Source of the DNA: Anaeramoeba flamelloides
Taxonomy: Eukaryota; Metamonada; Anaeramoebidae
Direction: 5' to 3'
NCBI GenBank assembly: GCA_027625915.1
Contig: JANTQA010000012.1
Coordinates: 372,001-436,000, forward strand
Length of the DNA stretch: 64,000 nucleotides
The notes under the pieces were generated by a model. The model was not told the DNA's origin. It did not search any database and saw nothing but the letters and a program-made list of their open reading frames with translations. This document shows, in pieces, positions 1 to 64,000 of this stretch (position 1 is its first letter; every line of letters begins with the position of its first letter). A program made the translations under genes and the position numbers.

Positions 1-170
1 AAGAAATCTCACTTTTTGTAATTTCAGAGAGTCTTTATGAACAAGTAACCTTGAGACTTTAGTCTTATTTAAAAAATATAATAAAAATCAATCAAATATT
101 GTATCCTTGAAGATCTAAAAAAGTTGATCATTTATTTTATTCACAAATATTTATTAAATTTCTTGAAATT
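1..170. repeat. Dispersed repeat E, copy 1
   Basis: This stretch is recognisably the reverse complement of 16262-16450. Shared blocks include the segment around GTTGATCATTTATTTTATTC and the near-palindrome AAATTTCTTGAAATTT. The first copy is cut by a LINE fragment that starts right after this near-palindrome. No coding sense is visible and the family is unknown. Confidence 0.6.
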
Positions 171-932
171 TTTTTTTTTTTTTTTTATTTTGAAGGGAGG
201 GAACTAGAATTATCTTACAGCCGTTCAGTTTTTATTAATTTTTGAAATAAACTGAAAATTCATTTAATTTTCAGTTTATTTCTTAAATTAAAAAAAAAAC
301 ATAGCCGTTAAGTTTTCCAGAATTCAAAAGAATTGAGAAAAATCTGAGATTTTACTCTATTCTTTTGAATTCTGGAAAAGCTAGATACTCTACGGCACTC
401 TACAGCACTTTCACTAATTTCTAAATTTTTGTTTAGAAATTTTAATAAAGAGTCATAATTTTCTTTGTCATTAACCAATGATAAAATAGATAATGAGTCT
501 TTATTTCGAATAATATCAAGAATATTTTTCCAAAATTGCTTATTATTTTTGTTTATTTGAATTAATTCCTTAATCCAAATTTTTCGATTTTTTTCATAGA
601 ATAAACAGTTCCAAAGAAAATGATTGATCTCTTAAATTATTTCCTGATTAGAATGTTTTTTACACAAGTTACAGCATTTTGTTTTTAATTTATTCTTTAT
701 CATAAACATAAGAATATCTATTTAGATAATTTGTGAACTTTCTTAGTTTTAAAATGGAAGTTGAGCCTACCCATTTTAAATATTTTTTGTCGTTAGGTTT
801 TTTTTAATTTTTGAAATAAACAGAAAACCTCAAAAAAATCTATTGATTTTACAAAATAAACAGAAAACCTCAAGAAAACCAAGGCACTTGACGGCACTTG
901 ACTAAACAACTGTTTGTTGATATTGTTATTAT
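171..932 (-). mobile_element. LINE 3' fragment with zinc-knuckle-like C-terminal region
   Basis: On the minus strand this is the 3' end of a non-LTR retrotransposon. The T run at about 171-186 is the poly(A) tail. It is flanked by a duplication of AAATTTCTTGAAATTT at 156-170 and 933-948, as expected of target-primed reverse transcription. The minus-strand translation across about 440-780 resembles the Cys/His-rich tail of LINE ORF2 (HFLWNCLFYEKNRKIW), with several breaks. Palindromic hairpin modules sit near the 3' end (224-300 and 311-382) and again near 790-880. It is 5'-truncated and lacks the reverse transcriptase. Confidence 0.7.
311..382. repeat. Palindromic hairpin module H1
   Basis: A near-perfect inverted repeat: the left arm TTTTCCAGAATTCAAAAGAA pairs with the right arm TTCTTTTGAATTCTGGAAAA around a short AT-rich loop. 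Related copies lie at about 11530-11600, 14162-14230, 58265-58315 and 60570-60640, always in or beside LINE 3' sequence. Confidence 0.75.
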
Positions 933-948
933 AAATTTCTTGAAATTT

Positions 949-1733
949 AAAAGACTAGTCAATATCCTTTTTCAAATACCAAGGGTATGAATAAGGAACT
1001 TTTTGTATTAAAATCAGTTATTTGATAATATCTATTTTTTTTTTTTTTTTAATAGAAATATGCATTTGAATTGTTTTATTTGTTTGAAAATTTTTAAAAA
1101 ATTGAGAAATAATTTGAAAAGTTTATTGATACATTTAATCTTTGGGTTGTTAATGAATTACTGAAATAATTAAGATTGCGTTATTAATTATTGATTATAA
1201 ATAATCAAATTAAAAAGTATTTTTCTAGATTATAAGTTGAATTTTTCAGGTTTTAAAAAAGTATTTTGGGAGAATTTTTGATTTCTTTGTTTGGTTGTTT
1301 TTTTCATATTTTTTTTTCTTCTAATTCAAGAAAAAATAGATTTGAGCAGTTCTTTAAATCAAAACAATATTTTTTTACAAGTTTAAAATAATTATTGTAT
1401 TTTTTTGAAATTAAGTAGATTTTTTAAACTGGGTTATTTTAGAACTTAGTGGTTTCATTTTTAAAGTACATTTTTGTACACTTCCTTTACAGTTAATAAG
1501 ATTTCAATCTTCTTTCAAAGAAAATAATTTTTTTTAAATAATTTTGAAATAAGTTGAATTTTTAACTTTTTCAAAAATGAGAAAAATGGATCAGACTTTT
1601 AAAAACAATAACTCATTTCTGAAAATAGCTTTAAAAGTAAGTTTTGTATTGGAGTAATCAGATTTTTACTTTGTTTTTTCAATTTCAAGATGTAGTAATT
1701 TATATTTGAATTTGCTATTACTCTTGTGGAAAA
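949..1733. other. AT-rich stretch without a recognised gene
   Basis: Homopolymer-rich sequence with no open frame of convincing composition and no recognised repeat. Confidence 0.5.
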
Positions 1734-2151
1734 AAAGTGAAACAAAGATTTTAATTGGGAACATTAATAGAATCACAGAAACCTGAAAATGAAAAGTAAG
1801 TCTAATGAAAATTAGAATAGATAAATAAATAAAGACAAAATGAAGTATTCGCCACAATAACAGTTTTTTAAAATACTATCTTTTAGTATGGACTTTTCTT
1901 TAATTGATCAATTATTTAAAATTTGTTCAAATAATTGACTATTTTTGACATCTCCATAACCACATCGATAATTTCGATAAGACAGTAGATTGAAAGTGTG
2001 TTTGTTGTTTTGATTGAAAATAATATAATAGATTATTATTTGAATTTAATTGGTTTCTTCTTTTAATTGATTTTACTTTTCATTTGCTATTAATGTTCCC
2101 AATTAAAAACCGTGTTTCACCTTTTTTCCCTGTTTCACAATTTTTCCACAA
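1734..2151. mobile_element. Foldback element, family F, copy 1
   Basis: Inverted-repeat element. The left end TTGTGGAAAAAAAGTGAAAC is mirrored by GTTTCACAATTTTTCCACAA at the right. Internal landmarks are ATTGGGAACATTAATAG on the left and CTATTAATGTTCCCAATT-like sequence on the right. Related copies lie at 40875-41337, 57353-60535 (split by a LINE) and about 20970-21411. No coding capacity is seen, so it is non-autonomous. Confidence 0.65.
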
Positions 2152-2330
2152 TGATTAAATCTAAATGAAGATTTTTTTTAGTTTACTAGTACTTAAATAA
2201 CCTAAATTTTTTTATTTCAAAAGTAATCAACCTACCTAAAGTTCATTAAAGGAGGGTGTGTAGAGTATATTCAAGTAATTGTTTGATTATCTAAGTAGAT
2301 CTAACTTTTTTTTGAAAAAAGCAATCCAGT

Positions 2331-2888
2331 TTAAGGTTTACAATCCCTGAAACTGGAAAAAAGATTATTATGTATTGGGTGCGTCAACTTGTTATTTTGG
2401 TTCTTAGCTGATCGATCCACAACTAAGTTTGGATGGTATAGGTGGTTGAAAGGCTATTTTTGTGATTTTATTTTTTTTTTTTCCGAAATCCGAATTGATG
2501 AGTCTAAGATTAATTGGTTGGAAGGTATTGAATTGAAAGTGTTAATTTTTGGGTTGTCTATTTTGAAATTTTCATTTACACTTTGTATTATTTGATGCTT
2601 GTAAAAAAAAATTTTTTTATTAACTCCTAACTCTGTAAAAGGAAAATGATAATTTCAATTGATAACCCAAAAATTAACACTTTCAATTCAATACCTTCCA
2701 ACCAATTAATCTTAGACTCATCAATTCGGATTTCGGAAAAAAAAAAAATAAAATCACAAAAATAGCCTTTCAACCACCTATACCATCCAAACTTAGTTGT
2801 GGATCGATCAGCTAAGAACCAAAATAACAAGTTGACGCACCCAATACATAATAATCTTTTTTCCAGTTTCAGGGATTGTAAACCTTAA
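2331..2888. mobile_element. TTAA-flanked foldback MITE, about 558 bp
   Basis: Two arms of roughly 250 bp are almost perfect reverse complements (2335-2580 and 2640-2884) around a short AT-rich loop. The ends read TTAA-GGTTTACAATCCCTG and CAGGGATTGTAAACC-TTAA. A TTAA flank is the known target of piggyBac-type elements, but the family is inferred only from that tetranucleotide. The high arm identity suggests a recent insertion. Open frames on either strand are mirror images of the same arm and are not genes. It abuts a decayed gene fragment at 2885. Confidence 0.75.
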
Positions 2889-3480
2889 GGACTACCGTTT
2901 GCAATTCAAGAATTTGTCTCAAACCCAATTTGTTCCAATCTCTATTAAAAAGACAACGAGTTGTGATCTTTGAAATATTCTCCAATTTGAATCAAAAAAT
3001 CATTTTTCTTCATTTTTTTACTGAAGAATTCATAACAAAAATTTCTACACATATTCGCGAACACCTTGTTAAGGATTGTTTAAAGGTAAAAAAAAAAAAA
3101 ATCACGATTTTTTAACATTAAAAACACTCTCAACAAACAACTTTAAAGCTAAATGATTGTATTATCAATGATTTTTGATCATTAGGATAGTTTGAATTGT
3201 TACATTATCTTCACAAACCATCGAACAGTCCGAGCTCTACTGTGAAAATTTATTGTTACAGAGAAATTGGTTGTCTATTATCAAATTAGGTTTTTTGAAA
3301 ATAGAAAATCAAATTCGATCAAATGATAAAAATTTTCAAATTTTTCTTACTTCATTCAAGTTACTATTTTTTTTTGTAAAAACCAAAACAAAAATTAAAT
3401 TTTTTCTCAGAAATCACAGAAATCACAGAAACTGGAAAGTATTTTTCGATCATTGTTTTTAAATTGTTTATACCTTAGAT
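2885..3480 (+). pseudogene. Decayed gene fragment D, copy 1 (unknown protein)
   Basis: The frame through 2930-3090 translates to protein-like sequence containing VVIFEIFSNLNQKIIF and IREHLVKDCL, followed by a GTAAAA that could be a splice donor. Related sequence occurs at about 8140-8400 (minus), 21830-22440 (minus) and 56060-56300 (plus), each with different breaks. The 21830-22440 copy also matches the downstream part near 3200-3450. I do not recognise the protein. Repetition at four places indicates a duplicated gene or gene-bearing repeat, and none of the copies looks intact. Confidence 0.5.
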
Positions 3481-3596
3481 TTTAACAATTTTTAGAAAAA
3501 TGAAGCTCTACCTTAAAGGGGGAATTAAAGTATTTAAATCGGTATGGGTGTACCGACATTTTTTTTTGTTTTCTTTTGAAGATTTTTTTTTGTATT

Positions 3597-3730
3597 AAAG
3601 ACCACAAAAGCAAAGAGTTTCAGTAATTGTTATACTGAAGTTATGGTTGGTTTGGAATTCCAATTACTAATTGGGAACACAAAACGTAAAAAAAGAAAAG
3701 GAAGAAGAAATTGATAAAGAAAAAAACGAT
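3597..3730 (+). pseudogene. Gene fragment K, copy 1
   Basis: Translates to KTTKAKSFSNCYTEVMVGLE and is an inverted duplicate of the minus-strand frame at 4788-4973. The copies lie on either side of the 3753-4519 TTAA element. The protein is not recognised. Confidence 0.4.
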
Positions 3731-3752
3731 GCTCAATGATAAAAATTATATC

Positions 3753-4519
3753 TTAAGGGATTAGCGTTACTATAGATTCATCTATAATCAAAGTATGTTG
3801 TAATTGGGTCTAAATGATATTAGTGCACTATGGCTTAAATTGCTCTAAAAAAAACTATTATATATTTTATTGCACAAGAAATTATTACATTTTTTACTAA
3901 GAATGATCACAATTTAAAAATTTTCATTTTGAAAAATTATTTGATTTTTTAATTCCTTTTCCAAATCTAAAATTAAAAACCCAAAATACAGTATTTTGGT
4001 ATTTAATAATTTAGATTTAGAACTTCCAAAAGTCATTATTTTTTTAATTTTTGAATTTCAAAGATTAACTCAATAATCATCAACATAAAAGTACCAAGAT
4101 AGATTAGTTTTGTTTGCTTTTTAATAAAACTACTTGTAGCATCAATATATTACCAATATTTGAGAAATATTTTGTCAAAAAACTTTATTGGTTAATTATA
4201 TAATTATAACAAAAAAAAACGATTTTTTAGTAACTAATCTACATTTCACCACAGATTTAAGAAAGATATTTTGTTACTTTGTAGTCTGAATATTGATAAT
4301 TCAACCTTTAAATTTATGGCGGAATGTAGATTTTATTCTGAAATTGCTGGGATTTTTTACTAATACAAAGATCATTTTTAATTGATGAGATTAACAAATA
4401 TTACTAATTGACTAACCGATTTTTTAGAGACATTTGAACCCTGTAATACTAATGTGGTTAAGCCCAATAACAACATTCTTTGATCCTAGAGTTCTTCTTG
4501 GTAGACGCTAATCCCTTAA
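3753..4519. mobile_element. TTAA-flanked inverted-repeat element
   Basis: The ends are TTAA-GGGATTAGCGT (3753) and ACGCTAATCCC-TTAA (4519). Similarity between the arms continues inward, more decayed, around AATCAAAGTATGTTGT at the left and the matching reverse complement near 4460-4490. No open frame is found. The TTAA target suggests a piggyBac-like non-autonomous element; this is inference. Confidence 0.65.
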
Positions 4520-4787
4520 CTTGGTAAAAAGAATTCTGTACATAAATTCTTTTACAAGTGTTGGGTGAATCTCAGAATTTTTGTTTTTATTTAACTTCAG
4601 ATAGTTCCAATTTAAAGTAGCAAGTGATGATCTTGCTTTATTTTTTTAATCAACAAAATTTTTTTAATTTTTTTCATTTTAGTACCTTTATGTCCAACAC
4701 TTGTTGTAATTTGAACCCTCTCTCAAAGACAAAATTGTTTTTTGAATGGATTTATCTTCATCACATATTATTTTTTCAATAACAACA

Positions 4788-4973
4788 TCAGCAACCGGTT
4801 TTTTTAATAATTTTTAACATACACCGTGTTTCCAAATCTTCCTTAGTGTACTCCTTTTCTTCGGTTTTAAGTGTTTGAATCCCGATGTGTAATTCGGATT
4901 CCAAACCAATCATAACTTCAGTACAACAATTACTGAACCTCTTTGCTTTTGTAGTCTTGACCATTGGCCACAA
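4788..4973 (-). pseudogene. Gene fragment K, copy 2
   Basis: A 61-codon open frame containing VKTTKAKRFSNCCTEVMIGL and, further on, EEKEYTKEDLETR. It is the better preserved copy of the inverted pair with 3597-3730. The composition is protein-like, but no domain is recognised and no start or splice context is clear. Confidence 0.35.
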
Positions 4974-5343
4974 ATTCTCCCAAAATTGAAAGGATAAACG
5001 GAAAAAAATGGTTTGGTCTGGGGTTACTTTCTAAAAATACTTTAATTTGTCCTTTTATGAAAGTTTTTTAATGAATTTGTGAATGAATTTCTAAAACCAA
5101 ATAATGAATAATATTTGTTTAATTCTATTATAAATTTTATGGTCTAGGACGAGCTTTCATCACCCTCTTAAGATTTATTATAAAATATAATTTCAAAATA
5201 GAAAATAAATTTCAAGGTCTTATAAATTTTTACTAAAGGCCCAGGCGACTGTATTAATTATTAAAAAGTCAGTGTGTTTTTGTCTTTGATTTTTTTTTTG
5301 ACTTCTTTTTGTTTTTCCTTGAATTACATTATACTAAACTAGA

Positions 5344-5857
5344 TTCCAAAAATTTGGACACAGTTTAAACAGCGGAAAGAACATCATTACCACACTTTAA
5401 ATTCAAATTGGAAAGAATTTTGATTTTACAAACGATTCCATTTTTTGTCTTTTTTGTTTTTTTTTCATTTCCTTTTTTGCAGTTACTTAATCTGTTTGGT
5501 TAGATCTCGAAATTTTTTTTCAATGGTTGGTAGAAGGTTAGTGTTGAGTTTGTTAAATTGGAAAATCACATACAATTGGTAGATGGTATCTTAACATTTG
5601 ATCGATCAACAATTGTTGGTGAAATTTCAACAAATTTACCAATACATTTTTTGTTCCGCTCGTTTCATTATTTTGGACACACCTGTTTTTATTTTTGAGT
5701 TTTATATTTTTTTCTTTTATTTGGGTTAAAATGATTACATATTAAAACATTAATACTGGGTAACTTAAATGTGGTTTTATATTAAGTTTGGAAAAATACA
5801 ATAAATTGGGTTTTTTTTTGCCTATTTTTGGTTTTGGGTGTGTCTGAATTTTTGGAA
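5344..5857. mobile_element. Short inverted-repeat element with TTCCAAAAAT ends
   Basis: The left end TTCCAAAAATTTGGACAC is mirrored imperfectly by GTGTCTGAATTTTTGGAA at the right. Similar ends with the AAACCCC context recur at 39421 and in the larger foldback at 43364-46116, and an internal block near 5580-5690 resembles 45826-45925. No coding sequence. Probably a non-autonomous DNA element of one shared superfamily. Confidence 0.45.
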
Positions 5858-5863
5858 CGGGGT

Positions 5864-6420
5864 TTAGTTATGACTAAGAGGATGGTTTCTACTCATATTG
5901 TTTGTGGAACAAAATGATCCATGCCAAACGTACTGAACATTTTTAATAAATGCTTTTTTGATAATTTTTTTTTTTGATTGGATCGTTTCTTTCAAAACAT
6001 AATTTGTTGTTTCAAGAGAAATTGAGTTTTGTGTAGGAAAGGTTTTGTGGAAATTTAATTTGAGGATCTTTGACAAAATTAAGTTTGGGAAAATTAGTTG
6101 GATTTTGTTTTTAAAAAATACAGTCAGTTCCACTTTTAAGGCTCAAACTTTACAACAAAAATTAAGGTACTTTAAAAATCTTAAGTTAAGGCACAAAATT
6201 CAAATTCAAGTAAAATAAATTGTGAAAAAAAAAATTCGAACTTATGTACCTTAATTTGAGATTTTTTTGTGCCTTAAATTTTGTTGAAAGTTTGTGTTAT
6301 AAATTTGAAACTGAATGTAAATATAGTTGTCAGTTGAGTAAAAATGATCTTTCTATTTTGGAAATTGGGAATTTTAGTGGATTTAAGGAAGTAAGTACAT
6401 TTTACCATTTTGAAAAATTA
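5864..6420 (-). pseudogene. Duplicated segment R, copy 1, split by a MITE
   Basis: A minus-strand frame (89 codons, with SCST-like residues around 5905-5925) matches a minus-strand frame at 56380-56590, and weaker plus-strand sequence at 17790-17950. On the other side of the MITE, 6335-6400 matches 56700-56760, where the plus strand reads NDLLILGIGDFSGF. The function is unknown. The value of this pair is that the 56.7-kb copy lacks the MITE and so shows the empty site. Confidence 0.4.
6119..6319. mobile_element. Palindromic TA-bounded MITE (family P), diverged copy
   Basis: TACAGTCAGTTCCACTTTTA at the left and ATTTGAAACTGAATGTA at the right delimit a foldback of about 200 bp flanked by TA. 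It is more diverged than the other copies, so probably older. The paralogous segment at 56690 lacks it and retains a single TA. Confidence 0.8.
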
Positions 6421-8139
6421 TAATTGTTCAAGCCTTACTGAAAAATATTTTTATGAGTACCACCAGATATTGAAACTTTGAAACCAAAACATCACTCTCT
6501 ACTCTGTTTGTGAAAAGAATACGAATTAATTCAGAGTTGAATCTTTATTTTTAGATTTTTTGAAAATTTTTTTGGATTCAATTTTGGGTTTTATTAAATT
6601 TTGGTTTTTGGATCGAGAGAATGTGTTTCTTTGAATAAGTGAAATTAGTCAAACAGTTAAACCAAAAAAATATACACCAAAAAGGTGTGTCTTTGAAACA
6701 AATATTTTCTTTTCGAAGACCAAACACGAAAGATCACCATTCCAAATAAATTTGTTGAAATCAAAAAATGAAAAAAAAAATAATATAAAATCCTATTTTC
6801 GAAGATTGGCTTTCTTTATCTTCTTAATTTGGAGGACGTAAACAATTTTTAACCTTGAATTACTCGCCCGATTTCTATTTATTATTATTTTAATAGATAT
6901 TTTTTGCCAGTTTTGTTTCCAAAATTCAATTTTCAAATAATATAATTAAACAAAACCAAAATAAAGAATAATATTCCCAAAATTAAAAAAAAGGGGATCA
7001 AATTCTATGAATCAAAAAAAACAGTTACAAAAGATTCAACCCAAAAAAAAGAAAAATTTAAGAAAAAATTTCAATCAGATTCAGAAATATTTTTCGTTCT
7101 CAATTTTATCAATAAAAATAATTATCAAATCAAACAAATACATCCAATAAATCTTTATTTCATTTTTTTTCCATTTTTCCCCTAGCTGAATCTTCTTTAT
7201 ATTGGGAAGAAGAGTTACAAAGGAAAAAGATCAAGTGGTTACTTTCTAATACTGTGACACTGAAACACGAAAGTATGAGTAACTTGAAAATAAAAACTAA
7301 AAAGTAAAGGCTAAAATGACCAAAGGTTGAAAGCAAATAAGATCAAAAAAAAAAAAAGAAAAGAAATTACAACAATTAAACAACGATCCCCAAGCGAACA
7401 TTCATGATCAATTATCAAATTTATTAAATCAACCAAAAGTATCCTGGCTGTGATTTTGGGAGTTCTTAATTAAAGATAGCATTGGGTTTTTTTTTTTTTG
7501 ATTTTTTACCAATTGCTTCTTATAAACCCTTTTTAATAAATTTCTTTTTTTTTTTTTTTTTTAAAACATAAAAAAATTTGGGTATGTCTTTCCATTGAAC
7601 AATTGTGAAATCTATGATTTTACACTTAAATTACTTTTAGGAAATTTAAGTAAAAGGACACCTAGAGTGTAATTTACACTTCTTCCATCAATAATAATAA
7701 TAAATCTTTATTTCTGAAGACGAATTTGATAAATATCAGATTTTTTGAACTCAATCAAGAATTAAAGGGTTTAAATGAAAATAGGGTTCTAAAATTCATT
7801 TTAGAAAATTCTTTTGAAATAAAAAAGTAATTTGTTTATCAAAAATTTTACGAACAAAAGTATTTCCATGAAGAATTAAAAAAAAAACCAAAATAAACAA
7901 AAAGTAATTTTATTAAATTTTACAGATTAGTTCACGAAATTAATGATTTTTATTTATTTTTTTCAAGTATAATCTTATTATTTTTTTTTTAGATTCCATT
8001 TTTTTTAATTGGTTTGAAAATAGATTATAATAGGATATATTGAATCCTCTATCTTTTATTATTAAATATTAATATATTTGGTTAAAGAAATGATTTTAAT
8101 CATTTAGTTTCACATGAATGATATGACTCAAAGATTTGA
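6421..8139. other. Intergenic stretch without a recognised gene
   Basis: AT-rich and homopolymer-rich. I see no supportable coding region or mobile-element boundary. The block around 7140-7260 (near GGGAAGAAGAGTTACAAAGG) resembles 42850-42870, hinting at an old dispersed repeat. Confidence 0.45.
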
Positions 8140-8400
8140 AAAATGTATTTACTTCCTTAAGGGTTATCAAAATCATGGTTATTTTTTTATTCCATTTTCA
8201 CGTTCCTTAACAAGATGTTCGAGTTTGTGTATCTCAAAATTTCTTGTGTTTATTTTTCATTTTAAAAAATTACATAAAATGGTTTTTTGATCCAAATTTG
8301 AGAATTTTTCAATTATCATTCTTTTCACAATTTTAAATGAGATTAGAACAAATTGTGTTGAGACTATTTTGTGAATTTCAAACTTAGTCCTTAAATAAAA
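8140..8400 (-). pseudogene. Decayed gene fragment D, copy 2
   Basis: The minus strand resembles 2885-3110, including TTAAGGACTA at the start, a TTGGATCAAAAAACCATTTT block and CGAACATCTTGTTAAGGAAC at the far end. The frame is broken. It lies downstream of the RCC1-BTB gene on the same strand. Confidence 0.45.
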
Positions 8401-8537
8401 TGAAAAAAATAATAATTGAAATAAAAATAGTAATAAATAAATAAATGGTTAATTTATTAAATTGGGAAAAAAAAAAAGTAGATTTGAATGTTAAAAGGAT
8501 TTTTTCTATATTAGAATAATGAATTTCTTTGATAAAA

Positions 8538-9631
8538 TTATAATTTGGAACATTTTTCAAAAATATCCATCATTGGTATTGTCGGATTTAATTGATAATA
8601 TTCAACAATATCTTTAAATTCTTCTTTGATAAATTCTTGGTCTGTGTCTGCAGTGATGGGTAGTTCGTCAGTGTATAAAAATGATATTAATAATTCAATT
8701 GTTTCTAATGATTTCCCAGAATAATCTTTGACTTTTTGTAAATTTTCTTCAAGATTGTGAAACATATTTAAAAATAATCCACTTCTGGCTGCTAAAATAA
8801 ATTTATGAATATATAATTCTTCTTCTTCTTCTTCTTCTTCTTCATCATCTTCTTCATTTTTCACAACAAGTTTAAAATCAGAAGTTTGTTCATCAAATAA
8901 TAATTGTTTTAAATCATTTGTTAATAATTTGGTTTTTTGTGCATTTTGGATTCCAAAATGATTTAAAATTTCATTTGTTCTTTTCAGATCGATCATTTCA
9001 TCACAATAAATCCATTTTAACAAATCTTGAATTTCATTTAATTTGCAATTTGATTCCAAATATTTTTTGATCAAATCAAATGTTTTTCCAATCCTTGTCT
9101 CAATTAATATTTTATGAACTGGAATATCTTGGATATTACAATCAGACAAGTATCCATTTTTTAATAACTTTTCAAGATCTTGACTTAGATATGAATTTGA
9201 TTTTAAAAAGAAGATTAAATTTTGATCACAGCATTTTATTTGATTATAAGTTGAAAGATCATTGGTTAGATTATTTCCCGTTTGAATTTTTCTAATTACT
9301 AATGAATTATCTTTATAATTAATACCACCAAAGTTTCCCTGGACCCAAATTTCGTTATCTTGTGTTAATATTGCAAATAAATGATAACCACAATCAATAT
9401 CTTTAATGATTGTATTATTGTTTTTAAATTGTGGATATTGTTTAAATTCTGTTAAATCACTTCCAAACCCTGTAATTGTATTAAGACCGGTTACATAAAG
9501 TTTTCCATCATTTGTCAGAATAGAGGTTAATTGGGATGCAAATCTGATTTTTGAAATGTCTTCAACAGGGAATTCAAGTTTGATTTGGGTTGGTTTGGAA
9601 ACGGATTTTTTATGTCCTAATCCTAATTCTC
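8538..9631 (-). CDS. Exon 2 of the RCC1-BTB gene (RCC1, BTB, BTB)
   Basis: Open throughout on the minus strand for 1,094 bases. The acceptor AAAAAAAAG lies at 9632, preceded by an A run rather than a pyrimidine tract, which is unusual. It ends TAA after FEKCSKL. The Glu-rich insert lies inside BTB-2 between VVKN and LYIHKF, at the position where the paralogue has a shorter acidic run. Confidence 0.75.
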
Positions 9632-12600
9632 CTTTTTTTTAATATTTTTTTATTTTTTTATTAATTGATGAATTTTTGGGTATATTATAAAATTTCAAAA
9701 TTGGTAAAAGTGAATTTTTTCATATTTATGAAGATTTTCTTGATAATTATTATTGGTATGATTGTTTTTAATGGTTTTTTATAATTGTGGGAGGAAAAAT
9801 TAAAAAAATTATTTGGTGATTGGTAGTATTTTATTACTTGTTTTGCAGAAAATTCAAAATTTGTTGAAATCATTAATACACATGTGCAAAAAGTGATGTC
9901 TTAATATTCAAAGTATTTTTTACTAAAATTTGTCATTTTTCCAAAAACTATAAAACTTTTCCTAAGCGCCCCGAAGGGAGAGGTTTTTTTTAAACAAACC
10001 TGAGGTTTCTAATAGTAAAAAAATAACGATTAAACCCTAGAATAAAAATGTTTGGGGTTGTTTTTATGTTTTAATTTCTGAAAATCATTTTCGATTTTAC
10101 GAATTTCTATTTCTCCCCGAAACATTTTTATTCTAGGGTTAAATTGAATTTTTTGCTCTTAGAAACCTCAGGTTTGTTTAAAAAAAAACCTCTCCCTTCG
10201 GGGCGCTTAGGAAAAGTTTTATAGTTTTTGGAAAAATGACAAATTTTAGTAAAAAATACTTTGAATATTAAGACATCACTTTTTGCACATGTGTACTAAA
10301 TATTTTTAAAATTTTGTTCGAAAATCAATTTTAATACAAAAAGTTAAGTGGAAATTTTTTAACTCTTTAAAACAAGTGTCAAAAGTCTAATTGGTCTCTT
10401 AATAATTTTTTTTCTTTTCATAATCCTTGCCAAAATTTTCTCGTATACCATCCAAATCACCCAAGACAACTATAACATACTCTAAACTACACTAACATAC
10501 CTTAACCTACCAGTAGAGGTGTTTTTATATGCCTTAAGTCAATATATTTCAACGAAATTGACTATTTTGAAAAAAATGAGAATTTGACCAAATTTGAAAT
10601 ATAATAATTTTCCCAATTTTTTATTAATTTTATTTTGTTTTTTTTATTGAATTGGAAAAAATTAATTAGATTAAATTATTGATATTATTTGGATTTACTT
10701 TTGAATTGAAAAATTAAATATAAACATATATTTTCATTAAACATTTCAATAAAAAGATTTCAAGAATTAAATAAATCATCAAAATTTCACATTCTGAAAA
10801 CCAAAATTATATAATATAACTGATTTGTGGATTTAAATAGTTGAATTTTGACTTTGACCCTTTGAAGGGAGTAGTATTTATTTTAAAATTAAATGAAAAT
10901 CTTTTTTGGAATTGTAAAAAATTGAAAATTTGTACATCATTTATTAACTTATGAATGATTTATTAAAAGTTTTCTAAATATTTTTTTAAATTGGATAACA
11001 GAGGAAACTGAAAAAAATATAAATTTTATTAAAAATTGAAATTTTTTTTTTTTTTTTATTGTAATTTAAGGGAGGAGTCTAAAATTCCTCTTATTTGCAG
11101 TTAGGTTTTTTTTTTAATTTTTGTAATATACAGAAAATTTTTGAAATTTTCGGTATATTTCAAAAAGTAAAAAAAAAAAAACAGGCACTTAACGTTAGGT
11201 TTTCTTGAGTTTTATGTTTATTTGTGAAGTGTTCTAGGTTTTTTTTACTTTTTGAAATAAACAGTAAAATTTTAATAAATTTTCGGTTTATTTCGAAAAG
11301 TAAAAAAAAACTAATGAAAATCTATAGATTTTCCTCAATAAATAGAAAACTCAAAAAAACCTAACAAAAATCTATTGATTTACCAAATAAATAGAAAACT
11401 CAAAAAAACCTAGAACACTTCACAAATAAAATAGAAACCTCAAAAAACCTAGAACACTTAACAGATAAAACAGAAAAACTAAAGAAAATCGCAGTTAGGT
11501 TTTTATTGCAAAAATTAAAATAAAAAAAAAGCGATAAGCTTTTCCAGAATTCAAAGGAATTTAATAAAATCTTTCATTTTACTCTATTCTTTTGAATTAA
11601 AAAAAAAACACCATTAGCTTTTTTTTAATTTGAAAAATATAAAGAAAATTCCAAAAATTTTCTATTTTAATTTGAGAAATACAACTAGGTCACGGCAATT
11701 TTATCATCAGTTATTTTTTTTTTGATATTTGAGTTTTTTTAGATGAGTAGAGTGTTATTCAAGACTATTGGTTATTATCTATTCAAAAAAATATACTGGA
11801 AGTTGAATTTTAGGAAAATTCATTTTCTCATCTATTTAAAAATTGTAACACTGGAATAGAATTTTTTTTTGCACTAGAGACTTTTAAAAATCGGGTTACT
11901 ATCAACAACAATAAATTCAACAGCATCAAGATTTTTAAGAAATGGAAAGTTGATTATATTGTGAATAATACTCGATGAACAATGACGAAATGATAATTGT
12001 TATATATATAATAGTTTTTTCTAACTTGTATTTTTTCAATTTTATTTTTTTCATACTTGTGTTGTTTAAACAGAGCAAAAATATTTGATCTTGAATAAAA
12101 ATCAAATAAAAGTAAAACAAACCTATTTCTTCATTTGGAGAAATTGGTAACTCTTTAAAAAAATTGAAATGTAAGAGATCTCTCGAAAGAAGTTTTTCAA
12201 AATTTGAGTTTCTTGTTTTCAAAAATCAAAAAGAGATGTTTTTTAGATTTTCTTTGGGAATTTTAAAAACAAAGATTTGAAAAAAAAAAACTCAATTAAT
12301 ACTATTCAATAATTTTTTTACTTCTCTTTTAGGTTTAAAATCTCAATCTTGAGTTCTTGTTTTTGAAGGTTTATTGAAATCTTCTTTTTTTGTTTTGATT
12401 TGATTTTTTTCTCTCGGAACTATTTCCCCATCTTTCTTTTAATGTAAAAAAGAAGAAAAAGAAGAATATTTTTGAGGAAAAACAAAAAAGAAAAAAAAAA
12501 TTGAAAAAAGAAAAAAAAATTAAAAAAAAAGAAAATCACTAAATTATAATTAAAAAAGTTTACCATCAAGATTTTTACCAAAAGCATATAATTTTCCATC

Positions 12601-13201
12601 AGTTTTTATTATAAGTGTATGACCCGAATGACCACCAAATACATTAGCAACATTTTCATGTAATTTTTGGATCTTTACAAAATTACCTTCTGTATTTTCT
12701 GGTTTTCTTAACTGGCCAATTTGACATTAGAAGTATCACCACATCCAAACAAAATATTTGTTGTTTTGTTTAAAAAAAATGAACAGTAACCAATACAAGA
12801 GATTTGGTCAATGTTTTGATCTTTTAAAGGTTCAATTAAAGTTGGTTTTTGGACTCTGTTGTTGTTGGATACAAAACCAAGTTGTTTGTTTACATTATCT
12901 CCCCAACTATAGACCCTGGGCTTTTCTTCATTTGAGAGTGCCATGAAATGAAAATAGCCAGAAGCAATACTTTTCATTGGTGGTAGGTTTTCAATTGCTT
13001 GTAGCTTTTCATGGAACTTTTTTTTCGTTGATTGATATAGTTTGCCTTCGGAACTCAAAAAGACAATTGTATTTTTATCAATTGCAGCAACATCAAGAAT
13101 ATTTGTAACTTCTTCGGGAAAGGTTTTTATTGGATCCAAGGTTTAGTATTTTTTTTGTTTAGTTTTTCATTGAGATCACATAGAGACTTAATATTGGACA
13201 T
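8538..13201 (-). CDS. RCC1-repeat protein with two BTB domains (possibly decaying)
   Basis: Two exons are supported. Exon 1 (about 12564 up to 13139 or further) encodes RCC1 repeats such as YSWGDNVNKQLGF and IIKTDGKLYAFGKNLDG. Exon 2 (8538-9631) continues with GELGLGH, more RCC1 repeats (LTNDGKLYVTG, NEIWVQG), a first BTB (SDCNIQDIPVHKILIETR) and a second BTB (FKLVVKN, an Asp/Glu run, LYIHKFILAARSGLF, LLISFLYTDELP). The GT-AG join restores NLDG-ELGLGH in frame, giving a 2.9-kb intron. RCC1 repeats form beta-propellers and BTB domains often recruit cullin-3; a signalling or ubiquitin-adaptor role is inferred. The start is uncertain: an ATG at 13201 is out of frame with the repeats. A one-base shift near 12720 also breaks exon 1, so this may be a young pseudogene. 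A paralogue lies at 54780-63891. Confidence 0.7.
9877..10295. mobile_element. TA-bounded foldback element, about 419 bp
   Basis: The outer ends TACACATGTGCAAAAAGTGA and TCACTTTTTGCACATGTGTA are exact mirrors. The arms stay near-identical for about 170 bases, including GC-rich GCGCCCCGAAGGGAG and its mirror. A central spacer separates the arms. The flanking TA fits Tc1/mariner-type targeting. No coding capacity. Confidence 0.75.
11041..11700 (-). mobile_element. LINE 3' end with tandem palindromic hairpins
   Basis: The T run at about 11042-11058 followed by AAGGGAGGAGTCTAAAATTC matches the 3' tails of the LINEs at 57.57 kb and 57.25 kb. The rest is a series of hairpin modules (11093-11180, 11235-11313 and others) and their spaced mirror sequences CCTAGAACACTTCACAAATA. 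No reverse transcriptase remains. It is on the same strand as the host gene. Confidence 0.6.
11235..11313. repeat. Palindromic hairpin module H2
   Basis: TAGGTTTTTTTTACTTTTTG pairs with the mirrored right arm ending CGAAAAGTAAAAAAAAACTA, with a central TTTTAATAAATTTT loop. Close copies lie at 58135-58202 and 60967-61044. Confidence 0.75.
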
Positions 13202-13525
13202 TAATTGAAATTTTGGAACTTATTTGGATTGGAAGTTGTTTTTTTTTGGAATTTGGTTTGTAGATTTGGGATTTGGATGAAGTTGAGGACTAAGGAAGTT
13301 TTGGTTAGTATTCGAAAAAGAAAAAAGAGATAAAGAAGAAATACTGAACAAATTGTTTTCAAAAAAAAATGAAGTCAAATATGGAAGGGAAAAAAAATCA
13401 GAAAATGAAAAAAATCCAGTAATAGATTTTTAATTGTGAGTAAAAGGAAAATTGTTGTGAAATTTCATTTAAAGTGATCAAAATAACCATGTGAACAACC
13501 ACGATAATCCAATTTTGAAAATATA

Positions 13526-13727
13526 TACAGTCAGTTTCACTTTTAAGGCACAAACTTTCAACGAAATTTGAGGGACAATATAAACCTCAAATTAAGGCAC
13601 AAAATTTGGAAATTTATTTTTTACAATTTATTTTTACTAGAATCTGAATTTTGTGCCTTAATTTGAGATTTTTATTGTGCCTTAAATTTCGTTGAAAGTT
13701 TGTGCCTTAAAAGTGAAACTGACTGTA
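13526..13727. mobile_element. Palindromic TA-bounded MITE (family P)
   Basis: A complete 202-bp copy with ends TACAGTCAGTTTCACTTTTA and TAAAAGTGAAACTGACTGTA. It lies upstream of the RCC1-BTB gene start in noncoding sequence. Confidence 0.9.
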
Positions 13728-14100
13728 TCCTGTGTTTTTTTCTTCTTGTACCAAGGCAACATCCAATCTACTACCACATAGTATACCTAAGTTCAAATCA
13801 ATTTTGAAAGTAAACATCTGGATCTTTTCAGTTAAATTTAAATTAGGAATGTTATTTGTTTAAAATTTTCGAAATATTTATTCTCTTTTTTTTTTTTTTT
13901 TTTTTTTCATTTTTTTTGAGGATATAAATTCATTATGAAAAATTAACTCTATTTTTTGAGATATATTTTCAAATTTGATCCTTCATTTTTAGAATTTCTT
14001 TTTAAATAATAGAACTTTAAGAAACCAATTCCAGATTTATTTAGGGTTTATTATACGTTTCTTCAGTTTATGTTTTGGTCTCTTCTAACAAAAAAAACAC
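13728..14100. other. Intergenic stretch without a recognised gene
   Basis: AT-rich with a long T run at about 13886-13907. The block AAATTAACTCTATTTTTTGAGATA (quoted here only in part: ATTAACTCTATTTTTTGAGA) also occurs near 44155-44175, so this is probably old repeat sequence. Confidence 0.45.
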
Positions 14101-16261
14101 TTTTTTTTTTTTTTTTTTTTTTTTTATTTTGAAGAAAAACTAGAATCCTCTTACAACTGTTAGTTTTTCCAGAATTTAAAAGAATAGAGTAAAATCATAG
14201 ATTTTGCTCAATTATTTTGAATTCTGGAAACCCTATGTACCTTACCATTAGGTTTTCTTGAGTTTTCTGTTTATTTGTGAAGTGTTCTAGGTTTTTTTAC
14301 ATTAGAAATAAACAGAAAATTTTATAAATTTTCAGTTTATTTCGTAAGTAAAAAACACCTAACGAAAATTGATAGATTTCAAAAATAAAACAGAAAACTT
14401 CAAGAAAACCGCCGTTAGGTTTTTTTTTTGATTTCAAAAATTAAAAAAAAACTAGGCACTTCTACAACACTTGACCACACGACTGTTTGTTGATATTATT
14501 AATATACCTAATAATTTTTTAATATTCTTGACCTTTCCATCCAGAACTATTTATTATTAAGTTTACTATAAAATTATTAAGATTCATATTTAGTAAATTT
14601 AAATTTTCTACTTTCCAATTGATATTTTCATCATCTTTTTCAATGAATTTTAAATTTTTTGATATGTGTTCGAAACCAAGAATTTCTAATTTATTTTTGA
14701 GTTTATATCTTCTTTTGACGATTGATATTTTCGCTTGGTCAAGTTTAGCTTTAGTTTTATAAATTATTCTTGGGACAGTGGGGATATATTTATAGAACTT
14801 TTGTTGCTTTTTTAAATATTGAAACATCTATTAAGTCAAAATCTTTTTGATTTAGATTAATAATTACAACTGGTCCATAAAATAATTGGCTAATACATAT
14901 TGATTTAAACATTTGTAATTTTACTCCCTTGGAGAGTTTTTGTTGGTTGAAAATTTTTTTCATTTTTTTTAAAACTATCTTTTACTTTTTCAAAGTTTTT
15001 TTGTAAATTTTTTTCCTTTTCAAGCCAAATTCCTAAATATTTTATTTTGGATAAAGTTTTTGACTTTAGTGTTTTATCAGTATTTGGATTCATTTTAAAT
15101 TCTTGAATAATTTTAAAGATTATTATTAATTTTTTGTCAATTTCTGAAATTGGTCCTTCCATTATTGAAATCAAATCATCTGCAAACATCTGAACATGTT
15201 TTGCAAGGTGTTTAATTTTTTCAATTAAAAAATGACTGATTTATCCAAAAATTAAAGAGAAAGAGGGTTTTCCTTGATAAACCCCTAATCCAACCTTTTT
15301 ATAATAATTTTTTAACCATATTTTGATTATTTCATTTCGAATATCTTTATCATGAGCATAGTGTACTAATATATGTCTAATAGTATCTAAAACATCGATT
15401 GATATCAATTGTAACCACAAAGAATTCTTTATTTTTTTAAATCATTTTTAAGTTTCTCTTGATTCGATTACTAAATTTAATACAGCAATTCTAGTATCTA
15501 ATTTTTTTTTAAATCCGAATTGAGAATCTGATACTAGATTCCAAGATTCTTCGATTCCTTTATAAATAAGTTTAAGAAAAAATCTTGCTAATGTGTTATT
15601 AATTGATATTGGTCTATAATTTAATGGAATTCCTTCGTCTCCAGCTTTGTGTATAAATAAAATATTTCTTTCTTTAATGAAATTTATTATTTCTTCAGTT
15701 GGATTATCAATCCAGTAATAAAAAGTTTGTTGAATTCTTTTTAAAAATCCAAGATGTTCTTTTTCATTTTTCTTTTTAGTGTCAATTTTATCGATTTTTT
15801 TTTTCAAAATCTTTTACTGATTTATTTTTTATGATATTTTATTAATTCATATATCTTTTCTAAAGAAAACACATCTTTTGTTTCTCTAAGTTTTAAAACA
15901 TACAATCGATTAAAATAATAATCCTTAATTAATTTGATGATTTTTAATGCCGTTTTTTTAAAAATCTCTTGACAATAATTAAAATATGTCTTTTCTAAAA
16001 TGTTTATTATTTAAAATAATTTTACTTGTTGATTTTCTTATTTTATTTATTAATTTCCAATATTTCAAATCAAATTCGAATTCATAATTGATTTGTTTTA
16101 TTAATTTATATCATTTTTTTGAGTTAATTTTTTTAATTTTATTAATAAAGTTTTGGTCCAAGAATAAATTTTTAATAAGACTGAATAATTCTTCATTTTC
16201 CACTGAAATATTATAAAATATTCTTTCTTTTTGTAAAAATTGTTTTTTAAATTTTTAAAAA
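14101..16261 (-). mobile_element. LINE (non-LTR retrotransposon) with decayed reverse transcriptase
   Basis: On the minus strand, a poly(A) tail (T run at 14101-14125) and hairpin modules are preceded by reverse transcriptase sequence. Early RT motifs are at 15448-15807 (IHKAGDEGIPLNYRPISIN and SDSQFGFKKKLDTR), the catalytic motif FADDLISIM at about 15165-15189, and the thumb/connector at 14519-15000 (IPTVPRIIYKTKAKLD). Several frameshifts and stops separate these blocks, so the copy is dead. It is 5'-truncated before the endonuclease domain. Flanking sequence at 16273-16288 contains the same AAATTTCTTGAAATTT used as target by the LINE at 171-932, but no matching left duplication is visible. 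Confidence 0.85.
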
Positions 16262-16450
16262 TTAATTTTATTAAATTTCTTGAAATTTAATAAAAATTTG
16301 TGAATAAAATAAATGATCAACTTTTTTTTTAGATCTTCAAGGATTCCTTATTAGATTTATTTTTATTATATTTTTAAAAAAATATTAAAGGTTTCAAGGT
16401 TATTAGTTCATATAAACACTCAGTAATTACTCAGAGTGAGATTTCTTCAA
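16262..16450. repeat. Dispersed repeat E, copy 2 (inverted)
   Basis: Reverse-complement counterpart of 1-170, sharing the blocks near GAATAAAATAAATGATCAAC and GATCTTCAAGGATTC. Confidence 0.6.
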
Positions 16451-18055
16451 AATAAATTTTTTTTCAAATTTTTCTTTTTACTAAATTGATGTAGAAATAG
16501 AAAACAAAAAGAATCAGTTTTTTTTACAGGAATAAATAATTGGAAAAAAAATGAATTCTTTTAAAAAGGATAACTCATCTCTCTGAAGTTGATAAATCAA
16601 GTTGTATATAAACTAAATTTCAAAAATAGGGGCAGATTTTTCATCATAAAAAAATTTGTTTAATTGTTTTTTTTTTTTTGAATAATAATGTATTTTACTA
16701 AAGTGTTTAGAGATAATAACCAAAATAGATTAATAAATAAAAATATAGTGAAATCATTTAATTTTTTAAAAGATCAATGAAAATTGAAAAAAATACAAAA
16801 AATAAATTTTGCCCCTAATTTTGAAATTTGGCTTACGGTTTAATTGTACACTCGTGTAAATAAATACTCGATTACTTTTGGTTTTAAAAATAAATAATAG
16901 TTTTAGTTCATTAAGGTTTCTTTTATGAAAAAATATATTTGTTGTCAAAAAAGAAATTGACTCCAGAAATCTTGATATAATCTCAAATGAGGTAATTTTC
17001 TTCAATTTAAATTTTTAATTTATCCTGACTGGATTTGATTCAAAAATCAAACTCCACTTATTTCTGGAATATTTTTCTTTATATTACAAACTGAAAAGAG
17101 TTAATGAAAATGATCTAAATGTGCCTTTAGATAAAAGAGAAAGTTAGAGAAGTAAGTACTACAAAAAAAATAACTATTTTAAAGACTATCTCAGTGATTC
17201 AAAATTAAATTATTGTATATTTCTACCTGCGTTTGGTTTGGTGTTGTTAAATCTCTAAAATTTTTATTCAGTGAGATCAAAGTAGGAAAAAATGTGAAAA
17301 TTTTTTACTTAAATTAGTTATAACCGTTTCTCTTAATTTCTGTTATATCAGAAAATGAAAAAGAAGGTTGGTAAATTCCGACCTTTTGTAAAATTTCCTG
17401 AAATCACAATTTTTAGAACCCTTAAACATTGTAGACTATTTTCTATTTTAAATTTTTTGGATTGTGAGTTAATATGATAGGGTTTTAAAATTAGACATAG
17501 AGCGTCAAAAAGGAGAAAAGTGCAAAATTTTGGATGATTATACCTTTCCTATTTTAAAACAAAGGCATAATTTTGTTTAATGACACGATAAAATTTTTGG
17601 TATTGGATTAAATCCACAATAATTCTGATTTCCCAAAATTAAATTTTGATTTTTTCTCAATCACAATATTGCAATATTTTTTATTATAAAATAAAAAAAA
17701 AATTAGGAATTTTTGCAAATTTAATTTCCAAAGATCCTTGAATGTGAAAAATTCTTAAAAACCTTTAGAACACATCCTCTACCCAATTACTCTTGATATG
17801 ACCAATTGGGTTTTGAGTGAAACGTTCGAAACAAAAAAAAATTTTATCAAAAAAGCAATAAAAATGTTCAGTGTGTTTGACATTGATTATATTGTTCTAC
17901 AAACAATAGGAGGATACACTCTCCTCTTAGCCATAACTAGGAGAATGTAATTCAAGGGAAAACAAAAAGAAGTCAAAAAAACAAAAAAAAAAAAAAAAAA
18001 AAAAGAGTTTGGAATAATTAATACTGTCATTTCAGTTGGATGGTGATCGAATCTA
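16451..18055. other. Intergenic stretch with a trace of duplicated segment R
   Basis: No gene is supportable. The part at about 17790-17950 (near TGAGTGAAACGTTCGAAAC and ATCAAAAAAGCAATAAAAATG) resembles the minus-strand segments at 5865-6010 and 56380-56590, so it is a third, decayed copy. Confidence 0.45.
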
Positions 18056-19853
18056 TCAAATATTCCCGAAAATACCCGAAAATCGAAAATAACCGAAATT
18101 TTTTTAACCACAAAAAAACACTTTTTGAACAACTTCTAAGAAACCCTAGTGCCAATATACCCAGTTTAAAGGTAAATTTTGGAATTTTATTTTCGAAAAA
18201 AAAATTTTTTCTGATAATATCAAAATTCAAAAAATTGTAAATTTTAGGGAATGGTATTCAAAGCTATTTTGTGTGAAAAAGGATTTGGTTTTTTGGATGA
18301 CTAACATATCTGATCATTCTGAAATGGTATTAACCAATTGAGAGAATATGTACTACTAGAGAAAATTTCTAATTGTGTATCATTACCCATAATTTTGTAA
18401 TCTTAAATACAATCCAAAAATAACCAAGTCATATCTAATCATAAAACACATACCCATACCCTTCACAAGGCGACCCAAGCCAAAAATTTTTTTAACTTTC
18501 CATTCCATAAAAGGAACTGGTTTAACCAAAACATACAAACACACACCATACCAAACCTAACACAACCCATACCGATACCCTGGCATACCCATAAGCGTAA
18601 CCCAATAAGTACCAACAATTACTCAAATATACTCAAAAGGTACCAAAACCTCTTTAGAGTCGTTTAAAGTAGAAAATAAACTCAATTCCAAAAAATGGTA
18701 CACAAAAAAAAATTACATTAATAAAAATATACTCCAAAATACATGATACTTGAACTTAAAAATAATAAAAGACCCGAGTATATTTAATTAATACTATTTA
18801 TATATTTTATAGTAAATTTAAAATTCAATTCGAAAAATAAAAATGAAAAAATAAAAAAAAGTGTTCCCCTATTTTTGGAACACGGTTACCAAAAAATCCA
18901 TTTTTATTGAAAGAAAAATTAATAAAAACTATTAATAGATTCAGTTTGTCTTTTGATAACTAAATCTATCCTTTAAAATATAGAGTTTACTAATTATCTT
19001 AGGTTTCCCAACTCAAAGTATTTCATACATTAGTGAAAATTTTAAAAATTCTTCTTCGTTATTAGGTTACAATTTTTCAGTTTAGTATCCATAAATTCCC
19101 AATTGGATTTAAATTTGTGGAATTGGGGGTCAAGGGTCCAGAACATTACATCCCCAATTTAAGTAAGTTTGAGTTTTTTTTTGAAGTGTGTGGACAAGCT
19201 CCATCCTTTTGGAAAATCCATTTCAACTCACAAAATTCTGAATTAGCGAGTTGAATTTCCTTTGATTTTTTTGATAATATCATTAATAATACATTCAGTA
19301 TCCACACTTCCATAAATAATAATAAGTTCTGTTTGTAGGCCATGTGCCATAGCACACCATATCATGATTTTTTTTCAAAAAATTTTTTTCTCGATAAAAA
19401 AAGAACCTTTTTTCATTTTTGAAAAAAAAAAAATTTTTTTTTTGTGATCAGAATGAAAACTTTTAAATTTCATTTTAAAGTGATTTTGAGGTTTTTGAAA
19501 AGTTTTGAAAAAAAAAGAATCCAAAAAAAATCAAAACAATTATTAAAAATCAAAAATCAAAAAATAATGAAAAAAAAAATGATAAATAATTAACTTTAAA
19601 ATTATTTACATTGATTGTTAATATCTAATGTTTCTATTTAAGAGTCAAATACCACTTTTCTTGGAATTAAATTGATTTTGGAATTGAGTTTACAACAAAA
19701 AAATATTTTGTCTGAAAGTCAAATTGTTATTTTACCGTTAAACTGAGTATATTGACACCAGGGTTTCTTTGGAGTTGTTCAAAAAGTGTTTTTTAGTGGT
19801 TAAAAAATTTTCGTGTATTTTCGATTTTCGGGTATTTTCGGGAATATTTCAAA
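18056..19853 (-). mobile_element. Decayed Tc1/mariner element with long terminal inverted repeats
   Basis: Inverted repeats of about 110 bases bound the element (18056-18170 and 19742-19853), including CGAAAATACCCGAAAATCGA and CAATATACCCAGTTTAAAGG with mirrored partners. Between them the minus strand encodes Tc1-type transposase remnants: IIIYGSVDTECIINDIIKK, then FQKDGACPHTSKK, then a broken frame with PPNSTNLNPIGNLW. This order matches the Tc1/mariner DDE/D core (the FQQDNAPxH and SPDLNPIENLW motifs). The N-terminal DNA-binding half is not found, and frames are interrupted several times. Confidence 0.75.
19146..19355 (-). pseudogene. Tc1/mariner transposase fragment
   Basis: A 69-codon frame holding the central catalytic region. 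KWIFQKDGACPHTSKK carries the second catalytic Asp equivalent. The downstream NLNPIGNLW motif lies in another frame near 19080-19120, so at least one frameshift separates them. Confidence 0.7.
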
Positions 19854-19858
19854 CACCC

Positions 19859-21598
19859 ACACAGGTAGGACAATTTTTTAAACGGAAAAACTAAAAAAAA
19901 ACCGCGAATTCCACGCATTGCGACCGCGTAGACTAAATAGTTTTCCGAAAATTCGCGTTTAATTTTCAGGATTTCTTTTTTTATCTTAATACTCTAAAAT
20001 CTTGAATTATTCACACTGAAAAAAAAAAAAATGAAACAAATTAAAATAACATTTAAAATAATGAATCTTTTATTTTATTAAATTGGTTTAGCCTGTGACC
20101 AAAAATAAGAAATAATTCTAAAATTTTTAATTAAAATTTATTTTGTTATAATAAATACTTTTCAAGAAAAAATTTCTTGATCGATCACAAAAAAACAAAA
20201 TCAAAAACAAAAAAATATATAATAATTTGTTGAAAAAAAAAAAAACTTATCATATTCTTCAATTAAACTACCTTCATGGATTGAGTTTATATTTTCACCC
20301 CGTTGGTTAATTTCTTTTCTCTAGTCAGGTATAAGTCTTAAATTGTATGATAGAACGAGTGTATTTTCTAAAGAAATAACTTTTAATTCTTTTAAAAAAA
20401 ATGTAAAAGAGGATTGAAATTATTACTTAAGTGAAGTACCTTTGAATTTGTTTTGGCAACGAAACAAAAAAAACCTTATTTTTTTTTTCATTTCTTAACC
20501 AGTGTTTTTGGTCAATAAATCAATCAAAATCTTAATTAAAAACAATTTTGTTAAAAAATAAATTAGAAAAAATGAATGATTTTTTTTAACAAAAGGCAAT
20601 TAATTCTTTATTAGAATAACTTTTAAGAAATAAAGGTTGGTGATAATGTGAATTGAAAAAAAATTTTATAACTCAAAATCAATTAACAAAAAAAAATATT
20701 TTTGGAATTGAATTATCTTGTTCATAAAATGAAATAGAAACCTCTCATAAAAAAATTAGTTCTCACATTCTCTATATATGGTCAGGTTGAAAAAAAATAA
20801 TTTTTTAAGTAAATAATTTCAAAATTTGAAGAGCTTTTTTTAGTGATCAATAAAAACTATGATTGGGAAAAGATGGTGTTTTTTCCAATACAAAAAAATG
20901 TGATCTGATCAAATTTGTTATTGGTTAAAAAGTGAAAATTTATTCTTTTTTTTCATATCACTGTTGATAGAAAAATGTTGAAAAGAGAAAAATAATTGGA
21001 CAGCAATTTTAATTGGGAACATTACTGAAAATGATTTTTAATTTCAATCGTTCGTGAAATAACTAAAGAAAATAACAATAATCTACTTATTAGAATAACG
21101 ATTAAAGTAATTCTACCATTTCAAAACCCAATCTCTTATAATCAAAAGCAAGTTTAAAAATTACCATTTTCAGAATTAATAGAAAACTTTACTAAAACTT
21201 GGATTTTTGTTAAAATAGCATGATCTACTTTAGTTATCAACCAATCAAATGAGTATTCTACACACACCACAGATTAATGAACTTGTTAGACATTTAAACC
21301 TGGATTTATATAAAATTCACTAAGATATCAATTGGATTTGATTTGAAATTTTACTAATGTTCCCAATTAAAAATGGTGTAAACTATTTTTCTGTGTCAAA
21401 CATTTTTCTCTCAAATGTCAGCGTTTATTCTTTTCAAAAGATTTAAACGCAAAAACTCTTTTTGATTTTTTGGCGTTTAAAAAATCCAAAATAAAACGCT
21501 TTCAACCATTTTTAAACGAAAAAACTCCCAAACAAACGGAAAAACGCGAATTTCCGTTGAATTTAACTTGTTTAAACGGTATTTCGTCCTACCTGTGC
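19859..21598. mobile_element. Inverted-repeat element with CACAGGTAGGAC ends
   Basis: The ends CACAGGTAGGAC and GTCCTACCTGTG are perfect mirrors. The subterminal regions are unusually rich in CG-containing words (AAACGG, ACCGCG, ACGCG at both ends). The element begins within a few bases of the Tc1-like element's right end. It has no open frame of note and carries a nested foldback. The superfamily is not resolved; no clear target-site duplication was found. Confidence 0.55.
20970..21411. mobile_element. Foldback element, family F, nested copy
   Basis: AATTTTAATTGGGAACATTA at about 21005-21024 is mirrored by TAATGTTCCCAATTAAAAAT at about 21356-21375, with weaker outer similarity. It lies inside the 19859-21598 element. 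Confidence 0.55.
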
Positions 21599-21829
21599 AT
21601 GGTGTTCAGACATTAAATCCTGAAATTTATTTTCTAATCATGAAATTTTAATTTGCACAACAAACCGTAAAAGGGGTTTTTCAAGCTCATCATAAACCCG
21701 AAAATTTATAATAGAAGATTAAACAAAAGTTATTAATTATTTGGTTTTAGAAATTGACAAACAAATTCATTATAATACAATCATTAACGTGGATCTTCAA
21801 TTTCCCAAATATGGAAAATTCTCAGATTT

Positions 21830-22440
21830 TACAATTTAAAAACAAAAGATCGAAAAACACTTTCAAGTTTCTTTGAAGTTTCTGTGATTTCTGTGATTTC
21901 TTTTTTTGAGAAAAATTAATTTTAGTCGAGCTTTTAATACAAAAAATAACTCAAATGAAGTAAGAGAAGTTTAAAATTTTATCTTAGGATCGAAATTGAA
22001 TTTTCTATTTCAAAAAATACAATTTAATAAGAGAAAACTTATTTCTCTGTTTTATGTAAATTTTCACAGTAGGTTTGGAACGGTTTAATGATTTGTGGAG
22101 ACAAGGTAAAAATTCAAAGTAACTCAGTGATCAAAAATCATTGACAATACGATCATTTAGAATTAAAAGTTGTTTATTGAGTAGTGCTTTTAATGTTTCA
22201 AAATCATGATTATTTTTTAAATTTCATTTTTACATCCTTAACAAGGTGTTCGAGTTCACCCATCTCAAAATTTCAATTTCTTTTTTCATTTAAAAAAAAT
22301 GACATAATTTGATTTTTTGATCCAAATAGGTGAATAATTTAAAGATCATAACTTTCATACTGTAAATGAGAATTGGAACATATTGGTTTGAGTCAATTTC
22401 TTTTATTGTAAAAGGTAGTCCTTAAATGATTAAATAGGGA
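21830..22440 (-). pseudogene. Decayed gene fragment D, copy 3
   Basis: The reverse complement matches 2885-3480 over most of its length, including TTTAAGGACTACC, GAACACCTTGTTAAGGATG and the downstream AATCACAGAAATCACAGAAA. Its frame is broken in places different from copy 1. The protein is unknown. Confidence 0.5.
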
Positions 22441-22779
22441 TTTTTGTTCAAAATAAAGGAGAAAAAGATTTTTTTTCTCAGATTTTTATAATTAATTCAA
22501 CTTTATGTGATATCAAACTCTATTATCTTTTGAAAAAACTAACAAGGAATTCAAGATCATCAGTCTTTTTAAATTTGAACAAAGTATGTATGTCTTGTTA
22601 TCTTCCAATTCCTCTTCTTTATACAGTTCTAGGAACTTTTCACCACAGTACAGTCAATCAAAGAAAGCACAAAACTATTTTAAATCAGGCACAAAAAAAA
22701 AGTAACTACAGTGGTCAAAAAAACGCGTGTCCAAAATTTAACACGTGTTTCTGAATATAACACGTGTTTAATTTCATTT

Positions 22780-23361
22780 TTTCATTGGTTGTTTTTTCAG
22801 GCTTTTCTTCTCTCATTTTCTCTTAAATTTCTTGTTAGAACTTCCCAAACAAACATGATCCCTTTTGTCAAATTCAACCCAACTTAAAAACTCACACACT
22901 AGCCGAACGTAACAAAAACAAACAAACTAACCAATCAAATTGGTTTGACACTTTTGGATCCTCAACTGAAAAAAAAAAAAAAAATTAAACAATCCCCATT
23001 GTATATTGCTGGTTCTTCTCCCTTCAAAAAAAAATAACCAACGCAGCCAAGCCTGGTGATTTCAAATAAGATGCTTGGGAAATCAAAAGAATGGAACCAT
23101 ATTTCCAATTCAATGATCTGTTCGAAGACACTTTCAAAAAATTTCTGGAAACAAAAAGAATAAAAAGGGTAATGGGTTTTTATTGAAACAAAACCTCAAA
23201 TGAGAACTTAAAAGAATAGAAGTTGAAAGCGAAAAGAACAAAGCTGAGAAGAAAAAAATTAATTTTGAAAAAAACAAAAAGGATTAGAAGAAGAAACTGA
23301 CAAAAGTTGAAATGGAAAGGATCTGAATGAAACCAAAAAATAATCCTGAAGATGTGGCCTT
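22780..23361. other. Left noncoding arm of the composite element
   Basis: No intact gene. On the plus strand about 23040-23160 reads as protein-like sequence (MEPYFQFNDLFEDTFKKF), then breaks down. This could be a captured gene scrap; it is not recognised. Confidence 0.35.
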
Positions 23362-26300
23362 TTAATTGTGAGACTCATTATCATTTGCAATATATTGTCT
23401 CATTTTATTTCGAGTTGGGGTTGTGATCCTTCTGAGACGATTTTTTTTTGGGGTTGTTCCCTGGTAAAAATTTTGAGGACTTGGATCATACAGTCAGTTT
23501 CACTTTTAAGGCACAAACTTTCAACGGAATTTAAGGCACAAAAAAAATCTCAAATTAAAGCACAAAATTCAAATTCTAGTAAAAATAAATTGTAAAAAAA
23601 AAAAATTCCAAATTTTGTACCTTAATTTGAGATTTTTTTGTGCCTTAAATTTCGTTGAAAGTTTGTACCTTAAAAGTGAAACTGACTGTAATAATTGGAG
23701 TCTCTTCTGGAATTATTATCACCCTCTCTTCTTAGCATGCTACTCCTATTCCGCCCTCTGCTAGCCCCTCTTCGACGCCCTCTGTTATGCCCTCTGCTGT
23801 GACCTCTACCACGTCCTCTGCTATGCCCTCTACCACGCCCCCTTCTTAAGTTTGAATTAACATTTTCTTTATTAATTCTTATTTTTGATTGTCGTTCTTC
23901 TTGAACTAAAAGAATATTTCTAAATTGTGGATCTAATGGTTGGTAATAATCTGTAAAAACATTTGGGTCGTTATTTAAATTGTTTTTTTGGTGATATTCG
24001 ATTAGTTGTTGATTATTTGTGGATCTATTGGACGGTTCAAGTATTTTTTGAACGGGTGAAAGGGGAATTCATTTTTTTTATAGAGTTTATTTTTAACAAC
24101 CCTGTAACTGTTTCTGTGATTATCCCCATTTCGCCTGTTCCGTTTTCTTGTTTGATCTTCAATTTGATTATTATCTCTGGTTTTATTATTTGAGTGTCTA
24201 TTTGGCGAATGGTTTGAATGTCTATTGGGTGTTCTGTTTGAGTGTCTATTCGAAAAATGGCTTGATTGTCTATTTGATGAATGATTAGAGTGTCTATTTG
24301 ACCTATTGTTTGATTGTCTATTTGGTGTATTGTTTGTTCTTAAATATGTTTTTTCTCCACGTATACTTGTTCTACCAGGTGACATTGATGTTAAAACTTC
24401 ACTATCATCTAACTCATTGTTATTGTCCCGAGTAGAAGGTTCTATTGGGGGAAAGTTATCATAATTATCGTGTATATGTGTATTATTGTCAACAAATCTT
24501 AATAATTGGGGTTGTATAGTCATACCAATTTGAGTAGAATCTCGATTTAAATTGATATTATTAAGAAACGCTCGATTTTCATTTAATAACAAAGTGTTTT
24601 CTTCAATTTGATTTTCCTCTGTTTCTAAAAAATCATTTAATTGATTTTGATAATTATCTTCTATATTGATTCTTGTTTTATGAAAATTTTCAATTGATGA
24701 ATTCTGTGAAATAAGACGAATAGTATTCGTTTCATTAGAACTAATCGGGATATGATTAAAAGGAACTTGCATGTTTGCAAATAATTTTTGAAAGAGTTTA
24801 GAGGGCGGTATATGTTTCCGAGAAGTTCTTCTTTGACTAGCTTTGATTCTTTTTTCTTTATTTGTGAGTTTTTCAATAAAATTTTCACTTGTTAAAATTT
24901 GCCCCGATAGTCTTAAACGACTCCCCTTATTTGAATTTGAAAAGGCAAATTCTTTAATTTCGGCGGGAAATATTGGTTTATTATTTAAGTTTTTATTGAG
25001 ATTCAAAGGATAAACACCCGCTCTGTAAAAAGCTTCAACAATTCTCATTGTTGAAGTTGCCAAATTCAAACAGTGGTCAAAAACCAAATAAAAATTTTTT
25101 TTACAGTCAGTTTCACTTTTAAGGCACAAACTTTCAACGAAATTTAAGGCACAAAAAAATCTCAAATTAAAGCACAATTTTTTGGAATTTTAATTTTCAC
25201 AAATTATTTTAGTAGAATTTGAATTGTGTGCCTTAATTTGAGATTTTTATTGTGCCTTAAATTTCGTAGAAAGTTTGTGTCTTAAAAGTGAAACTGACTG
25301 TATGTCTTTGTTGTTTTTTTAATTCTTGTTTAAAATATTTAAAAACCCCGACATCTAATGGTTGGAGTATATGACTGGAATGGCCAGGGATAACAACACA
25401 ATCTATAAAATGTTGTTGTAGTAAATGTATCGCTCTTAAATCAGCTCTTGAACCGTGCCCGTCAAGAACTAAAAGAGCCCATTTATCCTTTGGATATTTA
25501 TTAAATGTCCTTATGGCTTCCACTTCCAATATGAAAATATATCTAACCCATTGATAAAAGATATATTTGTTGATAAAACCTTTCTGACTACAGTCAGTTT
25601 CACTTTTAAGGCACAAACTTACAACGAAATTTAAGGCACAACAAAATCTCAAATTAAGGCACAAAATTTGGATTTTTTTTTTTTACAATTTATTTTACTA
25701 GAATTTGAATTTTGTGCTTTAATTTGAGATTTTTTATGTGCCTTAAATTTCGTTGAAAGTTTGTGCCTTAAAAGTGAAACTGACTGTAGTTGCGAATCCA
25801 TAATTGGTTAAATTATTCTCCTCAAAAACATTTATAGGTAGTGTTTTTTGAGGAAGTATCAGTAAAGTTTTTAAACAATTACCCTTTGCTGAAATTGTAA
25901 CAACTGCACTAAGATGTTTCCCGTTTGGTACTTGTGTTCTGTATGCTTTTTTTTTGTTTCGGAAGTTATCACAGAATACTTATTATTCTTGTTTAACTGT
26001 AATGATGTTTCGTCCAAATTAAAAATCAGGTCAGAAACATAGTTCTTTTCTTCATATAATTCTTTAAGCGTTTGTAAAAATCTATTTATCAAATCTTCAG
26101 TTACAATTATTCTTTGATATTCTAAAGGAGAACTAACAGTTATTCTTAATTTATTCCTTTTAGCAAAAGCGTGTACCCACATATTTGAAGTTATCAGTTG
26201 CCTTTGGACTTTGAAATCAATTTGCAGCCAAGAAGTTATAATTTCGTTTGCTATCTTGACGGTTTCATCTAATGTTGGTGCCCAGCCAATCAAGGACAAT

Positions 26301-27260
26301 ATCTTTAGTCTTTCAACAATATAATCCTCTTCTGCTTTATTCAACAAGCACGGCCTCCCATTTTCCCCAACTTTTCGACCAACTTTAATTGCCCTTTTCG
26401 CTCGGTAAATCTTTCCCCTATTAATTCTAAAAATTCTTCTAATAAATTTAACAGAGAATGGTTTTATATTCTTTCTCTCACACAAACACACAGCAGACGC
26501 TATCATCTCGATATCATCCGATATCAACATTAATTTCGGGTATTCTCTGAATATTCTAAAAACCAAATTCCTCTGTTTGATCTCCCTTTGCCCAACAATT
26601 GTCGCCTGTTCAAAAATTGATCCAATGCGTTTTTGGTGTAATTCCACAATTTCTTCCTCTGTCAAGATATAGTTTTGTGGATCTTGACATAAAACTTGGC
26701 CATTCGTTATGTTCTGATCATCTTGGCCAAGGTTTATTGCTTCTTCTGATACACCATTCTGATCGTCTTGGGGGATATTTCGATCTTCTTCAATTATGTA
26801 ACCCTGATCGACTTGGGGTGGATTTATTGCTTGTTCATTCATATTCAGATCTTGTTGGTTCAAATTATTTGTTTCTTCAGACACATTACAGTCAGTTTCA
26901 CTTTTAAGGCACAAACTTTCAACGAAATTTAAGGCACAAAAAAATCTCAAATTAAGGCACAAAATTTGTAATTTTAATTTTTACAATTTATTTTTACTAG
27001 AATTTGAATTTTGTGCCTTAATTTGAGATTTTTTTTGTGCCTTAAATTTTGTTGAATGTTTGTGCCTTAAAAGTGAAACTGACTGTATTCATTTCCCCTT
27101 GTGTAATATTTAAGCCTTCATTTTGTGAACAAATTCCATTTGCTAGTTGCTCCTTCTCTGTGTCAGTACCTGAACTGGAAATAAATTCTATAAATTGGTG
27201 TCTAGCTATTTCTTCGTCATTTGTGTTTTCAAACTCAATTTCGATTGTATTTTGTGACAT
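23362..27260 (-). CDS. Pogo/Tigger-like (DDE_1) transposase, interrupted by four MITEs
   Basis: The gene starts at ATG 27260 (MSQNTIEIEFENTNDEE) and ends TAA at 23362. Removing the four family-P elements with one TA each leaves about 1,035 codons. Order: acidic leader, then a Tc5/CENP-B-like helix-turn-helix (WVHAFAKRNKLR), first catalytic Asp in LIFNLDETS, second in LLVLDGHGSR, third in HILQPLDVGVFKYFK (DD35D). A His/Asn/Ser-rich linker and an Arg/Gly-rich tail (repeats of RGRGHS) follow. Two one-base shifts remain: one at the nine-base T run 25947-25955, one between about 24030 and 24075. With MITEs in place it could not encode a whole protein, unless they are removed. DDE enzymes cut and join transposon ends; this one probably served the 22707-30101 element. 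Confidence 0.8.
23489..23690. mobile_element. MITE family P in the transposase C-terminal tail
   Basis: A 202-bp copy flanked by TA. Taking it out with one TA joins DSN to YDPSPQNFYQ in frame; the remaining tail runs to the TAA at 23362. Confidence 0.92.
23700..23860 (-). repeat. Arg/Gly-rich tail repeats of the pogo-like transposase
   Basis: GC-rich tandem degenerate repeats built on CCTCTGCTATGCCC-like words. On the minus strand they encode GRGRGHSRGRGRGHSRGHN and similar. RGG-type tails commonly bind nucleic acid; that is family knowledge, the role here is inferred. Base composition differs sharply from the surroundings. Confidence 0.7.
25102..25302. mobile_element. MITE family P after the DDE core
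   Basis: A 201-bp copy flanked by TA. Precise removal joins ELKKQQRH to KKNFYLVFDH in frame on the minus strand. Confidence 0.93.
25589..25788. mobile_element. MITE family P between first and second catalytic Asp
   Basis: A 200-bp copy flanked by TA. Precise removal joins NYGFAT to SQKGFINKYIFYQW in frame, reconstituting a segment typical of pogo/Tigger cores. Confidence 0.93.
26887..27087. mobile_element. MITE family P near the transposase N-terminus
   Basis: A 201-bp copy flanked by TA. Precise removal joins ITQGEMN to NVSEETNN in frame. Confidence 0.93.
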
Positions 27261-27617
27261 CTTCTTTTTTTTATAGAAAATAAATAAATAAAAAAATTTT
27301 TCTCAATTATTTGTTTTTTCTTTTTTATTGTTTATTATTTTTGGTGTTCTTTTGTTATTTTGCTTTTTTTGTTTTGGAAAAAAAATACTAGAGATTTTCA
27401 TCAAAAAAATTGTTTTCATAAAATATTAGATTTTCAGAAATTTTTAGTTTTTCACGAGTTCGTTAATTTTCATGAATTAAAATTAAATTCTGAAATTAAT
27501 TATATATAACTGAAAGTAAATAAATCAACTCAAAAAATTAAGTTATCTAAGATTTGGAAAAATTATTATTTTCAAAATCATTTTAATATCATTATTATTT
27601 TTATTTTTTTGGAGTTG
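27261..27617. promoter_or_regulatory. Shared divergent promoter region of the two transposase genes
   Basis: This 357-bp AT-rich spacer is the only sequence between the two head-to-head start codons, so both promoters must lie here or inside the genes. It holds TTTTTCACGAGTTCG near 27450. A related TTTTTCACGAGTTCA lies near 29417, beyond the Harbinger-like gene. The pair may be subterminal repeats of a nested Harbinger-like element. No TATA or operator can be assigned. Confidence 0.5.
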
Positions 27618-29234
27618 ATGAACATCGAAATTGAGCTCGAAAATGAAGAAGAAATCATTCTACCAGAACATTGGGGAAATCGGAGAAATATCGAAAATGA
27701 AGAACCTGTTAATGAAAATATTACAGTCAGTTTCACTTTTAAGGCACAAACTTACAACGAAATTTAAGGCACAAAAAAAAATCTCAAATTAAAGCACAAA
27801 ATTCAGATTCCAGTAAAAATTATTTGTAAAAATTAAAATTCCAAATTTTGTGCCTTAAATTTCGTTGTAAGTTTGTGCCTTAAAAGTGAAACTGACTGTA
27901 TTGTTGTTATACCAAATATAATTTGGTCAAAATTTAAAAATAATAACAATAGCGATTTATTGAAAATTATCCCAGGATTTGATTTTGACGAATTTAACGA
28001 TTTATTTTCAAAAGTTAAAAAAAAATTTAGACAAAAGTGTAGAGGTGGTAGACGAGGAGGTATAAGAAATTATAAACAAATGCCGGGTAATAAAACAATT
28101 TTTCTTTTAACCTTATCTTGGTTGAGGAATTATGATAAATATGAAATATTATCAACAAATTTTGGGATTTCCAAAGCATGGTGTCATGATTTAGTAGTTG
28201 ATACAATATTTAAATGCCATGACATTTTAGTTCATGACCAAATATATTGGATTGGGTTTAAGAAACAAAAGGAAGAAAATTCTTTATTTGTGAATTTTCC
28301 AACTGTTGTTGCAGTACAGTCAGTTTCACTTTTAAGGCACAAACTTTCAACGAAATTTAAGGCACAAAAAAAATCTCAAATTAAGGCACAAAATTCAAAT
28401 TCTAGTAAAAATAAATTGTAAAAAAATAAATTCCAAATTATGTGCTTTAATTTGAGATTGTTTTGTGCCTTAAATTTCGTTGAAAGTTTGTGCCTTAAAA
28501 GTGAAACTGACTGTAATTGATTGTACTGTTCATAGAATTAATAAACCTAAAAGAAGGCAAAAAAGGTAATTTATTATTCTAACTTTGTATTTTCGAAAAT
28601 AAATATTATTCGGTTCTCAACAACTTTTCTCACTTTTAATTTTTTGCAAAAAAAAACAATAATTTGGTACAAACTTCTCTTTTTATTTGATATATTGAAC
28701 AAATTCTTAATTGTAAACTTTTAAAAAAAAATTAAATAATTTTTTTTCAGATTTTATTCGGGAAAACATAAGTTTCATTGTATAAAACCCCAAACAATTA
28801 ATAGTTGTTCTGGATTAGTTATGCATTATGTAACTGGGGTAAATGGCCGTAAACACGATAAAAAAATTTTCGATAGAAGTTATCCTGGAGAAATTGAAAA
28901 TTTTTTTCATAAAGAAAATGAAGAGAGTCAAATTGAAGAGCCACTAGCTTTAATGGTTGATAAGGGATATAAAGGAGTTAATCAAATAAAAATTTTTATT
29001 CCGCATTTTGGAAAACGAGAAAATCTCACAGAAGAACAAAATGTTTTTAATAGATTAATTGGAAAACACAGAGTAATAATTGAACAATTTTATGGGAGAT
29101 TAAAAAATAGAAATCGTGTTACAACAGATAGATGGAGAAATGAAATTGGTGATTTCCACAATAAAGTTATCGGAATTTCAATTGCACTTACCAATTACCA
29201 TATCAGATGTGGACACCCTATTAGAAGAAATTAA
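27618..29234 (+). CDS. PIF/Harbinger-like (DDE_4, HARBI1-type) transposase, interrupted by two MITEs
   Basis: Starts at ATG 27618 (MNIEIELENEEEIILPEHW) and ends TAA at 29234. Without the two family-P elements (27722-27900, 28315-28515) and a GT-AG intron (28566-28750) it reads as one frame of about 350 codons with no other break. Domain order: N-terminal helical region (GFDFDEFNDLFSKV), recognition part (LSWLRNYDKYEILSTNFGIS), first catalytic Asp in AVIDCTVHRINKP, second in ALMVDKGYKGV, Glu in RVIIEQFYGRLKNR. That is a complete DDE triad. HARBI1-type enzymes usually need a Myb-like partner; none is present. The leader IEIELEN resembles the neighbour's IEIEFEN, even at DNA level. Not translatable whole unless the inserts are removed. 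Confidence 0.82.
27722..27900. mobile_element. MITE family P, internally shortened, in the Harbinger-like gene
   Basis: A 179-bp copy: the right arm lacks the block containing TTAATTTGAGATTTTT, so the palindrome is lopsided. TA-flanked. Removal joins VNENI to IVVIPNIIW in frame. Confidence 0.92.
28315..28515. mobile_element. MITE family P beside the first catalytic Asp codon
   Basis: A 201-bp copy flanked by TA. Removal turns GCAG-TA-ATTGAT into codons for A-V-I-D, so the element sits two codons before the catalytic Asp. Confidence 0.93.
28566..28750 (+). other. GT-AG intron of the Harbinger-like gene
   Basis: The donor AAAAAG-GTAATT and acceptor TTTTTTTCAG-ATTT join KRRQK-R to FYSGKHKFHCI in frame. 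The 185-base AT-rich intron contains no MITE. Confidence 0.8.
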
Positions 29235-30101
29235 TATTTACTTATATTTTTTTTTAATTCTTAAAATTTTAATTTTTTTTTAATTCAATCAATTGTTCTT
29301 TAATACAATAAAAATAAATTCAAAACTTATGAGATTTATATATTTTATTAACTTTTTATTTTGATTCAACTAAATCAGAATTTGAAAATAATTCTCATTT
29401 TTTTACAATATTCTCGAAGTTTTTCACGAGTTCAGATATTTTCATGAATTTGTTTATTTTTCACTAATAATGAATTTTTCATTAAATTATCAAATTCATG
29501 AAAATAATTAATGAAGTGAAAATGAATCTTTTTTATAAAATGAGTAGTATTTCATAATTTTTAAAATGTATGCGAATATCTCTACTGTTCATTAAAAGAA
29601 AAAAATGAAAATTTTCAAAAGTGAAAGTAAAAAAGTAAAAAATTGGAGATCTGCATTTTTATTTCAAGTTTTTTTTCTAAAATGAAAAAAACAAAAATTT
29701 TAGATGTTTAAACCCCAAAAAAAGAAACTATAGTTCTACATTCACCCAAATTTATTCCGAATTCAACAGATCTTTTGAAAGAAAAATTTTGGTTTTTAAA
29801 CAATTGAAAGGGGGAAAGAAATGACTCAATTCAAATGAAAAAAGAAGATCAAAAGAGTATTGGTTCATCACAAAACTAAATTACAAAAGATTTTTTTTGA
29901 ATTTGTAAATGAGAAAAGCTAGAAAACTTTGATCTTTAAAACGAGTTTGTGGGAAAGATGGTGTATCAGATTCTAAACCTTCCAATTGATCTAACAAAGA
30001 AACAATTTTTTCCAAAATTTAACACGTTTTATTCGTTAAACACTAGTTAAATTTTTCAAAATTATTTTTTTGAAATGACACGCGTTATTTTTACAACAGT
30101 A
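29235..30101. other. Right noncoding arm of the composite element
   Basis: No gene. It contains TTTTCATGAATT words on both strands at 29445-29515, possible subterminal repeats of a nested Harbinger-like element, and AACACGTTTT/ACACGCGTTA motifs next to the right end. Confidence 0.45.
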
Positions 30102-30745
30102 TTTGTTCCAAAAAAAGATTGTTAAATCGTGTAACTTTCAATTGTTAAATACTTAAAATCCGCTTAAATTATTAATTTCTCTTTTCGAATTGATGATTTT
30201 AATGATTAGTTTTAATACTTTTGAGGTTCGATTTTTCTGGAAAGCTGAATAAAAATTTTGATCTTTTTATTTTGAAATTTACAGTAGTTCTGAATAACAC
30301 ACAACCTAATTTTTCCACTTGTGTTTTATTCTCAATAAAAATATTTTTTTTTGTTACTTATTTACAAAATTGGGTGTTCGATCAAAAAGTGAATGGATTG
30401 TAAAAGCAATTAGTTAAATGTTGGAAATGTATTAAAAGTTGTCGATGTAGGTTATTTACACTACTAAATTTTTCAAAAACAAAGCTCGTACCTTTGATCG
30501 AAATAATAAAAAAGATACCTCAATATGATACGTTAATAATTAATTAAAAAATATTATGTGTAAAAATGTTTCTACGGGATGAAATATAGTTTATTGAATC
30601 TCATTTCTTTGAATTTAATGTCTTGGGTTAGTTTACTAATGAACATACAACCACAAAATTCCTTTAATTTTGGATAAATTTTCTTCCAAATAAAACCATT
30701 TTTTTTTTTTTTCATTCTTTTTGCCTTCAACAAGCTTCATTTGAA
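30102..30745. promoter_or_regulatory. Upstream region of the ankyrin-BTB gene
   Basis: AT-rich, with no supportable gene; the promoter of the downstream gene must lie here. A T run at about 30700-30712 precedes the start codon by some 35 bases. Confidence 0.35.
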
Positions 30746-33700
30746 ATGTTTGAAGCAATCAAAAACAATAACCTAAGTGCTGTTTCCAAATTGATTTCAG
30801 AAGCACATTCTGTCAATATCAAAGACAAAGACGGAAACACACCACTTCATCAATGCGTTCTAAATAATTGTAGTTTGGAAATGTTAGATCTTTTACTGGG
30901 AAGAAAACCCTTTTTGGATCCGAGAAACAATGAAATCGATACTGTTCTTCACACAGTAATAAAAAAACATTCAGACAACTGCCATTCACTCAAGTTTCTT
31001 GAGAAATTAATCGAATCTGGTTGTGATACAGAACAGACTAATTTAGAAAACCTTACACCTTTAGCTTTGGCTTGTTGTTACAGGGACATTGATCTTCAAA
31101 TTATCAACCTACTTTTAGAAAAATCAAATTACCTGGACACATGTTCAAAAAGACAGATTTTAAAAAAAAAAAGGAAATTAGAGGATTTAGAACGTTACCA
31201 AAAGCAAAACCTTCGTAAGAAGGAAACAATTAAAAAAAAGGAGAAGGAGAAGTACATGGACAATAAAAATAAAAAATTGAAACTTCAAAAAAAGATTGAA
31301 AAAAAAGAAATAATCAACAAAATGAAAAAACAAGAATGGAAAATTCAAAATAAAAACAGGAGCAATCGTAAAAAAAAGAAAAACAAAAAAGAACCAAACC
31401 ATAATTACCTTTCTTATTACCAATCCAAATATTTAAACCCAAATTGTATTGAGGAAACAAAAAGCTGTATACGTTTTAGTTCAGAAAACGGCACTTTAAT
31501 TAAGGATCCATTTCATTTGGCAATTAAAAACAAATTGCCATTAGAAATAATTATTTTATTTTTAGAATCTGGTGTTGATCCAAATCATTTCAATCGCTTC
31601 CCCAGTAGACTACTACAGAACTCATTACAACTTGCCTGTAAATACGCACCTGAAAATTTAAAATTGATTGATCTTTTATTGAAATATGGTGCAAATTTGG
31701 AATCAGAAGATTATAATTCACAAACCTCATTATTTCACTCAATCATCTTAATCGAAAACGAAAAAGATCAAAACATTGAGAAGGAAAAAGAAAAAGAAAA
31801 AGAAAGAAAAATTCGATTCAAATTATTCAAATATTTGCTTTCTAAAAATGCAAATTTCAATCTTTGTGATTCAATTGGATGGACTTGTCTTCATTATTTA
31901 ATTATTTTTAATTATTCTTTCAAGCAAATCCGATACTTGATCGATTTGGGTATTGAAATCAAATATATTATCAAGTCAGATTCTAAATCTGTGAAAAGAT
32001 TTAAACAAAATCAAGAGATCAGTTATTCAAGCAACCAAAAGCCAATTGAGTCAATTGTCACCCCGCTTTGTTTAGCAATTGCAAATAAAAGATCTTTAGA
32101 AATCTGTAGACTTTTGTCCGCATATGAAAAACACATTTATCAACAAACGGAAAAAGAATTTAGGGATTTCATTGTTAAATATATACAAAAAGATTCAAAC
32201 CTACCCTTATTTTTTTCATTAAATCCATTATTTTATTGTGTATCGAATTGTAATCATGGTGAAAATGAAAATACAAATAAAAGCAACACCACCACCACCA
32301 CCACCAACACCAACACCAACACCAACACCAACAATAACAACACCAACAATAACAACACCAACAACAACAACAACAACAATAACAACAACAACAATAACAA
32401 TAACAATAGCATTTTAAAGCATTTAAAATTTTTAATAGAAGAGCTAAAAATTAATATCAATATTAAAGATTTGTATGGAAGTAATGCATTGCATTATGCC
32501 TTAAATAATAAGGCGCCGATCGAAATAATTCAATATTTGATTGAAAATAAAATAAAAATAAATCGTCAAAATAAATTAAAAACTACACCAATCCACTATG
32601 CATGCTTGGCAAATTATGATCCAAAAATTATTGAGTATTTAATCGATTCAGGTGCTGATGCCAGAAGGATTAGCCAATATGCAATTTTCGATCTTCAATT
32701 TAAAAATCAAAATGGGTCATGCAGAAAGGCAGATTATATCACTTGCTTGCATTATTTGTCGACCAACCAAGAGCCCAACATTGAAATTGCGCGAATTTTA
32801 GTGGAGAAGGGCAAAATAGATATCAATGAAACCGATTCATTAGGGTACAACGCTTTCCATGTTGCATGTTTATTTGGCTATAAAGATGTCAATTATTTAA
32901 AATTTTTAGTTGCGAGGGGCATTGATTATAAAAAGACAACAAAGGAAGGATTTCCACCGTTTGTATATTTATTTTATTACAAGGCCAAACGAAAAAAGTT
33001 ACCATTTATCAAATACGTTTTAGAATTGGATCCAAATCAATTAAATCAAATAAATACTAGCAATGAAACCGTTCTTCATTTATTATATCTTCAAAATGAG
33101 CACTTTTATATTAATTCTGACTATTTGAAGCACAGTGACAACGCATTTTTTGGGATGGGTGATAGTAGTATTTATCTGAGATATTACAAGAAATATCTTG
33201 TCAAGTCGCAATTGGAACAAGAAAAAATTGAAAAAAAAAAACAAAATTTTACTTTCCAGATTGCAAATTATTTGATTCGAAAGGGAATCGACTCTGGACA
33301 CTTATCTTCTTCAAATAAAACTGCCTTTATTGTCGCTTTGCAAAATGAAATGTCAACAATCAAGGATTTTCAACTTTTAATTACCAAAAAAAACATTTAT
33401 TGTGCATCTCCTTCGCATTATCAAAATAAGCTTTTTTTTGAGAATGGCCATTTTTTGGCCTTTTGTGATTACAACGAGTATAAAGAACAATATTATGAAG
33501 AATTAAAAAACAAGTACAAAAAGCCATCTGATTCAAATGACAAGGATTTATACACATTCAGAAAAATTGAAAAATCCAAACAACTGAAAAAGATCCAAAC
33601 TTTTGATGTCAATGATGTCAATTCGCCAGGCGTCGGAAAGTCTTCCTTCCATTTTTATATTGAAAATTTCCAAAGAAGTTCCTTTTCGAGGGATCTCCCT

Positions 33701-36700
33701 TCTCGAAAATTTAAAAGCGAATTTTACAATGTTTTGAAACTCTATCTTGACAATGGAATGGATATTAACATAAGAGACGATCAATCTAATACTGCTTTAC
33801 ATTATTTATGTGAAACAAATTATAACAAATTAGTCAAAATTTTAATTGAAGAGGGTGCAGATCTTGATGCTCTAAACTTTTATAGATTTACCCCTTTGCA
33901 TACGGCATGTGCTAGTTGCCAATTGAAACCAAAAGCAATCCAATTGCTAATAACAAATGAAAACATTAATTTGTTTACAGAAAATGTCACTTCAAAGAGG
34001 GACCACTCCCAGAAAAATTTACACTATTCCTTTCCAAATCTTTATAATAAACAAATATTTTTGAATAAAAAGCAAAATGAAAAAAATCCCATTTTGAATA
34101 TTCATAGTGCTAGTGTTACAAAAAATAATGATGATGATGATGATAATGAACCAAATAATAATAATAATAATAATAAAAATAACGATAATAATGAAAATAA
34201 TAATAATAATAATAATAATGAAAATAATAATAATAAGAGCAAGCCAAATAATGACAAAAATAATAATGTCAAAAAGAAGCATAATCTAAATAAGCCAAAT
34301 AAGGGTAAAACGCCAATACATCTTGTTGCTTCGAATGCTAGACAATTCCCAATGATAGACTGGTATCAACGTATGCAAATCCTATTAAAAAATGGTGCAA
34401 ATCCAAATCTTCGAGATGACCAATCAAGAATACCATTACATTTAATATTCGCTAACGGGTTTAAAGGTGGGTTAAAGATGATTACAGAATTATTAATGGA
34501 ATATAATTCCGATCTAAATGCACGGGACATCAATAATAGCACCCCATTGCATTTTGCTAGTTTTTTTAAAGAATTCAATATAGAAAGTGGGAACCCACTT
34601 ACCGAAGACGCTAACTTTTTTGATCATAATAAAACTTGGAGACTCAAAAACGAAAATAAAAAAACAAGACAATCCAGAGAAAAATTAAAAATTAAGCACT
34701 CCAAGCTAATAAAATATTTAGTCATCAAAAAAAATGCAAATATAAATTTGAAAAATTTATATGATGAATACCCTCTACATTTGGCGTGTAGAAGTTCAAG
34801 CCATCTAGAAACAATTAAATTGTTAATTAATAAAAACACTAATGTGAATTCATTATCGAAATTTAATTTAAGTCTTTATTTTAAACAAATGAAAAAAAAT
34901 AATAATTTTATAAAAAGATTGAAAAGCAATTTGGAGAAAAATTTTAAGAAAAGTGAGAAATTTTTTTTTGAAACTGTTGAAAAGGGATTTGGATATACCC
35001 CTCTTCAATTTGCCTGTTTAACTTGTGATTTACCAGTAATTGAATATTTATTAAATAATGGAGCAGATCCAAATATTTTGGATCAATTAAATGAAAATAT
35101 TCTCTTTAAAATCATATTTAATGAAGATTATTTAAATATTTTTAATTATTTGATCCAAAATAATTATATTGTTATTAATAATAATAATGATGATGATGAT
35201 GATGATCAAGATAATAATCTTAATAATAATAATAATAATAATAATAATCTTAATAATAAAATAAATGTTAATCAATTAAATAATAAAGGAAATAATGTTC
35301 TACAAATTGCTTTAAAACATGGATTAAATTATAAAATTATCAAAAAATTAATTGAATTTGGAGTAAACATTCAAAATATCAATAAAAAGGGACAAACAGT
35401 ATTGCATCTTTTTGCTTTAAACTCATCATATTCACCGATATTTATTTATGAAAAATATAATTGTGAAAAAAAATATAATTTTAATAAGGAATCAAGGAAA
35501 AAAAGGAAAAAGAATTCTTTAAAGATTTTCAAGTTGTTAATCAAATCTTATTTAAATTGTGGTTTGGATTTAAATTTCAAACAAAAAAATAATAGTTTTA
35601 GTGATGAAATTTTTTCTTTGGAAAACATCCGTTATCGGTTTTTTCACGACAACGATACTAATAACGGCAATGATAATGATAACGATAATGATAATGATGG
35701 TCTAAAAAAAGAATATACTGGACAAACAGTACTGCATTTACTTTATGCTATTAATCAGGATTATGATATAATAAATTATGTTATTTCAAATGGTGGTAAA
35801 GTTAATAGTAAAGATTTAAATTTAATAACACCATTACATCTAGCAGCAGTTTTCCATGCACCTGTCAAGACAATTAAATTATTATTAGACAATGGCGCCG
35901 AATTAAATAGTAAAGATTCAAAAGGAAATACCCCGATATTTTATTTATTTAACCCCAGGATATTTACACAGAACCAATATGGAGAATCAACTAATTTTAC
36001 ATTCAATTTACAAAAAACTGTGGCATTATTTACAAAAAGTGGAGTCAATTTGGATGTAATTAACAATGGCAAAATGTCTATTTTTGATCTTTTAATGCAA
36101 TATAATTATAAAGATTATTTTCTTTATGAATTATTATTTGACAAAAATATAAAGATTTTTAATGACAAAAGAAATGACGATAATAGATCCTTTATAAGTT
36201 TTATTGAAAAAAATCCGATCTATTTTTCAAAGCTCTTATTAAATTATTGTTATAAATTATTTCAAAATGATCAAATAGATTTTTTACAATTTAATGCTAT
36301 TATAAGACAAATTTTCATTTCCCATTTCAGAATTTTGAATCAAGATATCGAAATTTTTGAAATCATTCTCAAAATTTTAACTTTTTGCAAAAAAAAAAAT
36401 ATACAAACTAATTTATCACGGCGTTTAACCCGTTACATTCTCGTAAATTCTAATTCTTTGAAAATTATCAAAATGTTTATTGAATATGAATACGATCTTA
36501 GCTTTGTGCATGAAGCTAATAATAATTCGCTTCTCCACATGGCCTGTTTAAATATTTGCGCAGAAAATGATGTGAACTTTAATCTTGGTTCATCCCCTCA
36601 GAAATTTTATAAAGATGCTGTTCAAATTAATTTATTAGAAGAAAAAAAGAAAGAAAAGAGATACAAAATAATAAAATACCTTCTTGAAAAGGATAATTCC

Positions 36701-38379
36701 AGAATAAATCATTTTAATAATAATAAAGATACACCCTTATCTGTGGCTTGCCTTGAAAACCTTGGTTTGAAAACAATTAAATTATTAGTGGAATATGGCG
36801 CAAAGGTTGATTTGAAGAAATTATGGCAAAAGGAACAGGAAAAAAAAAAATTTGCTTTGAAAAAAAAGCAAAGCAAGATTGAGATTGATAATGTTGAAAA
36901 AATGAGAAAAGCTGATCAAGAAAAAAATCATGGAAAGAAATCTAACCAAAAAAGTGCAAAAATGGAAATTGAAAAGGAAGCATATAAAGAAGAAGAAGAA
37001 GAAGAAGAAAAAGGGAAAAAAAAAACAAATCGAAAAGGATATTAAGAATAATGACAATGATGAAGAAGAAGAAGAAAAAGAAAAAAAAGAAAAGGAATTA
37101 AAAGAAAATGAAAAAATTCAGAAAAAAATTGAAAAAACAAATGAAATTGAAAAAGAAACAGAAACAAAAAAAGAAACAAAAAAAGAAACAAAAAAAGAAA
37201 CAAAAACAGAAACAAAAATAGAAAGGGAAAAATCTAAAGAAACAGAAAATGAAAAACCAAAACCAAGAGAAATTAAAAATAATAAAACAACATCAAATCA
37301 AAAAAATCAAAAGCCAACTGATAATGTTACAGGAAGCGGAAGGGAAAGAAGTCAACAACCGGGAGTTCAACCAAATTTACCAATAGTGACACCTAATATA
37401 TCTTCATTGCTTACATCGATTTGTGAAAGCAACCCCGATGTTGAAACTATGAAATATTTATTTGAAAATGGGGCAAAATTGGAATTGGAAGATTTAAATT
37501 TGCACCCTTTTGTAAAATCTTGTTCCCATCAGAAGTGTTCTCGTAAGACAATGGAATATATATTAAAAATCACCCCAAAAGAAAAGCAACCTTTAATTTT
37601 AGAAAAATCGTTAGACAATGTCTTTACAAATGAAGATTTCGATTCAGAATTGATCAAATTCTTAATTACATTAAATGCACCAATTAAAGATTACGCCAAC
37701 CCAGAAGGTGCCACAGCACTTCACCTTATCTGCAAAAAGCATCATTACAAATTAATACCTTTATTAATTAAAAATGGGTTGGATGTCAATGCAGTTAACG
37801 ATCAGGGATTATCTTCTTTAGATTATATATTTGAAAGTTTGGGGGATTGCAATTTATCGCGGAATCTCATTTTAACAGCAATGGCTTTAATTGATCATGG
37901 TGCAGATGTTAATATGCAATCAAAGATTTCTCTTGAAACAGCAATTCATAAAGTGGTGGCATTAAAAGGCAGCCTCGAAATATTTCGATATATTATAAAC
38001 AAATCAATAAAAAAACCCAATCTCAATATTAGAGACGCTTTTAATCAAACACCTTTAGATTTTTTTACAACTAACTCGAATGGGATCGAAATGTTAAAAA
38101 TTTGTATCAATAATCAAAAAAAAATTTATTTTAACCAAGACGCAATTAAAAAGTCCTTAGGAACACCAAATTGTCAAAACGAGATTAAAAAATTGTTATT
38201 AACATACCAAAGTCTACAAAATGATTTTCTTCAATTAACTTTAAATGGTAAAGAAAACTCTTTTGAGACAGATTTGGTTATAAATAATTCTGTAAAGGAT
38301 TTCCATTTACATAAATGGGTTATCAAAATGAGATTTTATATTTATTTTAATCATGACGATAATAATAATAAGGATAAGG

Positions 38380-38410
<31 letters not shown>

Positions 38411-39116
38411 GGATGATAAGTGTGAGAAAGAATTCTTTGAACGTTTTATTAATACTATGTCCTTACAAAATGCAATTACTATAAATCAGATAATACATTG
38501 GATATATACTGGAGAAATTGAAATTGATTTGCAAAATTTTAATAAATCATTGAAAAAAAGAGAAGAACAAATTATAAAGAAAAACTTTCATTATCCTCCA
38601 AAACAAGAACTAAATGTCGAAACTCAAAAAACAAAAATTGTCATTCAAAAAAATGAAAAAAAAATATTAAAACAAAAAAATAGATTGATTGAAATTATAA
38701 AAGAAATTGATCCCACAATTAATTCAATGTCGTTATTTAAAAAAAAATCAGGTAAAAATGGATTATTAAATGATTTGAATATATATTATGGATTGAAGAA
38801 AAAAAAATCAAATTCAATGAATTTCAAAATAATTGTTAAGAATGTGCCAATTACTGTCCATAAAGAAATCTTGTTTACAAGAAGTAAATTATTTAAAGAA
38901 ATGTTCTTAAATTTAGATCAAATGGAATCGGTCGTCGACTATTCAGGACTTGATGTTCAAACAATAAAAATACTGATCAAATTTTTATACACAGAATCCA
39001 TTCCTAAGAATTTATCAAATGATATTTTGGATCAACTTTATGACGCTGTTGAATATTTCCAATTATCTAAAAATTCATTTTTATATTATTTAATTGAAGA
39101 AAATTATCAAAACTAA
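30746..39116 (+). CDS. Giant ankyrin-repeat protein with two C-terminal BTB domains
   Basis: Starts MFEAIKNNNLSAVSKLISEA and would be about 2,790 residues. At least 20 ankyrin repeats are readable (GNTPLHQCVL, TPIHYACLANYDPKIIEYL, NTALHYLCETNY, ITPLHLAAVFHAPVKTIKLL, DTPLSVACLENLGLKTIKLL). Asn and Thr/Asn tracts interrupt them, as does a Lys-rich stretch at 31160-31400. After a Lys/Glu linker come further repeats (ATALHLICKKHHYKLIPLL), BTB-1 (DFHLHKWVIKMR, about 38270-38540) and BTB-2 (FKIIVKNVPITVHKEILFTR, about 38820-39090). The frame changes by one base at the A10 run 37016-37025: the first frame stops at 37045 and the other continues to 39116. The paired BTBs match the RCC1-BTB genes here. 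Ankyrin and BTB are protein-binding modules; a scaffold or ubiquitin-adaptor role is inferred. Confidence 0.88.
32286..32410 (+). repeat. ACC/AAC trinucleotide tract encoding poly-Thr then poly-Asn
   Basis: (ACC)n grades into (AACACC)n and (AAC/AAT)n, encoding Thr, Thr-Asn and Asn runs inside the ankyrin protein. More Asn tracts occur at 34150-34220, 35180-35250 and 38360-38410. Confidence 0.9.
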
Positions 39117-40874
39117 TAATTTTCTTTGACTAAATGTTCTTTTACTTTACTTTACTTGAAAAAATATTTTTTTTTTAGACATGAAGATTTTTCTAAAGAT
39201 TTTATTTGAAAAAAATCTTGTTCGTAGATACTAAATAAATACGGTGTTATAATACTTGATAATTATCATAATACCTATCAAGTGAATTAATAAAAACCCT
39301 AAATTAGAATTTTTTTTTTTTTATTTTTTTTAAATACACAATTTGTTCTATACAAATGAGTTTTTTCTCTAATTAAAAAATTTAAATTTTATAAGGGGTA
39401 AGATCAAAGTTTTTATTATAATAAACCCCATTCCAAATATTTGGACATCACAGAAACTTCCAAAATAAGGGGAAAAAATCTCAATTTGTTTTTATTGTTT
39501 ACAAAAATAGGTAAAAAAAAACTCAATTTAATATATTTTTTTAGATATATTAATTTACCAGTCAAAGGAGAATAGTTGTAATTGATAGATTACATGTGTT
39601 TAAAGGGTTTGGATTGATATTAGAAGGAAAAATTTACAATTTGGAAATTTCTAAATTGAAATCATTTTTTAACATTTTTACTTTTTTATGCTTTTTTTGC
39701 AACCTAATTCATTTGTAAATTTTTTTGATAGTGGAGAATCAATAGTCACAAGTTTGTAATCGGTTATTCTAATGTTATTGAAACTAAAAAAAAAAGATTA
39801 TTGAGAAATAATATGGATTTCTTATAAAATTTTCTTTTGATCTTTGATTGGAGATCAAAATGAACATTATTGTTTTCCTAAATAGTGCTCAAAGAATTTC
39901 AAGTTTTTCTATTTTTAAGAAAATCTATTGATTAATAAGTTTTACTTCAGATAGATATCAACTATTTTTTGATGTTTATTATTTACTAATTATTTCTTAT
40001 TTTTTCTTTAAAGGTCAATTTAAAAAAAAAATAATTGATGAAAACTTTTTTAATGTTTTTTTGATTTGAACATCTTATACTAATTTTTACAATTTTTATC
40101 GAAAATTAAAATGGTTAACTATATGATTTTTTTTGAGTAAATATATTGATTTTTAAAGGTGATTAAGATTCCCTCATTTTTCTTAAGTATGATTTGAGTT
40201 TTCAAAGATTTTTTTAATAAAAGTGTATATCAATAAAATAATAATAAAAGTACAATGAAAAAAAAAAAGAATATAATAAAGAATATATATTTATAAAAAA
40301 AAATGAAAAAAGAAAAAGAAAAGCAAAAAGTAAAAAAAATAGTAATAATTATTGAGAATAAAATTATAAAAAATATTATGATCTAAAAAGTGCCATGTTA
40401 TTTTGAGTTAAAGATAGAATTAAACACATTGGAATGGTTTTTTCTAACAAGTAAACTGGGTACATCGAGTTCAAAAAGAGTTTTTTATCAAACTTATATT
40501 TCCTTCTTTTCAATTCAATTAAGAGGGGTGAAGTATTTTGTTACAAAACTTTTCACTTTGCTTTTAAATAAAATCTTAAAGAACCTTGAAATCTAGAATT
40601 ATCATTATTGTTTATTATAACTTTTTGAATATTTATTTCAAAATTATGTCTATATAATTTTAGTTCTTTGAATTTTTTAATGGTTTCTTTGAATAATTAA
40701 CACTTCATTGGCAAATATATTGTTATTTTTTAAAAAATGTATTAAACAAGTGGTTAATTATTAAAAAGGAATAATTCCAAAATTAAATATTTTAAAAATT
40801 AGGTTATCTCTTAAAAATAAGAATTGAGTTTTTCTCAATTATGATATTATAATTTTGTTTAAATATTAACTGTT
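39117..40874. other. Intergenic stretch with an isolated element end at 39421
   Basis: No gene. AAACCCCATTCCAAATATTT at about 39421 resembles the ends of the elements at 5344-5857 and 43364-46116 and may be a solo or truncated terminus. Confidence 0.4.
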
Positions 40875-41337
40875 CTGGAAAAAAGGTGAAGCAGGAAAAA
40901 AAAAAGTTCCAACACCAGTTTTTAATGGGAATATTAATAGAACCTGAAAACGAAAAGTAAAATCATTTAAAAAAAGAAGAAACCAATAACTTCAAATAAT
41001 AATTCATGATATTATTTTCAATTAAACGAACAAACATAATTTAAATTTACTTATATATCAAAATTGTTTATCTGATTTTGGAGATCAGAAAAATAATCAA
41101 TTTTTTGAAAAAAATTTAAATAATTGATCAATCAAAGAAACACCCAAATCAAAAAGATACGATATAAAAACTGCCATGGTGTTGATTCCTTCGTTTTCTC
41201 TTTATTTATTTATTTATTTTTTGTTTGATTAATTGATTTTATTTTGATTTTTCGTTTTCAGGTTCTATTAAGGTTCGCAATTAAAAATATTATTGAACTT
41301 TTTTTCCCTGTTTCTCTTTTTTTCCAGAAAGGCAAGA
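40875..41337. mobile_element. Foldback element, family F, unsplit copy
   Basis: CTGGAAAAAAGGTGAAGCAG at the left is mirrored by the right end TTTCTCTTTTTTTCCAG. Inner landmarks are ATTAATAGAACCTGAAAACG and TTTTCAGGTTCTATTAAGG. The interior GGAGATCAGAAAAATAATCA followed by ATTTTTTGAA is the uninterrupted version of the site where a LINE inserted in the 57-60 kb copy. Confidence 0.65.
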
Positions 41338-43363
41338 ATTATTTCTGAAAGTTGTAATCAGTGAGATATGAACTGTATAAAAAATGTTCATTTTACGCAT
41401 TTTTTCCACTTTTACAGATGGAGTTTTTACTTTTTAAGATAATTCAATTGAAGGATCTTGATGAAGATGATAAAAAGATAATCTAAGTTATTTTTTATAA
41501 ACTCAAAAAAAGATTTTACTGTTGTCAAAATAATCTAAATGAATAGAAAACTATAATCTAAGTTTCAAAATATAAAGTGTGTTATTTTTTTTTAGTTGAT
41601 TTATATCTTAAGAGATCAAAGAAACCGACTACAAATGATGATTAAATATGTGATTGGTTTGGTAAGGTTTTAATATTTTTAAAAGAAATTCTAAAAATGA
41701 AGCATCAAAATTGGTAAATTTTTCTTAAAAAGAAGAGTTAATTTTTGTTGAAAATTATTATCAATATTAAAAAAAAAAACATTTCAAAAAAAAATGAGAA
41801 TTATGAAAAATTTTGAACAAATAGCAATCATCGTTTAAATTTTACTAAAAATATCAGGATTTTTTACCTTCAAAATTAATTTCGACTTCGGTATACTGTG
41901 GGTAGTGAATTATATTTTACTTTGAAACAATAAGAAAAAAAAATATGGATTATATTTTGAAAAATGAATTAGGGTCTTTTAATACAAATTATTTTGATCA
42001 CTGTAATCCTCATTGAATTTTTTGAATCTATTTCAAAAATTAATTATGAATTTAATCATTTAACTAAAGGGTAACATTTCGAGGTGAAAACGGTGAAATT
42101 TTTGATCAAAAAAACTCTTAAAAGAGTTCCATTATCTGAGTTAAATTTACACGTATTAATTTATTTAAAAAAAAAAGGAAATTTTTCACAATTACAACAA
42201 TTTTCACAATTTATCCCTTTCTTCTAATATCCTTCAAAATCTTTTCAAAATTTGATTTTACAATTTCATTCATTCCATTTTAAATCCAACAAAATAAAAG
42301 GATTTCTCTATGTTTTCTAAATATTTTTTATAATTAATTTTACAAGTTTTAAATGTTTTAAATTTGAACTTGTACTTGAAAATCTCTAAAAACCATTTAT
42401 TTTTGAAAATAATTCTATCAAATATCTAATTGAAAATTTTTTATAATTTTTTTTTTGTTGATTATTTTGGTTTGAAATTATAACATTTTTGTCAAATTTC
42501 TTCTAAAAATAAATTCTTTTTGAGAACTGAATTAAAAAATAATAACAATAACTAAATACCCTTCCTGGTGAGAACATAGTCTTTGGAACACAGAAAATAT
42601 TATTTTTGTCAAATAATTTCTTGTAAAAAAATTAATTAAAAATGTTTGAAATCCAAAATTTTTATTGATGCCTTAAATTTCGTTAAATGTTTGAGCCTTA
42701 AATGTTGAAATGGCTATAATATACTTAAGAATTAATTAATTTTAAAACTAAACTTTTTGATTTTTTTAGTAAATTTTAAAATAATAATTCAATAAGTTCA
42801 AAAAAAAATTTTTATTAAATTTTTTCGATAATAGACTTTTCTTAATTTGGAAAGAAGAGTTACAAAAGAACAAGTTAATGTGTATGATATAAAGTGTGCT
42901 GGGGAATTTTAGATTAGATTAGCCGAATTTCTCTTCTGGTGGGGGGGGGGGTTAAATAAGGTTTGATTTGTTTCACCTTCAATAACGTAAGTTTATTGTG
43001 TATAGGGTTAGATATTACTAGGTTATTTTTAGATTGCATTAAAGATTACAATATTTTTGCTATAGATACACAATTAGAAATATTCTTTACAAATACATTT
43101 TCTCCCATTTCTTAATATTTCTGTAATAATAATTATAACTTCTATTCACATCTAAGTTTTCTACTCTTTTTATACAAAATATGTAAAATACTACCCCTAA
43201 AAAATATTCAATTTTTACTGGTTTTTCTACTTTCAACCAAAATAATTTTTTTTTTTAATAAAATTGAAATTTACTATTAAACTAGGATGTTTACCTCTCA
43301 TATATATTAAATTGTTTTCATAAAGTTTTTCTAACCTTTAAAAAAAATAGACTAGTGAATATA
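41338..43363. other. Intergenic stretch without a gene
   Basis: AT-rich. A half-copy of MITE family P appears at about 42665-42720 (TGCCTTAAATTTCGTTAAAT), too decayed to delimit. An isolated G run lies at about 42939-42950. Confidence 0.5.
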
Positions 43364-44444
43364 AACCCCAATTCAAAATTTTTAACAGACCAAAATTCGA
43401 TTTGTGAAAAAAAAAACTTATTTAATCAATTCAAGAAGATTTACCCAATTAGAACCATCCACCAATTGAAATGTTAACACTTGTTTATAAATTACAATAC
43501 TCACAAAACAATAAATAAATAATTATCAATACAAATAAATCTTGGGTATGTTAAAAATTTTGGAGAGAGCAAAACAAAACAATACATTAGTAAATTTGTT
43601 GAAATTCTATTAGGATTATTGATCGATCAAAGGTTAGATACTGCCAACTAATTTTATTTGAGTTCTTCTATTTGGAACAACTCAACTTTAACATAATATC
43701 AATTGTTCAAAAAAAATTTGATCCAACGAAACAAATTACGTAATTCAAACAATGAAATGAAAAGAAAAACTAAAAGATGAAAAAATGATTTTCATATTTC
43801 ACAAAAATCAAAATTATCTCCAATTTCAATGAAATTATATTATTGTGATTGTTTGGAACGTTTTAACTGTGTGGAAAATTTTGAATTTTAGTTTATATTA
43901 CTCAAAATAATACTTGCCTTAAACTATATTCTTTGTTTCAAAATATAACCTGTGCTTTTTTATTCTAGTTCCAATATAAAATATAATTTATTGTCAAAAT
44001 TGTATACATAATTTAAAATCAATTTTATAAGTAAAATCCTGGATATTTTCAGTCAAATTTAAATTTTGATCGTAGATTTGTTAAAAATAAGTCTATATTT
44101 TTTCATATTTATTGAAATTTTTTTGTTTTTTTGATGATAAAAAAAATTGATTAAAAATTAACTCTATTTTTTGAGATAAATTTTGCGATTTGATGCTTCA
44201 TTTTTAGAATTACTCTTTGTTATAAGGTATTTTAACGAAATCTTGTACAATATTTATTTTAGGGTTTATTATTGTTTTTTTTTCATCCCTTGGTGTATAG
44301 GTCTTCGATAAAAAAGACAAATGCTTATTATTTTTCTAATTGTGTTAAACTTTTCTGTACACGTTATTTTGATAATAGTATTACTTCTAAATTCTTTGTT
44401 GGGGATTATTTATAACTTTGAATCTTGAAAAAAAAGGGGGAATA

Positions 44445-44485
<41 letters not shown>

Positions 44486-46116
44486 TCGCTAATTACAAAC
44501 TATTTACTTTAAATACAGTCAAATTGATTTTGAAAAAATAGTAAAGTGTGTTCGATAGCCAATGTTTTCTGATCTACACAAGTATAAATATGAATTTTGT
44601 AAAAAAATAGAGTTTTTTACAATTTTAGATATTAATAAAGAGATTAATATATTTCTTCAAATTTAAACAATATTAAACGAAACACTCTTTTGTATTATTG
44701 AGCTTTTAATGGATTTTCAAGATAAAATCTTTTTGTGAACACCAATACTTTTTTTGAAAAAATTTGTTTTAAAAATTAAAAAGTTGGTATTCTCCAAACG
44801 ATTTTTTGATTAAAATTATTATTAGTATATTAAAATAATCAGATATTATCTTCACTATTACCAAAAATTTGGGTAAATACATAGAACTCTTTATTTATCT
44901 CAAAAATTGTAAAAACTCTATTTTTTACAACTTTCATATTTACACTAGTTTTGTTGTTTTTATAAAAATTAGAATGGTGTAAAAATAAACAAAAATTCAA
45001 AATTTTTATTATAACTATAATAGTTCATAGAATCTAGGTATTATAATTTCTTTTAAATTTGAAATAATTTTGATTTTTTTAAAAAGTGGAAAATAATTTT
45101 TTCATCTTTTAGTTTTTTGTTTTCATTTCATTTTTTGTATTACGCAACTTGTTTCGTTTGATCAATAATTTTCTTTTGAACAATTGATATTTGGTTCAAG
45201 TAAGGTATTTCCAAAAAAAGTGGGGCGTTTTTTTATATACATTTCTTAAAAAATCATCGTTACTAGTAAACGTATTCATAATTTACAATATAAAATTAAT
45301 TTCAATTCCAATTGAATCAATGACCTCTGTATTTATTTCCAAATATATTTGATGAAATATTCCCAAAAATTAAAAAAAAATAGCACTTTTTTTGGTGAAA
45401 ATGGTGTATGATCAATTTCAATAGAAAACTGGAAATCTGGAAAATTTACCATTGGTTTTTAAAACAAAAAAAAAATACAGCCATATGTTATCAGTTCTAT
45501 TTGAAAATTTGTTTAGATTAAAAAAGTTATGAAAAAAATTTTTTCGATCAAAAATAAAATAATTAATACATATTTTCCCTCTTAAAAAATATCAGATAAA
45601 ATCCAGATCAAAATATTAAATATCTTTTCCTAATGTTATACAATACTAAGAAACAAATTCAAGTATTCTCAGGAATCAAAAAACGGTATTTAATGATTTT
45701 GTATATTTAAATTATTTTTGAAGATTGAGCTTCATAAATATATTTGAAAATAAATTTTCCCTACTTTTTTGGAAATAGCTTAGTATCTTCCAAATAGAAG
45801 AACTCAATTAAAATTAGTCAATGGTATCTAATCATTTGATCGATCAATCTTCCTAATAGAATTTAAAAACATATTTATCAACATATTTTTTTGTTTTGAT
45901 CTCTCCAAAATTTTTAACACAATGATATTTTATTATTATTGATAATTATTTATTTCTTTTTTTTTTTCTGAGTTAATGTAATTTAAAAACAATTGTTAAT
46001 ATTTCAATTTGTGAATGGTTTTAATCTGGTATTTTTTTCTTGAATTGATTAAATAAGTTTTTTTTTTAACAAATTGTATTTTAGGTGTGTTAAAAATTTT
46101 GAATTTTTGTTCCATT
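43364..46116. mobile_element. Large foldback element with about 330-bp inverted arms
   Basis: The left arm (43364-43700) and right arm (45780-46116) are mirror images with moderate divergence: AATTCAAAATTTTTAACAGA against the reverse complement of GTGTTAAAAATTTTGAATT, AAACTTATTTAATCAATTCA against its mirror, and GATTGATCGATCAAA-like sequence in both. The 2-kb interior has no open frame. An (AT)n run lies at about 44447-44481. Blocks near 44600 and 44930 form a further inner inverted pair (AAAATAGAGTTTTTTACAA). A non-autonomous or dead DNA element. Confidence 0.65.
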
Positions 46117-47950
46117 AAATATTATTTTTTTTTTTGATTTAATAGAGTTTTAATTTTTTCTTATATTAATAATTATTTATTTTGTGTTTTATCAAAAAAT
46201 ATGAACTTTAAATTGAATACCAGAGTTGTTGAACCTTTATTTTGAAAAAATCTGAATAAAAATTCAACCAATGAAAAATAAAATAATTTTTTTATCCATT
46301 TCCCATTTCTCAATCCCAGTTCTCTTTTTTCTTTATTTTTGTTTTGATTAGAGAAAACTCCCATTAACAATGCAAAATTCAATCACAACTTCGAAAGTAT
46401 AGAAGGGCCTCAAAACCCAGATTAAAATACACACAATTATTCAAAACTCCCACATTTCAAAATCCTTCAAAAAACTTCAATTATTTCTCGAATATTTCTA
46501 AAATAACATTTAAATCCTTACAAAAATCATAAAATATTAAAACACAGGTTATTGAACAGGTATTTCGAATAATTAATGGGATAAAATTTCACTTTATGTT
46601 TTTCAATCAAAATTCTTCGTTTGATTTTAGATTCTTAGTATTCCAAAGGTGTCAACCTAAAATATTTAACAAAAAAGTTTCAAAAAGAGAAATAGAGACA
46701 ACAAATCTCAATCTATTTCTTTGAAACTATCTTATTATTTTACCTTGTGAAAACGAAAATAAAGTAAAAATTCAATCCTAGTTATTCTTAAAATAACAGT
46801 ATTGGAAGATTAAGCCAAAAAAAAATGTCGACAATTCGAAACCAAAAATTGGTAAAATAACCCAAGATCAAAAAAATTTAAATTTTAAGTATTTTTTAAT
46901 CCTTGAAAGCTATGTGTATATTTTAAAATAATATCTTTCAATCCACCAAAAGTTTAATTTATTCAATTCTAGAATTTTAATCAGTTATCTTAATAAGTAA
47001 AAATTTCAATTTTGATAAACAATTGATAATACTACTTTCGTTTTCTCAAAACCCAATTTACAAACTCTTCAGAGTTGATCAAAATAAACTCAATTACCCA
47101 AAGTTCTTTTGATGGCTTAATTATTATAACCAAACTTTTTAAGCTAACAATTTACAAAACAAGTCAACATCAATAAAAATATTCCAAAAGAAAAGGAAAT
47201 TACAATCGATCACAAAACAGAATTTCAAATTAAGAACTGTCTCAAATTTCTTGAAACCTTTTTGTTACACTTATGTTTGGTAAAGTCAAAAATATTTTCG
47301 AAATCTAAAAAAAAAAATTTAAAAATAATTACCAAGAATTAACTTTGATATGTATCCAAAAAATACCTTGAAATTGAAAAGTTTCCTCTCTAAAAGCAGA
47401 TCTTTTAATTATTGACTTTGCTACCAATTTCACATTTCCGTAAGTGAAAAAAATATGTCGACTTTTTCATTTTCAATGAAAAGACAAAAAAAAAAAAAAA
47501 AAGCTAAATTATTGACTCCGAACCTTGAGTATTTAAATCTTATTAGTTTCTACAATCAATAAATTAGAAAAATCCGAAAAAAAAATACCCTTATTTTCCA
47601 AATAATTAAAGTAATTGTTGCTATTTAAAGTTCAATAATATTTCTACTTGTTGTTAGTTGAAAAAACCAAAAGATCAACCCAAAATCAAATCTTAATAAT
47701 CTTTCTTATAATTAAATAATGATTTCTTTCAAAAAGTTTTGAGTTTGATAATTTTTAGTTTCACAACATTTAAATTTCCTAGTTTCTCCAATAAGAAATT
47801 GATCTCTGAAATTAAATTGAATTCAGATTGAAACAAATCTAGAAAAAAAGAAACAAGTTAAAAATAAACCAAAGTCATTTTTTTTTTCCCTTTTCCATAA
47901 AACTTTTTCTTCTGGGGTTATTGTTAACTCACAATTTTTTCAACCACTAA
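46117..47950. other. Intergenic stretch upstream of the MLKL/HeLo-like gene
   Basis: No supportable gene or repeat. The sequence becomes slightly less T-run-rich toward 47 kb. The promoter of the downstream gene should lie near its 3' end. Confidence 0.4.
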
Positions 47951-50900
47951 ATGGCATTAGATCTTGTATCGTCCATTTTTTCTGCATGTATGTATATTCA
48001 TGAACAAGTTATGCTCTGTAAAAATAATAATAGCCATGTTCACAAACTTCAACGTGTATTGTATTCATTAGAAGAACCTCTTAAAAGTAAATATAACCAA
48101 ATTCCCTTGATAAAACCAACAAAACAAAAACAATATTTTTTTGTTTTTTTCAACATTTTCTTCGTGAATCTCAACAAATCTTTATTAAATTTCTTTTCAA
48201 TTTACAAACACATGTAAAACTTCCAAAAGAATTAAAGGAGGACGAGGAAAAAGCAGACAAAAAATTACAGGTACTTCATGATATAATGTTTCTTATTAAA
48301 GATCTTCAGGAATTTCTGGATAGCAAGATCTTTCAAAAGAAACTTTTCAGGATTGCTCGACGTAAAAAAATCAAAGAAGATTTGGAGGGCTATCAACAGG
48401 ATCTGAATGAGCAAGTAAATTTACTCAGCTTAGGCGTTATTACAGAGGTGAACGAAAAGGTCAACAAGGTTGATGAGAATGTGGAAACTGTGCTAGGTGA
48501 GATTGCTGTGATCAAGGACGAGATCAAAAAATATAACAAGAGCATCGAGGAAGAAAAGCCTGCCGAGTTCAATTTCAATGACCTGAGTATCCTTGATCTT
48601 CAAAAGATGTTTGGCATGGACAAAAAGGGAGCAACGATCATTCGTAATGCGATCAATACAAACAATAAAGAACAGGTCGACTCGTTTGACTTGATGTATG
48701 CGAAACGGATCCTCAAGAAAGGCAAAATCCCCGATCAAGCGGAATTTTGCTTCACCTCATGGGACGTCGACTCGAATGGGTCGCTCTCGCAGGAAGAGAT
48801 TTATGACACGATGTACAACATCTTGCGGCTGAAATCGTTACATGGCTATGTGAAGAGCTTTGACAACAAAAAATGGTTTCTTGCCTTTGAAAAGCAACCA
48901 GAGGAAAAGCAAAACCATTTCTACAAGTTAATTGAAAAGGAGATCATTGAGAGGGCTGAGGAATTGAAGATCAGCGATGAAATAAGTCTAATATTTCAAA
49001 AAGCAAAAGTAAACAAGGAACAAGAAATTGAAAAGGACGACTATATAAAGTATTGTATGGATCAGAGTTCATCACTTTTAGATATCTTTTGTGATTCGTT
49101 ATGCTCTGTTATGTCCATTAAACGCAAAAGAAGAAGAGAAAAAATGGCCATTAAAATCGAGCAAGTGTCACAAGGCGAAAATGCGTCTCGAGATTACAAA
49201 GACGAAGAAGAAGAAGAACAAGAAAAGGAAAAGCAAAAAGAAAAAGAAGAAGTCAAAATTGAAAAAGAAGAAAATGATGAAGTAGAAAAAGAAAACGAAA
49301 AAGAAGTAGAAAAAGAAATTAATTATCAATCTGACAAATGGGATGGCAAAATTAAAAAATCAACGATAAATATTTATAATAATGGTAAAACCATTAAAAA
49401 ATTGGAGAAAGGATGGGATTGGATCAGAGGTACTAAGGTAATGTCTCATAACACTGGTGTGTATCACTATGGGATCAAAATTGATTCACATAACAATTTT
49501 GAAAATCCCTATTTGATGATGGGGATTGTTCCATCTGCATCCACGAGCCATACGTACAGTTCGGGCTATTGTTTCACGGGCGACGACTCTGGCCAATGGG
49601 AGGGAAGATATTGTTTGAATAAAGCGAGTGGCTATGGGAATGGGTGCAGGATTAAAACAGGTGATATTATCCATGTAATAGTTGACACTGATTCCAAAAA
49701 TCTTTCATTCAAGTTAAATTCACAGGATCTAGGAATTTGCCAAGATAATATCCCCAATGAGTGTATTCTTAGTGTAGATCTCTGTTCGAAAAACGATCAA
49801 ATAACACTTCTTGAGAATGGTGATCAATCTGAGGGCAATGATCAAGATAATATTGGCATAATTGATCAAAATTCCAGTGACTTAAAAGAGGAACGGTTAA
49901 AATGCCATGTGGGCGATCTAATTAAACAATACAAATGGTCGTCAGAATGGACAAACATCAGGCCATTCCAAGTTGGAAAAAAGCATTTCAATTTTGAATA
50001 CAAAAATAATACAGGAAGAGCAGATATTTTAAGGGTAAATAATGACGGATCACTGAGCAAGGAAGAGCCCCATAAATATAATTGGAGTAAAGGATGGACA
50101 ACGACGCAGTTCTACACAATAAATGGGATCACTTATTTATTGCTATTGAAAAAGGAAACTGGGCTAGCCAAGATCCATAAAATGAATGAAAATGGATCAT
50201 TGGGCGAGCTAGTTGAAGAGCATTATTGGTCCTCGGGATGGACGAATATCAAGCCATTCCAAATCGGAAAAAAGCATTATCTTTTCCAATACAAAACCAA
50301 TCATGGAATCGCAGACATTTTGATGGTCAATAATGACGGAACAATCGGCGAGAATCTTCACAGGTATAAATGGAGCAAGGGATGGACAACAACAGAGTTC
50401 TATATAATAAATGGGATCACTTTTTTATTTCTATTGAAAAATGACAATGGAATAATCCAAATTAATAAAATGAATGAAAATGGATCGCTGGGCGAGCTAG
50501 TTGAAGAGCATTATTGGTCCTCGGGATGGACGAATATCAAGCCATTTCAAAAGGGCGGCCAACATTATCTTTTTGCATACAAAGCAAATCATGGAATCGC
50601 AGACATTTTGATGGTCAACAATAACGGAACAATCGGCGAAACTCTTCACAAGCATCAGTGGAGTAAAGGATGGACAACAACGGAATTCTACACAATCAAA
50701 GGGAACACCTATTTATTTCTATTGAAAAAAACTAATGGGCAAGTTAAAATACATATAATGGGTAAAAGAGAATCACCGGAGAGTAAAAAGAAAGGGCCCA
50801 TTGATTTAAAACAGGCAAGATTAAAATGCCTTGTGGGCGATCTAATTAAAAAATACAAATGGTCATCAGAATGGACGAACATCAAGCCATTCCAAGTTGG

Positions 50901-51693
50901 AAACAAACATTACAATTTCGAATACAAAAATAACAATGGAAGAGCAGACATCATGATGTTAAATAATGACGGATCACTTGGCGAAACTCTTCACAAGTAT
51001 AAATGGAGCAAGGGATGGACAACAACAGAGTTCTACACAATAAAAGGGACCACCTATTTGCTGTTGTTGAAAATGGGCACTCAAGTCGCGATGGTACATA
51101 AAATGAATGAAAACGGATCGTTAGGTGAGCTAGTTAAAGAAATAAAATGCTCGTCTGGGTGGACGAACATCAGGCCATTCCAAATTGGAAACAAGCATTA
51201 TCTTTTTGGATACAAAGCAAACGATGGAAGGGTAGACATTTTAATGTTAAACAATAACGGAACAATCGGAAAAATACTTCATCAATCCAAATGGAGTAAA
51301 GGATGGACAACAACAGAGCTATACACAATAAAAGGGAACACTTATTTATTGCTGTTGAAAAAGGGCAACGGCCTCGTGATGGTCCATAAAATGAATGAAA
51401 ATGGATCGGTAGGCAAGCTTGTTGAGAAGCATAATTGGGAAGCTGGATGGACAAACGTCATGCCATTCCAAGTCGGAAAAAAACATTATCTTTTTACATA
51501 TATGATCAACAAAGGAAGAACACATATTTTATTATTAAACAGGGATGGGACAATCGGTGAAACCCTTCATAAAAATAAGTGGAGTAAAGGATGGTCAACT
51601 ACGGATTTCTACACAATAAATGGAATCACTTATTTATTGCTATTGAAAAAAACTAATGGACTAGTGAAAATACATAAAATGGGTAAAATGTAA
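47951..51693 (+). CDS. MLKL/HeLo-like helical domain, EF-hand, SPRY-like domain and twelve Trp-rich repeats
   Basis: Two exons (47951-48086, 48230-51693) joined by a 143-base GT-AG intron give about 1,199 residues. Residues 1-125 (MALDLVSSIFSACMYIHEQV, LQRVLYSLEEPLK, KKLFRIARRKK, LLSLG) are helical and resemble the four-helix bundle of MLKL/HeLo-type proteins, which permeabilise membranes in cell death; this is a pattern match, not a homology search. An EF-hand loop DVDSNGSLSQEE (224-235) has all the calcium-binding positions. An acidic coiled stretch follows, then a SPRY-like domain (about 416-566, GVYHYGIKI, YLMMGIVPSAS, GDIIHVIVD). Two blocks of six Trp repeats (WSSGWTN / WSKGWTTTEFYTI), each opened by RLKCxVGDLIK, fit two six-bladed lectin-like propellers. 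Role inferred: a sensor coupled to membrane damage or scaffolding. Confidence 0.75.
48087..48229 (+). other. Likely intron of the MLKL/HeLo-like gene
   Basis: Donor AAAA-GTAAAT, acceptor TTCCAAAAG. Joining the exons keeps frame (EEPLK-KLKEDEEK). No other AG occurs between 48088 and 48228, so this is the first possible acceptor. The last bases of the intron also read as KLPKE in frame, so a one-base sequence error instead of an intron cannot be excluded. Confidence 0.6.
49900..51690 (+). repeat. Two tandem blocks of six Trp-rich repeat units
   Basis: Units of about 48-50 residues alternate between a WSSGWTNI.PFQVG type and a WSKGWTTTEFYTI type. Block 1 covers about 49929-50758 and block 2 about 50850-51690. 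Each starts after RLKCHVGDLIK or RLKCLVGDLIK, pointing to duplication of a whole six-unit module. Confidence 0.85.
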
Positions 51694-51748
51694 TATTGAA
51701 GAATCATTTATCTATTAATTTGTTTGTTTATTGATTACCAAATGATAT

Positions 51749-51825
51749 ATATATATCTATATATATATATATATCTATATATATATATATATCTATATAT
51801 ATATATATATCTATATATATATTAA
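51749..51825. repeat. TA/TATATC microsatellite
   Basis: (AT)n interrupted at regular spacing by C (TATATATCTATATATATA), then an A run. It lies just past the stop codon of the MLKL/HeLo-like gene. Confidence 0.9.
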
Positions 51826-52157
51826 AAAAAAAAAAAAAAAAATTTGAATCAAAAAGTTGAAAAGAAAAATAAATTTAATATATAAATGGATATCATTTTA
51901 ATTTTACTTGAAATAAATATTTTGAAATAAATACTTAATCAAGATAAAAGAAAAATTATCTTTCTTTGAAAAGGAAATTGTCAAGTATAGAGACTTTAAA
52001 TGAATTTGTAATATAAAAAACAAATCCCAAATCTTAATCTTGATTATAATTAAATTGATCTTGAATTGACAGTTTTATAATAAATTGATTTTAAGGAATT
52101 TCAAGTTTTTTGCTTTTTTTTTTTTTTTTTTTTTGTTATTTTATTTTTTTATTTTGT

Positions 52158-52518
52158 TTAAGGATTATCTAAAAAAACGCCCCCATGAGGGGTGAAATAT
52201 TTAAAACATTACTGAAATAAACACCTTTTCTATTTATTTACTGAAGAACTATTAAATTTCAATTTGTTAAGAATGAGAAAATCTGCCTGATCAGATTCTT
52301 AATAGTAAATTGGTAGTGAAAACCTAATCCCAACATTTTTGTTCTAAGACAAGTATTATACAAACTATTTTTCATAAATTTTGACTCACTTTATAATGTT
52401 AATGGAAGTTGTTTTGAAGGTTTATTCCAGTATTCTTAACAAAAAATATTTTCAAATTTTTGGATCAGAATCATTTTTTCTAATTTTGCAAATTTTAGTT
52501 TTACTTTTTCAAATTTTT

Positions 52519-52568
<50 letters not shown>

Positions 52569-53214
52569 CTTTTGTTTTTCTTTTTCTTTTTATACTTTTT
52601 TTTTTTTTTTTTTTTTTTTAAAAGATCATGTGGAAAAAAAAAAGAGATCTTCGAAAAGACAAATAATCACTATGAAAATTGAGACTATGTAATGTCTTTG
52701 AAAATGGATTTAATTATTCATAAAAAATATTGTTGTTCAACTTTTTTACAGTGAAAGTTCAGTAATAAAAAATGGGTAATGCTCATTTCAAAAATTGTTA
52801 CTCACTTTTTTTTAGTTTTTCGTTTTATTTTTTTTAATTTTCAATATATCAGGCTTTTAACGATTTAGAATGACTTAAAAGAGAATTACAAATCATATGT
52901 AATTATTAATTGTTTTTGAATACTAAAGGATAATTTTTTATTTTCAATTTATTATTTCAGGCGAGTCACAATTTTTGAAAAAGAGTTTAGTTTCAAATAA
53001 AAACCTCTAAAAAAATCGAGTTAGAATAAAAAATGGTTGGGATAAGGTTTTCACTACCAATTTACTATTAAGAATCTGATCAGGTAGATTGTCCAATTTT
53101 TAAAAAATTGATATTGAATAGTTCTTCTGTAAATAAAGAGAAAAGTTGTTTATTTCAGTAATATTTTAAATCTTTCACCCCTCTCGGAGGCGTTTTTTTT
53201 TAGATAATCCTTAA
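52158..53214. mobile_element. TTAA-flanked inverted-repeat element, 1,057 bp
   Basis: The ends TTAA-GGATTATCTAAAAAAACG and the mirrored right end AGATAATCC-TTAA enclose arms of about 180 bases (shared AATCTGATCAGG, GGTTTTCACTACCAATTTAC and mirrors). The centre holds a T run at about 52520-52568. No gene. This is the third TTAA-flanked element in the window; the internal sequences are unrelated, but all three start GG after TTAA. Confidence 0.7.
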
Positions 53215-53339
53215 ATAGACCAAATATCAATTCCTTACAACTCGCTTTCTCTTAGATCAAATATTTTTATTTCAATAATAATTCACATATTATAACACTT
53301 TCAACATTTAAAACATATCTATATCACACATATAATATG

Positions 53340-54225
53340 TTAAATAATTTTTTTTTTATTAGGCTGAATATTAGAATTCATTTTTCAAAATTAGTTATTA
53401 AATGGTGAATTTATATTTTTTTAAAATCAGACTTTTTCTTTATGTATTTTTAAGGGTAATAATTTTTGAGAAATATTGAAATGATATAGAGAGCAGAGCT
53501 CTAAAAATCTAAAGATAATATTGTAGTTGCCTTTCAAAAGATTTTTGGAAATCCTATATTATTAGGTAAAGTTTTTGATTTTGGTATTTTAGTTTTTTTT
53601 TCATACTATATTTAACTAATAAAATAGTTTTATTTCAAATTATTTTATTCGAGTTTGGCTTCCTTTTTAGGAAATTTATTTCTTCATAATTTTGATATTA
53701 TTACTAGGTTTTCATTTTTTGATTATTTTAAACAAACTATTTGACACCAGAAATTAAACTATTCATAAAATATAAATATTGATATTGTAAAAAATAGAGT
53801 TTTTACAATTTTAGAGATAAATAAAACGTTTCATGAACTTATTCAAATTTTGATGATTGTAAATATATTTTTAAGATTATCTTACGACATTAATAATTAG
53901 TTTAATCAAAAGATAGTTTGGTGAATACTAATACTGTTAATTGTAAAATAAATCGGACAAAATTTTCATTCATCGTTTCCGAAAAAATCTTTGAAAATCG
54001 AATTATTTTTCAACCATATAACGTGTTTAACGTGGTTAGAGGATCAGGACTATCAAAATTCTGTATTCAAAGGATTTTTGAAATCATAATTTAATTTTGG
54101 AAAGATAAATGAAAATTTTGTCCGATTTATTTTTCAATTAATAGAATTTCAATTGTTTTTTTCAAAAAATCATTAGAAAAACAAATTCTAATATTCGGCC
54201 TAATAAAAAAAAATTATTTAACTTA
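53340..54225. mobile_element. Inverted-repeat element with GTTAAATAATTTTTTT ends
   Basis: TTATTAGGCTGAATATTAGA at the left is mirrored by TCTAATATTCGGCCTAATAA at the right. The interior around 53790 (AAAATAGAGTTTTTACAATT) resembles the interior of the 43364-46116 element, suggesting related families. No coding sequence. Confidence 0.6.
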
Positions 54226-54779
54226 TCAACCGGAAAATCAAAGAAAAATTTGAAAAAATTCAAATCATAAAATTATTGGTTTGTATCTGTACTTTTTACT
54301 CCAAAAAGGACAATATTAGCTGTATTGTCCTTTTTCCCTGATTTTTTAAAAAAAAATTAATAAATTGAGTAAAGTGTCTTTAAAATGACACTCTATGGTT
54401 GATAAGTAAGTTATCTCCTCACATTTTTCAATATTTTCCCTTTTACAAAATAAATAATTATAAATATTAGCCATATTTTCCCTCGTCTTCAACTCTGTGA
54501 AAATATGTGTTGTATTGTTCCTTTGCCTTTAGCCTTCGAAACAATACATAAATATTTAAATTTTTTGGTTTTTAATAGGGAAAATATTGAAAAATAAAAA
54601 GGAAAATTCCCACACATATTGTTCATTTTGCTTTTTTTCATATTTTTTTCTAAACTAAAAACCCAAATCAACTTCCAAATTTCTTAACTTCTCCAAACCA
54701 AATCTAAGTCACAAACTTCCGAACTTTCCCAAAAAAAAAAACATCATTCTATTCGTTTAGTTTCGCTAAAATTAAATTA
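54226..54779. promoter_or_regulatory. Upstream region of the RCC1-BTB paralogue
   Basis: A short hairpin AAAAAGGACAATATTAGC and its mirror lie near 54302-54339. The last 80 bases resemble the upstream region of the 8538-13201 gene, including the shared AATTAATGTCCAATATTAAG, so the promoter was duplicated with the gene. Confidence 0.4.
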
Positions 54780-56059
54780 ATGTCCAATATTAAGTCGCAT
54801 TGGCGATTTAATTTCAAAAACCAAACAAACCGACAAATTCGAAACCTTGGAAACAATAAAAACCTTTCCCGAAGAAGTTACAAAGATTCTTGATGTTGTT
54901 TCAGATAATCTAGATAATATTGTCTTTTTGAGTTCCGAAGGCAAACTAAACCAAACAACTAAAAAAAATTATGATGAGAAGCTACAAGCAATTGAAAACC
55001 TACCACCAATGAAAAGTATTTCGACTGGCTATCATCATTTCCGTGCGCTCTCAAATGAAGAAAAGCCCAAGGTCTATGCGTGGGGTCAAAATTATGACGA
55101 ACAACTTGGTTTTGACACCAACGACCGTGAGTCCAAAAACCAATTTTAATTGAATCTTTAAAAGAAAAAAACATTGAACAAATCTCTTGTATTGGTTACT
55201 GTTCATTTTTTTAAGACAAAACAACAAGTATTCTGTTTGGATGTGGTCAGACTTCCGATGGAAAGTTGGGAAAACCAGAAATTACAGAAGAGAATGCAGA
55301 TATCCAAAAATTACATGAAAATGTTGCTAATGTATTTGGTGGTCATTCGGATCATACACTTATGATAAAAACTGATGGAAAATTATATGCTTTTGGTCTT
55401 AATCTTTTTGGTAACCTTTTTTCAAATTTTTTTTTGATTTTTTTCTCTTTTTTTTTCTCATAGTCCATTTTTTTCCTTTTTTCTGTAGTGTTTTCTTTTG
55501 TCTTTTCTTTTCGAAGAGAAATATTCTTCTTCTTTTTTTTCAAGAGAAAAACTTGAAGAAATAGTTCCTGGAGAGAAAAAATAAAAAAATAACAAAGAAA
55601 GAGTATTTCAAGAAAAACACTCAAAAATAAGATCCAAGGAATAAGATTTTAAACCTAAAAAGGGAAGTAAAAAAATTATTAAGTATCTTTTTGTTTTTTT
55701 TTTTACCAAATCTCTGTTTTTAAAATTCCCAAAGAAAATCAAAAAAATCTCTTTTTGGTGTTTGCAAACAAGAAACTAAAATTTTGAAAACTCCTTTCAA
55801 GAGATCACTTACACTTCAATTTTTTAAAGCTACCAATTCCTCCAAATGAAGAAATCGGTTTGTTTACTTTTAATTTGATTTTTATTCAATCTCTAAATCC
55901 AAACAGGGGATATAGCCACCAAGGCACATGAAACTTTCAATTTTGTAAATCAAAAAATATTCAAAGAAGAAGAAAAATATTTTGATTTATTATTATTATT
56001 TTTTCACTTTCTTAAGAACTACGTTGGCAATTGATCAATTTATCTCAACACCTTTTGAA

Positions 56060-56300
56060 CCAATATCATTTAAAATGTAAAGTTGTGATCTTTGAAATAT
56101 TCTCCAATTTGGATCAAAAAATCATTTTTCGTCATTTTTTTTATGAAAAATGAAAAAGAAAATTTGATATACGTACTATCGAACACCCTTGTTAAGGATG
56201 GTAAAAATGAAAAAGAAAAACACACCGCGGTTTCCTTACAGAAAAAATTAAGATCATTTCAAACATTCTCAATAAACAACTTTTACTTTTAATGATCTCA
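56060..56300 (+). pseudogene. Decayed gene fragment D, copy 4
   Basis: TTGTGATCTTTGAAATATTC and CACCCTTGTTAAGGATGG match 2945-3090. It lies inside the large intron of the RCC1-BTB paralogue, and the reading frame is broken. Confidence 0.5.
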
Positions 56301-56379
56301 ATTCTCTAAGATTTTTGAATGTTGGATTCCTTGAATTGTTCTTGTAATTCGTAAACCAGATTAATTCACAACAAAGAGG

Positions 56380-56963
56380 TTGAGGGTTTTTCTTGTTTTT
56401 TGTTTGATTTTTGTTGTTTTTCCTTGAATAAATCTCCCAAACATGACTAAAAGGAGAGTATCTCCTTGAATTGTTTGTGGAGCAACATGATCCATAACAA
56501 CACACTTCTTGTTTTTTATGCTTTTTTGATAAAAATTTTTTTGTTTGGATCGTTTCTCTCAAAACACAATTGGTTGAGTCAAGGAAAATTGAGTTGAGGT
56601 TGAGTGGGTGAAGGTTTGGTGGAATTTTGCATTCAAATATCTTTTGAAAATTAAGTTTGCAAAATTAGTCACTTTTTGTTTTTAAAAAATAAATTTCTTT
56701 ATCAGTTGAAGAAAAATGATCTTTTAATTTTGGGAATTGGTGATTTTAGTGGATTCAATACAATACCAAATAAATTATCGTGGGCATTAATCAAAAAAGG
56801 TAATTGTTGGAAAACAACAGACAATAATTCATCAAAATTTTCAATTTTCTCCATTATTGACCTTTTAGGTGAAAGTAGCAAACCTTCTCATCTTCTCTCA
56901 CAATTCAAAAATAAACCAAAGAAACCCCCAAACATTGTCTCCAGGTTTGCCACTTTCACCTAA
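56380..56963. pseudogene. Duplicated segment R, copy lacking the MITE
   Basis: The minus strand at 56380-56590 contains ETIQTKKFLSKKHKK and CCSTNN; the plus strand at 56700-56960 reads NDLLILGIGDFSGFNTIPNK and SWALIKKGNCWKTT. It aligns with 5865-6420. At about 56690-56700 the sequence AAAAAATAAATTTC is uninterrupted, whereas the other copy carries a MITE here. No family is recognised. Confidence 0.45.
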
Positions 56964-57244
56964 ATAGAAATTTTCTCCAAAAGCTGTTTTTTCGCAACAT
57001 TCTTTGTCATTTTGAGATACGAGGAGAGAAAAATATATGTCAAAAATGACATTTTTTAGCACTTAGATCTCGCTGAATAAATAATTGTGAGATTTTTCCA
57101 ACCTCCATAATTCTCTTGTATCACACACGCCCCTAATTTTCAATTGCAAACGTAGTTCTTAATTTGATCAAGATCATTTTGTTTGAAAAATAAATTTGTG
57201 GTGATAGGTAGTCTATTGATTTTCAAAGAAAGAAGATATTATAT

Positions 57245-57352
57245 TTTTTTTATTTTTATTATTATTGAAGGGAGGAGTTATTAAAACCTCTTGTTTACCG
57301 TGTTTTTTTTTTTAATTTTCCAAATAAATTGAAAATTTTTGAAATTTACCGT
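57245..57352 (-). mobile_element. Very short LINE 3' end
   Basis: The T-rich start followed by GAAGGGAGGAGTTATTAAAA matches the 3' tail of the 57.57-kb LINE. Only about 100 bases were inserted, ending at a family-F foldback. Confidence 0.5.
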
Positions 57353-57570
57353 TTTGAAAAAAAAGTGAAAACACCGTTTTTCATTGGTAACATTAATAGA
57401 ATCACATAAACCTGAAAATGAAAAGTAAAATCAATAAAAAGAAGAAACCAATTAACTTCAAATAATAACCCATTATATTTTTTTCAATCAATTCAACAAA
57501 CACAATTTAAATTTACTTTATTATCGAAATTGTTGTTGTGGTTTTGGAGATCCCAAAAAAAGTCAATTTT
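57353..57570. mobile_element. Foldback element F, left half (split by a LINE)
   Basis: Matches the left half of the 40875-41337 copy (GTAACATTAATAGAATCACA, CCTGAAAATGAAAAGTAAAA, GGAGATCCCAAAAAAAGTCA). The right half continues at 60313. Confidence 0.7.
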
Positions 57571-60312
57571 TTTTTTTTTTTATTATTTAAGGGAGGAGTT
57601 ATTGACCCCTCTTATTTGCCCGAATTCTTAAATAAAAATTTAGGAATTTAATTAAAGAATCAAAAATAAGTTTATTACCCACTAATGCTAATAAGCAGTT
57701 TGAATCCTTTTTTATAATAATATTAGAAATATTATTATTATTTAATATATTTGATATATTAATTTTTTAAAATTCAGATATCCAGATTTTGCGATTATTT
57801 TCATAGGATGAGCAGTTCCATAGAAAATGGTCTAAATCTTCAATAATATCTAAATTGTTTATTTTTTTACATAATTCTCACATTTTTGATTTATTCTTAT
57901 TCATAACATAAGAGTACCTGTTAAGGTAATTTGTAAAATTTCTGAGTTTTAAAATTGAAGTTGAGCCCTTCCATTTTAAATATCTTTTGTCGTTAGGTTT
58001 TTTTTAATTTGAGAAATGAAAAGAAAATTTTTGAATTTTTTTTTTAATTTCTAAAAGTAAAAAAAACCTAACGGCGGCTTTCTTGAGGTTTTCTGTTTTA
58101 TTTCGAAAATCTATTGATTATCGTTAGGTTTTTTTTACTTTTCGAAATAAACCCAAAAAATATTATAATTTTCTGTTTATTTCAAAAAGTAAAAAAAACC
58201 TAGAACACTTCACAAATAAACAGAAAACTCGAGAAAACCTAACGACGCTCTTTTTTTTCGTTTAGTGAAATTGAGTAAAATCTTATATTTCACTCTATTC
58301 TTTTGAATTCTGGAAAACCTAATGGCGGTTTTTTTTAATTTAAGAAATAAACTTAAAATTTTTGAAATTTTCAGTTTATTTTTTAAATTAAAAAAAACAT
58401 AACGACATTTCCAACTTGGACTATTTTCTAAGTTTTTAATTCTAAAATTTTCTAGTTCATTTTCCAGTTGTTTTAAATTTTTGGAGTACCAATTTATATT
58501 TTCTGATTCTTTTTTTCTAAAAGGAAGATAATTAATTAATTCATCATAATGGAGGATTTTTAATTTTTGAATTAACTTAAATCTTCTTTTATATATCGTT
58601 ATCCTTACGGGATCAATTTTTGCTTCAGTTTTATAAATAAGTCTAGGTGAATGTGGGTTAATTAATAAAAATTTTATAATTTTTTTATTAATCCAAGTAA
58701 AAATATCTTTAAAATCTGTTTTTGTCAAATCAAATATTTCTAAACCATATAATAATTGGCTATGTAATACAGCTTTAAAAAATTGAATTTTTAACCCATT
58801 AGAAAAATTTTCTTGTTGTAAGATATGTAGGACTTTTTAAAAATTGGCCTTAACTTTATCAAGGTTGAATTTTAAATGGGTTTTTTTTATCTATCCAAAT
58901 ACCAAGATATAAAATTTTCTTTGGAATTAAAGTTTTTTCTAGTTTTATCATCATTAGGATTCATTCCAAAATCTTTTATTATTTTAAAGATTTTTTGTAA
59001 TTGAAAATTTATTTCTATTAATGATCCTTTCATCAGTAAAATCAGATCATCTGCAAACATTTGAATATGTAACGCTAATGATTTAATTTTTTCTAAGAGA
59101 AAATGAGTAATAAATCCAAATAATAAAGGGGATAATGGATCTCCTTGGTAAACACCAAATCCTTCTTTTGAGTAATAAGCAAGTAGATATTCTACAATAA
59201 TTTCATTTTTTATAAATTTTTTAATTGAATAATAAATAAGTGAATGATGAATAGAGTCAAAACATTTTTGAATATCTATTGTAACAATATAAATATTTTC
59301 TTTTTTAAATTTATTTTTTTTTTTATTGATATTCATTCAATAAGTTTAAAACTGCAATTCTTGGTATCTAATTTTTTTTAAATCCAAATTGTTTTTTTGA
59401 AACTAAGTCCCAAGAATCTTGAATTCCGGCATATAACAATTTAAGAAAAAATCTTGGGAGAGTTTGATTAATTGAAATTGGTCGATAATTAAGTGGAATA
59501 CCTTCATCGCAAGATTTATGAATGAATAATAAATTTCTTTTTTTAATAAATTTAATATTTTTTTGAGAAATATCTTTAACCCAATTAAAAAATATTTTTT
59601 GGATTGTTTTTATAAAGTTTTCCTAATTTATATAAAATTCATCACCTTGATTTTTTATTGTTTTATATTGTTTATATTTTATCAAATTCTTTTGACAGAT
59701 TTATTTTAATGAGATATTCAATAATTTCTTTGTTTTTGGTAATTGAGAATATTTCTTCTATTTTAATATTTAATAAATTATTTTTATCTAATGTGAAATT
59801 TTTAATAAAATTAAGAATATATTTTTTTGGTTTTTTACTAATAGATTTAACAAAATTAAAATACGAAGTTTCCATATTATCATTATTTAGAATCATTTCA
59901 CTCAAAGTTTCTCTTAATCTATTTAGCTTTTTCCAAAAATTTTGATTTTCTTCAAATTCAATATTAATCTGGTTTATTAATTTAAAATATTGTTTACTAT
60001 TCCTATCTTTAATTTCTTTAATTAATTCATTATTTTCAAATAATTTATTAATTAAATTATATAATTTTAAATCTTTTTTTGGTATATTTAAGATAATTCT
60101 CTCTTTTACTTTAAATTATTTTTTTAAAGATTTTAAAATTCTTTTTCATTTAATTGATAATTTTTATTTTTATAAAAATTTGTAAAGTCAACATGAAACT
60201 TTGCAATATCTTTAATTTTGTAGACATTTTTTAATTTCCCAGTTTTTATTAATATTGAATTTATTTAATATTGCATTATGATCACTAATTTTATTTTTTA
60301 TGGTTTTTGACT
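57571..60312 (-). mobile_element. LINE with endonuclease remnant, reverse transcriptase and zinc-knuckle-like tail
   Basis: Minus-strand order: the end of the APE-type endonuclease (KISDHNAI near 60260), linker (WKKLNRLRETLSEMIL), reverse transcriptase with IDIQKCFDSIHHSLIYYS, GVYQGDPLSPLLFGF and FADDLILLM (58887-59336), thumb region (58400-58728), palindromic hairpin modules (58000-58400), a Cys/His-rich tail (57650-57970) and poly(A) (T run from 57571). The target-site duplication AAAAAGTCAATTTT lies at about 57557-57570 and 60313-60326. Several frameshifts, for example near 59340 and 58900, make it inactive. It is 5'-truncated within the endonuclease. It inserted into a family-F foldback, inside the intron of the RCC1-BTB paralogue. 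Confidence 0.9.
58135..58202. repeat. Palindromic hairpin module H2 inside the LINE
   Basis: TAGGTTTTTTTTACTTTTCG and its mirror GAAAAAGT-like arm ending AAAAAACCTA. It sits between the thumb-end codons (SPSWK) and the Cys/His tail, interrupting the LINE coding sequence. Confidence 0.75.
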
Positions 60313-60535
60313 AAAAAGTCAATTTTTTGAACAAAATTTTTAATAATTGATCAATCAAAGAAAAGCCCAAACTAAAAGATAGTATTAAAAAAACTGTTAT
60401 TGTGACGAATACTTCATTTTGTCTTTATTTATTTATTTATTCTAATTTTCATTGATCTTACTTTTCATTTTCAGGTTTCTGTGATTCTATTAATGTTCCC
60501 AATTAAAAACCGTGTTTCACTTTTTTTCTCACAAG
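60313..60535. mobile_element. Foldback element F, right half
   Basis: Continues from 57570 after the LINE. TTGATCAATCAAAGAAAAGC and TTCTATTAATGTTCCCAATT match the right half of the other family-F copies; it ends TTTTTTTCTCACAAG. Confidence 0.7.
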
Positions 60536-61762
60536 AGTTACTTTTAATTTCAAAAATTAAAAAATCACCGTTAGCTTTTCCAGATTTTAAAAGAATAGAG
60601 AAAAATCTAAGATTTTATTTCAATCTTTTGAATTCTGGAAAAGTGTGGTTAGTTTTTTTTGAGTTTTCTATTTATTTGTGAAATGTTCTAGGTTTCTTTT
60701 TAATTTTTATTTATTTGTGAAATCTATAGATTTTCGTTAGTTTTTTTTGAGTTTTCTATTTTATTTGTTAAGTGTTCTCGTTTTTTTTTTTTTTGAGTTT
60801 TCTATTTATTTCAAAAGGTAGAAAAAAACCTAGAACAATTCACAAATAAAATAGAAAATATCAAAAAAACCCAGAACACTTAACAAATAAAATAGAAAAA
60901 CTCAAGAAAACCTCCGTTATTTTTTTTTTAATTTTTATTTTGATTAGAAAATCGATACATTTTCGTTAGGTTTTTTTTACTTTTCGAAATAAACCGAAAA
61001 TTTATTAAAATTTTCTGTTTATTTCAAAAAGTAAAAAAAACCTAGAACACGTAACAAACAAAAACAAGAATTAAAAATAACCTTGCCACTCGATGACACA
61101 TTGACGGTACTTTTCAAATTCCTAAAATTTTTATTTAGTAATTTTATTAAAGACTCAAAGATAAGTTTATTATCCACCAATGCTAATAAACATGATGAAT
61201 CTTTTTTTGTAATAATATGATCATTTTTTAATATATTAGATATAATAATTCTAAAAAATTATAATATCCAGAATTTGCAATAATTTTCATAGGATCAACA
61301 ATTCCATATCAAATGGTCTAAATCTTCAATGATATCTAAATAATTTATTTTTTAACATAATTCACAATATTTTGATTTGTTTTTATTCATAACATAAGAT
61401 TTACTGTTTAAATAATTGGTAAAATTTATGAGTTTTATAATCAAAGTGGACCCTTCCATTTAAATATATATATATATATATATATATATCTTTTGATGTT
61501 AGTTTTTTTTTTAAATTTAAAAGAATTAATGTAAAATCAAAAATTCTACTCTATTCATTTCAATTCTAAAAAACTTAACAACATTTCCAGCTTGCGCTAT
61601 TTTCTCAATTTTTAATTATGAAATTGCATTGATCAATTTATAGTTTTTTCAAATATTTAGATTTCCAATTAATATTTTCAAATTATTTGTATCTAAAAGT
61701 GAGATATCTGATTAATTCACCAAAACAGAGGATTTTAGGCTCTAAGAGGATCTTTGATCACT
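60536..61762 (-). mobile_element. LINE 3' fragment rich in hairpin modules
   Basis: Contains H1 (60570-60640) and H2 (60967-61044) modules and their mirrors (60660-60910), then minus-strand Cys/His-tail sequence (61140-61460) parallel to 57650-57970. An (AT)n run at about 61463-61487 follows, and a remnant of the thumb region up to about 61740. No reverse transcriptase core. Confidence 0.6.
60967..61044. repeat. Palindromic hairpin module H2
   Basis: TAGGTTTTTTTTACTTTTCG against CAAAAAGTAAAAAAAACCTA, with inner AAACCGAAAA/TTTTCTGTTT pairing. Very similar to 58135-58202. Confidence 0.8.
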
Positions 61763-62010
61763 CCCTTCAATCAATAAAAAAAATAAAAAAAAAAAAATCA
61801 AGTATTTTAAATTTTTGGAGTACCAATTTATATTTTCTGATTCTTTTTTTCTAAAAGGAAGATAATTAATTAATTCATCAAAATGGAGGATTTTTAATTT
61901 TTGAATTAAACTTAAACATTCTTTTAGATTTTTTTTATTCTTATAGGATCAATTTTTGCTTGTGTTTTATAAATAAGCCTAGAAGAATGTGAGTTGATTA
62001 ACAAAAATAA
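61763..62010. mobile_element. Junction of LINE fragments
   Basis: CACTCCCTTCAATCAATAAA followed by an A run looks like a plus-strand LINE tail. It is followed directly by 61801-62000, a minus-strand duplicate of the thumb region at 58475-58640 (TTTTTGGAGTACCAATTTAT, TAAAAGGAAGATAATTAATT). Head-to-tail debris of at least two insertions. Confidence 0.5.
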
Positions 62011-62812
62011 CATATTGTTTCCAAATAGAGGAAAACTGAATTGAAAAATTTAATCAAAGTCGATTCATTCATTTTTTTAAAAATTAGTTACACTTATTTG
62101 TTTGTATTTTTTTTAAAAGATCTTCTAATTGAAATTTTTAAAAAAGCTTACATAATTCACAAGATAATTTTCAACGAATTGGAAGTCAAAATAACCCAAA
62201 ATGATGATCGATCAAAAACTTTCCAAAAGAAAACCAAAATCCAAAATAAAAAAAAAAAAAACAGAACAAAAAATGTCTGTACAAACAGTTCAGAAAACAG
62301 ATCAAGTAACAATTATCAACTGTTTTACAGATTCTTTGAAAAAACAATTTATTGTTCTTCATAATGAATTTGACACAAAATAAGAATAAAATTAATAGAT
62401 CCAGAATTTTACTTTTTTTTTTATTCGTATTGTCAATGTTCTTCCCATTTTTTGACTAAATTCCATAAAATATCTTATTTTATTCAGCACTGTCCCATAC
62501 TCTTCGAATCTTTACATTATTTTATCTCCCACTCGAGATCCAAAATTGGAGATATATTTCCTCACTTTTGAATGAATAACAAAACTTATCGTAACTTAAT
62601 AAAGATATCATCAAATCCTTTAATAATAATGAAAATAAAATAAAAATTAATTCTTTCTGGATTTCTTTGCATTCCCAAATAAATCCAATTAATCTAAATT
62701 ATTTAATCTAATTAGATTTTTTCCAAATCAATAAAAAAACAAAAAAATAAAAAATTATAAAAAATTCTAACATAAATAATTCAAAAAATACATAAAAAAA
62801 AAAAAAAAAAAG
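62011..62812. other. Rest of the paralogue's intron; possible gene scrap
   Basis: About 62100-62385 has protein-like reading in two overlapping plus frames (FNELEVKITQNDDRSKTF, then MSVQTVQKTDQVTIINCF). It is not recognised and has no clear splice signals. Otherwise AT-rich, ending in an A run before the exon. Confidence 0.3.
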
Positions 62813-63891
62813 GTGAATTAGCATTGGTACATGATAATAAGGCTTTGAAACCAACCCAAATCAAACTTGAATTTCCTGTTGAAGAAATTTCAAAAATCAG
62901 AATTGCATTCCAATTTTCCTCTATTCTTACAAATGATGGAAAACTATATGTAACTGGTTCTAATCAAAAAACTGGGATTGGGAGTGATTTAACAGAATTT
63001 AAACAATATCCACAATTTGAAAATAACAATACAATCATTCAAGATATTGATTGTGGTTGGGATTTGTTTGAAATATTAACACAAGATAATGAAATTTGGG
63101 TTCAGGGAACATTTGATGGTATTAGATCCCATAATAAATCAGTAATTAGAAAAATTCAAACAGGAAATAATCTAAACAATGATCTATCATCTTATAATCA
63201 AATAAAATGCTGTGATGAAAATTTAATATTCTTCTTTTTTGAATCAAATTCATATTTAAGTCAAGATCTTGAAAAGTTATTAAAAAATGGATACTTTTCT
63301 GATTGTAATATCCAAGATATCCCAGTTCATAAAATATTAATTGAGACAAGGATTGGAAAAACATTTGATTTGATCAAAAAATATTTGGAATCAAATTGCA
63401 AATTAAATTAAATTCAAGATTTGTTAAAATGGATATATTGTGATCAAATGATCAATTTCAAAAGAACAAATGAAATTTTAAATCATTTTGGAATCCAAAA
63501 TGCACAAAAAACCAAATTATTAACAAATGATTTAAAACAATTATTATTTGATGAACAAAATTCTGATTTTAAACTTGTTGTGAAAAATGAAGAAGAAGAT
63601 GATGAAGAAGAATTATATATTCACAAATTTATTTTAGCAGCCAGAAGTGGATTATTTTCGAATATGTTTCAAAATCTTGAAGAAAATTTACAAAAAGTCA
63701 AAGATTATTCTGGGAAATCATTAGAAACAATTGAATTATTAATATCATTTTTATACACTGACGAACTACCAATCACTGCAGATACAGACCAAGAATTCAT
63801 CAAAGAAGAATTTGAAGATATTGTTGAATATTATCAATTAAATCCCATAATTCCAATGATGTATATTTTTGAAAAATGTTCAAAAAAATAA
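62813..63891 (+). pseudogene. Exon 2 of the RCC1-BTB paralogue (RCC1, BTB, BTB)
   Basis: Closely matches 8538-9631 of the other gene along its whole length, apart from one stop at 63409. The acidic run in BTB-2 is shorter (EEEDDEEELY). The conserved C-terminus FEKCSK-stop ends the gene. Confidence 0.8.
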
Positions 63892-64000
63892 TTTTATCAA
63901 ACAAAATTGTATTCTAATTTAGAAAACATCCCTTTCTGATTCAAATCTGTTTTTTTTTTATAATTTAATAAATTAATCATTTATTTAATTCTATTTTGGT

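Follow-up and report, generated by a model that had tools for sequence, protein, structure and literature searches.

Recent insertion of a palindromic MITE family into nested transposons of Anaeramoeba flamelloides

Six short palindromic elements of a single family, here called P, interrupt two transposase genes in a 64,000-nucleotide stretch of the Anaeramoeba flamelloides genome (contig JANTQA010000012.1, positions 372,001 to 436,000 of the forward strand; hereafter the window), and comparison with other copies of the interrupted transposons makes it very probable that they arrived by recent insertion of TA-inserting hairpin MITEs into young transposons nested one within the other. A sequence-only reading of the same DNA had left two explanations standing, a very recent burst of insertion or the removal of the elements from DNA or RNA; the empty sites described below support recent insertion, and removal at either level finds no support here.

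The P elements and their empty sites

Four of the elements lie in the minus-strand pogo-like gene, at 23489-23690 (202 nt, near the C-terminal end of the coding frame), 25102-25302 (201 nt, after the part encoding the DDE_1 domain), 25589-25788 (200 nt, just before the matched DDE_1 stretch) and 26887-27087 (201 nt, in the N-terminal part of the frame), and two lie in exon 1 of the plus-strand Harbinger-like gene, at 27722-27900 (a shorter form of 179 nt) and 28315-28515 (201 nt), so that all six fall within the pogo/Harbinger nest. Each starts with TACAGTCA, ends with TGACTGTA and has TA on both sides. The places, TA bounds and lengths first read from the sequence are thereby confirmed, and only the description of the elements as near-identical was loose, given that the four borne by the pogo-like gene diverge by 2.0-6.5% from the family consensus. 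The ends of the family are TACAGTCAGTTTCAC, and its structure is a nearly perfect palindrome: folded as RNA, the element at 26887-27087 reaches -120.8 kcal/mol (z -24.8) and the 179-nt element -86.7 kcal/mol (z -16.9). An Rfam scan of the window returned nothing at gathering scores. Outside the nest, the window holds a further P element at 13526-13727 (202 nt, 3.5% from the consensus) and an older, degraded one at 6119-6320 (12% from the consensus).

When each element is taken out and one TA is kept, the flanking codons join in frame, and the join is open at all six sites as read over 300 bp on each side, just as had been claimed. The DDE_1 domain is probably split at the element at 25589-25788, since its match begins at profile position 49.

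Other copies of the two host transposons show what these sites look like when unoccupied. A protein search for Harbinger-like copies gave 26 matches, several of which are pieces of one copy, and the comparison set consists of the eight copies closest to that of the window (L035-L042). All eight run through both P sites, with 96.2-99.1% identity in the adjoining aligned stretches, and at 16 of 16 sites they have exactly TA between the flanks. The sole pogo-like copy compared, L073, likewise has exactly TA at each of the four P sites; it carries an unbroken frame of 1,097 amino acids and no P terminus. The comparison of host copies with and without the elements, proposed in the sequence-only reading, thus yields empty copies with exactly one TA at 20 of 20 sites (two sites in eight copies and four sites in one copy), which is the TA target-site duplication of a Tc1/mariner-type MITE. 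Since host copies without them hold a single TA, the P elements are, on this comparison of copies, insertions into open frames, and as far as the DNA goes there is no cause to invoke their removal. One of the Harbinger-like copies, L039, is itself hit by P at a different site, in exon 2; such a private insertion is what scattered hits would give.

A young nest of host transposons

The pogo-like transposon spans 22707-30101 on the minus strand, with its gene starting near 27260; one of its ends, TACAGTGGTCAAAAAA at 22707, is an exact match, and the other was placed by eye on a degenerate match at about 30078-30101. Within it lies the Harbinger-like transposon, at 27390-29583 on the plus strand, whose boundaries follow from other copies and from the empty pogo-like site, whose ends are AGAGATTTTC and GAATATCTCT, and which has on either side, as read by eye, the duplicated triplet ACT (27387-27389 and 29584-29586). 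In the pogo-like copy L073 the sequence is continuous at this point, and positions 27389 and 29583 of the window come together at its positions 303-306. The two transposase genes, earlier described as adjacent, are therefore nested rather than simply side by side: to judge by this junction, the pogo-like transposon took in the Harbinger-like one within its non-coding 5' part, and with the P elements the nest has three levels. With the pieces of each gene searched apart, the pogo-like gene matches DDE_1 in the piece between the elements at 25102-25302 and 25589-25788 (E 5.4e-13), and exon 2 of the Harbinger-like gene matches DDE_Tnp_4 (E 7.8e-21); HTH_Tnp_4 gave only a sub-threshold match in the Harbinger-like gene. 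The latter also has an ordinary GT...AG intron at 28568-28751 on the plus strand, read by eye, after which the frame resumes. A search with the neighbouring stretch 37600-39600 found no allelic empty copy of the locus, and because the next best long match to this stretch is 86% identical, the assembly looks collapsed.

Both hosts are young. The Harbinger-like copy of the window has five private substitutions in 329 codons, one synonymous and four non-synonymous, with no stops. Across the nine Harbinger-like copies, 4 synonymous changes stand against 18 non-synonymous ones, a ratio of 4.5 compared with the 4.26 expected if all changes were accepted, and these small counts (22 substitutions) give no sign of purifying selection. 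Five of the nine copies, including that of the window, have no one-base indel in 988 bases, and the remaining copies have one to four. Aligned with L073, the pogo-like copy of the window shows 44 differences in 2,710 bases (23991-24339 left out), with one single-base gap outside the repeat-rich part; within that part, at 23691-23990, the alignment is doubtful and contains several gaps and one change to a stop. Of the two one-base shifts that had been reported in the pogo-like gene, the one near 25950 is borne out by L073, and the one near 24060 is read off translations only.

Near-open frames would be expected of host copies this young, and it is to their youth that we attribute the state of the frames. 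That six hits accumulated while the remaining code stayed nearly open had seemed odd; given the measured youth of the hosts, and the clustering of the P family described below, the oddity loses its force.

A high-copy family, clustered and without exon preference in the sample

A genome-wide count, which had also been suggested, shows how large the family is. A search of the 254-Mb genome for a 27-base P terminus, allowing at most two mismatches, gives 7,090 hits on one strand and 7,145 on the other but none in the reversed control, and there are therefore about 7,000 P copies, on average one per 36 kb; a count of TACAGTCA alone, minus its control, gives about 8,700. Among 94 distinct elements, 76 are 200-202 nt long, and divergence from the consensus reaches at most 17%, with a median of 3% that leans young because many of the 94 came from a best-match search. 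P thus has the terminal inverted repeats, shortness, high copy number and uniform length of a MITE, and judged by these features it is a new family of a well-known kind, namely a high-copy Tc1/mariner-type hairpin MITE after a recent wave of insertion.

Possible sources of a transposase for P are the 149 genome matches over the cut-off to DDE_3, a profile of Tc1/mariner type. At one locus, L076, a complete P element lies beside a DDE_3 transposase. Among 3 of the 150 listed DDE_3 matches, inspected over about 2 kb each, none has P termini on both sides of the transposase. A mariner at L036 was considered as a partner of P and set aside, being enclosed by a different long inverted pair. The end of the pogo-like host shares only TACAGT with the ends of P.

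P elements are clustered. Around 29 other copies, 86,416 bp hold 32 further P elements, a density 13 times the mean by the 27-base terminus count or about 11 times by the TACAGTCA count, which is an upper view of the clustering because the 29 loci are the best matches to one young copy, at least two of them adjoin, and the termini were accepted more loosely than in the genome count. Fourteen of these loci hold the index element only, and two hold five. In the eight loci chosen by their Harbinger-like copies, P density is 0.10 per kb, or 3.6 times the mean, with five of the eight elements in one locus, and among 100 TACAGTCA sites on C1 there are 10 gaps below 1.5 kb, compared with 4.9 expected.

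Such a cluster might instead mark a targeting rule, by which P would prefer coding or transcribed DNA, and the presence of all six nest elements in coding sequence agrees with this. The nest is itself rich in coding DNA, however: 327 of its 462 TA sites (22706-29886) are coding, so that six of six is unremarkable (p = 0.13). Exon preference was also scored more widely, with TA sites as controls and an open frame taken as at least 100 amino acids, on 70 of 80 P elements recognised in 39 stretches, those less than 300 bp from an end being left out. Open frames hold 20 of the 70 P sites (29%), compared with 21% of 2,340 control sites, but the 70 include seven from the window and two repeats of those in a duplicate locus, L043. 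Recounted without the window and L043, the figures are 12 of 61 P sites (20%) and 424 of 2,220 controls (19%), and the enrichment in exons that the sequence-only reading had thought worth looking for is not seen in this sample outside the window. The flanks of P are rich in A+T and, apart from TA, share no clear motif. We therefore regard a preference for coding DNA as very unlikely. Location mostly in non-coding DNA had been named as the pattern that would speak against removal; other P copies do lie in non-coding DNA, and they lie in open frames too, each being hit in proportion to its availability.

Several of the frames hit elsewhere also belong to mobile elements, including the Harbinger-like copy L039, the mariner transposase at L036 (DDE_3) and a reverse transcriptase at L060 (RVT_1, E 1.3e-13). 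Interrupted frame pieces at L047, L048 and L061 look LINE-like by eye and have no match over the cut-off. Two further open frames, at L064 and L067, are of low complexity, with no transposon domain in the scanned piece of L067, and P insertions at frames of this kind may harm host genes.

Removal from RNA or DNA as an unlikely reading, and the place of P among known systems

The hairpins could in principle be cut from transcripts and the ends joined, either by SOS splicing or in the manner of hairpin introners, such that transposase would still be made. If so, thousands of insertions would be tolerated even in open frames, and SOS-like splicing could exist outside animals. The strong P hairpins do bring the two TA together, and the genome has six matches to RtcB over the cut-off. 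RtcB also acts in tRNA splicing, so its presence says little, and the six matches permit SOS splicing but do not suggest it. RtcB is described in a review as the ligase of SOS splicing of transposon insertions (PMC13247085), and Amoebophrya is described as having hairpin introners whose boundaries are non-standard (PMC7789003). At the level of the elements themselves, four of the six have one or two in-frame GT..AG pairs near their ends, none of them exact, whereas the other two have no such pair in the ranges tried. At each of the six sites exact excision is compatible with the boundary pairs TA..TG, AC..GT and CA..TA, and at one also with GT..CT, but GT..AG splicing at the exact P borders is possible at none of them. 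Selection on the hairpin was sought in covariation of its arms and left aside for want of a clear signal: across 7,337 cells in 93 elements, 451 one-sided stem changes stand against 14 compensatory double changes, a number within the range of shuffled data (mean 9.9, maximum 17). The interrupted Harbinger-like copy shows no sign of continuing selection, albeit on small counts, and P has no preference for exons. Structure-guided, spliceosome-independent removal of P hairpins from transcripts is accordingly a highly improbable reading, as is removal from RNA in general.

Programmed DNA elimination, in which P elements would be lost from a somatic nucleus in the way that ciliates lose MITE-derived IESs, is the least credible reading of all, since the TA bounds, the start resembling TAYAGYNR and the precedent of the ciliate Blepharisma, where some 8,000 MITE copies behave as IESs (PMC9942856), are set against long ordinary frames that run uninterrupted through the window (2,099, 728 and 1,135 amino acids), against other host copies in the same assembly that are empty, so that the presence of P varies by host copy, and against the nature of P as one high-copy family of narrow length, unlike Paramecium IESs, of which more than 90% are under 150 bp and which are described as unique-copy (PMC3464196). 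The likeness of the P start to TAYAGYNR, on which the sequence-only reading had dwelt, is real, but TAYAGYNR itself resembles Tc1/mariner ends (PMC3464196) and a MITE of this type can fit it, so that the likeness carries little weight as evidence. Removal of P from RNA or DNA is thus unlikely, and recent insertion remains the preferred reading.

The ends of P begin with CAGTCAGTTTCAC, unlike the CTCCC end motif of Stowaway, and P differs further from Stowaway-type MITEs in its almost perfectly palindromic structure, some 200 nt long. In other respects it resembles Stowaway-type and other Tc1/mariner-derived MITEs such as DcSto of carrot, which are likewise short and A+T-rich, with a TA duplication and inverted ends, and which are described as having thousands of copies, clustered and nested insertions and recent mobilisation (PMC3695323); clustered MITE insertions have been reported in carrot (PMC3695323). 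The BogoMITE and palindromic MITE-IESs of Blepharisma share with P a very high copy number, narrow length, nested insertions, kinship with the Tc1/mariner superfamily and, in some families, a palindromic structure, but BogoMITE, whose duplication is TAA/TTA, is removed from the somatic genome, and no elimination is seen for P (PMC9942856). Paramecium IESs have the TA bounds and the Tc1/mariner-like end, yet most of them are described as short and unique, and their removal is observed, whereas P is one repeated family (PMC3464196). Introners, too, are multiplying short elements, many with inverted ends, but they are spliced, whereas P lacks GT..AG borders that fit exact removal (PMC9860276, PMC7789003).

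Under recent insertion, P would be a non-autonomous Tc1/mariner-type hairpin MITE moved by cut-and-paste, with a mobilising transposase presumably supplied from elsewhere. A pogo-like transposon would first have received the Harbinger-like transposon, giving a young nest into which a recent wave then put six P elements, each breaking a transposase frame until then open or nearly so. The broken copies would now be neutral, with too little time elapsed for the remaining code to decay, and the clustering could reflect local hopping, persistence in DNA that can be broken at no cost to the host, or a combination of the two.

With intact host, empty sites and filled sites all present in one assembly, the locus clearly documents a recent natural wave of MITE insertion. 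It also illustrates that DNA or RNA editing does not follow from restored frames and IES-like ends alone, and the size and clustering of the P family make it a usable test bed for the question of whether mRNA in a genome of this kind ever loses hairpin insertions.

RtcB ligase matches

RtcB, the ligase used in SOS splicing, gave six matches above the cut-off in the searched 254-Mb genome, located on contigs C51, C13 (two matches), C37, C1 and C33. Eukaryote genomes usually carry a single RtcB gene.

Coding repeats in the window

The C-terminal part of the pogo-like gene contains 24-bp tandem repeats (window 24185-24360) that encode Asn-Arg-x-Ser-like units, and the number of these units differs between the window copy and L073, the uninterrupted copy of the transposon. 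Beyond this gene, two long frames with poly-Asn runs, presumably ankyrin/BTB-like, occupy 30746-39116, and the DNA of 37600-39600 has paralogues elsewhere in the genome at 86, 83 and 71% identity. Additionally, a 1,135-aa frame at 48286-51693 contains many WSxGWTN-like repeats.

Termini and arms of the P elements

Elsewhere in the genome, several P termini are packed into the first 3.4 kb of contig C1 (931-3390), and a whole P element adjoins a DDE_3 transposase frame in another stretch (L076:322-522). Variant termini, TACAGTCATGTGCC... and TACAGTCAATCAAAG..., followed by GGCACA-like motifs, occur at position 1501 of a further stretch, L008, and at window 22649, and possibly represent sister MITE families. 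Within the P element at window 26887-27087, each arm bears three copies of TTAAGGCACAAA at a spacing of 23-25 bp (element positions 18, 43 and 66; reversed at 124, 148 and 173), which are candidate transposase-binding sites.
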